DNA from: Kosmotogaceae bacterium
GTDB taxonomy: Bacteria > Thermotogota > Thermotogae > Petrotogales > Kosmotogaceae
Reading direction: 5' to 3'
DNA length: 57,381 nucleotides
Assembly (NCBI GenBank): GCA_016933635.1
Contig: JAFGAP010000184.1
Coordinates: 1 to 57,381 of the forward strand
How positions within the stretch are numbered: position 1 is the first letter of the stretch; every line of letters begins with the position of its first letter. The notes below the pieces were generated by a model. It was not told where the DNA came from, made no database searches, and was given only the letters and a program-made list of their open reading frames with translations. The position numbers and the translations under genes are program-made. Of the stretch, positions 1 through 57,381 are shown in pieces.

Positions 1-3
1 CTC

Positions 4-88
4 TGGTGCGAGAGGAGGGACTTGAACCCTCACAGGTCTCCCCACTGGATCCTAAGTCCAGCGCGTCTGCCAATTTCGCCACTCTCGC
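4..88 (-). tRNA. tRNA-Leu (anticodon UAG)
   Basis: On the minus strand the 5' and 3' ends form a seven-base acceptor stem (GCGAGAG with CTCTCGC), followed by ACCA, so the CCA tail is encoded. The anticodon stem CTGGA/TCCAG encloses a loop with TAG in the middle, which reads leucine CUN codons. A T arm with GGTTCAAGTCC is present, and a variable arm of about 12 bases fits a class II tRNA. Its 5' end directly touches the CCA of tRNA-Lys, so both must come from one transcript cut between them. Confidence 0.96.
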
Positions 89-164
89 TGGTGACTCGCG
101 CGGGATTCGAACCCGCGACCCCCTGATTAAAAGTCAGGTGCTCTACCTGCTGAGCTAGCGAGTC
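89..164 (-). tRNA. tRNA-Lys (anticodon UUU)
   Basis: Minus-strand cloverleaf with acceptor stem GACTCGC/GCGAGTC and an encoded CCA at 91-89. The anticodon stem CTGA/TCAG encloses a loop with TTT. The D arm (TAGCTCAGC...GGTAGAGCA) and T arm (GGTTCGAATCC) are standard. It is the first gene of the pair, about 40 bases downstream of a near-consensus promoter, and has no spacer before tRNA-Leu. Confidence 0.97.
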
Positions 165-202
165 GCTCCCACTTTCAGTCTCCAGCCTGCGCTGGCAGAA
201 AG

Positions 203-231
203 ATTATATCATCACATCATCTGCCTATCAA
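203..231 (-). promoter_or_regulatory. Promoter of the tRNA-Lys/tRNA-Leu pair
   Basis: On the minus strand TTGATA (231-226) and TATAAT (208-203) are separated by exactly 17 bases. This is nearly a perfect sigma-70 type promoter and the best match in the window. The expected start leaves a leader of about 35 bases before tRNA-Lys, containing a small GCCAGC/GCTGG hairpin. Confidence 0.85.
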
Positions 232-336
232 GTGGAGAGAATTATTAAGAAAATGTGAAAGAACAAAAGTTTCGCGAAGTCTCCCCAAGTAGCAAGAGTT
301 GAAGACTGATGATACTATCTAGTTAGGAGGTATAAC

Positions 337-1122
337 ATGGTTTTACTTGCTGACATTGGTAACACAACAACGGTCCTTGGACTTACCAATGATAAGAAAA
401 TCGAGGCAGTCTGGAGGCTCCCCTCGTCAAGAATAGAGACTGAAGATGAACTCTTCGTAATCCTTGATGGTCTTCTAAAAATTAAGGGTTACTCGGTCGG
501 GGGAATAGATGGCCTGTGTGTTGCAAGTGTTGTCCCAAGATTGAACAGAACAATGAGTTACTTCGCAAAAAAGTATCTTCTTGAACCCGCAGTTTTTTTG
601 AGGCCTGATGAATTTTTCCCTTTAGGACTGAATACAGATAACCCGGGCGAGATTGGTGCTGACCGTCTTGCCAATGTCTTAGGAGCAAAGGAGTGCTATG
701 GAAACAATGCGATAGTTGTTGATGCGGGAACAGCAATTACCATAGACATCGTTAAAGACGGTGATTTTGTGGGAGGAGCAATTCTTCCCGGACCGGGTAC
801 TTCAATGTCGGCGCTTTTCTCGCAGACCGCAAAACTACCGGAAGTGGAGCTCTTCTTTGAAGACCATTACTTTGGGACTAACACCGAAGATAACCTGCGA
901 ATAGGCATTGTAAACGGAACATACTTTGCAATTCAAGGAATTATTACTAATATTATCGAGAAATTTGAAAAAAAGCCAATAATAGTGGGAACGGGCGGAA
1001 ACATCGATCTTTTCTTAATTGAAGGTGGTCTAATCGAAGTTTCTGATCCGGATCTCACACTCAAAGGCTTGAGATTATACTATAGTCGAGTGAAATCATT
1101 TGAAGAAGATACTACTTGTTAA
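337..1122 (+). CDS. coaX: Type III pantothenate kinase
   Basis: Catalyses ATP-dependent phosphorylation of pantothenate, the first step of coenzyme A synthesis, in the cytoplasm. The 261-residue length fits the CoaX family. The N-terminal phosphate-binding motif DIGNTTT lies at residues 6-12, and the second ASKHA-fold motif VVDAGTAITIDIV lies near residue 130. A GGGNID-type glycine turn appears near the C-terminus (GTGGNID). The ATG has a strong Shine-Dalgarno (AGGAGG) seven bases upstream. A TGATACTAT extended -10-like element at 310-318 could supply a promoter with a very short leader, but this is weak. The gene heads a plus-strand cluster and overlaps the next gene by 23 bases. Confidence 0.95.
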   Translation: MVLLADIGNTTTVLGLTNDKKIEAVWRLPSSRIETEDELFVILDGLLKIKGYSVGGIDGLCVASVVPRLNRTMSYFAKKYLLEPAVFLRPDEFFPLGLNTDNPGEIGADRLANVLGAKECYGNNAIVVDAGTAITIDIVKDGDFVGGAILPGPGTSMSALFSQTAKLPEVELFFEDHYFGTNTEDNLRIGIVNGTYFAIQGIITNIIEKFEKKPIIVGTGGNIDLFLIEGGLIEVSDPDLTLKGLRLYYSRVKSFEEDTTC

Positions 1123-2443
1123 CCCGTGGATAGAGGATGTGTCGGCCTATGACTACTGGTTAAAACCATTAGGTCTGTTGTACATCTCTTCAATTCTGAA
1201 GCATGTAGGCATCGAATCAATTCTCGTAGACTGTCTCGATAGATATGATGATGAACTGGTCGCCTTTTCTCCGAGATTCGGAGAAAAATATTACGGAACG
1301 GGTAAATTCCTCGAAAGCGAGATACCAAAACCCAGGTCTATTGCCTCAATACCCAGGAGATTCAAAAGGTTCGGATTTCCTGAGGAAGTATTGAGAAATA
1401 AACTCAGAGAAGTAAGGGATGTTGTTGGTGTCTTTGTCACTTCAATGATGACTTACTGGCATTATGGAGTAAACGATACTATTAGGATTATTAGGGATGA
1501 AATGCCCTCGGTTCCAGTTGTACTGGGAGGAGTCTATGCGACACTCCTTCCGGAACATGCCCGACGGTATTCCGGAGCAGACAAGGTTTGCCCCGGGACT
1601 GGAGTCGAACCGCTCAAAAAGGCTCTTAATTTTCTGAAAATCGACAGAACACTCGACTTTGACTGGTTCGATGAACTTGATCCAGACTACTCAGTTTATA
1701 AAGCTTCAAGATACGCCGTCTTAATTTCGAGCCTTGGCTGTCCTTTCAAATGCACTTACTGTGCCAGCAACCTTCTTTGGAACAGCTTTGTGAGAAGAGA
1801 CCCAATAAAGACTGCCAGGTTCGTCAAGCATCTTGCTTCATCAAAGGAGCTCTCGGATATTGTCTTCTTTGACGATGCAATTCTGATAGGTAGTGGTTTC
1901 AAGAAACTGATGGAAGAGATCGAGCGTCTTGGAATCAAGGTCAGATTTCATCTACCAAACGGTGTTCATGCCAGATTTCTCGATAGAGAGATAGCCGATC
2001 TAATGTACGAGAACAATTTCAAGACTATAAAACTCGGTTTAGAGACTTCCGATAAGGCTTTGCAGAACTCTACTGGCGGAAAAGTCAGTCTAGACGATAT
2101 ATTCATGGCGGTTGAGAATCTTTCAGCAGCGGGATTCACTTCTCGAGAGATCAGTGCCTATATAATGATTAACCTTCCCGGGCAGAGTGAAGAAGACGTT
2201 CTGACTTCCCTCAGAATCTGCGAAGAACTTAGAATTAGCCCCAGTCTAAACGAATTCACGCCAATTCCTGGAACGCTGCAGTGGAAAGAACTGACCATTA
2301 GAGGCGTATTCGAAAAGGATATTGACCCGCTCCTTTTAGACAACTCGATCCTTCCACACTGGTGGAAGGAGGGCTTTTCTGCTGAGGCAGTTCAAAGGCT
2401 GAAAGAGAAAGCGTGGTCATTGAGGAGAAAGTTGAATGACTAA
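1100..2443 (+). CDS. B12-binding-domain radical SAM protein
   Basis: A radical S-adenosylmethionine enzyme of unknown substrate, 447 residues. The N-terminal third (MKKILLVNPW, then a Rossmann-like stretch with VVLGGVYATLLPEHA near residue 145) matches the cobalamin-binding fold seen in many methylating or rearranging radical SAM proteins. The 4Fe-4S motif CPFKCTYC (CxxxCxxC) lies near residue 215. A TIM-barrel follows, with GLETSD and PGQSEEDV motifs. I see no DxHxxG motif, so cobalamin may bind base-on or not at all. The start is TTG, overlapping coaX by 23 bases. The homologous N-terminus (KILLVNP) supports it although the ribosome site is poor. It overlaps folK by 8 bases. Confidence 0.85.
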   Translation: MKKILLVNPWIEDVSAYDYWLKPLGLLYISSILKHVGIESILVDCLDRYDDELVAFSPRFGEKYYGTGKFLESEIPKPRSIASIPRRFKRFGFPEEVLRNKLREVRDVVGVFVTSMMTYWHYGVNDTIRIIRDEMPSVPVVLGGVYATLLPEHARRYSGADKVCPGTGVEPLKKALNFLKIDRTLDFDWFDELDPDYSVYKASRYAVLISSLGCPFKCTYCASNLLWNSFVRRDPIKTARFVKHLASSKELSDIVFFDDAILIGSGFKKLMEEIERLGIKVRFHLPNGVHARFLDREIADLMYENNFKTIKLGLETSDKALQNSTGGKVSLDDIFMAVENLSAAGFTSREISAYIMINLPGQSEEDVLTSLRICEELRISPSLNEFTPIPGTLQWKELTIRGVFEKDIDPLLLDNSILPHWWKEGFSAEAVQRLKEKAWSLRRKLND

Positions 2444-2966
2444 GGATCTATTCTTAGGCTTTGGAAGTAACATGGGAGAAAGAATGAATCTCATTATTAA
2501 GGCCTTTTCGATGCTAATAGAAAGGGGGCTTACACTGCAAACAGTCTCCTCGCTCTACTTGACCGAACCATACGGTAGCATCGAGCAAAATGAATTCTTG
2601 AACTGTGTGGGGAAATTCGAATTCAAAGGTGATCCGCACTTCTTGCTTGAAGAAATCAAGGCAATCGAGAAGTCCATTGGAAGAGTTGAAAGATTAAGAT
2701 GGGGTCCGCGAGAAATCGATATTGACATTTTGCTCTTCGGAGAGATGATTCTGACTACTGATAAGCTTTCCATACCCCACAAAGATATAATAAGAAGGAA
2801 ATTCGTTCTGGTCCCTTTGCTTGAGATAGACAAAGAACTCAGAGACCCGAGAGACGGTCTTCTCTTTTCCGATCATCTTGAAAGGCTTGATAAAGAGGGC
2901 TGGCCTGAGCTCTTCTTAGGGGCAGGTTCTTTTGGAAGACTAATAGAATTAGAGGTGAAGAGATGA
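2436..2966 (+). CDS. folK: 2-amino-4-hydroxy-6-hydroxymethyldihydropteridine diphosphokinase
   Basis: HPPK transfers pyrophosphate from ATP to 6-hydroxymethyl-dihydropterin in folate synthesis. At 176 residues it has normal family length. The N-terminal GFGSNMGER matches the conserved LGSNxG region. The signature RWGPREIDIDILLFG at about residues 86-100 carries the two magnesium-binding aspartates (DID). The later stretch LSIPHKDIIRRKFVLVPLLEI is the usual PHP...RxFVLxPL motif. It is translationally coupled on both sides, overlapping the radical SAM gene by 8 bases and the lipoprotein gene by 4. No folP or folB is adjacent. Confidence 0.95.
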   Translation: MTKDLFLGFGSNMGERMNLIIKAFSMLIERGLTLQTVSSLYLTEPYGSIEQNEFLNCVGKFEFKGDPHFLLEEIKAIEKSIGRVERLRWGPREIDIDILLFGEMILTTDKLSIPHKDIIRRKFVLVPLLEIDKELRDPRDGLLFSDHLERLDKEGWPELFLGAGSFGRLIELEVKR

Positions 2967-3472
2967 AAATAGGAAAGTTAAGTATGATTGTAATAGTGGC
3001 TCTAATTGCAACCTTGTTTGCCTCCTGTAGTGCCTCGAAATCAGAACTCGTGCCAGGAAAGTTCGCAGGATTCGTGCTGAGCGACTATATGGATATCTCT
3101 ACTTCGACTAGCGTTGGCGGAAGGATCTTAGGCATAGAACTGGATGAGTCTACTCTGCTTCTCCATAAGGAGTTTGCTAAAGGCACAAAGGAATTCAGTG
3201 TTTACGTAGCAAAATTTGAGAATGCTTCACGAGCTACAGGCTTCTGGTATGGCTTTGTTAGTGAAGTTTCAAGTGAACTCAGATCAGTCATAAGTGCGAT
3301 TCCATGGATTTACGGAGAACTATCTGTTGAGATCGACGAGAGCTTCATGAAGATGTGGTTTTCCGGTAGATGGCTCTACGTTTTTCTGGGAGACAACAGA
3401 GAGGAAGTGAACTCCGCGGTAAAAGCCTTTAAAGAGTTTGAGAAGAGTCTGGTGAGATCAATTGAGTCTTAA
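2963..3472 (+). CDS. Predicted lipoprotein, function unknown
   Basis: I do not recognise the family. The 169-residue product starts with a lysine-containing n-region and a hydrophobic stretch (about residues 6-21) ending in LFASC, a good lipobox, so it is probably a lipoprotein attached after signal peptidase II cleavage. The rest is soluble and acidic, with a repeated pattern of short strands and no cysteines after the lipobox. The start overlaps the folK stop as ATGA. The gene lies between folK and a radical SAM gene, which says little about its job. Confidence 0.75.
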   Translation: MKIGKLSMIVIVALIATLFASCSASKSELVPGKFAGFVLSDYMDISTSTSVGGRILGIELDESTLLLHKEFAKGTKEFSVYVAKFENASRATGFWYGFVSEVSSELRSVISAIPWIYGELSVEIDESFMKMWFSGRWLYVFLGDNREEVNSAVKAFKEFEKSLVRSIES

Positions 3473-4439
3473 ACCATACAATGATCTTAAGACTCATTTG
3501 AAATCAAGATATGGAGAACCCGTTCACAGAGTTCCTCTTGATGCGGGATTCTCATGCCCCCACAAACTAAATGGAAAGGGTGGCTGCATATACTGTGATT
3601 CCTCGGGAAGTGGTTTTACAGTAGATTCGACTCTCTCGTTAAGAGAACAACTCGAAAATAGGATGGAATTTCTTAGAAAGAAGGGTATAAGAAAATTCAT
3701 GGCATATTTCCAGGCCAATTCAAATACCTTTGCACCTGTCAAGAAACTACGACAGCTTTACAGAGAGGTCATTATTGATGACGTTGTTATTCTCGACATT
3801 TCTACCAGACCCGATCTTGTCTCTGATGAGGTTCTAGATCTTATTGAGGAATTCACTCCTGACGTCGATGTGATTCTTGAACTTGGTCTTCAGAGTATCA
3901 ATCCCAACACTATCAAAGCCATAAACAGAGGTCACACTCTGTCGCATTTTATCGATTCGGCGCTAAGGATTAAAAAAAGAAGGATCGATTTGGTTGTACA
4001 CATGATATCGAATCTTCCCTGGGATACTGAAGAGGATGTGTCAGAGGCTGCAAGACTGATCTCTGTGCTCGGCATAGATGGTGTTAAACTCCACTCTCTA
4101 TACGTGGTCAAAGGCACTGAACTTGCAAGAATGTTTGAAGCAGGAGAAGTCAAGATTGGAAGTGTAGATGAATTTCTGGAAAGAGTCGTGGTGTTTCTGG
4201 AGCATCTTGACCGGAGAGTCGTTGTTCATAGACTTGTCTCAGATCCTCCTAACGAAGGAACATTGTTTGGAAATTGGGGAATGTCAAAAATCAAGCTATT
4301 GAATATGATAGAAAGAAAGATGATAATTGAAGGTAGATATCAGGGAAGCAAGGCTCTATACTATAGATCGGGAAGCGAAAAGTGTGACCGCGGAAAATCC
4401 GAGGAAAGTCCGGACTCCATGGGCAGGGGCGCTGGGTAA
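3462..4439 (+). CDS. TIGR01212/YhcC-type radical SAM protein, 3' end runs into rnpB
   Basis: A radical SAM protein of the YhcC group (function unsettled), 325 residues. The cluster region is FSCPHKLNGKGGCIYC, where the cysteines are spaced as in this family rather than as a plain CxxxCxxC. Other family marks are YFQANSNTFAP near residue 85 and ELGLQSIN near residue 140. The TTG start has GGTGAG at a good distance and overlaps the lipoprotein gene by 11 bases. The frame has no stop before rnpB begins at about 4369: the last 23 or so codons, ending at TAA 4437-4439, are read from RNase P RNA sequence. That tail is polar and unlike the family, so it is probably tolerated rather than functional. 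Confidence 0.87.
   Translation: MSLKPYNDLKTHLKSRYGEPVHRVPLDAGFSCPHKLNGKGGCIYCDSSGSGFTVDSTLSLREQLENRMEFLRKKGIRKFMAYFQANSNTFAPVKKLRQLYREVIIDDVVILDISTRPDLVSDEVLDLIEEFTPDVDVILELGLQSINPNTIKAINRGHTLSHFIDSALRIKKRRIDLVVHMISNLPWDTEEDVSEAARLISVLGIDGVKLHSLYVVKGTELARMFEAGEVKIGSVDEFLERVVVFLEHLDRRVVVHRLVSDPPNEGTLFGNWGMSKIKLLNMIERKMIIEGRYQGSKALYYRSGSEKCDRGKSEESPDSMGRGAG
4334..4362 (+). promoter_or_regulatory. Candidate rnpB promoter inside the upstream CDS
   Basis: TAGATA (4334-4339) and TATACT (4357-4362) are spaced by 17 bases, each with four or five matches to the sigma-70 hexamers. The -10 ends seven bases before the first base of the RNase P P1 helix (4369), where a primary 5' end would be expected. 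The element lies wholly inside codons of the radical SAM gene. Confidence 0.6.
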
Positions 4440-4699
4440 CACCCAGGGAGAGTGATCTCCGGAAAGGGCCATAGAAAATTAGACCGCCTTCGGGCAAGGA
4501 TGGAAAGGTGAAGGTAAGAGCTCACCGGCTGTCGGGTGACCGGCAGGCCTGGTAACCCCCGTCTGGAGCAAGTCCAAGCAGAAAGGGTCCGAGGATGCCC
4601 ACCGATTCCCTTTCGGGTAGGATGCTTGAGGGTTATGGCAACATAACTCCTAGATAGATGGTCACAAGAACAGGATCCGGCTTACGTTTTCGCTTCCCG
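4369..4699 (+). ncRNA. rnpB: RNase P RNA, bacterial class A
   Basis: The catalytic RNA that removes 5' leaders from tRNA precursors. The ends form a perfect 13-bp P1 helix: CGGGAAGCGAAAA (4369-4381) pairs with TTTTCGCTTCCCG (4687-4699). Conserved core elements appear in order: GAGGAAAGTCCGGACTCC near 4400, AGACCGCC near 4482, GGTAAGAGCTCACCGG near 4513, the CCA-binding GGTAA in CCTGGTAACCCCC near 4550, and ACAGGATCCGGCTTAC near 4670. The length of about 331 is close to other Thermotogota RNase P RNAs. The 5' part overlaps the 3' end of the preceding CDS by about 70 bases. There is no strong terminator after P1, only a short TGTTTTATT, so it may be processed from a longer transcript. Confidence 0.96.
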
Positions 4700-4718
4700 T
4701 GTTTTATTGGAGTGTCAA

Positions 4719-6461
4719 ATGAATATTCCAATGACTAGGGACGATATGGTCGAGAGAGGATGGGAATCTCTCGATATTATTCTAGTAACAGGCGATGCAT
4801 TTGTTGACCACCCTTCCTTTGGAACGGCAATGATTGCGAGATTACTCGAATCAAACGGCTGGAAGGTGGGTGTCATTTCGCAACCCGACTGGCGAACAAA
4901 CGAGGATATCTCAGTATTGGGTAAACCTTCTCTGTTCTTCGGTGTTACCTCTGGCAATGTTGATTCAATGGTTGCAAATTACACATCAACTGGAAAGAAA
5001 CGAAGGAGTGATGATTATACTCCTGGAGGTTTTGGTGGAAAGAGGCCGGATCGGGCGACGATTGTTTACTCAAATTTGATTCGGCAGTTCTTCAAAGAAA
5101 CTCGTATCATTCTAGGAGGAATAGAGGCCAGTCTTAGAAGATTTTCTCATTTTGACTGGTGGAGCAACAGAATAAGAAAATCGATCTTGCTTGATTCCAA
5201 AGCAGACTTGCTGGTATATGGAATGGGTGAAAAGCCTATTTTGGAGATTGCAGACAAGATCTCGAAAAAAGGCAAGGTTCCAACCGATGTTGAAGGAACG
5301 GCTTTTTGGTCCAGCTCTAAACCCGCAGGAATTGAATTACCATCTCATGAAGAAGTAGCTTTGGACAAGAGGAAATATTTCGAAATGACTAAAGTTATAC
5401 ATGAAGAGACAGACCCGGTGAGAGGACGGCAATTGTATCAGCTTCAAGACAATCGATATGTAGTCCAGAACAAGCCACCCAAAATTACTTCAGAAGAACT
5501 AGATGCTTACTATTCCTTGCCATTTACAAGAGAGGTTCATCCAGTATCGCTTTCCAGAGGAAGGGTGAAAGCAATAGAAACTGTGCGTTATTCAGTGACA
5601 AGTCATAGGGGTTGTTATGGCCAATGCAACTTCTGCGCAATCGCTTTTCATCAAGGAAGAACCGTTGTTTCCAGGAGTGAAGACTCAATAATTCAAGAGA
5701 TATCGGCATTTACCAAAGACATCGGATTTAGGGGAACTGTTACTGACGTGGGTGGACCTACTGCGAACATGTACGGCTACGAATGTTCTATAAAGGAGAA
5801 AGCCGGTGCATGTGCTAATAAGAGATGCCTCTTTCCAGAGGTGTGTGGTTCTCTTAAACCAGATCACTCGAGATACCTTGATCTGCTTAAAAGAATAGGA
5901 AGAATTCCTGGTGTGAAACATGTTTTCGTGTCCTCTGGAATCAGGTATGATCTTATTCTAAAAGATGGAAGATCAGGAAGGGATTTTCTCAGAGAACTAT
6001 TGAAGAACCACGTTTCCGGACAGTTGAAAATTGCGCCTGAGCACACAGTGGAGAAAGTTCTTGCATACATGGGCAAACCCTCTAAAGAAGTTCTCTCGGA
6101 TTTTCTCAAAGAGGTTAGACTCCTTTCTAACGGGAAATACCATGTAATTGGTTACTTCATAGCGGCTCATCCGGGATGCACGAAGGAAGACATGCTTGAA
6201 TTAAAGAGATTTGTTAGTAGAGAAATGCACTATAACCCTGAGCAGGTCCAGATATTCACACCTGCACCGGGAACCTTCTCTACTGCAATGTACTTCACCG
6301 AAATGGCTTCGGAGAAGGGCGACCCAGTCTTTATTGAACGATCTACAGGTGGAAGAAACAGGCAGAAGGAAATTCTGGTACGCAAAGAGATTCTAGATAG
6401 AAAACCTGAAAAGAATGTAAAGAGTACCGGCGACAAGGGTAATAAGAGTGACAGGCATTGA
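4719..6461 (+). CDS. YgiQ-family radical SAM protein
   Basis: A large radical SAM protein of the YgiQ family (TIGR03904, DUF3362-type), 580 residues from ATG 4719. That ATG has GGAG six bases upstream; an in-frame TTG at 4707 lacks a ribosome site and would start 8 bases after rnpB. The N-terminus (TRDDMVERGWESLDII then VTGDAFVDHPSFG) is the family hallmark. The cluster motif HRGCYGQCNFCAIAFHQGR (CxxxCxxC) is near residue 310. The cysteine-rich segment CSIKEKAGACANKRCLFPEVC may bind further metal, as in relatives. The substrate is unknown. The 3' 69 bases overlap the convergent permease gene. Confidence 0.92.
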   Translation: MNIPMTRDDMVERGWESLDIILVTGDAFVDHPSFGTAMIARLLESNGWKVGVISQPDWRTNEDISVLGKPSLFFGVTSGNVDSMVANYTSTGKKRRSDDYTPGGFGGKRPDRATIVYSNLIRQFFKETRIILGGIEASLRRFSHFDWWSNRIRKSILLDSKADLLVYGMGEKPILEIADKISKKGKVPTDVEGTAFWSSSKPAGIELPSHEEVALDKRKYFEMTKVIHEETDPVRGRQLYQLQDNRYVVQNKPPKITSEELDAYYSLPFTREVHPVSLSRGRVKAIETVRYSVTSHRGCYGQCNFCAIAFHQGRTVVSRSEDSIIQEISAFTKDIGFRGTVTDVGGPTANMYGYECSIKEKAGACANKRCLFPEVCGSLKPDHSRYLDLLKRIGRIPGVKHVFVSSGIRYDLILKDGRSGRDFLRELLKNHVSGQLKIAPEHTVEKVLAYMGKPSKEVLSDFLKEVRLLSNGKYHVIGYFIAAHPGCTKEDMLELKRFVSREMHYNPEQVQIFTPAPGTFSTAMYFTEMASEKGDPVFIERSTGGRNRQKEILVRKEILDRKPEKNVKSTGDKGNKSDRH

Positions 6462-7667
6462 GAACCTCAGAAAATCCCCATATGTTAGTCTTTCCCTTGA
6501 ATGCTTTTCTATTAGACCCACTCCAACCATGTTAGCTGCGGCACCAGCTATTGAAAAGCTCCCACCCAAACAGGCAGAAATGGAGATCACCCACCAGATA
6601 TCAGTAGGAACGCCGAACTTGGTTGTCATTCCTTGAATCACTGGTATCATGAAAGTCACCGCAGGAACCGCTCCTATAAAGCCGCTCATTATTGCCGACA
6701 ACCAGTAAAGCGTCAAGAACAACAGTATTTTGTTACCAGAGAGCGAGCCTAGCAAGTCGGAAATCACAGAGGTGATGCCGACCTCCTGGAGTGCAAATGC
6801 AAGAACAAACAGGCCCATGAAGAAAAATATGGTATCCCATTCGATATCTTCGGAAAGATGAGAAAAGCTCTTTCCGTTAAGAATCATAGCAGCTGCCGCA
6901 CCAGCAAGAGCAATAAGAGAGGGCTCCACTCCTATCAAACCATGGAGAAGAAACCCCACAATTATTCCAAAGAACACAGCGAGTGACTTGTAAAGTGCTG
7001 ACATTGAAACTATTGCTTTCTTCGGATCCATATTGGCTAGACGCTGAAGTTTTTCCCCCATTTCTCTGTAACTCTTGAAAACGCGTCTATCAAGGTAGAT
7101 TAGTGCAATTATCAAAGCAAATACGGTAATCGGCCCGTCAATTCTTATGAAGTCCATGAATCCGAACCCACTTGCTGAACCGACGAGAATGTTAGGTGGA
7201 TCACCAATCAAAGTTGCCGTTCCACCTATATTTGCTGCGAGAACTCCTGAAAGGATGAAAGTTCGAGGAGAAACCTCCAAAGCATCTGCTACAAGAAAGA
7301 TTATCGGTGCAAAAAGAAGAATTGTAGTAACATTATCTAGAAAAGCAGAGAAGAGTGCAATTGTAACCACAAAGAAAATCAGCAAAGCTCTCACATTGCC
7401 CTTAGAAAGCCTTACTACGTGAACAGCTACAAATTCGAAGAAACCAGTGGTCCTCAAAGTGCCAACAACTATCATCATTCCAATTAGAATACTGATAGTA
7501 TTGAAATCAACAAGGTAGCCAAGTTCCTTCATATCGAAATCAGGTATAACTTTAGACAGAAGTACTAGAATTCCAGCAGCAAATGCAACTGTTGATCTAT
7601 TGAACTTCCCAGAGATTATAAGATAATAAGCAATTACGAAAACCACCAGAACAAACAGCCACTGCAA
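6393..7667 (-). CDS. ArsB/NhaD-type ion permease (SLC13-like)
   Basis: A polytopic inner-membrane transporter of the ion-transporter superfamily (arsenite/citrate/Na+ antiport relatives), 424 residues with about 10-12 hydrophobic segments from residue 2 to the C-terminus. The signature GDPPNILVGSASGFGFMDFI near residue 155 is the conserved loop of the ArsB/NhaD group. The ion moved cannot be told from sequence. The start is TTG with AGAGGTGAG upstream. A promoter with TTGTTC and TATACT lies at 7727-7699. It is a single gene, and its last 23 codons lie antisense to the end of ygiQ, so the two transcripts must overlap. Confidence 0.85.
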   Translation of the reverse strand: MQWLFVLVVFVIAYYLIISGKFNRSTVAFAAGILVLLSKVIPDFDMKELGYLVDFNTISILIGMMIVVGTLRTTGFFEFVAVHVVRLSKGNVRALLIFFVVTIALFSAFLDNVTTILLFAPIIFLVADALEVSPRTFILSGVLAANIGGTATLIGDPPNILVGSASGFGFMDFIRIDGPITVFALIIALIYLDRRVFKSYREMGEKLQRLANMDPKKAIVSMSALYKSLAVFFGIIVGFLLHGLIGVEPSLIALAGAAAAMILNGKSFSHLSEDIEWDTIFFFMGLFVLAFALQEVGITSVISDLLGSLSGNKILLFLTLYWLSAIMSGFIGAVPAVTFMIPVIQGMTTKFGVPTDIWWVISISACLGGSFSIAGAAANMVGVGLIEKHSRERLTYGDFLRFSMPVTLITLVAGTLYILFRFSI

Positions 7668-7698
7668 TTAACTCACCTCTGAAAAACATAACTTTATC

Positions 7699-7727
7699 AG
7701 TATATCACCTTCTCTTTTTTTGAACAA
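7699..7727 (-). promoter_or_regulatory. Promoter of the permease gene
   Basis: On the minus strand TTGTTC (7727-7722) and TATACT (7704-7699) lie 17 bases apart. The predicted start is about 25 bases before the TTG start codon. The -10 is a good match and the -35 is moderate. Confidence 0.55.
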
Positions 7728-7791
7728 TGAATTCCTCTGTCCAGTCAAATTTCTACCGGAGTAGCCAAATTAATGAAGGAGGTCAGAGTTT

Positions 7792-9192
7792 ATGAGAAAA
7801 GTTCTTGCAGTTGTTGTTGTTGTAATTCTGTCAGTGGCTTCTCTGGCCCTGGTCAACGAAGGCTACGAGAGTCCAGTAATTAGCGTAGTCCAAGCAGCAG
7901 GACCAGCAGTTGTCAAAGTTGATGTAGAGGCCACTAGGAAGTATTCAATCACTGATCCTTACGGTTTCGAGGACTTCTTCAGGCGGTTTTTTGGAGAGAT
8001 CCCAGACCAAAAGGTAACCGGAGTTGGCTCTGGTTTCATCTTCAACAAGGATGGGTATATTTTCACCAATGAACATGTAGTCTCAGGCGCCGACAGAATC
8101 ACGGTTTCTCTGCTTGACGGAAACACCTATCCGGCCAAATACATTGGCGGAGATGAGGAGCTGGACATTGCAGTGATAAAGATCGAGCCCGATGGAGTTG
8201 ATCTTCCCATAGTAGAACTTGGTGACTCAGACGCATTGAGAATCGGCGAATGGGCAATCGCTATAGGGAATCCTCTTGGTCTTAAGCACACCGTTACTCT
8301 CGGAGTGATAAGTGCGGTAGGAAGGCAGCTGCCAAAACCAGACGGCAACGGCGTATATTCAAATCTAATTCAGACAGATGCCGCGATCAATCCTGGCAAC
8401 AGCGGCGGCCCTCTGTTGAATATTCATGGTCAAGTTGTTGGGATTAACACTGCGATAATCGCTCCTGAAGTTGGAACCACTCTTGGATTCGCAATACCCA
8501 TAAACGTAGCTCTTAGATTTGTTGATTCAATTATTGAGACCGGGTCTGTGCAGCGAGCATATCTTGGGGTATATATGGACACGGTCACTGAGGAGGTTTC
8601 TAGATCCCTCGGACTAAAGGTTGACAGCGGAGCATTGATCACAGATGTGGTTCCCGATTCAGCAGCAGAGAAGGCCGGAATAAGACCACAAGACGTCATT
8701 ATAGGCTTTGAGAGTCTCGAGATCACAAACTCATCGGAACTTAGGGCGGCAGTATTGAACTACCCTGCAGGCTCCGAAGTGAAGATTACAATAGACAGAT
8801 TTGGAGAGAGAATCGTACTGACTGTTGTTCTAGGGTCGCTTGCGCAGGAAAGCGAAGCTTCAGCAACAAAAGATATCGAAGCAAGAGAGACTTTCGAGAG
8901 TTCTCTTGGTATATCGGTTTCTGAAATAACTCCCGGCGATAGGGAACGTCTAGGAATATCTCAGGAGTTTAGAGGCGTTATAGTAAGAGAAGTAGATCCA
9001 GAAGGAATAATCTACAGGTTGGGAATAGGACCGGACGATATAATTACCCGTCTGAGCATAAATGGCAATCAGGAATCGATCGAGAGCGTCAGCGATTTCG
9101 AGAAGTATGCCGAGGAGATCAAGAAAGGAGACTACGTAGCGTTCTTTGTTTACAGAAGCGGTGTAAGATTCGTAGCTTCTTTCCAGCTCTAA
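7792..9192 (+). CDS. htrA: HtrA/DegP-family periplasmic serine protease
   Basis: An envelope quality-control protease, 466 residues. A signal peptide (MRKVLAVVVVVILSVASLALV) directs it to the periplasm. The trypsin-like domain contains the full catalytic triad: His95 in TNEHVVSG, Asp125 in LDIAVIKI, and Ser204 in NPGNSGGPL. Two PDZ domains follow at roughly residues 260-345 (YLGVYMD...SAAEKAGIRPQDVI) and 370-465, giving a DegP-like rather than DegS-like layout. The ATG is preceded by GAAGGAGGT. It is a single gene with its own terminator at 9242-9286. I see no heat-shock operator such as CIRCE upstream. Confidence 0.95.
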   Translation: MRKVLAVVVVVILSVASLALVNEGYESPVISVVQAAGPAVVKVDVEATRKYSITDPYGFEDFFRRFFGEIPDQKVTGVGSGFIFNKDGYIFTNEHVVSGADRITVSLLDGNTYPAKYIGGDEELDIAVIKIEPDGVDLPIVELGDSDALRIGEWAIAIGNPLGLKHTVTLGVISAVGRQLPKPDGNGVYSNLIQTDAAINPGNSGGPLLNIHGQVVGINTAIIAPEVGTTLGFAIPINVALRFVDSIIETGSVQRAYLGVYMDTVTEEVSRSLGLKVDSGALITDVVPDSAAEKAGIRPQDVIIGFESLEITNSSELRAAVLNYPAGSEVKITIDRFGERIVLTVVLGSLAQESEASATKDIEARETFESSLGISVSEITPGDRERLGISQEFRGVIVREVDPEGIIYRLGIGPDDIITRLSINGNQESIESVSDFEKYAEEIKKGDYVAFFVYRSGVRFVASFQL

Positions 9193-9201
9193 AATGAAAA
9201 T

Positions 9202-9227
9202 GCCGCCACGCTTTTACAGGTGGCGGC
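9202..9227 (-). terminator. Terminator for the minus-strand fabZ transcript
   Basis: A perfect stem GCCGCCAC/GTGGCGGC (9202-9209 with 9220-9227) with a 10-base loop. Read on the minus strand it is followed by ATTTTCATTTT, the usual U-rich tail. Read on the plus strand it is followed by TTACCCCC, so it should act mainly on fabZ. It begins nine bases after the htrA stop codon. Confidence 0.7.
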
Positions 9228-9241
9228 TTACCCCCTTTAAT

Positions 9242-9286
9242 CCCCTGTGCAGGATTAACGCCTTGATTATAGCACAGGGGTTTTTT
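9242..9286 (+). terminator. Terminator for htrA
   Basis: Stem CCCCTGTGC (9242-9250) with GCACAGGGG (9272-9280), followed by six T residues and CTTT. The loop is long, about 21 bases. On the minus strand the stem is followed by ATTAAAGGG, so termination is expected only for plus-strand transcripts. Confidence 0.75.
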
Positions 9287-9306
9287 CTTTCCAAAATCAC
9301 CATACA

Positions 9307-9714
9307 TCACATTGATGAAACAAGCAAAATGGCCTTTGCAGCTAGTTTTCCTTCAACATATGCAGCCGTTTCCAGCTTAGCGACGTTCATCTTACTGCCG
9401 ATCAATTTGACAGAATACTCAATTCTGCACGGTGGACGTACTATGGTTTTGAAACGAGCTCTTTCTATTCCCGCAAACAGCGGTGTCTTATTTGGTTTCA
9501 GCAGAAGAATTCCAGCGGTCTGTGCAAGACCCTCAAGAATCAGCACACCTGGATAAATCGGATAATCGGGGAAATGACCCTTAAAGATAGGATCGTTTTC
9601 TAGCAAATCTCTGAAAGCCAGGATCTCAGAATCGCTTATCGAAATCACACCATCTACAAGAAGAAAGGGCTCCCTGTGGGGGATTCTTTCCTTTACAAAC
9701 GCTTTGTCTCTCAC
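9307..9714 (-). CDS. fabZ: 3-hydroxyacyl-[acyl-carrier-protein] dehydratase
   Basis: Dehydrates 3-hydroxyacyl-ACP to trans-2-enoyl-ACP in type II fatty acid synthesis. The 135-residue hot-dog domain has the FabZ signature: IPHREPFLLVD near residues 11-21, then HFPDYPIYPGVLILEGLAQ at about 48-66, with the catalytic His and Glu. The start is GTG with GGAGGTGA immediately upstream. It is transcribed away from fabK-fabD-acpP-fabF across a 130-base divergent region, so both units may share control. A terminator lies downstream at 9227-9202. Confidence 0.95.
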   Translation of the reverse strand: MRDKAFVKERIPHREPFLLVDGVISISDSEILAFRDLLENDPIFKGHFPDYPIYPGVLILEGLAQTAGILLLKPNKTPLFAGIERARFKTIVRPPCRIEYSVKLIGSKMNVAKLETAAYVEGKLAAKAILLVSSM

Positions 9715-9726
9715 AAATCACCTCCG

Positions 9727-9739
9727 TTTGATTTTCGAA
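9727..9739. promoter_or_regulatory. Candidate fatty-acid regulator operator in fabZ-fabK spacer
   Basis: TTTGATTTTCGAA is an imperfect inverted repeat (TTTGA/TCGAA around TTT). It sits next to the fabZ ribosome site in the divergent fabZ/fabK region. From memory it matches the streptococcal FabT box TTTGATTATCAAA at 11 of 13 positions. No regulator gene is nearby and chance is not excluded. Confidence 0.3.
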
Positions 9740-9844
9740 CCGTTGACTTTCTAGCAGTCCTGGATTCAGACAAAAGAGCGGTAATAGGACCTGGTATGTT
9801 GTTGCTGATCCTTAACCAGCATACTTGTGCCAGGAGGATCAACT

Positions 9845-10798
9845 TTGAATCAACATAGACTGTCGCTAACCAAAATGCTTGGAATCAAATACCCCATTCT
9901 TCAAGGAGGAATGGCATGGATCTCAGACCATAATTTGGCTGCAGCTGTTTCCAATGCCGGTTGCTTAGGAGTAATTGCTGGAGGAAATCTTTCCCCTGAG
10001 GATCTACTTTATGAGATTCACGGGATAAGAAAACTAACTTCAAGGCCCTTCGGAGTCAACGTGATGCTGCTTTCTCCCTATGCAGAGGAACAGATAGAGA
10101 TAATCTGCAGAGAAAGAGTCCCCGTCGTAACTACTGGGGCAGGCAGTCCATCCAGCTTTATCGAAAAATTGAAGACGGCAGGAACAAAAGTGATTCCCGT
10201 GGTCGCCTCTTCCGGGCTCGCTAAAAGGTTGGAGAGACAGGGAGTCGATGCAGTAATAGCTGAAGGAATGGAAGCAGGTGGCCACATCGGAAAGGTTTCA
10301 ACAATGGTATTGGTTCCGGCAGTCGCTTCAGCAACTAGAATCCCAGTTATTGCAGCAGGTGGAATTGCTGACGGAAGAGGATTAGTGGCATCCCTTGCAC
10401 TCGGAGCGAGTGGTGTTCAGATGGGAACGAGATTCATCTGCACTACCGAATGTAGAGCGCACTCTAGATACAAAGAACGGATTCTATTATCGAATGAACT
10501 CGACACGGTCGTTACAGGCAATTCAAACGGTCATCCCGTAAGAGGATTTAGAAACAGGCTAACTAGACGCATTGAAGAACTAGAAGAGCAAGGCTCTGGA
10601 TTCGAGGAAATCGAAAGAATTGCGGTTGGTGCTCTCAAAAGAGCTGCTGAAAATGGTGACATAAATGATGGTTCCATGATGGCCGGTCAATCCTGCGGAC
10701 TTATAGGAGAGATCCTTGATGTTTCACGATTAGTTCATTCAATAGTTGATGAGGCCGAAGAAATAATTCGATTTCTAGGAGGCACACAAAGATGGTAG
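9845..10798 (+). CDS. fabK: Enoyl-[acyl-carrier-protein] reductase II (FMN-dependent)
   Basis: Performs the last reduction of each fatty-acid elongation cycle using FMN and NAD(P)H. The 317-residue TIM-barrel belongs to the nitronate monooxygenase/FabK family: LGIKYPILQGGMAWIS at residues 14-29, GVNVMLLSP near 64, and the FMN-phosphate region AAGGIADGRG then ALGASGVQMGTRF near 170-195. I start it at TTG 9845, which has AGGAGG seven bases upstream and gives the usual N-terminus. An in-frame GTG at 9827 lies ahead of the ribosome site. First gene of fabK-fabD-acpP-fabF, overlapping fabD by 7 bases. Confidence 0.93.
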   Translation: MNQHRLSLTKMLGIKYPILQGGMAWISDHNLAAAVSNAGCLGVIAGGNLSPEDLLYEIHGIRKLTSRPFGVNVMLLSPYAEEQIEIICRERVPVVTTGAGSPSSFIEKLKTAGTKVIPVVASSGLAKRLERQGVDAVIAEGMEAGGHIGKVSTMVLVPAVASATRIPVIAAGGIADGRGLVASLALGASGVQMGTRFICTTECRAHSRYKERILLSNELDTVVTGNSNGHPVRGFRNRLTRRIEELEEQGSGFEEIERIAVGALKRAAENGDINDGSMMAGQSCGLIGEILDVSRLVHSIVDEAEEIIRFLGGTQRW

Positions 10799-11727
10799 CA
10801 TGGATATTTCCCGGACAGGGAAGCCAATACGTTGGCATGGGCAAGGGTTTCTGCGACGAAAGTCCTTTATTCAGAGAGTTCCTTGAACTCTCCGGACAAT
10901 TAATGGGTTTTGACATGTTAACAATGATGCTTGAGGGACAGGAAAACGAATTGAAGCTGACACATAATGCCCAACCGGCTATTCTTTCGCTTAGTATAGC
11001 CATTTCCGATTCTCTGATTGAGAAGGGGTCAAGACCAGACATTTGTGCTGGATTATCGCTGGGTGAATTCTCTGCTCTTGTTGTAGCGGGCTCACTTAGA
11101 TATGTTGACGCACTTCGTCTTGTAAGGTTGAGGGGAACAGCTATGCAACAAATGATCTCTCCTGACGATGGAACGATGGCGGCGATAATTGGCCTTCCAG
11201 AAAAAGTAGTCGAGGAGATCTGCACTGAGATCTCTTCGAGCGAAGAGGTTATTGTAGCCAATTACAATTGTCCAGGTCAAGTTGTAATTTCAGGGCTATC
11301 AGAGAAAGTACGAAACGCTATGCAAAGGGCAATGGAAAAGGGAGCAAAAAAATGTGTCGAGCTTTCAGTGAGTGCTCCTTTTCACAGCCGATTCTTGCGT
11401 CCAGTTGGAGATGTTTTAAGAGAGTTCTTGAAAAGCATTGATGTCAAGCCTCCGGAAATCCCTGTAATCTCAAATGTTACCGGAGAACCTTTCCCTGAAG
11501 ATCCAAACGTGATAAGAGAGTTGCTGATTGAACAGGCTTACAGCCCTGTCAAGTGGGAGCAATCTATGAGAAAAATGATCGAGCTAGGCGCAGATAGGTT
11601 CGTTGAAGTGGGTCCAGGAAAAGTACTTAGTGGATTCATGAAGAAGATAGATAGGAGTGTCTCTGTCGAAAGCACTGAAAACGAAGGTCTTGGAATACTT
11701 AAAGAACTACAGGAAATCAACAACTAA
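10792..11727 (+). CDS. fabD: Malonyl-CoA:ACP transacylase
   Basis: Moves malonyl groups from CoA to acyl carrier protein. The 311-residue product has the PGQGSQYVGMG oxyanion motif at residues 6-16, the nucleophile Ser89 in GLSLGE, and the catalytic His198 in APFHSRF. The ATG start has AGGAGG nine bases upstream, inside the end of fabK. It is followed after 26 bases by acpP. Length and motif spacing are ordinary. Confidence 0.96.
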   Translation: MVAWIFPGQGSQYVGMGKGFCDESPLFREFLELSGQLMGFDMLTMMLEGQENELKLTHNAQPAILSLSIAISDSLIEKGSRPDICAGLSLGEFSALVVAGSLRYVDALRLVRLRGTAMQQMISPDDGTMAAIIGLPEKVVEEICTEISSSEEVIVANYNCPGQVVISGLSEKVRNAMQRAMEKGAKKCVELSVSAPFHSRFLRPVGDVLREFLKSIDVKPPEIPVISNVTGEPFPEDPNVIRELLIEQAYSPVKWEQSMRKMIELGADRFVEVGPGKVLSGFMKKIDRSVSVESTENEGLGILKELQEINN

Positions 11728-11753
11728 AAACATAACTTTGAGAGGTGAGCTCA

Positions 11754-12002
11754 GTGGAAAAAACATCAACAATTCAGGAAAAAGTGATCTCAGTCGTAGC
11801 AGATAGTCTGGGAATGGAAGCTGGTGAAATAAGCGGGAATTCGAGATTCATTGAAGACCTAGGTGCAGATTCACTAGATTTGGTAGATCTTGTCATGGAG
11901 CTTGAAGACAAATTCGAAATTCAAATCAGTGACAGCCAAACATCTAGCTTCAGGACCATTGACGATGTTGTCAAATTCATAAGCACACTCGAAGAAAAAT
12001 AA
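11754..12002 (+). CDS. acpP: Acyl carrier protein
   Basis: Carries growing acyl chains on a 4'-phosphopantetheine arm. Starting at GTG 11754 gives 82 residues, with AGAGGTGA at correct spacing; an in-frame GTG at 11745 lies within that ribosome site and would add three residues. The prosthetic group site is Ser40 in LGADSLDLVDL. The protein is strongly acidic, as usual. It lies between fabD and fabF, one base before fabF. Confidence 0.95.
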   Translation: MEKTSTIQEKVISVVADSLGMEAGEISGNSRFIEDLGADSLDLVDLVMELEDKFEIQISDSQTSSFRTIDDVVKFISTLEEK

Positions 12003-12003
12003 G

Positions 12004-13227
12004 ATGAGAAGAGTCGTAGTTACGGGAATGGGAGTTATTAGCTCGATCGGAAGTAGTCTGACAGAATTCTGGGAATCGCTTAAATCTGGCACCCCGGGAA
12101 TAGACTGGATAAGTACGTTTGACGTGTCCGAATACGGGGCGAAGGTTGCCGGTCAAGTTAAGGATTTCGATCCGACTAGATATATGGATAGAAAAGATGC
12201 AAAGAGAAATGCAAGGTTTGTCCAGATGGCAGTCGCGAGCGCAAGTGAAGCATACGATGACTCCGGGTTGGAGAATAGCCTGATGAACTCCGAAAGAGCT
12301 GGGGTAATCTATGGCGTGGGACTTGGTGGCATGGATGTGATAGAAGATCAGCATTCTGTCCTAATGAACAAAGGTCCATCAAGAATCAGTCCCTTCCTTA
12401 TCCCTATGACGATAGCAAATATGGCTCCCGGTCTTCTGGCGATTCGCTTCAATTTTAAAGGCACAAACTTCACCCTTTCCACAGCATGTGCCTCGGCGAC
12501 TAATGCAATAGGTGAAGCTACAAGGCTTATTAGAGGCGGAATTCTCGATATTGCCATGACAGGGGGTTCGGAAGCCACAATAACACCTCTTGCTCTTGCT
12601 GGATTTTCGAATATGAATGCTCTTTCAAGAGGAACACCCGATACGGCTTCCAGACCCTTCGATCGTGAACGCGATGGATTCGTTATGGCTGAAGGATCAG
12701 CAACATTGATCATAGAAGAGTATGAGCATGCCTTGAAACGCGGGGCAATGATCTACGGAGAGGTCGTTGGTTACGGCTCAACTGATGACGCATTTCACAT
12801 AACTTCACCGGAAGAGTACGGAGACGGAGCGTACAGAGCGATGAAAATGGCTTTGGAAGAAGCTGGGGTTGATCCAGTGGAAGTTGACTATATTAATGCT
12901 CACGGTACTTCTACTCCACTGAATGACTTAACGGAAACCCGAGCGATTAAGCGTCTATACGGAAATCGACAAGACTTGAACATTAGCTCAACGAAGTCTA
13001 TGGCCGGTCACGCACTAGGTGCAGCAGGAGCCATTGAAGCAGTGGCAACTCTACTCTCAATGAAAAATTCCTTTGTCCCACCCACTATAAACTACTCGAG
13101 TCCTGACCCGGAGTGTGATCTGAACTATACTCCCAACTTTGGAGTAGAAAAAGACTTACATTACGCACAGAAGAATTCCTTTGGATTTGGAGGTCATAAC
13201 GCTTCCCTTCTCTTCAAGAAGCTGTAG
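12004..13227 (+). CDS. fabF: 3-oxoacyl-[acyl-carrier-protein] synthase II
   Basis: Condenses malonyl-ACP with acyl-ACP. The 407-residue thiolase-fold protein has the Cys-His-His triad: Cys162 in STACASATNAIG, His300 in INAHGTSTP, and His336 in SMAGHALGAAG. The N-terminal VVTGMGVISSIG and C-terminal NSFGFGGHNASL are also typical. It ends the fab operon and is followed by a strong terminator at 13244. No fabH, fabG or acc genes are in the window. Confidence 0.96.
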   Translation: MRRVVVTGMGVISSIGSSLTEFWESLKSGTPGIDWISTFDVSEYGAKVAGQVKDFDPTRYMDRKDAKRNARFVQMAVASASEAYDDSGLENSLMNSERAGVIYGVGLGGMDVIEDQHSVLMNKGPSRISPFLIPMTIANMAPGLLAIRFNFKGTNFTLSTACASATNAIGEATRLIRGGILDIAMTGGSEATITPLALAGFSNMNALSRGTPDTASRPFDRERDGFVMAEGSATLIIEEYEHALKRGAMIYGEVVGYGSTDDAFHITSPEEYGDGAYRAMKMALEEAGVDPVEVDYINAHGTSTPLNDLTETRAIKRLYGNRQDLNISSTKSMAGHALGAAGAIEAVATLLSMKNSFVPPTINYSSPDPECDLNYTPNFGVEKDLHYAQKNSFGFGGHNASLLFKKL

Positions 13228-13243
13228 TTTTATTATTCCGGAT

Positions 13244-13268
13244 GGGGCGCTTCAGCGCCCCGCTTTTT
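13244..13268 (+). terminator. Terminator of the fab operon
   Basis: A perfect GGGGCGC/GCGCCCC stem with a TTCA tetraloop (13244-13261), followed by GCTTTTTC. On the minus strand no U-rich tail follows, so it acts on the fabF transcript. The remaining 80 bases up to the trmB stop show nothing I can name. Confidence 0.85.
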
Positions 13269-13351
13269 CATACCTTTGAGACTATTTCTCCAAAGAAAGA
13301 GATTCCCTTTCCTCTTTAGACAGAACACAATATAAGCAATAATTGAGAGAT

Positions 13352-14308
13352 TTAGTGGTTTCGGTTTCCACCAGCATCTTCCTTCACGATTATCTCTGAC
13401 AATACTCTTAGAGCAAACTTCACGGCCTTAGTCCTGAACGGTCTTGCTTGGCTATCCAGCTTTATGAGCCACCGATTCCCTCTCCTTGAAAGGTTTATGT
13501 AGAATCGTTGCGAGAAGCCCCTATCGACTGTGAGTGTTTCAATCAAGAAGGTTTTACAATCCATGTTTCTATAAAGCCCCATGAATTTCACAAAAATCTC
13601 ATTCTTCGAAAAACTCTCCCCCTCGACTTTCTGAAGAGATCTCTCGTCAATGTTTTCGATCCACAAGTTCGACACACGAACCACGTCCTCTTCATCATTT
13701 ATTTCGCTTTCGATTCTTATGCACTTCAGCCTATAGATATCTTTACTCATAACCAGCCACTTCTTCTCGTATCTTGTCCCTGCTCCAACCGTGGGATTCG
13801 CTTCAAGGACTGGATCGTCGAAAAACTCGGTATGTCCAACTTCTTCAAGCATCTCATGAACAAACTCTTCTGAATCCGAATACAGCTGGAAAAAACCGCC
13901 CTTTTTCAACACTTTGGCAATCTTCTCAAGGGAACTTGCAGTATTGAGCCTTCTATCTGAATGTCTCTTTTTTGGCCATGGGCAAGGAAAATTCATGTAC
14001 ACTCCCGACAGTGAATCTCTAGGAAGTATGTTTCGCAGAGCAAAAGATGCATCGACAAGAAGTGCCCTAACATTTTGAACATAATTCCTTGAAAGTGATC
14101 TTAGAAGCTTTTCGGCACTTATCATTGATAGCTCAACACCTAGATAATCGGAACTGGGGTTCTCAATTGCCTTCTGGAGTAAGAATTCTCCGCTTCCAAA
14201 ACCGATTTCCAAGAAAGTCTCTCTTTCCCTCCCAAAGATATTCCGGAAATCGAGAGGAAGCTCATATTCTGTACAATCCACATAGTTAAGGAGATAGTGT
14301 TCACTCAT
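13352..14308 (-). CDS. trmB: tRNA (guanine-N7-)-methyltransferase with C-terminal extension
   Basis: Methylates G46 in the tRNA variable loop using SAM. The 318-residue protein has the SAM site LEIGFGSGEF near residues 32-41 and the family signature MNFPCPWPKKRH near 123-134. The typical end of the domain, GTRYEKKW, is near residue 180. A further 130 residues follow, predicted to form a small alpha/beta domain. Many bacterial TrmB proteins stop near 210-220 residues, and long forms are known from hyperthermophiles. The ATG is preceded by GGTGGAG. It is a single gene convergent with fabF. Confidence 0.92.
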   Translation of the reverse strand: MSEHYLLNYVDCTEYELPLDFRNIFGRERETFLEIGFGSGEFLLQKAIENPSSDYLGVELSMISAEKLLRSLSRNYVQNVRALLVDASFALRNILPRDSLSGVYMNFPCPWPKKRHSDRRLNTASSLEKIAKVLKKGGFFQLYSDSEEFVHEMLEEVGHTEFFDDPVLEANPTVGAGTRYEKKWLVMSKDIYRLKCIRIESEINDEEDVVRVSNLWIENIDERSLQKVEGESFSKNEIFVKFMGLYRNMDCKTFLIETLTVDRGFSQRFYINLSRRGNRWLIKLDSQARPFRTKAVKFALRVLSEIIVKEDAGGNRNH

Positions 14309-14444
14309 GCTATCGCTCCACCAACGAATTAGAGATCTATGTCTAACAAATTTCTTTGCTTAACAAAAAGCATTCTAACGCAATTCTTCCTCAATTTCTA
14401 TATTCAGCTTTTTGCGATTGGACCGCATCATCATCATTCTCCGA

Positions 14445-14453
14445 TGGTATAAT
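14445..14453 (+). promoter_or_regulatory. Extended -10 promoter upstream of hpt
   Basis: TGGTATAAT is a perfect extended -10 element. No convincing -35 sits at the right distance, as is common for this class. The predicted start near 14460 leaves a leader of about 20 bases with CGGAGGTGA. It would drive the long plus-strand series that begins with hpt. Confidence 0.65.
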
Positions 14454-14479
14454 TATCGTGACTCCCGGAGGTGAAGGAA

Positions 14480-15013
14480 ATGCTCTTTGATCCTGCAAAA
14501 ATTGAAGTTCTTTATTCAGAAGAGGAACTAAAAAAAATCGTCAGTGGCCTGGCAGAGAAGATTAATGAATACTATTCACAGATTACTGATGAAATTACTG
14601 CGGTATGTATCTTGAAGGGGTCGGTTCACTTTTACAGTGACTTACTTAAACGGCTCGATCTGAAGGTCCGATACAACTTTGTACATGTCTCTAGTTATTC
14701 TGGAGCATCGACTACCGGTAGGATTCGCGTTAAGACCTGGGTAGATGAATCGGTTACAAATCGCTATGTCTTGCTTGTTGAAGACATAGTTGACACGGGA
14801 GGAACTCTCAGGTACATTATCAACTATATCTGGAAACAGAAACCGGCGGATGTAAAACTAGTATCACTTTTTGAGAAGACTGTTCACGATCACGGAGTCA
14901 AAATAGATTTCACGGGCGAGAAGATAGGAGATCAGTTCGTAATCGGTTATGGACTTGACTACGAGGAGGTCTATAGAAATCTTCCTTATATTGGTTATTT
15001 GAAAGGAGAATAA
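14480..15013 (+). CDS. hpt: Hypoxanthine phosphoribosyltransferase
   Basis: Salvages hypoxanthine/guanine to IMP/GMP with PRPP. The 177-residue product has the type I PRTase loop VLLVEDIVDTGGTL near residues 100-113, the ICILKGSVHF-like loop (VCILKGSVHFYSDL) near 42, and the C-terminal FVIGYGLDYEE that packs on the base. ATG 14480 is chosen because GGAGG lies eight bases upstream; a GTG at 14471 overlaps that site. It overlaps the next small gene by one base. Confidence 0.93.
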   Translation: MLFDPAKIEVLYSEEELKKIVSGLAEKINEYYSQITDEITAVCILKGSVHFYSDLLKRLDLKVRYNFVHVSSYSGASTTGRIRVKTWVDESVTNRYVLLVEDIVDTGGTLRYIINYIWKQKPADVKLVSLFEKTVHDHGVKIDFTGEKIGDQFVIGYGLDYEEVYRNLPYIGYLKGE

Positions 15014-15324
15014 TGAAGAAAGGCAACATTGTTACGCTAGTTCTGGCTGTACTGCTTCTAAGCATTTGCACCATAACTTCCCTTTTTGCATTGAGCGTTG
15101 TCAGTTCCAATAGGAAAAATACACAGTTGATGCTAGAAGCCTCAATTATGAGAGGAGTAAGGGTCTCGGCAGAAAAGCTTCTTCGATTCAGCGCGGAACA
15201 TGGAAAGAAGCTGGCTGTTGAAATCAACGGTTATCAGTTGGAGACGGAGATAATTAATGGGAGTTGGTGTGTGAGAATAGATAATGGAATTGAAGAAGAA
15301 AAGATATTCGCCGAAGGCAGGTGA
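15013..15324 (+). CDS. Small membrane-anchored protein, function unknown
   Basis: I do not recognise a family. The 103-residue product has a short basic N-terminus, one hydrophobic helix at about residues 6-31 (IVTLVLAVLLLSICTITSLF), and a small hydrophilic domain ending in strands with NGYQ, NGSW and CVRIDNG. The layout resembles minor pilin or PilX/ComG-like proteins, but there is no clear prepilin cleavage motif, so this is only a suggestion. TAATG links it to hpt, and its stop overlaps the region where degV begins. Confidence 0.7.
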   Translation: MKKGNIVTLVLAVLLLSICTITSLFALSVVSSNRKNTQLMLEASIMRGVRVSAEKLLRFSAEHGKKLAVEINGYQLETEIINGSWCVRIDNGIEEEKIFAEGR

Positions 15325-15329
15325 TCGAT

Positions 15330-16217
15330 TTGATAGCGATATCCGTTGATTCCGGTTGTGCGCCTACCAGGGATTTTATCCGGGAGCATAAGCTGTTCTT
15401 TATGGGGATGAAAGTAATAATTGATGATAAGGAGTACACTGACGATTTTGACTTCACTGAGGATGTGTTCTATAGAATAGTTGACAACTCAAAGGAATTT
15501 CATACGGCACAGCCGCCACTGGGTCAGGTACTTGAATATTATAACGATATAAGATCCAGGGGATATACGGAGCTTCTTGATATTCACTTTTCTTCAAAAA
15601 TGTCAGGGCTGTTCGACACTTGCTTAATGGCTTCCAAAATGGTTGAAGGAATAGATGTTCGTGTGGTCGATACCAAGAAGGTGTCTATCGGCGCTAATTT
15701 AGTGGCTAGAAAATTGATCAAACTTGTTGAATCTGGATCTAGTCTAGATGAGGTTTTTGAAAGCGTACCTCAGGTTATTGATAACACTTTTATGGAGTTT
15801 AGTGTTCCCACTTTGAAGTATCTCATTAAGAATGGAAGAATAGGAAAGGCACAGGGGCTCGCGGGAACCTTGCTGAACATAAAGCCAATTCTCTCAGTCG
15901 ATAAGGATGGTCTTATTAGCCCCATAGCAAAACTCAGAGGGATGAAAAAGCTTCAAGAACAGATGGTTCTAAACATCGTGGAATTTCTTCATGACAGGAG
16001 AAAATCGATCACGCTTTACTCGATTTATGGAAGCGAAGAATATTTAGCTGTCATGGATGAGACAACTGAAAAGATTATTGAATTAATTGAGTCGAGTCTT
16101 GGAATAAGAAGAGACGACATTGAGCTTGTCAGGGGAAGAATATGGCCGACGATAGCTTGTCATAGCGGCCCCGCGGTCTTTGGACTAGCATGTTACGGGG
16201 AGAGAGAAGCAGAATAA
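15330..16217 (+). CDS. DegV-family fatty-acid-binding protein
   Basis: Two-domain DegV protein. Characterised relatives bind fatty acids, for example for phosphorylation by fatty acid kinase. The 295-residue product has the N-terminal ISVDSGCAPT (family pattern TDSxxDL), DIHFSSKMSGLF (SSxLSGTYQ-like) near residue 90, and TLKYLIKNGRIGKAQGLAGTLLNIKPIL in two halves near residues 165-192. I prefer TTG 15330, preceded by AGGTGA, over GTG 15321, which would overlap the previous stop. It is coupled to recG by TAATG. Confidence 0.87.
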   Translation: MIAISVDSGCAPTRDFIREHKLFFMGMKVIIDDKEYTDDFDFTEDVFYRIVDNSKEFHTAQPPLGQVLEYYNDIRSRGYTELLDIHFSSKMSGLFDTCLMASKMVEGIDVRVVDTKKVSIGANLVARKLIKLVESGSSLDEVFESVPQVIDNTFMEFSVPTLKYLIKNGRIGKAQGLAGTLLNIKPILSVDKDGLISPIAKLRGMKKLQEQMVLNIVEFLHDRRKSITLYSIYGSEEYLAVMDETTEKIIELIESSLGIRRDDIELVRGRIWPTIACHSGPAVFGLACYGEREAE

Positions 16218-18574
16218 TGCTCTTTGAGCAATTCCTCGAAGAATGTGAAACACTTTTCGAAGCTCACCTCTCAGGCAGGAGGGATGATAGTGTATTTCTC
16301 GAGCTGAAGAATTTCCTTTCTATGCTCGACAGATCCGAGATGTCTCGTTTCTTCTCGCTTGACGAGTACTTGTCAAAATTCATTTCTTACTTTTCCGGAG
16401 TTGACGAGTTTCCTCCTGATCGAAAGGTCAAAAGATTGAAAAACGGTCTTGAAATGATTGCCAAGCTAAGAAAATTCTTTCTACTTCACAATTCAGAAGA
16501 AATCGAATCTCTTCTTGGTAGGCCGGTTTCACCTTTGACACCCATTAAGTACGCATACTCGGTAGGAGAAGCGAGATCAAAGATACTGAAGAGGATGGAA
16601 ATCGAGACAATTGGAGACCTAATACATTATTTTCCGAGAGATTATGAAGATCGAAGGATGATTCTGCCCATTTCATCGATAGTTCCTGACCAAAAGGTAA
16701 GCGTAAGAGGCCGTGTTCTAAACTTCTCTACAAAAAAGGCTTCGGGCTACACGATTATCTCGGCAATAATAAGCGATGGCTTCGGCCAGTTGCTTCTTAA
16801 GTGGTTCAATCAGGACTACATTCTTCAGAAGCTCAAAAGGGAGCGAGAGTACTTGATTCACGGTTTGGCAAAGAGAACTCCTTTTGGCCCGATGGAGATG
16901 AACTCTCCAGAAATAGAGGAGATCCAGGGCGAGGTACCAAGAGAAATTCTTCCTGTCTATTCGCTAACTTCAGGCATTTCTATGAAGATGATGAGAAAGA
17001 TCGTCAAACGAAATCTTGGCTTGGTAAGATCCTTGGAGGATCTAGTACCTTCCTCAGTAACCACTGAAAGGGGCCTACTCCCTAGAAAACACGCTTTTAC
17101 CGCTATTCACTTTCCAAAGAGCCTCTATGAAATTAGGAAGGCTAGAGAAGCCCTTGCTTATGAGGAGTTCTTTCTCTTTGAGAGTACCATCTTATTCAGA
17201 AGAAACCAGATTAGGAAAGAGTATCAGGGGCTCCAAAAGGAAATTAGTGGGGTATTGTCTAAGAGACTGATCGAGTCCTTGACATTTGAACTAACCAAAG
17301 ACCAGGTTACTGCTTTCGAGGAAATCAGAGATGACATGAGGTCTGCTTCGCCTATGAATAGATTACTTCAAGGTGATGTTGGCTCAGGGAAAACCCTGGT
17401 CGCGGAACTGGCAATGGTCGATAATTATGAAGCTGGCTATCAAAGCGCTTTGATGGTACCCACATCTGTACTGGCAATGCAGCACTATGAGAAGATCAAG
17501 AGAGATCTTTCACCTATTGGAATTGAAACGGGTCTATTGACGGGCTCGTTGAAAAAAACCGAACAGGATTCCGTGAGGACGAGGTTGAAGAAGGGAGAAA
17601 TAGATGTGATTGTCGGTACTCACGCACTGATTCAGGACGGTGTTGAATTCAGGAATCTTGGCCTTGTGGTTGTCGATGAACAACATAGATTTGGTGTCAA
17701 ACAACGCGAAACATTGACAACTAAAGGCAAGCTTCTCGACAGTCTAGTTATGACCGCCACTCCAATTCCCAGGACTCTTGCTTTAACCGTTTATGGAGAT
17801 CTAGATATTTCAACAATTCTTACAATGCCAGCAGGAAGATCTCCAGTCAGAACAATTCTTCTCACAAGAAAAAGGCTTAAAGATCTTTACTCATACATCT
17901 CAGATGAGCTCCAGATGGGTCATCAGGCGTTCTTTATATATCCTCTCATAGAAGAATCAGAACAGATCGATCTAAAAAATGCTACCGACGAAGCAGCAAG
18001 ACTCAGAGAAGAAGTATTTCCGGGAGCAGGTGTTGAATTACTTCACGGCAGGTTAACTGATAACGAAAAGCAAGAGATAATGCAGAGATTCAGATCAAGG
18101 CAAAGCATGATTCTCGTTTCCACAACGGTTGTCGAAGTTGGAATAGACATACCCACCGCCACTGTAATGGTTATTGAACACCCCGAAAGATTCGGAATGG
18201 CTCAGCTACATCAACTTAGAGGGCGTGTCGGTAGAAGCGATCTTAAGTCGATCTGTGTAATGGTTATGAATAAAGCCATTTCAGATGATGCTCTGTCAAG
18301 ACTCAGAGAATTCGCTTCTACTTCTAGCGGGTTCGACGTCGCTGAGCTCGATCTAAGACTTCGGGGACCAGGTGAGTTCCTTGGCTTAAGACAGCACGGT
18401 ATCCCTCAGTTTCAACTTGGTGACATTGTGAACGATCGGGATCTCCTTTTCAAAGCAAGAGAAGATGCAAAAAAACTTATTGGAGAAGATCCCGAACTCC
18501 TCGAGCACGGCTCTCTGCGGATCGAAATGGAAAAGGTCTATTCGGAGAGAGCTAGACTGATCGAGGTCGGATAA
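16217..18574 (+). CDS. recG: ATP-dependent DNA helicase RecG
   Basis: A fork-remodelling helicase that reverses stalled replication forks and processes Holliday junctions. 785 residues, with the Thermotoga-type N-terminal helical extension (about residues 1-120), then the wedge/OB domain near 150-260. Superfamily 2 motifs follow: GDVGSGKT (Walker A), VVVDEQHRFGVKQRE (DEQH box, motif II), MTATPIPRTLALT (motif III), and STTVVEVGIDIP, HQLRGRVGRS (motifs V and VI). An in-frame ATG at 16190 would overlap degV by 28 bases; ATG 16217 touches the degV stop and fits coupling. rsmD follows after one base. Confidence 0.95.
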   Translation: MLFEQFLEECETLFEAHLSGRRDDSVFLELKNFLSMLDRSEMSRFFSLDEYLSKFISYFSGVDEFPPDRKVKRLKNGLEMIAKLRKFFLLHNSEEIESLLGRPVSPLTPIKYAYSVGEARSKILKRMEIETIGDLIHYFPRDYEDRRMILPISSIVPDQKVSVRGRVLNFSTKKASGYTIISAIISDGFGQLLLKWFNQDYILQKLKREREYLIHGLAKRTPFGPMEMNSPEIEEIQGEVPREILPVYSLTSGISMKMMRKIVKRNLGLVRSLEDLVPSSVTTERGLLPRKHAFTAIHFPKSLYEIRKAREALAYEEFFLFESTILFRRNQIRKEYQGLQKEISGVLSKRLIESLTFELTKDQVTAFEEIRDDMRSASPMNRLLQGDVGSGKTLVAELAMVDNYEAGYQSALMVPTSVLAMQHYEKIKRDLSPIGIETGLLTGSLKKTEQDSVRTRLKKGEIDVIVGTHALIQDGVEFRNLGLVVVDEQHRFGVKQRETLTTKGKLLDSLVMTATPIPRTLALTVYGDLDISTILTMPAGRSPVRTILLTRKRLKDLYSYISDELQMGHQAFFIYPLIEESEQIDLKNATDEAARLREEVFPGAGVELLHGRLTDNEKQEIMQRFRSRQSMILVSTTVVEVGIDIPTATVMVIEHPERFGMAQLHQLRGRVGRSDLKSICVMVMNKAISDDALSRLREFASTSSGFDVAELDLRLRGPGEFLGLRQHGIPQFQLGDIVNDRDLLFKAREDAKKLIGEDPELLEHGSLRIEMEKVYSERARLIEVG

Positions 18575-18575
18575 A

Positions 18576-19133
18576 ATGCTGACAATAACTGGCGGGACAT
18601 TCGCGAGGAGAACGATTAAGACAACAACAAGAAAGAAGACCAGGCACACTCCCCAATCTGCTCGGAAGGCTCTCTTCGATGTAATAGATATGAACTCAAA
18701 GTCTTTTCTAGATCTCTTTTCCGGGAGTGGAATAATGTCTTTTGAAGCCCTTAGTAGGGGTGCAGTCGGCGTCTTGGCAGTTGAGATTTCGAGAAAGGCC
18801 TGCAACTCGATTCTTGGAAACAAACGGGAAATCGATCCCCTTATGGACCTGGAGATTCTTTGCTCAGATTTTCGTAGGGCAATTCCATCACTCGTAAGAC
18901 GAGGAATCGCATTTGACGTTGTATTTGCAGACCCTCCCTTCGACGAGGAATACATCCAACCCCTCATGGCAGTTCTAGAAAGAAGTCCCGAACTTCTAAA
19001 CTTTGACGGAATGCTTGTAGTCGAATCATCTGTAAGAGAGAAGGAGTTTGTCTCGCAAGGCACAGGAGCCTTCAATCTTGTCGACCAGAGAGACTATGCG
19101 GGAGTAGTGTTCTCTATTATGGTGAAGAAATGA
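18576..19133 (+). CDS. rsmD: 16S rRNA (guanine966-N2)-methyltransferase
   Basis: SAM-dependent methylation of G966 in 16S rRNA. The 185-residue product shows the N-terminal GGTFARRTI segment, the RHTPQSARKALFDV motif, the SAM loop FLDLFSGSGIMSFEALSRGA near residues 46-65, and the catalytic VVFADPPFD (family DPPY/F). It is coupled to the Mut7-C gene by a four-base overlap (ATGA). Confidence 0.93.
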   Translation: MLTITGGTFARRTIKTTTRKKTRHTPQSARKALFDVIDMNSKSFLDLFSGSGIMSFEALSRGAVGVLAVEISRKACNSILGNKREIDPLMDLEILCSDFRRAIPSLVRRGIAFDVVFADPPFDEEYIQPLMAVLERSPELLNFDGMLVVESSVREKEFVSQGTGAFNLVDQRDYAGVVFSIMVKK

Positions 19134-19606
19134 GATTTCTAGTTGAAGATCCCTTAACCAAACTAGCAAGAAAGCTCAGACTGATGGGGTTTGACACGGA
19201 AATATGCTCTAGAAATGATATACGCAAATCAATTGAGAATCGCGATGTATTTTTGACTAAGAGTAAGAAAGCAATGGAGATCGCGAGTAAATTTGGTATT
19301 AGACCTTATCTGATCAAATCTGAAAACTGGCGCTCACAGCTTAAATCCGTAATTCAGAGATTCCAGATAGATTTGGACGATGTTCACTTTCTTTGCAGAT
19401 GCTCGAAATGCAACGGTCTACTTGAAGAGGCTTCTCCAGGAGATGCTGCAATGGTTCCAGAATATGTGGCACTTACGGCAGAAAAGCTTTACAAATGTAA
19501 CAGGTGTGGTCAGCTTTATTGGAATGGGAGTCATGTTGAACACATGAAATGGATGAACGGGATCGTAGGAAAGAGTGGTGATAATGCTGAAGAAAACAAA
19601 CTTTGA
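19130..19606 (+). CDS. Mut7-C RNase-domain protein with zinc ribbon
   Basis: 158 residues. The N-terminal PIN-like Mut7-C/DUF82 domain ([18 protein letters not shown], then DVFLTKSKK) has conserved acidic residues expected of a metal-dependent RNase. The C-terminal half carries CRCSKC and CNRCG, a four-cysteine zinc ribbon, typical of the archaeal/bacterial Mut7-C family. The cellular substrate is not known; a role in rRNA or tRNA turnover is an inference from the fold and from the rsmD neighbour. It overlaps the kinase gene downstream by 23 bases. Confidence 0.85.
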
Positions 19607-22295
19607 GAAATCATCCGATGAAGTAATCAAAAGGATTTTGAAGAGAATTTCACTTGAAACCTCTTCGGAAGCATCACTGTTCATACTGGAGAAATATCGA
19701 AACGTCTTCAAAGAAGTCAACCCGGGTGAAGCTTTCAACCGCACTGGTAGAGAAATAAGGTTAAGCCTGAATCCCTCTCTGAAGGAGCTTTCAGTGGATT
19801 TTGTTGGAGAGATGAGCATTGTTGTTTCCTCTCATGACGGAGAATTCAGGCAAAAAGTATTACTGGTCAATCTTTCTCACGATGGCGAATCTCATGGGCT
19901 ACTGATGATGTCTGCTGGAGCAGAACTGAAGAAATCACTCAAGAGCTGGATAAAGGAACTTGAGCTTGCTTTGCATTATTCGTTGAGAAGATCAGCCGAA
20001 GAGGAAGGTTACAGGCGGTTGAAACTGGTTTCAAAGCTTACTTCGGTATTGGAAACTGAAACCCAAGTCGAAGAATTGATATATAAGTCGCTGGAAATAG
20101 CAAGAGAAATGTTGAGAGTGAGATGGATCTTCTATCTCGAAGGACAGGAAAACAGTCTTCACCTGAAGGCGGCTGTGGGAGACGGTAATAACCCTCTTAA
20201 GGGAATCGAAATAGAGGTGTCTGACGATCAGCTGAGTGAACTAGCAAGTGAGAAGCTATTCGTTTCTGCCAGAAAATCATATCTCTCATCTGCAATCTTC
20301 AAAGAAGATGTTTCTGTGGGTTCCTTCATGGCTATTCCTCTAGCCGTTGAAGGAATACTAAACGGACTTATCGTCGCTGCTGACAGGGAGGATGTTGAAG
20401 GAGAATTCAGGGCATACAAACATCTGGACAAAGAAGACCTAAAGATTCTTGATGATATTAGCAGAAGAATGGCCGTTGCAATTAGCAGAATAAGGCTTAC
20501 AAATAGGTTAGAGCTGGAAGTAAGGAAGCTAAGACAACTCGGGAAGAAGCACGAAGATCTCATAAATGATCAAAAAGATCAGCTTTTCAAGCTTGGAGTT
20601 CTTCATAAAATTACCGAGGCCATGAAAAGAAGTATGGACAGAGAGAGAATAGTCAGAATTCTTCTAATAGGCGCGACTGATTCCTCAGGACTGAGATTCG
20701 ATCGAGCTACATACTTCCGTGTAGATAGCGGTCGTTCCCTTCTCTTTTTGGAAACGCGAGTAAATTCTACTAAGGTCAAGAGTTTCCAGGACAAGTCCGC
20801 TTACAGTGACTTAACAAGGTATCTTCAAGATGTTTCGCTAGAGGCGGGACAAAGTACTACTAATAAAGAGTCTTCGGTATCAATTCCATATCCAGGTAAC
20901 ATTATCCTGGAAAGGGTCATCCTCAGGAAGAAGATGGTTCACGTTACCCCAGAGATGCTCAGGCTTAGGGGAGATGAGCTAAGCTTGATGAACAGAATTA
21001 TCGGCTCTGACGAGTATCTCATTGCTCCCGTGTCAGGAGAAGAAGAAGTCCAAGGTGTGCTTGTGGTTGACAACGCTCATTCCCGGAAGAAAATCAGCAG
21101 CGGGGACATAGAGATTCTCGGATTGTTGGCCGACAGCACAGGAGTAGCTCTTGAGCTTACGGAGAACTATAAGAGAATTGTACAAATGGCCGAGAGCCTC
21201 GAAAAAGAGAGAAATCTCTCCAATTATTACCGAAGATTCGTTTCAAGTATACTTCAGTCTCTAGAATCCGCAATCATAGTTTGTTCTGTAGACGGCGAAA
21301 TAACGGAAATCAACAGAACGGCTGGATTTCTTCTGAGCATTGAAAGAGAAGAATTGATTGGCAAGAAGATTCAGTCAATAAAACCGCAACTTGGAAGCAT
21401 CATCGACCTTCTGTCGGATGCGATGAGAATCGGTGAGACTATTACTCTTACGGATCAATACTTTGAAGCCTTTGGAGAAAGATACTTCGACGTTCGAATA
21501 ACACCGCTGAGAGAAGAGAAAAGGAAAGGTCTTACTGGCGTGATTCTCTCCTTGGATGACATAACTAGAAGGAGAAATCTTGAGCAGGAATTGAAGGGCA
21601 GGGAGAAACTTGCGGCTCTGGGAGAAATGTCTGCAAGAGTCGCCCATGAGATTAGAAATCCAATAACTATAATCGGCGGCTTCGTCAAAAGGATTCTGGC
21701 TTCCTCAGACAGGAAGAAAACCGAAGAATATGCGAAGATTCTCATGGATGAGCTTCAAAGACTGGACAGAATAGTTGGTGAAGTCCTTGAAGCTTCCAGA
21801 AGAAAGACCAAACCGTCCGAAGAAGCGTTTGACCTGGTTTCTATGACACGTGAAATATTGGCTGGATTCGAAGAAAAAGCCACGTCAGAAAATGTTAAAC
21901 TTGTTCTATACACGAAAGAACAAAGAATTGAATATTACGGAAATAGAGATAAAATCAAACAGGTAATAATCAATTTAGTCCAGAATGCTATTGAGGCCTC
22001 TGAATCTGAAGATGAGGTCCAAGTAACTCTTGAGAGGCATAACGAAGAAGTTCAATTTTCAGCCTGGAACGGTGGGAAAACTATACCAGAAGAGACTTTG
22101 AAGCGCATTTTTGAACCATTCTTCACAACAAAGACTCTCGGTACCGGTCTGGGACTTTCTATTTGCAAAAAAATTGTAGAAGAGCACGGAGGAAGCATTC
22201 ATGCTTCAAGCGGAAGTGAAGGAACTGTCTTTACTTTCAGGTTGCCGACTAAGGAATTTGGGAGGTTTGATCTTGAGAAAGGTACTGATAGTTGA
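19584..22295 (+). CDS. Soluble GAF/PAS sensor histidine kinase
   Basis: 903 residues with no membrane segment, so a cytoplasmic sensor. Order: an unassigned N-terminal region (1-145), a GAF-like domain (about 150-310), a coiled coil, a second GAF-like domain (about 335-520), another coiled coil, a PAS domain (about 545-660; [18 protein letters not shown]), HisKA with phospho-acceptor His688 in [10 protein letters not shown], and the ATPase domain with [10 protein letters not shown] (N box), FEPFFTTK (F box) and [18 protein letters not shown] (G2). ATG 19584 is preferred over GTG 19575. It overlaps the receiver gene by 23 bases, so the two form a cognate pair. The signal is unknown. Confidence 0.9.
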
Positions 22296-22638
22296 AGATG
22301 AGAAGAATCTGAGGCTACTAATCGAAGAAGAACTAAGAGAATCTGGCTTTGAAGTCCAAAGTACCGGCACAGCTGAGGAAGCGCTTGAGATTCTCAGCAC
22401 CGACAACTCTTTTGACCTTATGACCATTGACATTGAAATGAAGGGGATGAATGGGCTCGAGCTTGCCGGTGTTGTGCGAAAGCGTTTTCCAGAAATGAAA
22501 ATCGTGCTGCTTACAGCTTATACTCATTACAAGCACGATCTTTCTTCTTGGGCCGCCGACGCGTATGTTGTCAAGTCACCCGATTTTTCAGAGCTTAAGA
22601 CACTTATTGAAGGCCTTCTTGGTGAAGATGATGACTAG
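22273..22638 (+). CDS. Stand-alone response-regulator receiver
   Basis: A CheY-like receiver of 121 residues with no output domain. VLIVEDEK holds the acidic pocket, Asp53 in MTIDIEMKG is the phospho-acceptor, and VLLTAYT and YVVKSPD supply the conserved Thr and Lys. Start TTG 22273 has GGAGG seven bases before it. It overlaps the histidine kinase by 23 bases and ends 19 bases before the SLBB export gene. Without a DNA-binding domain it must act by protein contact; control of polysaccharide export is an inference from position only. Confidence 0.92.
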
Positions 22639-22657
22639 AGAAGAAGGAGGAAGTAAG

Positions 22658-25600
22658 ATGCAAAAGAAGATTATATCTCTTTCAATAGTGCTGTTGATTA
22701 CATTGTCACTTCTAGGATATTCAGTAAGGCCGGGTGACCTTCTATCGATTTCCGTATATGGATCCAGCGATCTTTCTAGCGAAACCCTTGTGGGACCAGA
22801 TGGAACTGTTTCAGTTCCTCCGCTTGGAAGTATTATGCTTCTGGGAAAGACACTAGAGGAGATTCAATCCTTTCTGTCTTCACAATTTCTTAGTAAGGGC
22901 ATTCTTACATCAGAACCGCAAGTAACTGTATCTGTGAAGTCGTTCGCTCCATTCATGTTCTACGTTCTGGGAGAGGTTAACAAGCCCGGAGCAATTGAGT
23001 GGCGCAACGATACAATTGGAATTTCTCAGCTGCTAGCACTTGCAGGCGGCCTAAAAGACGGGGCAGATCTTTCCTCATCTTTCACAGTAGATAGTGAAGG
23101 AACAAGGAATTACATAGATCTATCTTCTATTCTCTCTGGTGGAGCCGCTCTAAAACAGAAAATTCCTGAAGGCTCAACATTATTCGTTCCAACCGGTCCT
23201 CGTGCATGGATAATGACGATGGGCGAGTTCATTTCTCCTTCACTTGTCAAATACAGCCCCGGAATTACTTTGACCCAGGTGATAGCCAAGTCCGGAGGAC
23301 TAAAGGAAACCGCCGATGATGAGGAAATCATGATTCTTAACGATGGTACAGGGAATTCTTCGATCGTCAGTCTTAACAGCGTCTTATCTGGAATCAAAAG
23401 TGATCCTGAGCTGTCTGCTGGGAGCATTGTCGTAGCAAACGACGCCTCATCAAAATCAATCAAGCTTCTAGGAGAGTTTGGCAATCCTTCATCCATAGCA
23501 TACCGTGAAAAGCTGACTCTGCTTCAAGCTATTGGAGAGGCCGGAGGACTGAATCAGGCCGCTTCGGACCTGCTTTACATATTGAGGAAAGACCTAGATG
23601 AACCGGAATCCATTGAAATCAGCAAACTCCTTAGCGGTCAAATAAAAGATATAAACCTCTACCCGGGTGAAACGGTATTCGTTCCACGCCAGCCAGAAAG
23701 ATATGTATATATTGCCTCCGCATCGTTTGGAGGAAAAGTTGAATTCAGTATAGACGAAGAAATCACGCTTAGCAATGCCTTAGTGAAGGTAGATCTCTTT
23801 GATCCAGTAAGCAAAGATCCAGTAGTTGTCGTAACCACCTCCGGTGAACGTCATGAGTTTCATCAAGGAGAAGATGCCATTCTCGATTCAGGATCAATGA
23901 TAGTACTTCCGAGCGGCGAAAAGAGCATCTTCGTCATCGGTGAAGTTAGAAACCCCGGCATCCTTTCCTTCTCGAATTTCGAAGAAATCACTCTTGGAAG
24001 AGCAATTGCAAAATCAGGTGGAGTAACTGGGTTTGCAGGTTCAGTAGAGCTTCTGGAAGACGGGGAAGCAAGGAAATTTTCAATCGAAGATGCGGCTAAG
24101 AGCACTTTGATTCTTTCAGCTCAATCTATCGTAAATGTAGTAGAAAAAGAGCAGCACTTTGTATATGTCATTTCTTCGGCGGAAGGTGGAAGAATCGATT
24201 TTGATGAAAGAGAACCATTCACTTTGAGAAACCTTCTGGCAAAAATGAATTTACTAAACTTCAATTCAAAGAAGGAAATATCTATTATTGATCCCGATGG
24301 AATGAGCAGATTTCTATCAGCTTCTACCTTGTCAAAGGAAGACTTTCAGCTTGAGACCGGTTCAATCGTGATAATTCCCGATATAAGTACGTGGATATAT
24401 GTATTTGGGGAAGTGGGAAGACCCGGAAAGATCAAGCTCGATGAAGACGATCTCCTTCTGACTCGAGCTATCAGTGCAAGTGGAGGATTTACTCAAAACG
24501 CAGACATTTCGTCAGTTCAGGTGCTTTCAGGATCGGAAATCAGTGAAATCGATCTTGATGAAGTTCTGAAGGGATTATCCAGAGATCTCGAAATTGCATA
24601 TGACGATCTCATATATGTCCCAAGAACCGATAGTCGATTCGTCTATGTTGTTTCTGATAAGAATGGTGGAAGAGTTGATTTCTCTTCTGGTGAAAACATT
24701 ACACTCAGAAATGCCCTTGCCAAAGTAAATCTTGTGGAGATCGCCTCGCAGAAGGAAATCTCGGTGATATCGCCGTCTGGTAAAGAGATAAGAGTTTCAG
24801 TTAGCTCTCTCGAAAGATCTGACATTGAATTGGAAACCGGAAGTGTAATCTTTTATCCTCAGGCGGACAACGTGGCAAATGTCATTGGACAGGTAAGGAA
24901 TCCCGGTACTGTGAATCTCAAACCCGGTATGCCCTTCGATCTGAGCACCGTAATTGCAGCAGCTGGTGGCATAACCGATCTTGGCGACGGATTCAATATT
25001 ACCGTAATAGATTCCAAGTCTGCTTCTACAGTCGTTTACAGTGTTGAAGATCTAACAAGAGATCCGATCCCAGTAGTCCCAGATGGAGCCACTGTATTTA
25101 TTCCCGAACTGAAGACGAGATTCGTTTATGTTTTGGGGGGTGTAAGGGAGCCGGGAATAAAGGAAATGAGCAAAGATGAGCCAAGACCAACTCTGACAAA
25201 ACTAATAGCGATTTCTGGTGGACTGAGCGACCCACTTTCGAAGGAAGTTGAGATAATTGAGGAAAATCAGAGAAGAAAGCTTGACCTGCAGGCAGTAATG
25301 ATGGGCAGTATTGCAGATCCACAGATATCGGATCGTTCGATAATATTTATACCTGAAACTTCCGATCGATTCGTATATATGATCTCCAAGGAGAAGGGTG
25401 GCAGAGTCGACTTTGGAAGCAATGAGGAAATCACCTTAAGGACTGCACTGGCAAAACAGAATCAACTTGATTTTGATTCGGATAGCAGAATTACCATTAT
25501 CCTTCCAGACGGGACAAAGAGGGAGAGACAGATATCAGATCTTAGGGAGAGCGATATGGATTTGTCCCCTGGATCAATAGTTATTTATCCAGATGTTCTT

Positions 25601-27382
25601 CGTCAGGTGTTTGTAGTAGGTGCGGTTAACAAACCAGGACTCGTGGAATTCGAACCTGGAGAAAAAGTCTCCCTAACAGCTGTCCTCGCAAGGTCAGGTG
25701 GAATGACCCCACTTGCTCTTAGCAGCAAGATACAGATAACGGATCCTTTTGGAAGGACATCCACTGTAAGTGCAGACTCAATACTTCTTGGCAAGGCTCT
25801 TGATTTGAATCTTGAAGACGGTTCTTTTGTTTACGTACCCATATATGAACCAATCAGGGTAAATGTAATAGGAGAAGTCAATTCTCCAGGAACGATTGAA
25901 TTCTCTAAGACCGAATCGCCATCTCTTCTACTCGCTATTTCTAGAGCTGGTGGATTGACTGAAAAAGCTTCACAAAACGTTAAGATCACGGGCGAAGAGA
26001 AAGAAATACAGTGGCTAGACCTTGTCGACGGAAAAGACGTGATGTTAGTCGCGGGCCAAACCGTCTACGTTCCGGGTGACGACCGATACATCTACGTTAG
26101 TGGTGAAGTAAACACTCCTGGAAAGTTCGAATTCGCTGTTCAAGAAGAGATAACGATTCTGAGGGCTCTCGCTAGAGCTGGTGGTGAAAAGGCTACAGCC
26201 TCGGACCTGGTCAAAGTATTACTGCCCTCAGGGGAGATTTTTCCTATGAGTCTATCGAGTATCAAGAGTGAAGGCAAAGATTCACTTATTGAACCCGGAA
26301 GCACACTCATCGTACCAAGACAGGTACTTAGAATAACCGTTCTTGGGGCAGTTAAGAATCCCGGTCTATTCACTTTCAATCCAGATGAGGATCACTCACT
26401 TTCCGATGCTATTGCTAGGGCCGGAGGCCTCATAAACGATGATCTTGTTGATGTGATAATTGTTCATGACGAAAAACAATACAAAGAATACAGCCCAGAA
26501 GTTTTGCAGAAAAGAGGAAATCAACTCTCTGATAACGCTTATATTTATGTGTCCAGTAAATCGCCCGTCTCTGTAACTGTCTTGGGTGACGTTGCTAGAT
26601 CTGGAGAATATGAAATCACCGTTACGAATCCTTCGATAGCTACGGCAATAGCAATTGCCGGCGGACTTGAAAAGGCCGTAACTACGCTAAACCTTATCGG
26701 AAGAGATGGTAAGGTGCAGTTGTTTGATGCATTGAGGACCGAGGAGCTTGCAAGAAGCTATCTGGAAGATGGAGATACTCTTGTCGCGTTAAGAAACTAC
26801 GATTCTTTTGTCGCGGTGGTTGGTGATGTGGAATCTCCAGGAGTATTTCCAGTCTCGGACTATGGTGAACTGACTTTGGCTGAACTCATAAGTCTTGCTG
26901 GCGGAATTACGAATTTCGAAACCAGCGGAAGAATCTTCATATCGTCGGCCGGCAAGACGGAAGAGATCATTACCTCACCTGATGATTTCATCTCTCTCAC
27001 TAGAAAAGTAGTTCCAGCTGGATCCACTGTATATGTGCCTTACTCGGAACCGGCCAGAGTTTATGTTTTCGGTGAGGTTCAAAAACCTGGTGTCGTAGGA
27101 TTCTATGACGGAATGACAGCCATTGAAGCACTTCTGGAAGCCGGTGGACCGACAAGCTATGCTGTCCTCGGAAATGCATTGCTCTTCCATGATCTTGAAA
27201 AAGAGCCAATGGTAATCGACCTGGATCAGCAGAAAGGAAAACCCGCAAAGGGAAATATCCCGCTGGTACCGGGAAATATAATTTTCGTTCCACAATCCCC
27301 AATAGTGAATATTAAGGATATTATGTCGATTGTTGCTTCATCGCTAAGCATAGTGAATTCAGCAGTCGGCATATTTAAGTGA
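22658..27382 (+). CDS. Giant polysaccharide export protein with 18 SLBB repeats
   Basis: 1574 residues, about four times the length of Wza-type exporters. An N-terminal signal sequence (about 1-20, ending LSLLGYS) has no lipobox cysteine. A Poly_export domain (about 21-98; VRPGDLLSISVYG, GPDGTVSVPPLG) is followed by 18 SLBB-like repeats of about 80 residues up to 1547. A short hydrophobic/amphipathic C-terminus follows (DIMSIVASSLSIV). Most repeats carry GEVxxPG; four (the 4th, 6th, 8th and 11th) replace it with a GGRV(D/E)F-type turn. ATG 22658 has AAGGAGG seven bases upstream. The role, forming or lining the periplasmic and outer-membrane route for exopolysaccharide, follows from the family and from the adjacent Wzz kinase. 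Confidence 0.88.
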   Translation: MQKKIISLSIVLLITLSLLGYSVRPGDLLSISVYGSSDLSSETLVGPDGTVSVPPLGSIMLLGKTLEEIQSFLSSQFLSKGILTSEPQVTVSVKSFAPFMFYVLGEVNKPGAIEWRNDTIGISQLLALAGGLKDGADLSSSFTVDSEGTRNYIDLSSILSGGAALKQKIPEGSTLFVPTGPRAWIMTMGEFISPSLVKYSPGITLTQVIAKSGGLKETADDEEIMILNDGTGNSSIVSLNSVLSGIKSDPELSAGSIVVANDASSKSIKLLGEFGNPSSIAYREKLTLLQAIGEAGGLNQAASDLLYILRKDLDEPESIEISKLLSGQIKDINLYPGETVFVPRQPERYVYIASASFGGKVEFSIDEEITLSNALVKVDLFDPVSKDPVVVVTTSGERHEFHQGEDAILDSGSMIVLPSGEKSIFVIGEVRNPGILSFSNFEEITLGRAIAKSGGVTGFAGSVELLEDGEARKFSIEDAAKSTLILSAQSIVNVVEKEQHFVYVISSAEGGRIDFDEREPFTLRNLLAKMNLLNFNSKKEISIIDPDGMSRFLSASTLSKEDFQLETGSIVIIPDISTWIYVFGEVGRPGKIKLDEDDLLLTRAISASGGFTQNADISSVQVLSGSEISEIDLDEVLKGLSRDLEIAYDDLIYVPRTDSRFVYVVSDKNGGRVDFSSGENITLRNALAKVNLVEIASQKEISVISPSGKEIRVSVSSLERSDIELETGSVIFYPQADNVANVIGQVRNPGTVNLKPGMPFDLSTVIAAAGGITDLGDGFNITVIDSKSASTVVYSVEDLTRDPIPVVPDGATVFIPELKTRFVYVLGGVREPGIKEMSKDEPRPTLTKLIAISGGLSDPLSKEVEIIEENQRRKLDLQAVMMGSIADPQISDRSIIFIPETSDRFVYMISKEKGGRVDFGSNEEITLRTALAKQNQLDFDSDSRITIILPDGTKRERQISDLRESDMDLSPGSIVIYPDVLRQVFVVGAVNKPGLVEFEPGEKVSLTAVLARSGGMTPLALSSKIQITDPFGRTSTVSADSILLGKALDLNLEDGSFVYVPIYEPIRVNVIGEVNSPGTIEFSKTESPSLLLAISRAGGLTEKASQNVKITGEEKEIQWLDLVDGKDVMLVAGQTVYVPGDDRYIYVSGEVNTPGKFEFAVQEEITILRALARAGGEKATASDLVKVLLPSGEIFPMSLSSIKSEGKDSLIEPGSTLIVPRQVLRITVLGAVKNPGLFTFNPDEDHSLSDAIARAGGLINDDLVDVIIVHDEKQYKEYSPEVLQKRGNQLSDNAYIYVSSKSPVSVTVLGDVARSGEYEITVTNPSIATAIAIAGGLEKAVTTLNLIGRDGKVQLFDALRTEELARSYLEDGDTLVALRNYDSFVAVVGDVESPGVFPVSDYGELTLAELISLAGGITNFETSGRIFISSAGKTEEIITSPDDFISLTRKVVPAGSTVYVPYSEPARVYVFGEVQKPGVVGFYDGMTAIEALLEAGGPTSYAVLGNALLFHDLEKEPMVIDLDQQKGKPAKGNIPLVPGNIIFVPQSPIVNIKDIMSIVASSLSIVNSAVGIFK
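22955..27298 (+). repeat. 18 tandem SLBB-coding units
   Basis: Protein-level repeats of 75-84 codons. Each starts near a strand such as VFVIGEVRNPG, has a mid motif (T/S)L..A(I/L)A..GG and ends in GS.(I/V).(V/I)P. DNA copies have diverged so that no long identical blocks remain, which argues for old duplication and against recent slippage. Two classes of unit partly alternate between units 4 and 12. Confidence 0.85.
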
Positions 27383-27394
27383 GGTTAAAGGACC

Positions 27395-28057
27395 TTGAAT
27401 ATTGACTCTCACTCCCATTTGCTTCCCGCAGTGGATGATGGTGTCGAAGAAATAGAGGAATCATTAGCGATCCTGGAAGAAATGAAACTTAAGGGGCTGC
27501 AAAGGTTGTATCTGACGCCCCACTTCTTCTCTCCCAGAAGTCCTACAGATCCTGCGGAAATTATGAAGCGATGGCATGAATTCAGATTAGAACTGAACAA
27601 TCATTCGGTCGAAGTCTTGCTCGGTTCGGAAATCTTTCTTAGGCCCGAGGTGCTGGAATCTGATTTGATCGCTATGGGTGAGTCGAATTGTCTGCTAATA
27701 GAACTCTCGACCCAACGGAAACCACATTACCTTCTTGAAGTCATAGAAAAACTTCAAAAGAAGGGGTTTAGAATCATACTCGCTCATTTGGAGAGATATC
27801 ATTATCTTTTCAAAAGGGGAGGATTAATCTTTGGGAAGACAGAACCGACAGATGACATACACAAGCTAAGAGACATGGGAGTTCTATTTCAGGTTAATTG
27901 GAACAGCCTTGACAAGGATCCAAATGCAAGGGTTCTTGTTGATCGGAGAATTGCGGATATTACTGGAAGCGATAAGCACAAGCGAGGCGATAACAGACTG
28001 ATTATCGATTTCCATGATGATCGATACAGGCTTTTCCTGAACGATTCTTTTCTCTAG
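27395..28057 (+). CDS. CpsB/YwqE-type tyrosine phosphatase (PHP fold)
   Basis: Manganese-dependent phosphatase that removes phosphate from BY-kinases. The 220-residue protein begins IDSHSHLLPAVDDG, the PHP HxH motif at residues 6 and 8, followed by LYLTPHFF and LGSEIF with further metal ligands. The C-terminal ITGSDKHKRGDNR replaces the usual ASDAHN loop. It is a little shorter than CpsB (about 250). Start TTG 27395, 12 bases after the SLBB gene, with GAGGT and AAAGGA upstream. The BY-kinase gene follows 14 bases later, the expected partner. Confidence 0.87.
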   Translation: MNIDSHSHLLPAVDDGVEEIEESLAILEEMKLKGLQRLYLTPHFFSPRSPTDPAEIMKRWHEFRLELNNHSVEVLLGSEIFLRPEVLESDLIAMGESNCLLIELSTQRKPHYLLEVIEKLQKKGFRIILAHLERYHYLFKRGGLIFGKTEPTDDIHKLRDMGVLFQVNWNSLDKDPNARVLVDRRIADITGSDKHKRGDNRLIIDFHDDRYRLFLNDSFL

Positions 28058-28071
28058 ATGGAGGTGCTTTA

Positions 28072-30282
28072 GTGAGCGAGTTTGAGGGTAGTGATTACAG
28101 AGAACTGACTCTTGAAGATATTCTTAGAATGTTTAAGAAACGAATGATCCTTTTCGTTTCGATAGTACTCGCAGTGGTTGTTGTGACAGGGATCTACCTC
28201 ATTTTCGCTACGCCTATTTACGAAGCCAGCGTTACAATAAAGGTCGACCCCACATCACAATCTTCAGTAAGTGATCTCTTCAGTAGTTCCCTAACTGGCA
28301 GTTCGGGATCAAATATCTCCACTGAAGTGGAACTGATTAAGAGCAGAACAAATATTGAAGAGATTATTGAAGTGCTTGATTTGGTGGACAGAATCTATTC
28401 AGAAGAGACAAAGAACCGACTTCTTTCGGAAGGTTATTCGCAGAAAGATCTTGTAACATCGCTAACACGCACGATTTCTTCAATGATAACCGTCTCCCCG
28501 GTTAAGGATACAAGAATTGTAAGAGTCTCAGTTCAGAACAAGGACCCAATTCTTGCAAGAGATATCGCCAATACGCTGGCCGATGTTTATAATACAAAGC
28601 TCGCGGAGTTATCCAAGAGAGATTTGACAAGAAAACGAGAATTCATCGAGGCTCAGATTCCTCTTCTAGAGAGTGATCTAAATGAGGCTACGGATAGGAT
28701 AAAGGATTTCAAAGAAGAGACTGGAATCTACGTTCTCGACAAGCATGCCGATCTTCTTTTTCAGATGCTAAGTAGTTATGACAAACAGTACAACGAACTG
28801 ATGATATCCGCTGAAGAGAAGAAAGCGGAAATCGAGACCTATCAGAGTATGCTCGATGATTTCGACAGCAACGACTCTAAGAGCATAAAGGCTTTGTGGG
28901 TGCAAACCTCTGAGAGCTTCTCTGTTAACCCGGTTCTGACGAGTCTTAGGCAGAGTCTCGCAACTTTGCAGGTGGAGCTTGCCTCTCTAGAGGAACAGTA
29001 TCCAAAAACTGATCCAAGAGTCAGGTCAAAGATAACCGAAATTTCGAAAACTGAGAGTTTGATCGAGGAACAGATACAGAATGAGTTCATTACATCCGGT
29101 CAGGGGATGACTCTAAATCCAGCTTATCAACAGATTATGACAGGAGTCATCAGTTCGGAAGCTGGGTTTCAAATACTTCAAGCATCAATTCAGGCGGTAG
29201 GTCTCTTAAGAGATCAATATCAATCTGAACTCAGAAGCCTACCTGCAAAGGAACAGCAGCTACTCGATCTTGAAAGACAGATTGCTGTGAAGGAAAGCCT
29301 CTATACACTACTTCTAGAAAGGCTCGAAGAAGCGAAGATCAGTGAAGCTGCCGTAGTTGGAAACGCCGCAATAGTTGATCCCGCAACTGTACCCCAGTCG
29401 GCGGTAAAGCCGAACAAAAAGCTTTCTCTTGCAATTGGAGGTGTACTGGGAATCTTTCTCGGAATGCTCATGGTCTTCCTTGCTGAGTACCTTGACAAGA
29501 CTTTGAAGACCGAAGAAGAGATAGAACGGTTCAGCAGACAGCCCATCATTGGTAGAATTCCGAATATTGAGGGAACAAGAGAGGAAATGTACGTAGAGAA
29601 GAATCCTACTGCTCCTTCCTCGGAATCAATTAAGTTGGCCGCAAGCAATCTTTCCTTTACAATGGGTGAGGGAAAGTCTGTTGCCGTTACTTCCGTTCTG
29701 CCTACCGAGGGAAAGAGTTTTGTGATAGCAAATCTGGCCTACTCAATGGCAAACAGCGGTCAGAAAGTCATTCTTGTAGACCTCGATTTGCGTCGTCCGA
29801 GGGTAGAGAAGATCCTCAAGGCAGGAAAGATAACTAGGGGTGCAGTCGATGTGATTATGGGAAACACAACAATTAATGAAGTTATACAACACTACGCCGA
29901 CAATATGGACTTCATAGCTGTAGGAACGATTCCTCCAAATCCGACAATAGTGCTTTCATCGAAAAACATCGATATCCTCCTTTCAGAACTCAAGCAGAGA
30001 TACGACAGAGTTCTTATTGATATGCCACCGGCAGTGGTTACCTCAGATGTATCTCTCATCGGTAACAAGCTTGACGGTATAGTATTGGTCGTAAGGCCTG
30101 GAAGGGCGATTAAGGATGGCTTGAGAATAGTTGTTGAGAATCTCAAGACAGTGGGGATCAAGATCCTTGGAGTAATAGTGAACGGTGTCGATGAGAAGAA
30201 TTCAAGCTATTACTATCACTACTACTATTATTACAATGAAGAGGGAAAGAGACAGAAGAGAAGAAAACGTAAAAAGAAGTAA
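28072..30282 (+). CDS. Fused Wzz chain-length regulator and BY-kinase
   Basis: Inner-membrane polysaccharide co-polymerase and autophosphorylating tyrosine kinase in one chain, 736 residues. The Wzz domain starts at about 14 with TM1 near 26-48, then a long periplasmic coiled-coil region, and TM2 near 445-468. The cytoplasmic kinase has Walker A PTEGKS with Lys548, Walker A' VILVDLDLRRP and Walker B VLIDMPP. The tail is a tyrosine cluster (YYYHYYYYY) followed by a strongly basic end. Start GTG with GGAGGTG upstream. It partners the adjacent phosphatase and SLBB exporter; phosphorylation cycling of the tail is expected to control polymer length. Confidence 0.93.
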   Translation: MSEFEGSDYRELTLEDILRMFKKRMILFVSIVLAVVVVTGIYLIFATPIYEASVTIKVDPTSQSSVSDLFSSSLTGSSGSNISTEVELIKSRTNIEEIIEVLDLVDRIYSEETKNRLLSEGYSQKDLVTSLTRTISSMITVSPVKDTRIVRVSVQNKDPILARDIANTLADVYNTKLAELSKRDLTRKREFIEAQIPLLESDLNEATDRIKDFKEETGIYVLDKHADLLFQMLSSYDKQYNELMISAEEKKAEIETYQSMLDDFDSNDSKSIKALWVQTSESFSVNPVLTSLRQSLATLQVELASLEEQYPKTDPRVRSKITEISKTESLIEEQIQNEFITSGQGMTLNPAYQQIMTGVISSEAGFQILQASIQAVGLLRDQYQSELRSLPAKEQQLLDLERQIAVKESLYTLLLERLEEAKISEAAVVGNAAIVDPATVPQSAVKPNKKLSLAIGGVLGIFLGMLMVFLAEYLDKTLKTEEEIERFSRQPIIGRIPNIEGTREEMYVEKNPTAPSSESIKLAASNLSFTMGEGKSVAVTSVLPTEGKSFVIANLAYSMANSGQKVILVDLDLRRPRVEKILKAGKITRGAVDVIMGNTTINEVIQHYADNMDFIAVGTIPPNPTIVLSSKNIDILLSELKQRYDRVLIDMPPAVVTSDVSLIGNKLDGIVLVVRPGRAIKDGLRIVVENLKTVGIKILGVIVNGVDEKNSSYYYHYYYYYNEEGKRQKRRKRKKK

Positions 30283-30305
30283 ATACAGAAACCAATTCTG
30301 GGAAT

Positions 30306-30334
30306 TTGCTATTGAATGGTGATGAAACTATTAG
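30306..30334 (+). promoter_or_regulatory. Possible promoter before the O-antigen ligase-like gene
   Basis: TTGCTA (30306-30311) and TATTAG (30329-30334) are 17 bases apart in the 107-base gap after the BY-kinase gene. Matches are moderate. The gap has no strong terminator, so readthrough from the operon is also likely. Confidence 0.35.
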
Positions 30335-30389
30335 TCACAGCTGTTCGCGTTTCTAGTCCTAAACTCTTTGCTTTGATGAGGTGGTTTGG

Positions 30390-33164
30390 ATGTCCGTAAA
30401 GAAACACATGATAGACTTCGAAACAATTGTTTATCTGTTTTTGACACTGTTCATCCCTTTGTTTGTCACAAAGGGATTTACACATGAGCCCTCAACAGGA
30501 AAACATCTCTTCTACGTTATTGGATTCACAATCATCTTTCTTTTTCTGCTGATGAGAAAGAAAGAGATTTCAATGGAATTTGGATACGTTCATCTGTCCT
30601 TTTTCGGAATAGGCATAGCGGCTCTTTTGTCCTTGATAGTGGTTTATATGGACAATCCACAGTACTTCAGATATTCTTTAGAAATCGCTCTCTATATAGT
30701 TTTTCTTTCTTTCACCGCAGTCTATATTTCGAACAAATGGAACACCGTTGAAAAACTTGAAATTGTGATGGTCTTTTTTGTAATCGGAGCGGCAGTTGTT
30801 GCTTTCGACGCTCTACTGAACTTCTATCTAGGTTTGGATATCTTTCTTGGTAAGGTTGGCGAGCCCTTTGCAAGAGCTTCTGCGAGATCAACGATTGGGA
30901 ACCCGAATTTCGTGTCGGATTATATGGGAATGACCATTCCAATGATTTTCTACTTCCTTATTTCGAGAAAACCATTAGGCTTTCTTTTCAAGAGACAGGT
31001 TGGACAGCTTATTTTCAAGATTTCCTTGCTCATTTTCCTGATACCCATGGTTTCTTCCGTATTCGTGTCGCAAACGAGAACGGTGATAACTGCAATATTC
31101 GTTGGAAACCTCCTTTTTCTAGTTCTGTATTTCTTTCTGAAAAAAGGAAAGAAGAAGGAAGCGCTAGACGACTCTGAAAGCAGAAAACTAGGCAGAGTAT
31201 CTCTCGTTTTCTTCATTTTGGCTCTGATAATCATCGCAGTACTCTCTTATCTATATCTCACACCATCACCACTGTCAGGTGATGGAAAAATCAACATAAC
31301 CGCGAGGTTGGAATATGCTATCACTTCTTCGGGTTCCTGGAATGAGAGATTCTCTGCCTGGTACAATTCGATCTTTCAGTGGTTGGAAAGCGAAAACAAG
31401 TTGAGAATTCCATTTGGCTCGGGCATTGGCACGTTTCAACTCTATCATTTGCTGTACAGTCCAGAAGTTCTTCAGCACAGCCCTCACTTTATGCCCGTTT
31501 GGAATAATTTCAAAAGGACACACAATGACTATGTACAGGGCCTGGGGGAAATGGGTCTAATTGGATTTCTGTTTATTGTTCTTTTGGTTGGATTACTCGT
31601 TTTCAGATATTTGAAGAATCTATTCAAGATTGAAAATCAAAGGGATTTATTGCTTTACGGGTCGCTGGGGGCAGGAATATTCTCTCTGGCAGTTCACAGT
31701 TTCTTTGAGTTCCCCTTACACATGCAACCAAATCTCATGCTGGCAGTCTTTTTGGGATCAGTTGCCGTTGGAAAATACTTCAATCCAGATCTGAAAAGCA
31801 AGAAAATCAAAAGACTCTCGTTTGCGGTTGTCATTATGGTTCTTTCAGGAGTACCGATATTTCTGAAAACCTCAGCTTTTATAGGAGAAGGCTTTTTTAG
31901 GATTGGTCAGACCAATCAGCAGTACTATCTCGCTTACTACAACCAGGCTCAAAGCCTCAATCTCAAAGCTCTTGAACAAGCAAAGAATGAAATAAATAGC
32001 TTTGCAGGCAATTATTCGTATCTTAAAGACGTTACCAGTTACATGAGTGCCAAAGGAAGTGAGATTCGCTCGAAATATCCTGGAGCGAGCCAGATAGACC
32101 TTCTTGAGTTGGCTGAGAAAGATCGGCAAAGTGAAGTGCGCAAATTGCTCGACGAAATAGATAATCGAATAAATCAATATAACTACTACTTGGCCAGATC
32201 AGGGGAGTACTACGAAAAGGCCATTGACAATTTCAAGTTCTCAAACAGAGTTTATCCGGTCTTTGGAAAGCCGTTATGGTACATCGCTGGACTGGGCACA
32301 AAGACACAGAGACTCGAAACCGCCAAAGATAACCCGGAACTCATGAAGTCTATCCTCACGGGCAAAGATGAGTACTCATCCGATATAATCCCGGAGTTTC
32401 AGGGGAATCCTGAAATAATCCCGGTTCAGAGGACGTCGATTAGAACTCTTCCCTTCCGCGACTTCTTTGAGAAAAACACTTTTGTCTTTGACAATCCCGA
32501 ATACGTTTCGGGATTGCAGCTGTATTTCATTACTCAGATTCAAATGATTCTAGACGCGGCCGATTATTACGAATCGTCAGTAATGCTATTCAGCGAACGA
32601 CAAACACCTAGAATTCTTGGGAGATTGTATACGAGCATAAACAGCGAATTAAAGAAGTACTATAGTTTCATAAATTCTAGAGAGAGCATACTGACCTCCG
32701 CTTTTGGAGAAAGCGGGGAATTCAGACAGTTACTCATTGATCTGGTATACGAAAGTGCTAATAGAGCAATATACTGGTTCGACTTGGGAATTTCGCTTCT
32801 TCCTGGCACATGGAACAGATACCCAGATTGGGAAGATATCTATGTAGAATACATGAACTCAATTCCCTCTATTCTCGATTCCATTGAAGAGAGAAAGCTA
32901 AAGATTCTTGAAGTTGCCGAAAAGCATGTTTGGGCTTGCGAGAATATGGGCCCAGAAGCTCCCGTAGAAACGCTTAAGTTTGCAATCCAGTGGGGCAAAT
33001 CCAACCTGTCCAATGGCGATTTGATAGACTTCGAACAATCTCTGAAAGAGATCTATCGGAAGGTTGTTTCTCTAAACACTGATTTGCTGGAGAAGTCACA
33101 AAATATTCCTCAGGATACGGCCGAAAGAATAGAGAGTCTTATCTCGCTCTACGAAGGGCTTTGA
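30390..33164 (+). CDS. O-antigen ligase/polymerase (Wzy/WaaL-like) with long soluble tail
   Basis: 924 residues. The first 480 contain about 11-12 hydrophobic helices and a large loop with KRTHNDYVQGLGEMGLIGF near residue 375, the signature of the O-antigen ligase (Wzy_C) domain. This fits a polymerase or ligase for the exopolysaccharide, acting in the inner membrane. The remaining 440 residues are soluble, tyrosine-rich and helical, with no domain I can name; a TPR-like fold is possible. ATG 30390 is chosen over GTG 30381 because GAGGT lies seven bases upstream. It ends the polysaccharide locus. No glycosyltransferase is in the window. Confidence 0.85.
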   Translation: MSVKKHMIDFETIVYLFLTLFIPLFVTKGFTHEPSTGKHLFYVIGFTIIFLFLLMRKKEISMEFGYVHLSFFGIGIAALLSLIVVYMDNPQYFRYSLEIALYIVFLSFTAVYISNKWNTVEKLEIVMVFFVIGAAVVAFDALLNFYLGLDIFLGKVGEPFARASARSTIGNPNFVSDYMGMTIPMIFYFLISRKPLGFLFKRQVGQLIFKISLLIFLIPMVSSVFVSQTRTVITAIFVGNLLFLVLYFFLKKGKKKEALDDSESRKLGRVSLVFFILALIIIAVLSYLYLTPSPLSGDGKINITARLEYAITSSGSWNERFSAWYNSIFQWLESENKLRIPFGSGIGTFQLYHLLYSPEVLQHSPHFMPVWNNFKRTHNDYVQGLGEMGLIGFLFIVLLVGLLVFRYLKNLFKIENQRDLLLYGSLGAGIFSLAVHSFFEFPLHMQPNLMLAVFLGSVAVGKYFNPDLKSKKIKRLSFAVVIMVLSGVPIFLKTSAFIGEGFFRIGQTNQQYYLAYYNQAQSLNLKALEQAKNEINSFAGNYSYLKDVTSYMSAKGSEIRSKYPGASQIDLLELAEKDRQSEVRKLLDEIDNRINQYNYYLARSGEYYEKAIDNFKFSNRVYPVFGKPLWYIAGLGTKTQRLETAKDNPELMKSILTGKDEYSSDIIPEFQGNPEIIPVQRTSIRTLPFRDFFEKNTFVFDNPEYVSGLQLYFITQIQMILDAADYYESSVMLFSERQTPRILGRLYTSINSELKKYYSFINSRESILTSAFGESGEFRQLLIDLVYESANRAIYWFDLGISLLPGTWNRYPDWEDIYVEYMNSIPSILDSIEERKLKILEVAEKHVWACENMGPEAPVETLKFAIQWGKSNLSNGDLIDFEQSLKEIYRKVVSLNTDLLEKSQNIPQDTAERIESLISLYEGL

Positions 33165-33178
33165 ATTGTTTCGCTTGG

Positions 33179-33207
33179 TATACATTTAGCTAAGTAAATG
33201 ATATAAT
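33179..33207 (+). promoter_or_regulatory. Promoter of metG-gyrA
   Basis: TATACA (33179-33184) and a perfect TATAAT (33202-33207) with 17 bases between. The transcript would start about 10 bases before the GTG start of metG, close to the GGAGGTG ribosome site. There is no room for a T-box or other riboswitch leader. Confidence 0.6.
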
Positions 33208-33224
33208 ATTTCTGGAGGTGTCCT

Positions 33225-35132
33225 GTGGAGAAGTTCTACGTTACTACGCCAATATACTACATAAACAGCGAACCGCATATAGGGTCCGCGTATTCGACAA
33301 TAGTTGCAGATGTTATCGCAAGATATAGGAGACTCTCCGGCTACGATGTGTTTTTCCTAACTGGAACCGATGAACATGGACAGAAGGTGCTTAACGAAGC
33401 CGTAGAACGAAACGTTGAAGCTCAGAAATACTGTGATGAGATGGCTAGCAAATTCAAGGCGCTTTGGAAAGAACTCGAGCTAACAAATGACGGTTTTGTA
33501 AGAACAACTGACGAGTACCACATGCAGACTGTTCAGGCATTTGTCTCCAAGCTTAAGGAAAATGGCGACGTATATAAGGGAAAGTATGAGGGCTGGTATT
33601 GCATACCGGACGAAACTTTCTGGAACGAAGAGGATCTTAAGGAAGGAAGAACTTGCCCAGAGTGTGGGCGAGAAGTTAAGTGGGTAAGCGAAGAAAACTA
33701 CTTTTTCCGTCTTTCAAAGTATAATGATATTCTTCTAAGGTTTTATGAAGAGAATCCCCAGTTCGTTCAACCTGACTTCAGAAGAAACGAGATGCTCAGA
33801 ATCCTGGAATCCGGACTTAAAGACTTGAGTATAACCAGGACTTCATTTGACTGGGGCGTTCCAATGCCGGATGATCCGGAACACGTCATATATGTTTGGG
33901 TCGACGCTCTGATAAACTATTTGAGCGCTATTGGTTACCCTCACAACATTGATCGTTTCGAAAGATACTGGCCTGCTGATGTTCATCTAATAGGCAAGGA
34001 GATCAATCGTTTTCATTCAATAATTTGGCCCGCCATGCTTCTCTCTGCGGGTTTTCCTCTCCCAAAACAGATCTATGCCCATGGATGGTTGACCGTTAAT
34101 GGACAGAAGATTTCAAAGTCACTCGGAAATGCAATCAGCCCTATGGCCTTCGTTAGAACCTACGGTAACGATGCTTTAAGATACTACCTCCTGAGGGACA
34201 TTCAATTCGGAAGGGACGGCGACTTCTCTGAAGCCAACTTGATTAGCAGAATAAATGCCGATCTTGCGAATGATCTCGGTAATCTTCTGCATCGTACCGT
34301 CGTCATGATTCAGAAATTCAACGATGGAATTGTTCCTTTAAGGAGCATCATAGAGACTATTGACGAAGACTTAAAAGAGCTTGGGGAGAAGACATTCTCT
34401 ACCTATACTGAGGCAATGGATAATATGAGGTTCACCCAGGCTCTTGAATCAGTTTGGGAGCTAATCAGATTCGGCAATAAGTATATCGATCTTACTGAAC
34501 CGTGGAAAATGGGAAAGAAACCGGAAATGAAGGGCAGACTCGATACTGTTCTGCACAATCTTGTCTGCACTTTGAAAAATATCTCCATTATGATTGAACC
34601 GGTAATGTTTAAGACAGCGAAAGAGATTCGAAAGAGGTTAGGTTTTGATGGAACCATGACTCTTGAAAACGTTAGCTGGTCAGATATAGTAACGGGAAAG
34701 AGAGTTAGTCACGGAGAACCGATTTTTCCGAGAATCGAACTCGAAAAGCACAGGAAGGTGACTGAAGTGGAAAACAAGGAGACGGGGCCGGAGATCAAGG
34801 AGAATCTTCTAATAGGCATTGATGATTTCTCGAAAGTCGAACTGAGAATCGCATCTGTTATTGAAGCCGAAATCGTTCCGAAGTCGAGAAAACTCGTGAA
34901 ATTACAACTCGATCTGGGTGATCTTGGAAAGCGGCAGGTAGTAGCTGGAATTGCTCAGTTCTATAACCCTGAAGAACTTGTCGGTCTTAAAGTTGTCATC
35001 GTTGCGAATCTCCAACCGGCGAAACTTATGGGAATTGAATCAAATGGCATGATTCTTGCAGCAAAGATCGGTGATTCACTTTCACTGCTCACAGTACACA
35101 AGGATATGCTTCCAGGTGCGAAAGTTTCTTGA
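33225..35132 (+). CDS. metG: Methionyl-tRNA synthetase
   Basis: Charges tRNA-Met. 635 residues: class I catalytic core with the HIGH-like motif EPHIGSAY at about 15-22, a zinc knuckle region (WYCIPDETFW then CPECG near 126-147), and the KMSKS-like loop GQKISKSLG near 294-302. An anticodon-binding helical domain follows, then a C-terminal tRNA-binding (EMAP/Trbp111-like) domain from about 535 (VELRIASVIEAE). GTG start with GGAGGTG upstream. gyrA follows after 21 bases. Confidence 0.96.
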   Translation: MEKFYVTTPIYYINSEPHIGSAYSTIVADVIARYRRLSGYDVFFLTGTDEHGQKVLNEAVERNVEAQKYCDEMASKFKALWKELELTNDGFVRTTDEYHMQTVQAFVSKLKENGDVYKGKYEGWYCIPDETFWNEEDLKEGRTCPECGREVKWVSEENYFFRLSKYNDILLRFYEENPQFVQPDFRRNEMLRILESGLKDLSITRTSFDWGVPMPDDPEHVIYVWVDALINYLSAIGYPHNIDRFERYWPADVHLIGKEINRFHSIIWPAMLLSAGFPLPKQIYAHGWLTVNGQKISKSLGNAISPMAFVRTYGNDALRYYLLRDIQFGRDGDFSEANLISRINADLANDLGNLLHRTVVMIQKFNDGIVPLRSIIETIDEDLKELGEKTFSTYTEAMDNMRFTQALESVWELIRFGNKYIDLTEPWKMGKKPEMKGRLDTVLHNLVCTLKNISIMIEPVMFKTAKEIRKRLGFDGTMTLENVSWSDIVTGKRVSHGEPIFPRIELEKHRKVTEVENKETGPEIKENLLIGIDDFSKVELRIASVIEAEIVPKSRKLVKLQLDLGDLGKRQVVAGIAQFYNPEELVGLKVVIVANLQPAKLMGIESNGMILAAKIGDSLSLLTVHKDMLPGAKVS

Positions 35133-35153
35133 CAACTAAGGAGGAAAACGTCT

Positions 35154-37580
35154 TTGCCCGAAGAGATAATACACAAGAATATAGACGATGAACTGATAAA
35201 TTCATATATGCTCTACTCTATGAGCGTCATAGTGGGAAGAGCTATTCCGGATTTGCGTGACGGTCTAAAACCTGTACAACGCAGAATACTCTTTGGAATG
35301 TCGGAGCTAGGTCTTCGTCATAACCAAGGATTTAAGAAAAGCGCTCGAATTGTCGGTGAAGTCATGGGGAAGTTTCATCCACACGGTGATGCTGCTATAT
35401 ACGACGCGCTTGTCAGAATGGCTCAATCCTTCTCAATGCGCTATCCTCTCGTTGAAGGCCAGGGTAACTTCGGTTCGATAGACAGGGATCCGCCTGCAGC
35501 GATGAGGTACACCGAGGCAAGAATGCAAACGCTGACCGAGGAATTACTACAAGATATCGATAAGAACACTGTTCCCATGTTGCCGAATTTCGACGGATCG
35601 CTATCGGAACCGGACGTACTCCCAACAAAGATTCCCAACCTTCTTCTAAATGGTACATCCGGGATTGCAGTGGGTATGATGACCAGTATTCCACCCCACA
35701 ATCTTGTGGAAATTGTCGAAGCTATCAGTTTGTTGATAGAAAATCCCGAATGTTCTGTATCAGATTTGCTGAGACACATAAAAGGCCCGGACTTCCCGAC
35801 TGGCGGTATGATTATGGATGCCGCCTCCATTCCCTCAATCTATCAAGAAGGGAAGGGCAGATTAACCGTCAGGGCAATTGCAGAGATCGAAGAGTCGGGA
35901 GGAAGCTCACAAATAGTTGTCAATGAAATACCTTACAATACGTCGAAGGCAGACCTAATAGAACAGATTGTGAATGCTACTCAGAACCATCGTGATCTAC
36001 AAATCAGAAATATTAGGGATGAATCTGACCAGAAAGGGCTCAGAGTGGTCATAGAGCTTAAACGCGGAGCAGATCCAAATGTAGTTCTGAATCTGCTTTA
36101 TAAGCACACGCAGTTACAGACAACCTTCAGCGTAAATATGCTGGTTATAGATGAAAAAAAGCGGCCGAGAGTAATGAATTTGAAACAGATCCTTCAGGGA
36201 TTTCTTTCCCACAGGTTCAACGTAATCAGATCAAAAACAGAGTACGATCTAGAACAGGCATCGAAGAGAGCGCATATTGTCGAGGGATTGACAAAGGCCA
36301 CGAGATCGATAGATACTGTTGTGGATATAATAAGAAATTCCGCTAATAGCGAAGAGGCTTCCAAAAACCTTATGGAAACTCTGGAAGTGACCCAGGAGCA
36401 GAGTGCGGCGATTCTCGATATGAGAATGGGAAAGCTTACGGGAATGGAAATTGAGAAGCTGCTTAACGAGTACAAAGACCTTGTTGCAAAGATAAACGAG
36501 TATAGGATGGTTCTCGCGAGCGATGAGAAGGTTTATGGAATAATTCTCGATGAACTGAATGAGATAAAAGCGAAGTACGGAGATGCAAGGCGTACGAAGA
36601 TTGATTTAGGAAATGGAACTGATTTCAATATAGAAGATGTAATACCCGATGAAGAGATAGTCCTGATGGTTACGAGGAAAGGCTACATAAAGTCGACTCC
36701 TCTTGAAAGCTATAGAAAACAGGGTAGAGGCGGCAAGGGCGTGATAGGAGTAAGAACCGGAGACGAAGACTTCGTTGTAAATATACTTACCACGACTAGA
36801 CTCAGCAAAACGGTAATAATAACATCAAAAGGAAAGGCTTACGTGTTGAGCAATCACATCATCGATCACTCGTCTAGAGATTCTAAGGGAAAACTTCTTG
36901 CAAACTACATCAAGATCGATCCAGATGAAAACGTGCAAGCCGTTCTTTCGACGAGAAAGGATGAGGTTCAAGGAAAGTACCTTGTAATCACGACAAGATC
37001 GGGAAAGATAAAAAAGACTGAGTTTGAAGCATTCTTGAATGTTCGAATCTCCGGCATAAAGGCTATTGGCCTCAATGAGGGTGACAAAGTTATCGATGCG
37101 TCGCTAACGACTAAAGAAGATGACACTATAATCATCTCAACAAAGAACGGAATGGTAATAAGATTCCCGCTAGAGCAGGTACGTTCCATGGGAAGAAGCG
37201 CAGCAGGAGTTATGGGAATCAGGCTGAAGAAGAATGATGAAGTCGTTGGCGCTAACATCGTTGCTTCCGAAGACACGAGATTTCTACTCACCGCCACCGA
37301 GAAAGGTGGTGGAAAAAGGACCTGCTTATCCGAGTACAGGTGTCAGAATCGTGGAGGTTTAGGAGTGAAGAACATTTACGGGCTTGAGAAGATCGGGCAA
37401 GTTATCGGAACGCTAGTAGTTAACAGTGACGACGAAGTTATACTTGCTACGAAGTTGGGTATGTCTATCAGAATCCCAATATCTCAGGTAAGAGCCACTG
37501 GTAGAGTGACAAAGGGAGTTAGGATAGTTGATCTGAAGGATAACGATATTGCTGCGTCGATGGCAGTTGTTGTTGACTAG
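35154..37580 (+). CDS. gyrA: DNA gyrase subunit A
   Basis: Breakage-reunion subunit of type IIA topoisomerase, 808 residues. N-terminal [12 protein letters not shown], quinolone-pocket segment [16 protein letters not shown] (alanine where E. coli has Ser83, with the following aspartate kept), and the active-site tyrosine in AMRYTEARM near residue 122. The C-terminal beta-pinwheel begins near 505 with [14 protein letters not shown], a slightly degenerate GyrA box, which supports GyrA over ParC. TTG start with AAGGAGGAAAA upstream. It lies between metG and lexA; gyrB is not here. Confidence 0.94.
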
Positions 37581-37612
37581 AAATCCCAGCCAAACATAGG
37601 GGGTGTCATGAA

Positions 37613-38239
37613 TTGACTCTGACGGAGAAACAAAAGAAGATTCTTGAGTACATCGAGAACTTCATCAAGCTCTACGGTTACCCGCCAAGCATAAGGGATA
37701 TCTGCAGGGATTTCGAGATATCCTCTCCAAGGGGAGTGGCGAAACATCTCGAATCTCTTGAGAAAAAGGGTTACATCGAGAGGACCGGCGTTTCTCGAGG
37801 AATTAGAGTCCTGAGAAGCCCGGATGGTTCGTCGCTTGAACCTGGTGAAGATGTTGTGATGCTCCCAGTAATTGGAAATGTTGCGGCAGGTGAAGCTATT
37901 CAAGCAGTTCAAACTGAAGACGAGAAGATTCCCGTCCCTCTCTGGATGATCAGAAGAGGATTCGAATATTACATGCTTAAGGTAACTGGCAATAGCATGA
38001 TTGAGTCTCACATAGTCAGCGGGGATTTCGTTATCATAAGGAAGCAGGAATGGGCAAACAACGGTGAAATAGTGGTAGCACTGATAGATGATGAATACGC
38101 CACTCTAAAGAAGTATGAGAACGAAGGCCCAAAAATCCGTCTTGTTCCCTCAAATCCAGAAATGCTTCCAATTGTCGTTGAAGCCAACAGAGTTAAGATA
38201 CAAGGCAGACTTTCCGGAGTGCTGCGCTGGTATAAATAA
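37613..38239 (+). CDS. lexA: LexA SOS repressor
   Basis: Repressor of DNA-damage genes that self-cleaves when RecA filaments form. 208 residues: a winged helix (about 1-65; YPPSIRDICRDFEISS) and an S24 peptidase domain. The scissile bond is Ala92-Gly93 in NVAAGEA, the nucleophile is Ser128 in GNSMIESHI, and the general base is Lys166 in YATLKKY. TTG start with AGGGGGTG upstream, 32 bases after gyrA. I find no clear palindromic LexA box in that gap, and the operator used by this phylum is not known to me. Confidence 0.95.
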   Translation: MTLTEKQKKILEYIENFIKLYGYPPSIRDICRDFEISSPRGVAKHLESLEKKGYIERTGVSRGIRVLRSPDGSSLEPGEDVVMLPVIGNVAAGEAIQAVQTEDEKIPVPLWMIRRGFEYYMLKVTGNSMIESHIVSGDFVIIRKQEWANNGEIVVALIDDEYATLKKYENEGPKIRLVPSNPEMLPIVVEANRVKIQGRLSGVLRWYK

Positions 38240-38266
38240 TTGAACGCTATTTTGAGGAGTTTAAAC

Positions 38267-38728
38267 ATGAAGATTGCAATTGGAGCCGATCATGCAGCTT
38301 ATGAACTCAAATACTTTCTTGTTCAATATCTAGAGAGCAAGGGTCACTCAGTAATTGATCATGGTCCAGAATCAGGGAATATTTCAGTAGACTATCCCGA
38401 TTTTGCAGACAAGGTTTGTAGATCAGTAACTGACAAGGATGCCGATTATGGTATTCTGCTTTGCGGAACTGGAATAGGAATGTCCATAGCGGCAAACAAG
38501 CACAAAGGCATCCGTGCTGCTCTCTGTCTTTTCCCTGAGATGGCGGCTCTTTCCAGGCGGCATAACCATGCAAACGTTTTAGTGCTCGGAGGACGGCTGA
38601 TCGGAAGTGAGCTTGCGGGCTGGATAGTCGATGCTTTTCTTGATTCGTCCGAAGAAGGTGGACGGCACCAAACAAGAGTTGACAAACTTGAAACGGATTC
38701 TACCAGGGATCGGGTGAATGAGCCTTGA
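38267..38728 (+). CDS. rpiB: Ribose-5-phosphate isomerase B
   Basis: Interconverts ribose 5-phosphate and ribulose 5-phosphate in the pentose phosphate pathway. 153 residues with the LacAB/RpiB family marks: IAIGADHAAYELK at the N-terminus, the active-site loop GILLCGTGIGMSIAANK near 62-78, and ARRHNHANVLVLG-type sequence (LSRRHNHANVLVLGGR) near 96-111. ATG 38267 has GAGGAG seven bases upstream; an in-frame TTG at 38240 abuts lexA but has no support. It overlaps the next gene by four bases. Confidence 0.95.
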   Translation: MKIAIGADHAAYELKYFLVQYLESKGHSVIDHGPESGNISVDYPDFADKVCRSVTDKDADYGILLCGTGIGMSIAANKHKGIRAALCLFPEMAALSRRHNHANVLVLGGRLIGSELAGWIVDAFLDSSEEGGRHQTRVDKLETDSTRDRVNEP

Positions 38729-39687
38729 TAGTTTTCTATGACAGGAGGCATCTCTTTCATCTGCCGATGAAAGAGCTTGATAACGGTAACTGGATTGAAA
38801 ATCCGGACAAACCAGAACGGATCGAATCGATCCGTAATTCTCTAGAATCTGCCGGGTTCCAAATAAAGGAACCAAGGGATTACCATTGCTCTCATGTTTT
38901 TCAGGTTCATACGCCGGAATATGTGGAATGGCTCAGGACAAAAAGCAGTTCCGTTTCAAGGGACAGAGAGTATTTTCCAGAGGTTTTCGGCTATGATAAG
39001 CTTTTCGATACTGGTACACCGGTTACTTCGGGGTGCTATGTGAGTGCTCTCGCATCTGTTTCAACAGCGCTGAATGCAGTAGATTCTATTCTTGAAAGTG
39101 AACCGGTTTCCTATGCGTTATGCAGGCCTCCGGGACATCATGCCGGCACATCGACAGGAGGAGGTTATTGCTACTTCAACAATGCAGCAATCGCAGCAAA
39201 ATACTACCAGAAACACACAAGGGGTTATGTTGCAATTCTCGATTTAGACTTTCACCACGGGAACGGCACTCAAGAAATCTTCTACTACGATGATACTGTT
39301 TTATATGTCTCTATACATGGTGATCCCAAGATTTTTTATCCATGGATAAGCGGAAACTCCTGGGAGATAGGTTCCGACTCAGGAGAGGGATTTAACATGA
39401 ATTTTCCTCTTGCTGGAGGAATAGAAGGCCCTGAGTACATGAGAACTCTGTCAAAGGCTCTGCAAGAGATCGAAGACTTTTCTCCGGATCTTATGATTAT
39501 CTCCCTGGGTACAGACGGTCACAAAGATGATGGCATAGGCCATTTCAACCTCAGCAGCGAGGATTATTCAATGATGGGGAAGCTGATCGGGGAGATAGAG
39601 GTTCAGAAGCTTATAGTTCAAGAAGGTGGATATAATCCCAGTGCTAATTCTGCTTCTGTTCTAAACTTTCTTAGGTCAATTAGATGA
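38725..39687 (+). CDS. Histone deacetylase-family amidohydrolase
   Basis: Zinc amidohydrolase of the class II HDAC/acetylpolyamine amidohydrolase (APAH)/AcuC group, 320 residues. Zinc and catalytic motifs: RPPGHHAGTS near 130, DLDFHHGNGTQEIFY near 170 (Asp and His ligands), and LGTDGHKDDGIG near 264 (Asp ligand). Bacterial members deacetylate polyamines, lysines or acetylated small molecules; which applies here cannot be told. TTG start overlapping the rpiB stop (TTGA). It ends the plus-strand run and is followed by a bidirectional terminator. Confidence 0.9.
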   Translation: MIVFYDRRHLFHLPMKELDNGNWIENPDKPERIESIRNSLESAGFQIKEPRDYHCSHVFQVHTPEYVEWLRTKSSSVSRDREYFPEVFGYDKLFDTGTPVTSGCYVSALASVSTALNAVDSILESEPVSYALCRPPGHHAGTSTGGGYCYFNNAAIAAKYYQKHTRGYVAILDLDFHHGNGTQEIFYYDDTVLYVSIHGDPKIFYPWISGNSWEIGSDSGEGFNMNFPLAGGIEGPEYMRTLSKALQEIEDFSPDLMIISLGTDGHKDDGIGHFNLSSEDYSMMGKLIGEIEVQKLIVQEGGYNPSANSASVLNFLRSIR

Positions 39688-39700
39688 AAAGCAATAAAAA

Positions 39701-39722
39701 GCGCGGCTTGGCCGCGCTTTTT
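39701..39722. terminator. Bidirectional terminator between the deacetylase gene and bamA
   Basis: GCGCGGC/GCCGCGC stem (39701-39707 with 39711-39717) with a TTG loop. It is flanked by AAAAA on the left and TTTTT on the right, so both convergent transcripts meet a hairpin with a U tail. It closes the 20-gene minus-strand run. Confidence 0.92.
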
Positions 39723-39730
39723 ATATTTCA

Positions 39731-42202
39731 TCAGAATGCCGGTCCAAAGTCGAAGAACGGCGTCCCATAATATGGCTTCCCTGCTCCAGAATTTTGTTCA
39801 GCAAGAAAAGTGTTGTAACCGTAGCCAAGTCGGACCAAACCTATCATCGGTATCGATATGTCTATGCACAGGCCAAAGTCAGCAAGGAAATTCCCTCCTA
39901 TGATGTCTCCGCCTGATTCCTTCCTATAGAAGAGCAAGTCTCCAAATCCCACAATATCTAGGGGTATTGAAGAGGTCTCTGGTGTTAGGGGATATCTTAA
40001 CTGAGCAGAACCTACAGTAACTCCGTAAGCATTCTGACCTATACTCTGCGAGCCTCTGACTCTAATAAACGTGTCCGGAGTCAACAAATAACTCCTGAAA
40101 ACGCCGTTTGCTGAAAGCGGAAATAGCTGCTGGGTTCTTACTCTGAAACCAAGCACAGGGTTCCCTATCGACATGAAGTTTCTGTACTCCGCATAACCCG
40201 AAATAAATGGCTCGTTATCCTTTCCAAATAAACCTCTGACGGTCAGTCCAGCAAGGTACTCACTTCCCGTAGTAGGTCTGTAAAGATCGTCCCTGGTAGA
40301 CAGCTCATAGCTCATTCCTGTGAAGATACCATCGAAATTCTCTGACAGACCACCTGTATCAACTTCCGTAGCAGTCTTAGTCTCCGTTGAAACCTCGCTT
40401 TCTGACATTATGTATTCGTAACCGGTGGTCAAACCGACTTTCTGCCCGGGGGAAATGTTGTAAATCGGAGTCAAAGCGAACAAGAACTCCGTTTCCTGAG
40501 AGGATTTCGTGACTATAGTGTCAGTCGAATCAGTTGTTGTTGTGAACCCAGAGAATTTCAGCTTGAATGCCGTATCCAGATCAAGTTTCAATCCTCCTAC
40601 CTTTGGTATCGAATAGCCTATAGTTGCATCAAAGGCAGGCCTTCTTGTCGTAGTCTCTGTAGCTCCGTCAGTTACGACAACTTCCTTATTGTTCGGCATA
40701 GGAAGCGTAACACTGAGAGTTGTAGCGATATTTTGACCGTAACCCCAAACATTGAGAAGGCCGAGATCGAGATACAGATTCAAACCATTCTGCCAGCCTC
40801 CTCCTCCCCCAATCTTATTATTCTTGTCAGTCTCCTGAAGCATGATGCTTACATCAAGCGTATCCTCACCAACAGGAACCGGGGCAATATCGACCTTCGA
40901 AAAGTAGCCGGTATTGTTCAAGAAAGCGTATGTATTTCTAAGCTCATCGAGGGACAATACATTGCCCTTCTGAATGACTATCTTGTCGTTTATCAAATAA
41001 TCCTGCGTCTTCTTGGGACCATCGAATTCAACGGTTATGTTTCTCACTAAGGGTTCCGTAATCTTGATACTGAAGAAGCCGATCTTCTCATCAATAACTG
41101 GTTCTATCCTGATAAAAGGATACCCTCTCTCAGTATATAAGTCCTGAACGGCCTGGATAGAACTCATCGCTACCTCGTTGTCAATTTTTTGACCTTCAGT
41201 GAGTCCTGTCTCTCTTAGAATTTCACCTTTCTGTAGATTAACGTTTCCCTCGATGAAAACGCTTCTTAGATTGAACTCCTCTTCCACATATTCAACCGGC
41301 ACAAAAGCGATACTCATTGATAACGCTCTGCTTTCTTTCACACCCTCCGGAAGTGTTACCTGTCTTGCGTTTCTAAACGCGTTATTCAAAGTCATAATCA
41401 TCGCCTGATAAGTCAAGTCATCAAATCCCCATTGACCGCTGGGATTCGCATAATAGGTGCTGTAGATTGTCTGAACCACCATATTTATGTCCTCAAGCTT
41501 TGGAACGTATTTCTTCTTAGAATTCATCCATCTAAATAAGAATGACGTGTCATAATACTTTTTCAGATAATCTATCTGCAATTTGCCGGCCAGAAATGCC
41601 TTGGATTCATCGGATAGAGGTGCTTCAATCGATACTTCCCATAGAAAGGATACTTTGACTGTAAATGTCACTTTTACCCTATCTGTAATGTTGCCAGAAA
41701 AAACGTCTGTTCTGCTTTTATCGGTTTCCCACACTACCTCAACAAAAGGTTCAATATAGCCGTTATCTGTGAGTTTGCTCATCATAGCTTCCTGAGTGAG
41801 AGGAATATCATAGATCAGCGTCGAGGGATCCGCCGGTTTACCGTTCTCAATAACCAAAACGGATTCAAGAACATCAGGTTCAACGATTTTTGGACCGTCA
41901 AAAACAATCTCAACATCGACAATAGGATACTCCACAACCTGAATCGTCAAAAGACCGGAAGACTCGTCAAAACTATAGTAAACATCTGAAAAGTAACCGG
42001 TGTTTCTGACTCTTTCCAGAGCCTTGCTCAGTTCTGAATCGCTGATCTCTTCTCCCCGTTGAATACCGAGAATCTCGAGCACCTCTCTGTCCGAGATCAC
42101 CCTATTGTCAAGAACAGTAATTCTCGAAGGAACAATAACTCCAAAAACAGATCCTGAGACCAGGACCAACACTAGAATCAAGAACAATCGTCTAACGGAC
42201 AT
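39731..42202 (-). CDS. bamA: Outer-membrane assembly protein BamA (Omp85)
   Basis: Inserts beta-barrel proteins into the outer membrane (the toga). 823 residues: signal peptide (about 1-21), then four or five POTRA-like domains up to about residue 445. Repeated LRNTGYFSDV/FLNNTGYFSKV motifs occur near 70 and 415. A C-terminal 16-strand barrel domain follows and ends in FDFGPAF, with the terminal Phe expected of outer-membrane proteins. The third POTRA-like region (about 190-315) is longer than usual. ATG with GGAGGTTTGTC upstream, overlapping the ATPase gene by 11 bases. Last gene of the long minus-strand run. Confidence 0.92.
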   Translation of the reverse strand: MSVRRLFLILVLVLVSGSVFGVIVPSRITVLDNRVISDREVLEILGIQRGEEISDSELSKALERVRNTGYFSDVYYSFDESSGLLTIQVVEYPIVDVEIVFDGPKIVEPDVLESVLVIENGKPADPSTLIYDIPLTQEAMMSKLTDNGYIEPFVEVVWETDKSRTDVFSGNITDRVKVTFTVKVSFLWEVSIEAPLSDESKAFLAGKLQIDYLKKYYDTSFLFRWMNSKKKYVPKLEDINMVVQTIYSTYYANPSGQWGFDDLTYQAMIMTLNNAFRNARQVTLPEGVKESRALSMSIAFVPVEYVEEEFNLRSVFIEGNVNLQKGEILRETGLTEGQKIDNEVAMSSIQAVQDLYTERGYPFIRIEPVIDEKIGFFSIKITEPLVRNITVEFDGPKKTQDYLINDKIVIQKGNVLSLDELRNTYAFLNNTGYFSKVDIAPVPVGEDTLDVSIMLQETDKNNKIGGGGGWQNGLNLYLDLGLLNVWGYGQNIATTLSVTLPMPNNKEVVVTDGATETTTRRPAFDATIGYSIPKVGGLKLDLDTAFKLKFSGFTTTTDSTDTIVTKSSQETEFLFALTPIYNISPGQKVGLTTGYEYIMSESEVSTETKTATEVDTGGLSENFDGIFTGMSYELSTRDDLYRPTTGSEYLAGLTVRGLFGKDNEPFISGYAEYRNFMSIGNPVLGFRVRTQQLFPLSANGVFRSYLLTPDTFIRVRGSQSIGQNAYGVTVGSAQLRYPLTPETSSIPLDIVGFGDLLFYRKESGGDIIGGNFLADFGLCIDISIPMIGLVRLGYGYNTFLAEQNSGAGKPYYGTPFFDFGPAF

Positions 42203-42755
42203 CTGACAAACCTCCCAGGGATATTTCTGCCTCTTGAAGAATGGTCAAAACCATCTTCATTTTGACTGGCGAAGTGAAGCAGTCGTTCCCGAAAGCTTCT
42301 CGAAACTGCGACGAAGAGAATGCGTATCCCTCGTCATCCAGCAACCTCTCTATAGACCAGTCTACACAGTTACTCATCGTAATAACTGCAAAGAGAGTCA
42401 AAGGGACATCTCCTACAGGCTGACAATCTATGCTCGAGAGCAAGAACTTTGCACTCACTTCAGTTCCGTATCCTTCAACCGAACGAATCCTGAATTCTCC
42501 GCCGGTGGACTCCGCAGCGAGTTTAAGCATAGGAAGACCCAATCCAAATTTCACTTTCTTTCTCTTTTCAGTATAGAAGGGATCTAAAACGGATTCAAGT
42601 GACTCACCTGAAATCCCTTTTCCCCTGTCAACAACCGAGAAATGAAAACTCTCTTCTCTCTTCTCGTCAATTCTCAATGTAGCTTCATTAGTTCCAGAGT
42701 CGACCGCGTTCTGAGCAATATCAATAACGTGGTCACATATGGTCCTCAATCCCAT
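42192..42755 (-). CDS. GHKL-type ATPase, small regulatory kinase-like protein
   Basis: 187 residues. The first 110 form a histidine-kinase/anti-sigma-like ATP-binding fold: DIAQNAVDSGTN (N box), VVDRGKGIS (G1), FYTEKRKKVKFGLGLPML (F and G2 boxes) and TGGEFRIRS. There is no HisKA dimerisation domain or phospho-acceptor histidine, and the last 75 residues are not recognisable. It belongs to a five-gene set with a PHP protein, two DRTGG-like proteins and a CBS-ATPase. A role as protein kinase or ATP-driven switch in redox or energy signalling is an inference. It overlaps its neighbours by 10 and 11 bases. Confidence 0.78.
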   Translation of the reverse strand: MGLRTICDHVIDIAQNAVDSGTNEATLRIDEKREESFHFSVVDRGKGISGESLESVLDPFYTEKRKKVKFGLGLPMLKLAAESTGGEFRIRSVEGYGTEVSAKFLLSSIDCQPVGDVPLTLFAVITMSNCVDWSIERLLDDEGYAFSSSQFREAFGNDCFTSPVKMKMVLTILQEAEISLGGLSDVR

Positions 42756-43471
42756 ATTATTCTCAGCGACCTTCCATTTGAATAGAGAGCACTTCTGAAC
42801 TCATCGTAACTTCTTGTTTTGGAATCAATAGAAACGGTAGGAGTAATCATACTTAAACTGTGTGCATCGCTTGAATGAATTATGTTCTCCAAAGGAAGTC
42901 CCTTATCAAGGGTTCTCTTGAACGAAATCTCCATCGGTACTTCCCTACAGTTCTCAGGTATGACTCCTAGCTGAGCCAAAAGTCCCATCTTTCTTTCAAT
43001 ATGAGCCATTACCGAGACCCCACCGTACTCCTCTATAGTTGACAGTGTTTGTGCGATGCTCAAGAGAGCTGGTTGACCTAGCCAGATCTCTTCAAATCCA
43101 GTAAAATTATCATCTTCATCAACGAGGAGCTGATAACCAGATATTTCTGGATCTACTGATAATTGCGAGAGCTTTTCCTCTTTCAACCACTCCGAGTAAT
43201 CCTCTGCTTTCTCAACCTCGGCAAAATAAGCCAATATATGAACATCTTCAAGAGTGTGTACTTCTATGCCAGGTATGACGACCACTCCAAACTTGTTTAG
43301 TACGTCACTGAAAACCCTTACATTCCTTGCACTATTGTGATCTGTTATTGCAATCCAATCGATTCCCTTTGAAACGCATACTGAAGCTATTTCCTTGGGA
43401 GTCATTGTAATATCAGCGCAGGGTGAAAGACAGCTGTGGACATGGAAATCACAAAGAAACGACAAAGTCAT
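42746..43471 (-). CDS. PHP-domain phosphoesterase
   Basis: 241 residues of the PHP superfamily. DFHVHSCLSPC holds the first HxH metal ligands, AITDHNSARN the second cluster, PGIEVHTLEDVHILAYF the third, and IHSSDAHSL near 205 the last, so the tri-metal site looks complete. The substrate is unknown; relatives cleave nucleotides or phospho-sugars. ATG follows GGAGG closely and directly abuts the DRTGG gene upstream. Its presence with ATPase and DRTGG genes suggests a nucleotide-signal or phosphate-removal step. Confidence 0.85.
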   Translation of the reverse strand: MTLSFLCDFHVHSCLSPCADITMTPKEIASVCVSKGIDWIAITDHNSARNVRVFSDVLNKFGVVVIPGIEVHTLEDVHILAYFAEVEKAEDYSEWLKEEKLSQLSVDPEISGYQLLVDEDDNFTGFEEIWLGQPALLSIAQTLSTIEEYGGVSVMAHIERKMGLLAQLGVIPENCREVPMEISFKRTLDKGLPLENIIHSSDAHSLSMITPTVSIDSKTRSYDEFRSALYSNGRSLRIIWD

Positions 43472-43807
43472 TTAGCCTCCAAGTCCACACTTGACAAGCT
43501 TGACGGCAATATCGAAGGTAGTGAAATCACTTTCAAGAAGGACAATGCCAGTTTCCTCTGCTTTTCTTACAGTTGATTCCTCGAAGTGAAGACCATTGCA
43601 CAATACGATCGCCCGTGCTCCGACTATGGACGCCACTGCAAGTATGTTCATATGAGACTGAACGGTCAACCAGATTGAATTTGCCGGGGCATTGCCCATC
43701 ACATCGCTAAGCAAGTCACCAATGTATGCATTGGAAATATCTGTGTCTAGAGGTAAACTCGTAATTACTCTTATTCCACACATCTCAACCAGATCGTTCA
43801 GTTTCAT
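43472..43807 (-). CDS. DRTGG-domain-like small protein (copy 1)
   Basis: 111 residues from ATG 43807, with GGGAGGAAATAAG upstream. A longer frame to 43876 is not supported. The fold pattern (LVEMCGIRVIT, then VGDLLSDVMGNAP-like region, IWLTVQSHMNILAVASIVGARAIVLCNG, TGIVLLESDFTTFDIAVKL) matches DRTGG-type domains, which often sit beside CBS domains and bind nucleotides. It is a distant paralogue of the 121-residue gene at 44761. One base separates it from the CBS-ATPase gene. Confidence 0.72.
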   Translation of the reverse strand: MKLNDLVEMCGIRVITSLPLDTDISNAYIGDLLSDVMGNAPANSIWLTVQSHMNILAVASIVGARAIVLCNGLHFEESTVRKAEETGIVLLESDFTTFDIAVKLVKCGLGG

Positions 43808-43808
43808 C

Positions 43809-44768
43809 TTATTTCCTCCCATTACGATAGAAATGCATTTCCAGGACGACCCCTTTTCCAGCTTCAGATACAACAACCATTTTGTCGGAATACCTTCTCA
43901 TGTTTGGAAGACCCATTCCCGCTCCAAACCCCAGTTCTCTGACATGATCTGAAGCCGTTGAAAACCCTTCCTTCATTGCTTGTTCCACATTTTCTATGCC
44001 TCTTCCATAATCCTCCACTCTCACTCTGGTTACATCTTCATCGTACCAAGCGAAAATGTAACCTTCACTTCCACTGTGAATAACTACGTTGACTTCAGCT
44101 TCGTAACAGGCAATGGAAACTCTTCTTATTAAAGTGTCATCATCCGTTAGAGTTTTAAGATAGCTCTTGAGCTTCGCAGATCCGACTCCTGCAGTGTCGA
44201 CATCCGTGTAATCTATATGGTAAACGAAATCGGCGCTAGTTTTCTCAACGTAATCTCCCGAGATCAGAGACTTGTCAAACCAGTCAACGCTCTGTTCCAA
44301 TATCTCTCTCCGTCGATTGTCATGAACATAGATCAATCTGAATTTGTCAAGAATTGCACCAATTATGTCCTTCTTTGAGATTATCCCTACAAGTTTGCCA
44401 TCGGAATCAACAACCGGAAATCTGCCGTACCGATATCTGTTGAACCTTTCTATTAGCGTCTCAAGATTCATCTCCGGAGAAAAAGTAACGAGATTCCGTG
44501 TCATGTGTTTTTCGATTGGATCAGTGATATGGTTCCCCTCTAGAGCCACAATAATGTCTTCTATACTTACTATCCCTTCGAGCTGACTGTTACCGTCGGT
44601 AATGGGAACACCGGAGATCTTGCAAATTCTCATCAATTCTTTCGCCTGCCACATTGTTCTATCCTTGGTCAGTGTGACAACGCTCTTTATCATTATGTCT
44701 CTTGCCGTGATATCTGCGAATAACCCCCTCAGTTTATCGAGGAGGTCGTCAACATTTCTTTCAGTCAA
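43809..44768 (-). CDS. CBS-pair protein fused to a serine-kinase-like ATPase
   Basis: 319 residues from TTG 44768. Two CBS domains (about 25-77 and 85-140; SGVPITDGNSQLEGIVSIED, FPVVDSDGKLVGIISKKD) form an adenine-nucleotide-sensing Bateman module. After a linker, an RsbW/anti-sigma-type ATPase domain follows (about 190-315), with SIACYEAEVNVVIHSG as N box, VEDYGRGIEN as G1 and ELGFGAGMGLPNMRRY as G2. I infer a kinase or switch whose activity follows AMP/ATP levels. The TTG overlaps the upstream DRTGG gene by 8 bases and has AGGAAGGG before it. Confidence 0.82.
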   Translation of the reverse strand: MTERNVDDLLDKLRGLFADITARDIMIKSVVTLTKDRTMWQAKELMRICKISGVPITDGNSQLEGIVSIEDIIVALEGNHITDPIEKHMTRNLVTFSPEMNLETLIERFNRYRYGRFPVVDSDGKLVGIISKKDIIGAILDKFRLIYVHDNRRREILEQSVDWFDKSLISGDYVEKTSADFVYHIDYTDVDTAGVGSAKLKSYLKTLTDDDTLIRRVSIACYEAEVNVVIHSGSEGYIFAWYDEDVTRVRVEDYGRGIENVEQAMKEGFSTASDHVRELGFGAGMGLPNMRRYSDKMVVVSEAGKGVVLEMHFYRNGRK

Positions 44769-45126
44769 TGTGTTTCCCTTCCTCAAGAGAATCTCCCAAG
44801 TTCTCATTGAAGAGAATTCCACAGGCTCTATACATTGACATTCTTGCATGAACTAGCGGCATATCGAGCTCTTTTGCCAACTCTATAGTTGTCTCCGGCA
44901 CATTTCTCTTTCTAATTATGACAACGGCCGTTGCTCCAACTACGGAAGCCGTTCTGACACACTGTGGAGAGTTAAGCCCCGTAACCAGAATCATTCCAGG
45001 ACCTCCGAAAGCCAACACGTCACTCATTAGATCGGCTGCACCTACCGATTCTACTTCAGGATCCTCGTCACCGCAGTATAGAATTTCACATCCAAGTATC
45101 TCAATGATTCGTGATAGAGTCATCAT
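44761..45126 (-). CDS. DRTGG-domain-like small protein (copy 2)
   Basis: 121 residues. ILGCEILYCG, then AADLMSDVLAF, MILVTGLNSPQCVRTASVVGATAVVIIRKR and LDMPLVHARMSMYRACGIL align by pattern with the smaller gene at 43472, so the two are paralogues. ATG 45126 is chosen because GGGAGG is seven bases upstream; GTG 45129 and ATG 45123 are also possible. It overlaps the thyX stop by one base. It probably binds a nucleotide or partners the CBS-ATPase; neither is shown. Confidence 0.72.
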   Translation of the reverse strand: MMTLSRIIEILGCEILYCGDEDPEVESVGAADLMSDVLAFGGPGMILVTGLNSPQCVRTASVVGATAVVIIRKRNVPETTIELAKELDMPLVHARMSMYRACGILFNENLGDSLEEGKHID

Positions 45127-45815
45127 CACTGAGCCTCCCTGTTGAGAAGATCGCCTGTGTAGTTATGCCTAATGAAAGCATCATATGTCACTGGACAGCC
45201 GGTCATAAAGATATCGGCTATCGCGATGGCATATTCCTGGATCTCTGCTTGAGCATGTGAATCGGCTCTTTGATTAAGAAAATTCATGATTGATCTTGCG
45301 TTTACTGTCCAGTAGGCCTCAGTGTACATTGAGGTTGGCAGAACAATTCTTGCCATTTCCTTGGCTACTCCCATTTCAATAAGCCTTCTATATGCTGCAT
45401 ATGCGTTTTCATAGGCTTCACTGATAATCGAGGTTGCTCTTTCGTTCAGTTCCTTGTCTTTGCTGACAATCGATCCTTGTCTGTCGTTTTTGTCAGGAGT
45501 CCTGACGGCACTTGGTATATACCACTCTTCGGAAAACTCCGTGTATCTTCCACTGCGTTCATTGATCGAAGCAATTCTGTGTCTTACTAATTGCCGCATG
45601 ACAAATATGGGAAGCTTCAAGTGAAACTTAAAAATGATATGTTCAAATGGAGATTGGTGACCATTCTTCATCAGATAATCAATAAGCCTATCATCTCTAT
45701 CCTTATTTGTCAGACCCTTACCATAGCTTGTCCTTGCAGCTTGAACTGCAGAATAATCATCACCCATCTTATCTACCAGCTCTACAAATCCTCTATCCAG
45801 AACATCAATCTTCAT
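45126..45815 (-). CDS. thyX: FAD-dependent thymidylate synthase
   Basis: Makes dTMP from dUMP using methylene-tetrahydrofolate and FAD. 229 residues with the ThyX signature [17 protein letters not shown] near residues 78-94, plus [19 protein letters not shown] near 50. C-terminal [21 protein letters not shown] completes the FAD/dUMP site. ATG with GGAGGAAACA upstream, overlapping the TPR gene by 11 bases. No thyA or dihydrofolate reductase gene is visible in this window. Confidence 0.96.
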
Positions 45816-46977
45816 TGTTTCCTCCGTCTTCTTTCATTGCCTTCCTTTCTTGTGAAGTCTTTCTCTTTCTACTAAAGTATTCTAACAGAAAGAGCCCAAC
45901 AACAACTATCGCGATAAGCGGTACTACTGTGACGAGCGCAAGCTCGAAAACCGCTCTTCTTCTTAGCTCCTTCAATGCCGAACTCACTTCATCGTCAAAA
46001 CTCTCGTATCCGCTCAACTGCAGATAGAACCTCGCAAGATCATAGTAGTCTCGATCTTTCGTCAGATAGTACGCCATTCCAAGGTTCCTTACTGCCTTTG
46101 AATTCTCTGGCCAAAATCTCAGAGAATCTTGATAGTTCTTGACCGCCTCTTCAAAATCACCGTCTGCGAGGTGATAATCTCCGACAACCATTGAGGCATT
46201 TGAGGCGAACCTGGGTGGGATTCGTCGCAGGTCTATGGATTTTAGGATTTCCAGAGCATCAAAGGATTCACCTGTTTTCATGTGAGCCACTGCAGCATAA
46301 TACATCGAAAGAGGTTCATCTGTACCCAATCGAGCATAATCTTCAAGCACAAGCTTTTCGAGTCCCGAAACGAACTCACTTTCAATTAGATCATCTCCGA
46401 GCAAGTCTTGAAGGCCTTCGGAGAATATTCTTTTTCTGATCTCCTTAAGCCTATCTATATCAATCGAACTGCCACTTGAGTATACTTCCAGAAGAGCTTT
46501 GTAGGGGAAATACAGGTTAGGCAGTAACTCGATCAACTCATATGCAGTCTTTACAATCTCTTCAGATGATCTTGGATCTCTAGTATCCACCCAATCATAA
46601 AAGAAAACCCTCAAAGAAATCGCCTTTACTAGATTATCGCTGTTTTGAGTAGAGTAGAGCATATTCAAGGCCGAAACAGTAGATACGGAAACCAGTTCAT
46701 TCACTATGTTAATCCCTTCCTCAATATTAGATGGGAGAGCTTTCTCTTTCAGCTCTGCGTAGAGGTTTGAGAACCAGACCTTGTAGTTAGGCTGAATTGT
46801 CTCCCTGTATTTCAAACCAACCGCGATTGCCAGAATGGCTTTCGTTTCGGCATTTTGAGTATCAAGCGACTGTAGTTCAATCAGATACTCTTTCGACAGA
46901 AGCAGCTCGACATTGTCAATTGCAAAAATCATAGACACAGCAGCAAGAAAGATCGCAGCGGCATATGCATACTTCAT
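45805..46977 (-). CDS. TPR protein with signal peptide and C-terminal membrane anchor
   Basis: Family not recognised. 390 residues: signal peptide (about 1-20), a helical region with TPR-like motifs ([20 protein letters not shown] near 230, [35 protein letters not shown] near 275-310, in pieces), then one membrane helix near 345-367 and a basic/acidic cytoplasmic tail. It would scaffold partners outside the cytoplasmic membrane. It lies between thyX and manA with short overlaps to both. Confidence 0.78.
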
Positions 46978-47768
46978 GGAATCTCACTCCAAAATTCGCC
47001 CAGAATGATTGTGAGAAATGGTTTAGCTGATTCCATAACGTCCTCGATTACTACATAAAGACTTGGTTTCTCCTCAATCGTTACGCAAACCCCAGTACCA
47101 GAGAAATAACTGGTCTCCCTTACCGAGAAATACTTCCAGTCGAATCTCTTCACATTCTCTAAGTGGACAGGAGTCAGTGAGGCGTTCACAGCCTTCGAGG
47201 CCTTTTCTATATGGAGCTCCCGCCCTCTTTCCCAATCGTAAAGTCTGTAAGTGACATCGCTGTTCTGCTGGATCTCTATTAACTCCGAACCCGGACCAAT
47301 GGCATGAACTATTCCTGCAGGTAACGCAAGAAGATCTCCGCGCTTCAGGAGGATGTGATTAAGGTCGTCTTCCCTTATGCTATCAACGGGTTTGATCTTG
47401 TTATTCATTCCAGCAAGAACCTGCCCTTCGTTTAAAGAATACCAGCATTCGCTCTTTCCCCATGGTTCTCCTTCATTAAGACGTGCAAACATGTCATCAG
47501 GATGAACTTGAACTGAGAGCCATTCATTAGCGCAGATGTGTTTCACCATGATTGGTAATCTTGGTAAAGATCTTCCCGATAACTTACCAATAACTTCGTT
47601 CGGCGATAGCCTTGTCGATCCCGACTCAAGCCATGTCCTCATTCCTTCAATATCTGAAAGAAGCCATACTTCTCCAATTGGTTCCTCAGAATCAACTCCA
47701 TATATTCTATTTAACTTCCGGTCACCCCAGGGTCTCGGCGAAAACACAGGGCTGCTTCTAAGTATCAT
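46974..47768 (-). CDS. manA: Mannose-6-phosphate isomerase, class I, short form
   Basis: Interconverts fructose 6-phosphate and mannose 6-phosphate, feeding GDP-mannose and polysaccharides. The 264-residue cupin has the zinc ligands in LSVQVHPDDMFA (Gln, His) near 87-98, KSECWYSL (Glu) near 108, and PAGIVHAIG (His) near 150. It resembles the short Bacillus-type enzymes rather than the 390-residue enterobacterial form. The start shares one base with the trmFO stop (TGATG). A link to the exopolysaccharide locus 15-25 kb away is plausible but only inferred. Confidence 0.92.
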   Translation of the reverse strand: MILRSSPVFSPRPWGDRKLNRIYGVDSEEPIGEVWLLSDIEGMRTWLESGSTRLSPNEVIGKLSGRSLPRLPIMVKHICANEWLSVQVHPDDMFARLNEGEPWGKSECWYSLNEGQVLAGMNNKIKPVDSIREDDLNHILLKRGDLLALPAGIVHAIGPGSELIEIQQNSDVTYRLYDWERGRELHIEKASKAVNASLTPVHLENVKRFDWKYFSVRETSYFSGTGVCVTIEEKPSLYVVIEDVMESAKPFLTIILGEFWSEIP

Positions 47769-49063
47769 CAGATAATCACCTCCAGGAAACGCTGAATTCT
47801 TTCCTGAGCAATAGCCACCTTTCTTCTGTTCTTTTCTCTCTTATTCTTCATTCTGATTTCCGGCAGTAAGCCGAAATTCGCATATACTGGCTTCAGAGGA
47901 CTCCTACCGGATACTGTGATGTGATTTATCAATCCTCCAATCATAGTTTCCGCTGGAGGAATCACAGTCTGATTATCTCTAGCATATCGATTTACATTGA
48001 TCGCGGCTAGCCTTCCAGAGACTATCGCTTCAACATAACCTTCAAGACCACTTATTTGACCCGCAAAGAACAGTCCCTTGTGATTCTTCGATTGCAAATC
48101 GGGATTTAGAAGCCTTGGCGAGTCCAAAAAAGTGTTCCGGTGCATTACTCCATACCTGATTATGTCAACATTTCTCAAAGCAGGAATTAGGGAGAGGATT
48201 CTCTTCTGTTCCTGCCATTTGAGTCTTGTCTGAAAGCCAACTATCCCCAACAGCGAACCCGACAAGTTCTCCTTTCTGAGCTGTACAACTGCGTACGGCT
48301 CCTTCCCAGTGACCGGGTCAATTAATCCCACGGGCTTCATTGGTCCGAAGCGAAGCGCATCAATCCCACTTCGAGCTATCTCTTCAAAAGGCTGGCATCG
48401 TTCAAATAGAAAGCGATCCGAGAAGTTCTCGACCTCCAAGACATCTGCGCGCACCAACTCATTCCAGAAAAGCTCATATTCCTCCCTTGAAAGGGGACAG
48501 TTCACGTAGTCGCCATCATCGGAGTATCTGTCAGCCACAAATGCTTTTTCAAGATCAACTGAATCCGCTGCTACTATTGGTGCAACTGCATCAAAGAAGA
48601 ACAGGGCACCTCCGAAAAGTTCATTGAGAAAGTCCTCAAGACAGCCAGAAGTCAGCGGACCGGTACACACAACATTCACCGCTTCCTCGAAATCAAGCGA
48701 GCATACCTCTTCTCTTCTGATATTTATCATTGGATGTGTCTCCAACTTCATTGAGACCTCTTCAGAAAAAGCCTTGCGGTCAACGGCAAGGGCTTTACCG
48801 GCTGGCACTCTGTTATGATAGGCAATCTCAAGGAGCCTGGATCCTAATCTCAAACCCTCTTCTTTCAGCAAACCGGAAGCGTTATCCAGTGATTCGGATT
48901 TAAAGGAGTTGCTGCAAACGAGTTCTGCGAAGTCACCACTTTGATGGACATCGGTTTTTACATTTGGCCTCATCTCAAAAAGGTTAACTTCCTGCCCAAA
49001 GTCAGCTAGACTGAGCGCGACTTCAGATCCGGCAAGTCCCCCGCCAATAATGTTAAAGATCAA
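47768..49063 (-). CDS. trmFO: Methylenetetrahydrofolate-tRNA-(uracil-5-)-methyltransferase
   Basis: FAD/folate-dependent enzyme that makes m5U54 in tRNA. 431 residues: GGGLAGSEVAL dinucleotide-binding motif at 7-17, EMRP near 35, and the family stretch ELVCSNSFKS with the conserved cysteine near residue 50. GPLTSGCLED near 135, and GLFFAGQISGLEGYVEA near 335-350 follow. TTG start overlapping the ogg stop. It shares folate chemistry with ThyX three genes on. Confidence 0.96.
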   Translation of the reverse strand: MIFNIIGGGLAGSEVALSLADFGQEVNLFEMRPNVKTDVHQSGDFAELVCSNSFKSESLDNASGLLKEEGLRLGSRLLEIAYHNRVPAGKALAVDRKAFSEEVSMKLETHPMINIRREEVCSLDFEEAVNVVCTGPLTSGCLEDFLNELFGGALFFFDAVAPIVAADSVDLEKAFVADRYSDDGDYVNCPLSREEYELFWNELVRADVLEVENFSDRFLFERCQPFEEIARSGIDALRFGPMKPVGLIDPVTGKEPYAVVQLRKENLSGSLLGIVGFQTRLKWQEQKRILSLIPALRNVDIIRYGVMHRNTFLDSPRLLNPDLQSKNHKGLFFAGQISGLEGYVEAIVSGRLAAINVNRYARDNQTVIPPAETMIGGLINHITVSGRSPLKPVYANFGLLPEIRMKNKREKNRRKVAIAQERIQRFLEVII

Positions 49064-49953
49064 TTCAGATTTCTCCCCAACTTGTGAGTTCTGTAATATC
49101 TAAACAATGCTTCCTGATAGTATCCACCGTAAGGGAAAAAGGAACTCATTCCAAACTGCATGATTTTCTTTGTTGAACCTTCAATACCATATATGTCTTT
49201 CATAACTCTGCTTATCCAAATATCGACAGGAAATGCGTTAAGTTCGCCGTAAGCGAATAAAATGACGCAACTTCCCACTTTGTAGCCTATACCGTCATGT
49301 CTCATCAGCTCCTCTAGCTTCTCTTCAAAAGTCAGTGGTAAGAGCTGTAAAAAGTAAGACTCCTGATCAATTCTTGAGAAAAGTTTCATTAGCCATGGAA
49401 CTCTAAACCCAATTTTGAGATTTGTAAGCAATTCTTCCGAAATGAGCTTAGCTTGGCCCAGAGAAGGAAACTTGTAGAACGTTTCTCCACAAAACTCGAC
49501 CCTGTTCTCGGGGAAAGCAGCAGACAGACTATCACTCATCCAACGAATCATCGGGATGCTATTTCTAGTTGAAAGAATGTATTCTACTACCATTTCAAAC
49601 GGATCCTGTCTAAGTATGCGAAGACCATTGGCTTCAGATATCGCCTTCTCCGAAATGAATCTAGCTTCCTCATCGAATTTACTAAGCCTTCTCCTGAGAG
49701 TTGAATGAATCTCATCAAGATCATCTTCTAGACCAAGATAGCGTACTATGCCCACAGAAATGTCCCTCCCAAGAAGAGAATCGGAAGATGACTTCACCGT
49801 GATTTCGCCGAGACGTTGCTTCATAAAAAGGACAGTATCTCGGACTATACCCTTCCACCATTCCCCATCTTTAAGCCATCTAAATGTCTGACCACAGTCC
49901 AGTGTTGAATCCAGATCGATGGGCCTTTTGGGTTTAAAAGAAAATTCAATCAT
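49060..49953 (-). CDS. ogg: 8-oxoguanine DNA glycosylase (Ogg type)
   Basis: Excises oxidised guanine and can cleave the abasic strand. 297 residues. N-terminal LDCGQTFRW (about 18-26) is the Ogg1 start of the recognition domain. The helix-hairpin-helix segment GIGYKVGSCVILFAYG near 225 holds the catalytic lysine, and NAFPVDIWISRVM the catalytic aspartate. Both key residues are present. ATG overlaps the unknown gene upstream by four bases, and it overlaps trmFO by four. Confidence 0.92.
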   Translation of the reverse strand: MIEFSFKPKRPIDLDSTLDCGQTFRWLKDGEWWKGIVRDTVLFMKQRLGEITVKSSSDSLLGRDISVGIVRYLGLEDDLDEIHSTLRRRLSKFDEEARFISEKAISEANGLRILRQDPFEMVVEYILSTRNSIPMIRWMSDSLSAAFPENRVEFCGETFYKFPSLGQAKLISEELLTNLKIGFRVPWLMKLFSRIDQESYFLQLLPLTFEEKLEELMRHDGIGYKVGSCVILFAYGELNAFPVDIWISRVMKDIYGIEGSTKKIMQFGMSSFFPYGGYYQEALFRYYRTHKLGRNLN

Positions 49954-50255
49954 AATTCTACCTCATAAGACTGTACAATCGTTTTCAAGAGCCTATAAGA
50001 ATTGTCCTCAAGAAACTCTCCGACCACTATTAGATAGCACTTTTCTCTGAGATTATCCATGTGCAAAGCTGTAATCTGAACCCCTTCAACCACTGTAGAA
50101 CTTCTTGAACCTGTCGCTCTTGATAGCGCTAGAACTAATGAAGGAATTTCAAAATCAATATCCCCATCATAAGGGGCCCCTCTTTCGTCGACCAGACGAA
50201 AAATCATTCCACACTCTTCGCCCAGTTCTTTTATTCTTCTAGCTAAAGCAATCAT
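49950..50255 (-). CDS. Small protein of unknown function
   Basis: 101 residues, not recognised. It has an N-terminal helix (IALARRIKELGEECGM), then alternating strands with a polar loop around ALSRATGSRSSTVV, then LHMDNLREKCYLIVVGEF and a final helix. This order recalls profilin/Roadblock-like folds, which I cannot confirm. The start and stop overlap queH and ogg by four bases each, and length and codon use match the neighbours, so it is very probably a real gene. Confidence 0.72.
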   Translation of the reverse strand: MIALARRIKELGEECGMIFRLVDERGAPYDGDIDFEIPSLVLALSRATGSRSSTVVEGVQITALHMDNLREKCYLIVVGEFLEDNSYRLLKTIVQSYEVEL

Positions 50256-51034
50256 TGATCCTTCTCCCTAAGTATTCTGCAGTTGTAGGTACCCGTCTTC
50301 AGCCATCTCCTGTTCTTTAGTTCGGCGTCTTCTAAATCGTCACATAGAGTCGCTGGCTTTATGATTCCAATCAGCTTTTTCATCTCAGAAGTATCACTTA
50401 TAGGAATTTCGCTTCGAAGTACCATCTTTCCTCTGAATTTCCAGAGATCGACCAAAGCACCGAAGTCACGCTCAAGTCTCTCTCTGTCCCTAGTGTCTCT
50501 GATCTCTCTCTCTTTCTTCATCTCGTTCAGACTGGCTTGACAACCGCAGTAGTCTTGCCTGTAAATATCCCTGATCAAAGTATTCAGTCTCCCTCTATCC
50601 ACTCTGAAATTCCCGGGGATGAACTCAATATCTATTTCATTCGCAATCATCTCCCCGATAAGGGTAATGTGCTTAATAGACTTCCTGGGACTCGCTAAAA
50701 GAGTAGTGCTGAAACTCTCAGCGCCAATGGACTTGGCCATTTCCGCAGTTTTCCTAAGCCTCAGCTCAATACATTTAGAGCACCTAATTCCGCCTTCCTT
50801 TTCATCAACGTAAGAACTGAGGATTTTCGAAAAGTCTTCCGGGCAGTAAGTCGGCTCGGGACACGCAATTGACAAACTCTCACAGACTTCTTCAAAAGCT
50901 TCGTATCTTCTAAAAAACTCATCTTCGGGAAATATGTTCGGGTTGTAAAAGAAAAGCTCCGAGCCTCTGAGCTCTTCCATCTTAAAAACTGTGCTTACCA
51001 GATCCGGCGCACAACAGACATGTAGCAGATTCAA
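50252..51034 (-). CDS. queH: Epoxyqueuosine reductase QueH
   Basis: Reduces epoxyqueuosine to queuosine in tRNA, a non-orthologous replacement of QueG. 260 residues of the DUF208 family: the N-terminal HVCCAPD (vicinal cysteines at about 7-8), FFYNPNIFPEDEFFRRY near 30-45, CSKCIELRLRKTAE near 84-97, and YRQDYCGCQ near 157-165. Together these supply the cysteines for the 4Fe-4S cluster and adjacent iron site. TTG start, overlapping the HhH gene by four bases. No other queuosine gene is in the window. Confidence 0.93.
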   Translation of the reverse strand: MNLLHVCCAPDLVSTVFKMEELRGSELFFYNPNIFPEDEFFRRYEAFEEVCESLSIACPEPTYCPEDFSKILSSYVDEKEGGIRCSKCIELRLRKTAEMAKSIGAESFSTTLLASPRKSIKHITLIGEMIANEIDIEFIPGNFRVDRGRLNTLIRDIYRQDYCGCQASLNEMKKEREIRDTRDRERLERDFGALVDLWKFRGKMVLRSEIPISDTSEMKKLIGIIKPATLCDDLEDAELKNRRWLKTGTYNCRILREKDQ

Positions 51035-51801
51035 AACTCTACCAGCTCCTTCAGCTCCGCGACGGTTTTTTTCCCAATCCCGCTTACGTTCTCCAGATCC
51101 TCATATGAACGAAAGAGGCCGAAACTGGCTCGGTATTCGACTATTCTTCTGGCAATAACCGGGCCTACACCCGGAAGACCACAAAGCTCCTCCACATCTG
51201 CAGTATTAACATTCACCTTCAAGGAACCTGATTGCTTCTCGCTACCAACAAGAGGTACAATGCTAGCGAGAATCTCTGAGAGAATTGAGGGACCGATGCC
51301 CGGCACTTTCAGAAGGTCGTCCGAGGTCTTGAATGATCCGTTTTTTTCTCTAAACTCGACTATTGCCTCTGCTTTCGCTTTCCCAATGCCCGGAATATTT
51401 TGCAGCGACAATACATCTGCCTTGTTTATGTCAATTAGGGTGTTTACATCTTCATGGGAATCAGCTGCGCCCTCAACAGTTACCATTTCCTTGAAACTAC
51501 TTAACGTCTTCTCTCCAATACCCCTGACCTTTAGAAGATCATCGAGAGAAGAAAACTGACCTACCGAGGTTCTGTAATCGACAATAGCTCTTGCTTTTGC
51601 CGGGCCAATCCCTGGAAGTAGCTCAAGCTCCTTCTCTGTACAAGAATTCAAATCGAGCGGAAAACTAACGGACTCCGCCTGATTAAAGTCCTGTTCAATG
51701 CTTTCTGCCCCACTATAGCCTCTGACAGCCACAAAACCCATCAAAACAAGAATTACGACCGAACTAACTATCTGGAGCTCTTTAACAGTTAACTTCCTCA
51801 T
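51031..51801 (-). CDS. ComEA-like membrane protein with three HhH modules
   Basis: 256 residues: one N-terminal membrane helix (about 11-28), a short linker, then three tandem ComEA-type double helix-hairpin-helix modules at about 51-110, 118-180 and 190-256. Each has a copy of LPGIGPAKARAIVDYR-like plus VRGIGEKTL-like hairpins. The family binds double-stranded DNA in competence, but usual ComEA has one module. The protein faces the periplasm if the helix is a signal anchor. ATG overlaps the SPOR gene by four bases. DNA uptake is likely but unproven. Confidence 0.87.
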   Translation of the reverse strand: MRKLTVKELQIVSSVVILVLMGFVAVRGYSGAESIEQDFNQAESVSFPLDLNSCTEKELELLPGIGPAKARAIVDYRTSVGQFSSLDDLLKVRGIGEKTLSSFKEMVTVEGAADSHEDVNTLIDINKADVLSLQNIPGIGKAKAEAIVEFREKNGSFKTSDDLLKVPGIGPSILSEILASIVPLVGSEKQSGSLKVNVNTADVEELCGLPGVGPVIARRIVEYRASFGLFRSYEDLENVSGIGKKTVAELKELVEF

Positions 51802-52538
51802 CTAAGTTGCCTCGGAAATCTATCTGTGATGTTCCATCCCGTTATTATCTGCAAAGACTGAACATCAACTTCTGACGAATAATTCCTAGCCGCATTGGCA
51901 TCGGGGAATACTCCCAGTATAGCTGCATAAAAGGTTCTTCCATCAGCTGTTATTGATTTATAAACAAAGGCAGGATAACCGGCACTTCTGAGATCCATTA
52001 CCTGGGGCGCTATGCCGTCCGATACTGTATGTGAAACAAGCTGAATTCCATAGGCGGTTTTTGAGTCGTAAAGACCGGTCAGTGGGTTTTCACCAAGAAA
52101 CATTACACCAAATTGATCTCCCACCCGGGTAATGAAATACTTTCCTAGACCCTTTTCTACACAAAGTTTGAAGGCCGTTCCTTCTTCAACAACCACATAG
52201 CCGAACTCTGAGCCTTCAGCCAAGAAATCGAAGGAACTCGAAATCAGCTTCCGGTAATCGAAAGTCTCAAGGAAGAAGTTCTGAGTCTCGGGGATCGAAA
52301 TCGTCTCCCTAATTATCTGAGTGCCTGGCGGGATTTCAACGAGACTTTCTGATGTTTCCGGTTGATCGGTCGAAGGGGTAAGGACCGAGCTTCGAATCTC
52401 TTCTATTACGAGCTCCGCTCTCCGGTTTTCCTCTCGAAGCAGAATCGCATAGCCTCCTAATGTAAGAACAATCGCAGATAATCCAAGAACAACTACAATC
52501 AATGTCTTCAAGACATAGTCATGTGATTCTTCGCTCAT
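51798..52538 (-). CDS. SPOR-domain membrane protein
   Basis: 246 residues from ATG 52538, which overlaps the upstream stop as ATGA and has GGAGAG before it. One membrane helix lies near 10-33, a linker rich in Ser/Thr/Pro/Glu near 50-80, and a C-terminal SPOR-like domain (about 160-235; YGIQLVSH, then LRSAGYPAFVYKSI and ILGVFPDANAARNYSS). SPOR domains bind denuded peptidoglycan at division sites. minC is six genes upstream in the same run, which supports an envelope or division role. Confidence 0.78.
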   Translation of the reverse strand: MSEESHDYVLKTLIVVVLGLSAIVLTLGGYAILLREENRRAELVIEEIRSSVLTPSTDQPETSESLVEIPPGTQIIRETISIPETQNFFLETFDYRKLISSSFDFLAEGSEFGYVVVEEGTAFKLCVEKGLGKYFITRVGDQFGVMFLGENPLTGLYDSKTAYGIQLVSHTVSDGIAPQVMDLRSAGYPAFVYKSITADGRTFYAAILGVFPDANAARNYSSEVDVQSLQIITGWNITDRFPRQLR

Positions 52539-53524
52539 GCAAAACTCTCCAATCCTCTCCACGTCTTATCTCTAATGAACTTTTCAAATGATGAATACCC
52601 GACAAAATAAGCTCTATCGAGACTTCCATCGGGCGTACTAATTTTCACACCACCCTTTTGTTCGATCAGATCGACCAAGGACGACAAGTCAATTCTCGAG
52701 GACCAGTTTCTGTTCCACAGCTGCCTCACTAAACCGAAAAAATCCTCAGAGCTCTTAGCCTCATTGTTATCGACTTCCCTAGCGAGCCTCAGTTCAATCA
52801 TTGCACCGAGAATAACAGCTGCTCTATTTCCGGCTCTGAGTCTCGAAGCGGTTTCGATAAGTCTTCCGGTTTCCGCCCCAATGTACGGTTTCTTGAGCTC
52901 GATTCCCTTCAAATAGGCTTTTACAGAAGAGAAAACAATATCATCCCAGAGCTCTTCAGTAATATCTTTTCCAGAAGCTACCTGGTTCGAAATATATTTG
53001 AACAATCTCATATCAAAAGAAAGAGCAACTAGTAAGGGAAAGAGGAGATCACTTCTCGATGAGTCAAGATATTCTCTATAGCTTATCGAAGAATCAATAA
53101 ACACTCTATCAGGAATGCCATTTGCGCAAAGAAGATCCTTAACAAACTCAAAATTCAACTTGAATCCGTCAAGGGCGGGCATAATCTGACTAACAGTGGT
53201 TGTCGGAAATAGAAAGAGTTTTTCCACTTCTGTATGGCCTGCAGACGCGTATCCTACCAGATCTATAATGGAACCTCCTCCGATTGCAGTAACGGCTCTA
53301 CATTTCGACACTCTAACCAGCTGATAAATCTCAAACACCCTGTCTATAGACTTAATATGCTCTCCGCCAGGCATTAAGTACTCAGACTTCAAATTTCCTG
53401 CATTGGACTTTCTGAACCCTGAGTCAACTACTCTCATTGACTCAGGGAGCTTCTCAATCAAATCTTTGCCAAAGACGAGCTGACATCTTTCGGCCGATTC
53501 GCTCGTAAATGCAATTCTCTTCAT
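52535..53524 (-). CDS. Dehydroquinate-synthase-fold protein, metal site degenerate
   Basis: 329 residues with the DHQS/glycerol dehydrogenase fold. AIGGGSIIDLVGYASAG (about 79-95) matches the NAD-binding loop of AroB, and FLFPTTTVSQIMPALDG the following strand. Past this point AroB hallmarks fail: the SSVGGKT loop is replaced by MPALDGFKLNFEF, and where AroB has GHTFGHAIE and HGEAVALGM with zinc-binding histidines this protein has ETASRLRAGNRAAVILGAM. A true dehydroquinate synthase is therefore unlikely; it may be a pseudoenzyme or have a new substrate. It is coupled to M42 and SPOR genes by four-base overlaps. Confidence 0.75.
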   Translation of the reverse strand: MKRIAFTSESAERCQLVFGKDLIEKLPESMRVVDSGFRKSNAGNLKSEYLMPGGEHIKSIDRVFEIYQLVRVSKCRAVTAIGGGSIIDLVGYASAGHTEVEKLFLFPTTTVSQIMPALDGFKLNFEFVKDLLCANGIPDRVFIDSSISYREYLDSSRSDLLFPLLVALSFDMRLFKYISNQVASGKDITEELWDDIVFSSVKAYLKGIELKKPYIGAETGRLIETASRLRAGNRAAVILGAMIELRLAREVDNNEAKSSEDFFGLVRQLWNRNWSSRIDLSSLVDLIEQKGGVKISTPDGSLDRAYFVGYSSFEKFIRDKTWRGLESFA

Positions 53525-54531
53525 TCCACTCCTTCTTCTGCAAGAGCTTTAAGAAGACGAACTGAATTCAATACATCGTCATAGTCAACCATCTCGTGAG
53601 GAGAGTGCACATATCTACATGGAATCGAGACTGTCCCCGATGCTATTCCTCTTCCGGTTGTTTGATAACCTCTTGCATCAGTACCTCCAAAAATCAGTAC
53701 CTCATACTGAGTTGGAATTTCCTTCTTTTCAGCAACCTCTTTCAGTCTTGAGACAACTTTTGAAGAACTTATACTTCCACGATCCTTGATTTTTATCGTT
53801 GGACCTCCTCCAAGTTTGAAGCCCATTCTCTTAAAGGATTTGGGAGTGTCAGGGCCAGCTGTAACATCTATCGCAACAGCCATATCAGGCATAATATCGA
53901 ATGCAGCAACACTGGCACCAACGATTCCAACTTCCTCTTGTACAGCAAAGACGAAATATACGTCATCTCTTGGTTCATCGAGCTCTTTCAATACCTGAAT
54001 CATTATTGCACAAGCAATTCTATCGTCCATCGATTTGGAGACAATTCTCTTCCCAAGATCGACAAAGGTTGAATCATAGGTTCCGAAAGTGCCAATCGGT
54101 GCCTTATTCTCTGCGTCCTTCTTGTCAATTGCACCAATATCTACAAAAACATGATCGTAGTCCAGGTTCTTTATAGTCTCTCCCAGTTCCTTTGCCGTCT
54201 CACCTTCAACATCCACTACTCCCGAAGCTCCTGTCTCAAAGATCAATCTCGAACCGAGAAGCATGTACGGAGATAGCCCTCCAACTGAATCGACTCTCAA
54301 GAACCCGCTTGAGTCAATGTGAGTGACCACAACCCCAATCTCATCCATGTGCCCGTCAAACAGAAGCTTTTTTCCACTACTTCCTCTTTTCACTACAATA
54401 AGATTTCCTAAAGGATCTATCTTCATCTCGTCAACATAAGGCTTAATCTCTTCGACAATCACTTCTCTGATGGCAGACTCTCTGCCACTCGGAGAACTAA
54501 CAGTGACAAGCTTTTCGATAAGTTTCTTCAT
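53521..54531 (-). CDS. M42-family metallo-aminopeptidase (copy 1)
   Basis: Cobalt/zinc aminopeptidase that forms dodecameric tetrahedral particles in known relatives and trims peptides in the cytoplasm. 336 residues. The ligands are all present: FDGHMDEIG (His, Asp), SKSMDDRIA (bridging Asp), AVQEEVGIVGA (catalytic Glu pair), AIDVTAGPD (Asp) and HSPHEMVD near the end (His). First downstream copy in a tandem of three. Overlaps its neighbours by four bases. Confidence 0.93.
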   Translation of the reverse strand: MKKLIEKLVTVSSPSGRESAIREVIVEEIKPYVDEMKIDPLGNLIVVKRGSSGKKLLFDGHMDEIGVVVTHIDSSGFLRVDSVGGLSPYMLLGSRLIFETGASGVVDVEGETAKELGETIKNLDYDHVFVDIGAIDKKDAENKAPIGTFGTYDSTFVDLGKRIVSKSMDDRIACAIMIQVLKELDEPRDDVYFVFAVQEEVGIVGASVAAFDIMPDMAVAIDVTAGPDTPKSFKRMGFKLGGGPTIKIKDRGSISSSKVVSRLKEVAEKKEIPTQYEVLIFGGTDARGYQTTGRGIASGTVSIPCRYVHSPHEMVDYDDVLNSVRLLKALAEEGVE

Positions 54532-55568
54532 CTAGACAGCACCTTCCCTTCCTTAACCAGTATAGTTGCAAGTTCTACTACTTTAAGAAAATCGTTGACA
54601 TTTATTACAGAAGTTGGTGAATGAATGTATCTTGAGGGTGTGGAAATGACTCCAGAAGGCACGCCGGCCATTACTCTCGCAAGCCTTGCTGCGTCAGTTC
54701 CTCCCGCTATTCTGCTCTTATATTGGAACTCTATCGAATTGCTTTTTGCTGTTTCGACAATCGTGTCAAGGATCTTCTTGTCAAGAACCAAACCGCTATG
54801 AGCAAAAGTCAGTACGGGACCTTTTCCGAGACTTGTGGCCCATCTGTACTCGGGCAGCTCTGGATTGTCACCAGCTGTCGTATTCTCAAAGACTAGCGCA
54901 ACATCGGGCTTGATTTGCTTCGCGGCAACACCGCTACCTCTTAGACCCACCTCTTCTTGAACGACCCATGCAAAGTAAACATCGAAATCAACCGTTTTTT
55001 CGTCAAGGCTTTCAAGAACCCTTATCAATACTTCACAACCGGTTCTGTCGTCGAAAGCCTTTGCGACTGCATAGTCTCCTATCTCTTCGTACGGAGTATC
55101 GAAAGAAACTGGATCCCCTATTCTGTGTTTTTTTGAAGCCTCTTCCTTCTTTGAATAGCCTAAGTAGATTTTCAGCCTGTTCATGCTAGGAGTTTTCAAA
55201 ACAGAAGAAGGGTCTTGGGTATGAATTGCCTCGAATCCAATAACACCAGGTGTCAAATCTTCACCAACCAAAACCTTTTTTCCAATCAGCACTCGAGGAT
55301 CGACTCCTCCAATGTTAGTGAAAGAGAGCATACCATCTTCATTAATCTTTTTGACCATAAGGCCAACTTCATCTGTGTGGGCAAGGAGCATAAGTCTTTT
55401 TGAACTTTTTCCATTACCTTTCCTGATAGCGATTAGATTTCCAACCGCATCTGTCCAGATAGAATCCACCTTCGATTTGACAACTTCCATAATGTATGAA
55501 GACACTCTTTCCTCAAAACCGGAGATTCCTGGGAGTTCGCACAGTTCTTTCAACCGTTTGAGTTTCAT
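54528..55568 (-). CDS. M42-family metallo-aminopeptidase (copy 2)
   Basis: 346 residues. AHTDEVGL (His, Asp), AKAFDDRTGCEVL (bridging Asp), VVQEEVGLRGSG (catalytic Glu pair), VFENTTAGDNPE (Glu in place of the Asp in copy 1) and YIHSPTSVIN (His) give a complete site. The Glu-for-Asp change at the fourth ligand sets it apart from the two flanking copies and may mean a different metal or specificity. ATG start, four-base overlaps at both ends. Confidence 0.93.
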   Translation of the reverse strand: MKLKRLKELCELPGISGFEERVSSYIMEVVKSKVDSIWTDAVGNLIAIRKGNGKSSKRLMLLAHTDEVGLMVKKINEDGMLSFTNIGGVDPRVLIGKKVLVGEDLTPGVIGFEAIHTQDPSSVLKTPSMNRLKIYLGYSKKEEASKKHRIGDPVSFDTPYEEIGDYAVAKAFDDRTGCEVLIRVLESLDEKTVDFDVYFAWVVQEEVGLRGSGVAAKQIKPDVALVFENTTAGDNPELPEYRWATSLGKGPVLTFAHSGLVLDKKILDTIVETAKSNSIEFQYKSRIAGGTDAARLARVMAGVPSGVISTPSRYIHSPTSVINVNDFLKVVELATILVKEGKVLSR

Positions 55569-56578
55569 ATTTCCTCATCTCCTTCCAGCGAGACGAAGAA
55601 ACCGGCAAGCAATCGTGCAGTACCTGCAATGTCACTAATCTGAACAACCTCAACTGGAGTATGCATATGCATTTCAGGAAGCGAAAGCAGTAAAGTTGGA
55701 ATGCCGGTACCGGCTATCTGCACATTGTCAGCATCCGTTCCAGTTCGCCCAGCACCAAACTCATACTGAACCTTTATTTCGTTATCCTTCGCATAGTTGT
55801 CAAGTAACTCAAAATACTTCTTGTGGATGTTCGGGCCTCCAACGGTTAAGGCAGGGCCCTTGCCAAGTTCTATATCACTCTCTTTGTCATGATGAGTAAC
55901 ATCCATAGCAACTCCAAGATCGATTTCAAGAACTTCAGCAGCACCTTTTGCTCCAATGGCACCTACCTCTTCCCTCGTGGTAAAAACGAAGTGAACGGTG
56001 GGCGTTAAGCTATACTTTGAAAGCTCTCTAGCAGTTTCTATACTTATCGCGGCACAAGCTCTGTCATCCAACGCTTTGCCTGAAACCTTGCCGTTCATCT
56101 CAAATGCAGAAAAATCTACTACAGCAAGATCTCCGACATCAATCTTCTCGAAATCGCGATTAATCGATGCATCAATAAACAACTCATCAAAAGAAGGGAC
56201 TTCTCCTCTTGACTCTTTCTTCTGAAGATGTGGAGCCAGCATACCAATCACCCCGGCCCTTTCTTTTCCATCTCTGCATTTGATCTTGACCTTCTGAGAT
56301 ATAAGAACTTTGGGATCTATTCCTCCCAATTCTTCAAATCTCGCGAACCCTCTTTCATCAATCTTTGAAATGACCAGAGACACTTCATCGACATGAGTGA
56401 ATACTGCAATCCGCTTCTTGGTACCTTTCTTCACTGCTATTAGATTTCCAATCTCGTCAGTGTAGATCTCATCTACAAAGGGACCTATCGCCTCTCTGAT
56501 TACGGAATGCACTTCACTCTCGTACCCAACAGGTCCAAACGCATTGGAGAGATCTACTAACAATCTAGCTAGATTCAA
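55565..56578 (-). CDS. M42-family metallo-aminopeptidase (copy 3)
   Basis: 337 residues. FTHVDEVSL (His, Asp), GKALDDRACAAI (bridging Asp), TTREEVGAIGAKGA (catalytic Glu pair), AMDVTHHDKE (Asp) and MHMHTPVEVV (His) complete the site. It is the first of the three after minC. TTG start overlapping the minC stop (TTGA). Divergence among the copies suggests an old triplication, and possibly mixed particles. Confidence 0.93.
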   Translation of the reverse strand: MNLARLLVDLSNAFGPVGYESEVHSVIREAIGPFVDEIYTDEIGNLIAVKKGTKKRIAVFTHVDEVSLVISKIDERGFARFEELGGIDPKVLISQKVKIKCRDGKERAGVIGMLAPHLQKKESRGEVPSFDELFIDASINRDFEKIDVGDLAVVDFSAFEMNGKVSGKALDDRACAAISIETARELSKYSLTPTVHFVFTTREEVGAIGAKGAAEVLEIDLGVAMDVTHHDKESDIELGKGPALTVGGPNIHKKYFELLDNYAKDNEIKVQYEFGAGRTGTDADNVQIAGTGIPTLLLSLPEMHMHTPVEVVQISDIAGTARLLAGFFVSLEGDEEI

Positions 56579-57231
56579 TTCGCCTCCCCCTTTACTTCAA
56601 ACTTCACATTGTCAGCCTCTTCCACTATTATCCTTCCCGTTCTAACATGGGCAACGGCGGGACTATCGAAATGATCATATTCTTGAGTAATGAAGTTGCC
56701 TATCTGGATGAGCGAAGGTTGCAAATCAATAGCCGCTATTACTCCAGTCTCACCCTGAGAATACCCGGCCCTCAGAACTCCTCTCGCGCTTCCGAATATC
56801 ACAACGCTCCCTCCAGCAATTACTTCGGCGCCGGGATGAACGTTACCGATAACTACTACGTCAAAATTGTGTACAACAATTTGACCGGATCTCAGATTTC
56901 GTCTAATAATTTGAGCTCCTCGAACTTCTGTGATCTTCTCTCTGACAAGATCATACTTCTGGCCAACTTTGACGTCCTTCTGCTCCATGCTGCCAACCAG
57001 GATGTCTTTAACATGAACGCCAAGATCACTAAGTAATGATACGATTTTCACTATATCGTCGGGTTTACTTGTGTCTTGAGTAAGCATCAAAGAGATTTCA
57101 TCTCCTTCAGAGAAAAAATCCTTTGCATCAGCGAACTTCTTCATGATGTCTTGCCTGAGTTCGTCAACGCTTCTGTAAGAATCAATTAGAAGTATCAGGC
57201 CCTTCTTAGTCATTCTGAAATCAATCGGCAC
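56575..57231 (-). CDS. minC: Septum site-determining protein MinC
   Basis: Inhibits FtsZ ring assembly away from mid-cell, together with MinD. 218 residues: an N-terminal FtsZ-inhibiting domain (about 1-95) and the C-terminal beta-helix (about 115-215) with IIRRNLRSGQIVVHNFDVVV, GNVHPGAEVIAGGSVVIFG and AALDL-like (AAIDLQPSLIQIGNFIT) repeats, in pieces. I start it at GTG 57231, aligned with known MinC N-termini (MxxDFxMTKxGL) and preceded by AAGGGGTGATC; GTG 57240 lies inside that site. First gene of the 20-gene run. minD is not in the window. Confidence 0.93.
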   Translation of the reverse strand: MPIDFRMTKKGLILLIDSYRSVDELRQDIMKKFADAKDFFSEGDEISLMLTQDTSKPDDIVKIVSLLSDLGVHVKDILVGSMEQKDVKVGQKYDLVREKITEVRGAQIIRRNLRSGQIVVHNFDVVVIGNVHPGAEVIAGGSVVIFGSARGVLRAGYSQGETGVIAAIDLQPSLIQIGNFITQEYDHFDSPAVAHVRTGRIIVEEADNVKFEVKGEAN

Positions 57232-57253
57232 AGTGATCACCCCTTTCTTAAAG

Positions 57254-57280
57254 ATTCTATCACGAAAAAACCCTGTCCAA
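57254..57280 (-). promoter_or_regulatory. Candidate promoter of the minC-bamA run
   Basis: On the minus strand TTGGAC (57280-57275) is followed after 15 bases by TAGAAT (57259-57254), with TG one base before the -10, an extended -10. The short spacer is a drawback, offset by the TG. Predicted start is about 15 bases before the minC start codon. Confidence 0.5.
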
Positions 57281-57338
57281 GGCGCACTGGAATTGAAAAA
57301 GTGGGGTGAAAGAACTGTTAGAAATGCAGATCGACCTC

Positions 57339-57367
57339 TTGACCACTAACGGTTTATAGTGTAATAT
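57339..57367 (+). promoter_or_regulatory. Possible outward promoter at the right edge
   Basis: TTGACC (57339-57344) and TAATAT (57362-57367) are 17 bases apart on the plus strand. TATAGT at 57354-57359 is an alternative -10. It would drive a gene outside the window, divergent from minC. Confidence 0.35.
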
Positions 57368-57381
57368 AAATTACGTGCTTC

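Follow-up and report, generated by a model that had tools for sequence, protein, structure and literature searches.

The window analysed here, a 57,381-nucleotide stretch of DNA from a Kosmotogaceae bacterium, spans contig C167 from end to end. The genome to which it belongs is incomplete, with 1.98 Mb spread over 260 contigs and a completeness of approximately 80%. On its forward strand, an open frame that starts with an ATG at position 22658, downstream of an AGGAGG-like site, and ends with the stop codon at 27382 encodes a protein of 1574 residues, composed of a Poly_export domain, 18 SLBB units and a predicted C-terminal helix according to the frame, Pfam searches and a repeat profile (gene hereafter called opx). 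The Pfam search revealed a single Poly_export (PES) domain at residues 21-94 (22718-22939, E = 6.8e-18), 14 stretches matching SLBB and 14 matching SLBB_2, and one internal match to Caps_syn_GfcC_C (residues 682-739, E = 2e-10). The N-terminus (22658-22717) resembles a signal peptide, as read from the sequence and not by a signal-peptide program, and the protein is thus most probably secreted. It contains no cysteine residue, in its N-terminus or elsewhere, and therefore has no lipobox.

A profile built from 8 of the protein's own units detected 18 SLBB units, 4 of them weakly (independent E = 0.014, 0.0015, 2.2e-5 and 4.2e-6). An iterated profile, trained over 77 related loci plus the window protein, returned exactly 18 units, each at E <= 1.2e-8, values that are optimistic because the training set includes the protein's own units; when the protein was shuffled 100 times, the same profile detected no unit. 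All on the forward strand, the units lie at 22961-23191 (unit 1), 23207-23434 (2), 23462-23686 (3), 23702-23911 (4), 23927-24139 (5), 24158-24379 (6), 24392-24622 (7), 24638-24859 (8), 24878-25105 (9), 25121-25354 (10), 25370-25591 (11), 25607-25840 (12), 25859-26074 (13), 26087-26317 (14), 26333-26551 (15), 26573-26785 (16), 26807-27040 (17) and 27059-27292 (18). The first-pass annotation had read 18 units, one Poly_export domain and no lipobox, all of which the Pfam search, the repeat profile and the absence of cysteines bear out; it would have been contradicted by a domain search yielding fewer than about 10 units, and the search yielded 14 stretches with Pfam and 18 units with the profile.

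The four weak units, 4, 6, 8 and 11, together constitute a variant SLBB sub-type. Units 6, 8 and 11 share 45-50% identity, and unit 4 is 29-38% identical to them. The variant units lack the usual GEV..PG and AGG motifs and alternate with ordinary units, and one of them, unit 8, matches the GfcC C-terminal model, the Caps_syn_GfcC_C hit overlapping this unit. Beyond unit 18, AlphaFold2 and an analysis of the protein tails predict a 22-residue amphipathic helix (residues 1552-1573; 27311-27376, forward strand), a candidate outer-membrane segment. The amphipathic signal exceeded that of the tail's own shuffles in 72 of 73 tails, with a mean z of 1.9.

Domain searches assigned the neighbouring genes, all on the forward strand. 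A histidine kinase gene (19575-22295) and a gene for a stand-alone response-regulator receiver (22201-22638) lie upstream of opx. Genes for a CpsB/CapC-type (PHP) phosphatase (27395-28057), a Wzc-type co-polymerase with a tyrosine autokinase domain (28072-30282) and a 927-residue Wzy_C (O-antigen ligase/polymerase) protein (30381-33164) follow directly downstream. By its sequence and context, the 22658-27382 product is an OPX (Wza-type) protein of a capsule-type operon. The receiver protein has no output domain, and its frame, located between the kinase gene and opx, overlaps that of the kinase when the latter is taken from its first start. In the Wzy_C protein, approximately 500 residues past the Wzy domain have no Pfam match. 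Elsewhere in the window, a RecG protein has PDB 1gm5, the T. maritima RecG, as its best match.

Three related genomes (G019, G020 and G025) share the arrangement kinase, regulator, opx, cpsB, wzc, wzy, metG, gyrA, so that there too the kinase and receiver genes sit beside opx; G019 and G020 have an extra gene between some members. A neighbourhood scan of 8 relatives matched the operon genes in these 3 genomes. Within 20 kb in the five more distant ones, only opx was matched, plus a Wzc-type gene in two.

Might the length of the frame be an assembly artefact, or the true number of SLBB units be far smaller? The contig does come from an incomplete assembly of 260 contigs, and Pfam by itself counts 14 stretches. 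Six complete same-genus orthologues nevertheless harbour 18 units each, two of them on 2.97 Mb contigs, and their alignment with the window protein past residue 21, at 56-90% identity, is free of deletions and contains between 0 and 2 inserted residues. The final 25 residues are identical in the window protein and these six orthologues. Recent slipped tandem copies were also rejected, Tandem Repeats Finder showing no unit-scale array; no two units of the protein exceed 50% identity, and they are hence not collapsed or slipped copies. With 18-unit orthologues devoid of deletions, the long frame is therefore not an assembly artefact, the outcome that the first-pass annotation had named as fatal to its reading, and we regard an artefact or a much lower unit number as extremely improbable.

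The phylum was surveyed with a set of 103 Thermotogota genomes, 83 of which, including that of the window, encode Poly_export. Seven of the 83 were left out because of a short frame or contig, and 77 loci were taken from 75 genomes; removal of 4 loci running off a contig end, 1 short locus (G071) and 2 second loci left 70 complete orthologues. These harbour 5-20 units with a median of 11, which supplies the survey of SLBB copy number that the first-pass annotation had proposed. Their length is described by 166 + 77 x units (r = 0.99): OPX grows only by whole units of 77 residues. In 8 of the 70 orthologues, a gap indicates that a unit escaped detection and the count is a minimum; OPX length was therefore used for the main test described below. 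The window's family has 13-20 units per protein, with internal changes relative to the window's 18 of +2 in G020 and G021, -2 in G033 and -5 in G019. The terminal units are best kept, the first and the last being 67% and 75% identical to those of an orthologue that is 56% identical overall. Of note, most genomes of family f7 (G008-G010, G012, G015-G017) have no Poly_export match, 3 of the 10 having one, and this family may in large part lack the exporter or have lost it. In a Thermotoga-type genome, Poly_export is split over two frames (G091:C1:17780-17993), and opx looks broken or mis-sequenced.

Long OPX proteins are thus usual in Thermotogota. For comparison, three samples were built around one Acidobacteriota, one Bacteroidota and one Pseudomonadota genome. 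Poly_export was matched in 89 genomes out of 119, 54 out of 61 and 52 out of 60, respectively, and the longest frames among the matches listed were 1034, 1003 and 1457 residues. The idea that Thermotogota might be the sole phylum with long OPX was rejected in view of the Pseudomonadota frames. Of the longest matches listed for other phyla, 16 OPX proteins were taken, one of them from a Gemmatimonadetes genome; these have only 5-8 units, with long non-SLBB stretches.

AlphaFold2 models were obtained for monomer fragments, namely residues 19-577 (units 1-6) and 1066-1574 (units 13-18). Mean pLDDT values of 86.7 and 82.6, respectively, and repeated beta-grasp-like strand and helix patterns bear out the units themselves in the monomer check suggested earlier, while pTM values of 0.39 and 0.44 give their relative placement no such backing. 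Foldseek returned Wza chains as best matches for both models (E = 6.9e-19 for the N-terminal and 4.6e-11 for the C-terminal model). A Wza fragment of 171 residues superposes fairly (TM 0.62 by target length, 4.4 A); superposition is poor past Poly_export and the first SLBB, and whole Wza superposes at approximately 9 A on the N-terminal and 21 A on the C-terminal model. Foldseek also aligned both models to linear ubiquitin chains. Sequence and models together establish the SLBB fold, and the models leave the arrangement and stacking of the units unsettled.

As a yardstick for the distance between membranes we used OmpA (Omp-alpha), the coiled-coil spacer that holds the toga of T. maritima approximately 50 nm off the cell according to PMC3387000. 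Proteins with SLH domains were found in 99 of the 103 genomes, and one OmpA-like protein was taken in each of 60, its length being measured from the start of SLH and its coiled coil being judged by low proline content and composition rather than with a coil predictor. The set omits 11 of the 71 genomes with a complete OPX, i.e., G011 (no SLH match), G013 and 9 near relatives. The copy chosen is not always that with the best SLH E-value, another having been taken in approximately 10 genomes, e.g. G029, G052, G100, G007 and those of the Fervidobacterium type, in which the best match is a frame of approximately 1000 residues. Genomes of f2, among them G034, G042 and G048, have opx and an SLH/OmpA-like gene on one contig, some 10-14 kb apart.

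Across the 60 genomes, the lengths of OPX and OmpA are strongly correlated (Pearson 0.923, Spearman 0.922), as are the means of 28 genera (0.912 and 0.946, respectively) and of 8 families (0.904). Phylogenetic contrasts, computed on a tree of OPX ends (269 sites) that is not an independent marker, gave 0.741 (n = 59); this value stays between 0.72 and 0.84 after dropping the 1 to 8 largest contrasts, and of the 49 contrasts that differ from zero, 38 have the same sign for both lengths. In 2000 simulations under Brownian motion, the raw correlation was never reached. OPX length thus follows OmpA, a proxy for membrane-to-membrane distance. No report of this co-variation was found in open-licence PubMed Central texts, supplements excluded. 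TamB (PF04357), meant as a third periplasm-crossing yardstick, has no match in the 103 phylum genomes, and 6 of 14 control genomes match.

How strong the correlation is varies with the choice of OmpA copy. With the strict best-E copy, r is 0.88 and the contrasts fall to 0.58, with equal sign in just 34 of 59; a second SLH paralogue gives 0.72 and 0.44, and the mean of two copies 0.84 and 0.67. This sensitivity, together with the derivation of the contrast tree from OPX, favours the view that the match reflects shared descent or a lineage-wide growth of proteins, the number of SLBB units being neutral or serving sugar binding. Consistent with such a view, OPX is longest in the window's family, whose OmpA proteins are among the longest and whose BamA proteins are longer as well. 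Nevertheless, r remains 0.875 without that family (n = 50) and 0.90 as a partial correlation at constant genome size, and comparisons made inside genera, pooled over 13 genera with 45 genomes, give an r of 0.67 (permutation p = 0.009). As a control, the frame length of BamA correlates with OPX length at 0.77 in the raw data because the window's family stands apart; its contrasts give 0.15 (n = 48), and -0.04 outside that family (n = 38). Descent alone fits the length data less well than the alternatives below, and we consider it unlikely.

The length data suit any axial spacer, and a tether fits them as well as a conduit does. The SLBB chain might accordingly be a flexible or rigid spacer from the inner-membrane Wzc to the outer membrane rather than a tube, with rings formed by the terminal units only and the polysaccharide passing beside the chain or through its ends. 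Models with good domains and no firm relative placement, and the alignments to linear ubiquitin chains, would agree with this arrangement. Any repeat could serve as a simple tether, however, and every unit keeps the SLBB fold; in Wza, the SLBB domain forms rings. A C8 Wza-Wzc channel is described in PMC12881504. A mere tether appears rather doubtful to us, although less so than shared descent.

The simplest and most likely reading is that OPX forms a conduit lying axially in the periplasm, its length tuned to the spacing of the envelope. The domains, the operon, the identical number of units across the genus and the co-variation with OmpA are observed; from these we propose that the Poly_export end faces the Wzc-type co-polymerase of its own operon, that the 18 SLBB units run roughly axially across the wide periplasm and that the amphipathic helix at the C-terminus inserts into the outer membrane. 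A number of OPX copies would stack their SLBB rings into a tube, through which the polysaccharide made by Wzy might leave the cell. The number of units would have been adjusted in evolution to the OmpA spacer distance, the tube just reaching across. That the chain forms an axial conduit of stacked rings, with a unit number evolutionarily fitted to the distance set by OmpA, is in our judgement probable. For the broader proposal that OPX is a modular trans-periplasmic tube throughout Thermotogota, with approximately one ring per 3.0-3.6 nm and a ring number evolutionarily set by periplasm width in step with the coiled-coil spacer OmpA, the chances seem about even. The conduit or spacer idea of the first-pass annotation gains independent support from the co-variation over 60 genomes, between and within genera, whereas its ring or conduit geometry draws no support from models with pTM values this low.

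The dimensions are compatible with such a tube. The rise of a helix is 0.1485 nm per residue, and by three regressions one SLBB unit equates to approximately 20-25 residues of OmpA coil, i.e., 3.0-3.6 nm, which roughly matches the extent of a single beta-grasp domain oriented axially. For the window, the estimated tube measures approximately 72 nm (18 units x 3.0 nm plus an assumed 18 nm) and the coil approximately 68 nm, an agreement that is rough and does not amount to proof. The corresponding values are 51 and 44 nm in the genome that we take to be that of T. maritima. The assumed 18 nm stands for the periplasmic part of Wzc and Poly_export, and was estimated from dimensions in PMC12881504, which gives a span of roughly 250 A and a length of 140 A for Wza.

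These proposals bear on a debate as to whether Wza-type systems form an unbroken periplasmic tube or depend on the envelope being narrowed locally, the latter being favoured in PMC12881504. A phylum with a wide periplasm, in which OPX changes unit by unit alongside the spacer, offers a natural test. If the conduit reading is true, OPX itself spans the gap, rather than the envelope being pinched locally, and the SLBB count of one gene predicts periplasm width. A survey of other species found no correlation of OPX length with periplasm thickness (PMC9603273), which counts against the conduit reading; if that reading is true, the null result would need a qualifier, a phylum with variable spacing not having been examined there as such.

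Long multi-SLBB OPX proteins are already known as a kind, and the novelty here is their length co-variation with OmpA. The window protein has the N-terminal Poly_export domain (PF02563) of OPX proteins, the one or more SLBB domains that follow it, and the co-polymerase and Wzy pathway genes alongside. Proteins with up to 8 SLBB domains are described in PMC1796856, and up to 14 in PMC9603273 (1-14 in Class 1, 1-6 in Class 2 and 1-7 in Class 3). One to three SLBB domains, given as usual by the first-pass annotation, thus hold for typical Wza but not overall, and the protein is less of an oddity than was claimed, multi-SLBB OPX proteins being in print and usual in this phylum. The domain order of those in PMC9603273 is that of the window protein, whose 14 Pfam stretches equal the top of the Class 1 range; compared with that catalogue, the repeat profile gives 18 units here and 20 in two relatives. 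The string Thermotog* is absent from the text of that paper.

By both sequence and fold, the closest PDB matches are Wza, the Class 1 OPX through which E. coli exports capsule and colanic acid (PDB 2J58, 9R60-9R69). Wza likewise has Poly_export and SLBB, followed by a C-terminal helix such as is predicted here, with genes for a Wzc-type kinase, Wzy and a phosphatase adjoining. Wza has two SLBB domains, in contrast with 18 here, and the window protein has no match to Wza_C (PF18412), which scored over the cut-off in 0 of 103 phylum genomes, although a profile of its C-terminal part aligns beyond the last SLBB of the Wza chain 26gs_O. It also lacks the lipobox cysteine that is common in Class 1, without defining it; 2 of 77 related frames show a lipobox-like pattern, both ambiguous. 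The phosphatase is of the CpsB/CapC type, unlike that of the Wza system, and the oligomer is a proposal only. KpsD/GfcC-type (Class 2) proteins similarly have an amphipathic C-terminal helix, but their GfcC module (PF06251) is C-terminal, whereas its sole match in the window protein is internal. OmpA1 (Omp-alpha), the toga spacer of Thermotoga, is likewise secreted, crosses the periplasm and carries a C-terminal hydrophobic segment, and its length scales with that of OPX; composed of SLH and a coiled coil, it is unrelated to OPX and serves as a yardstick only. The studies of Lpp length in E. coli, as presented in PMC8824477, share the idea that trans-envelope machines depend on a distance set by a tether; there the tether was engineered, whereas Thermotogota display a natural co-variation across a phylum.
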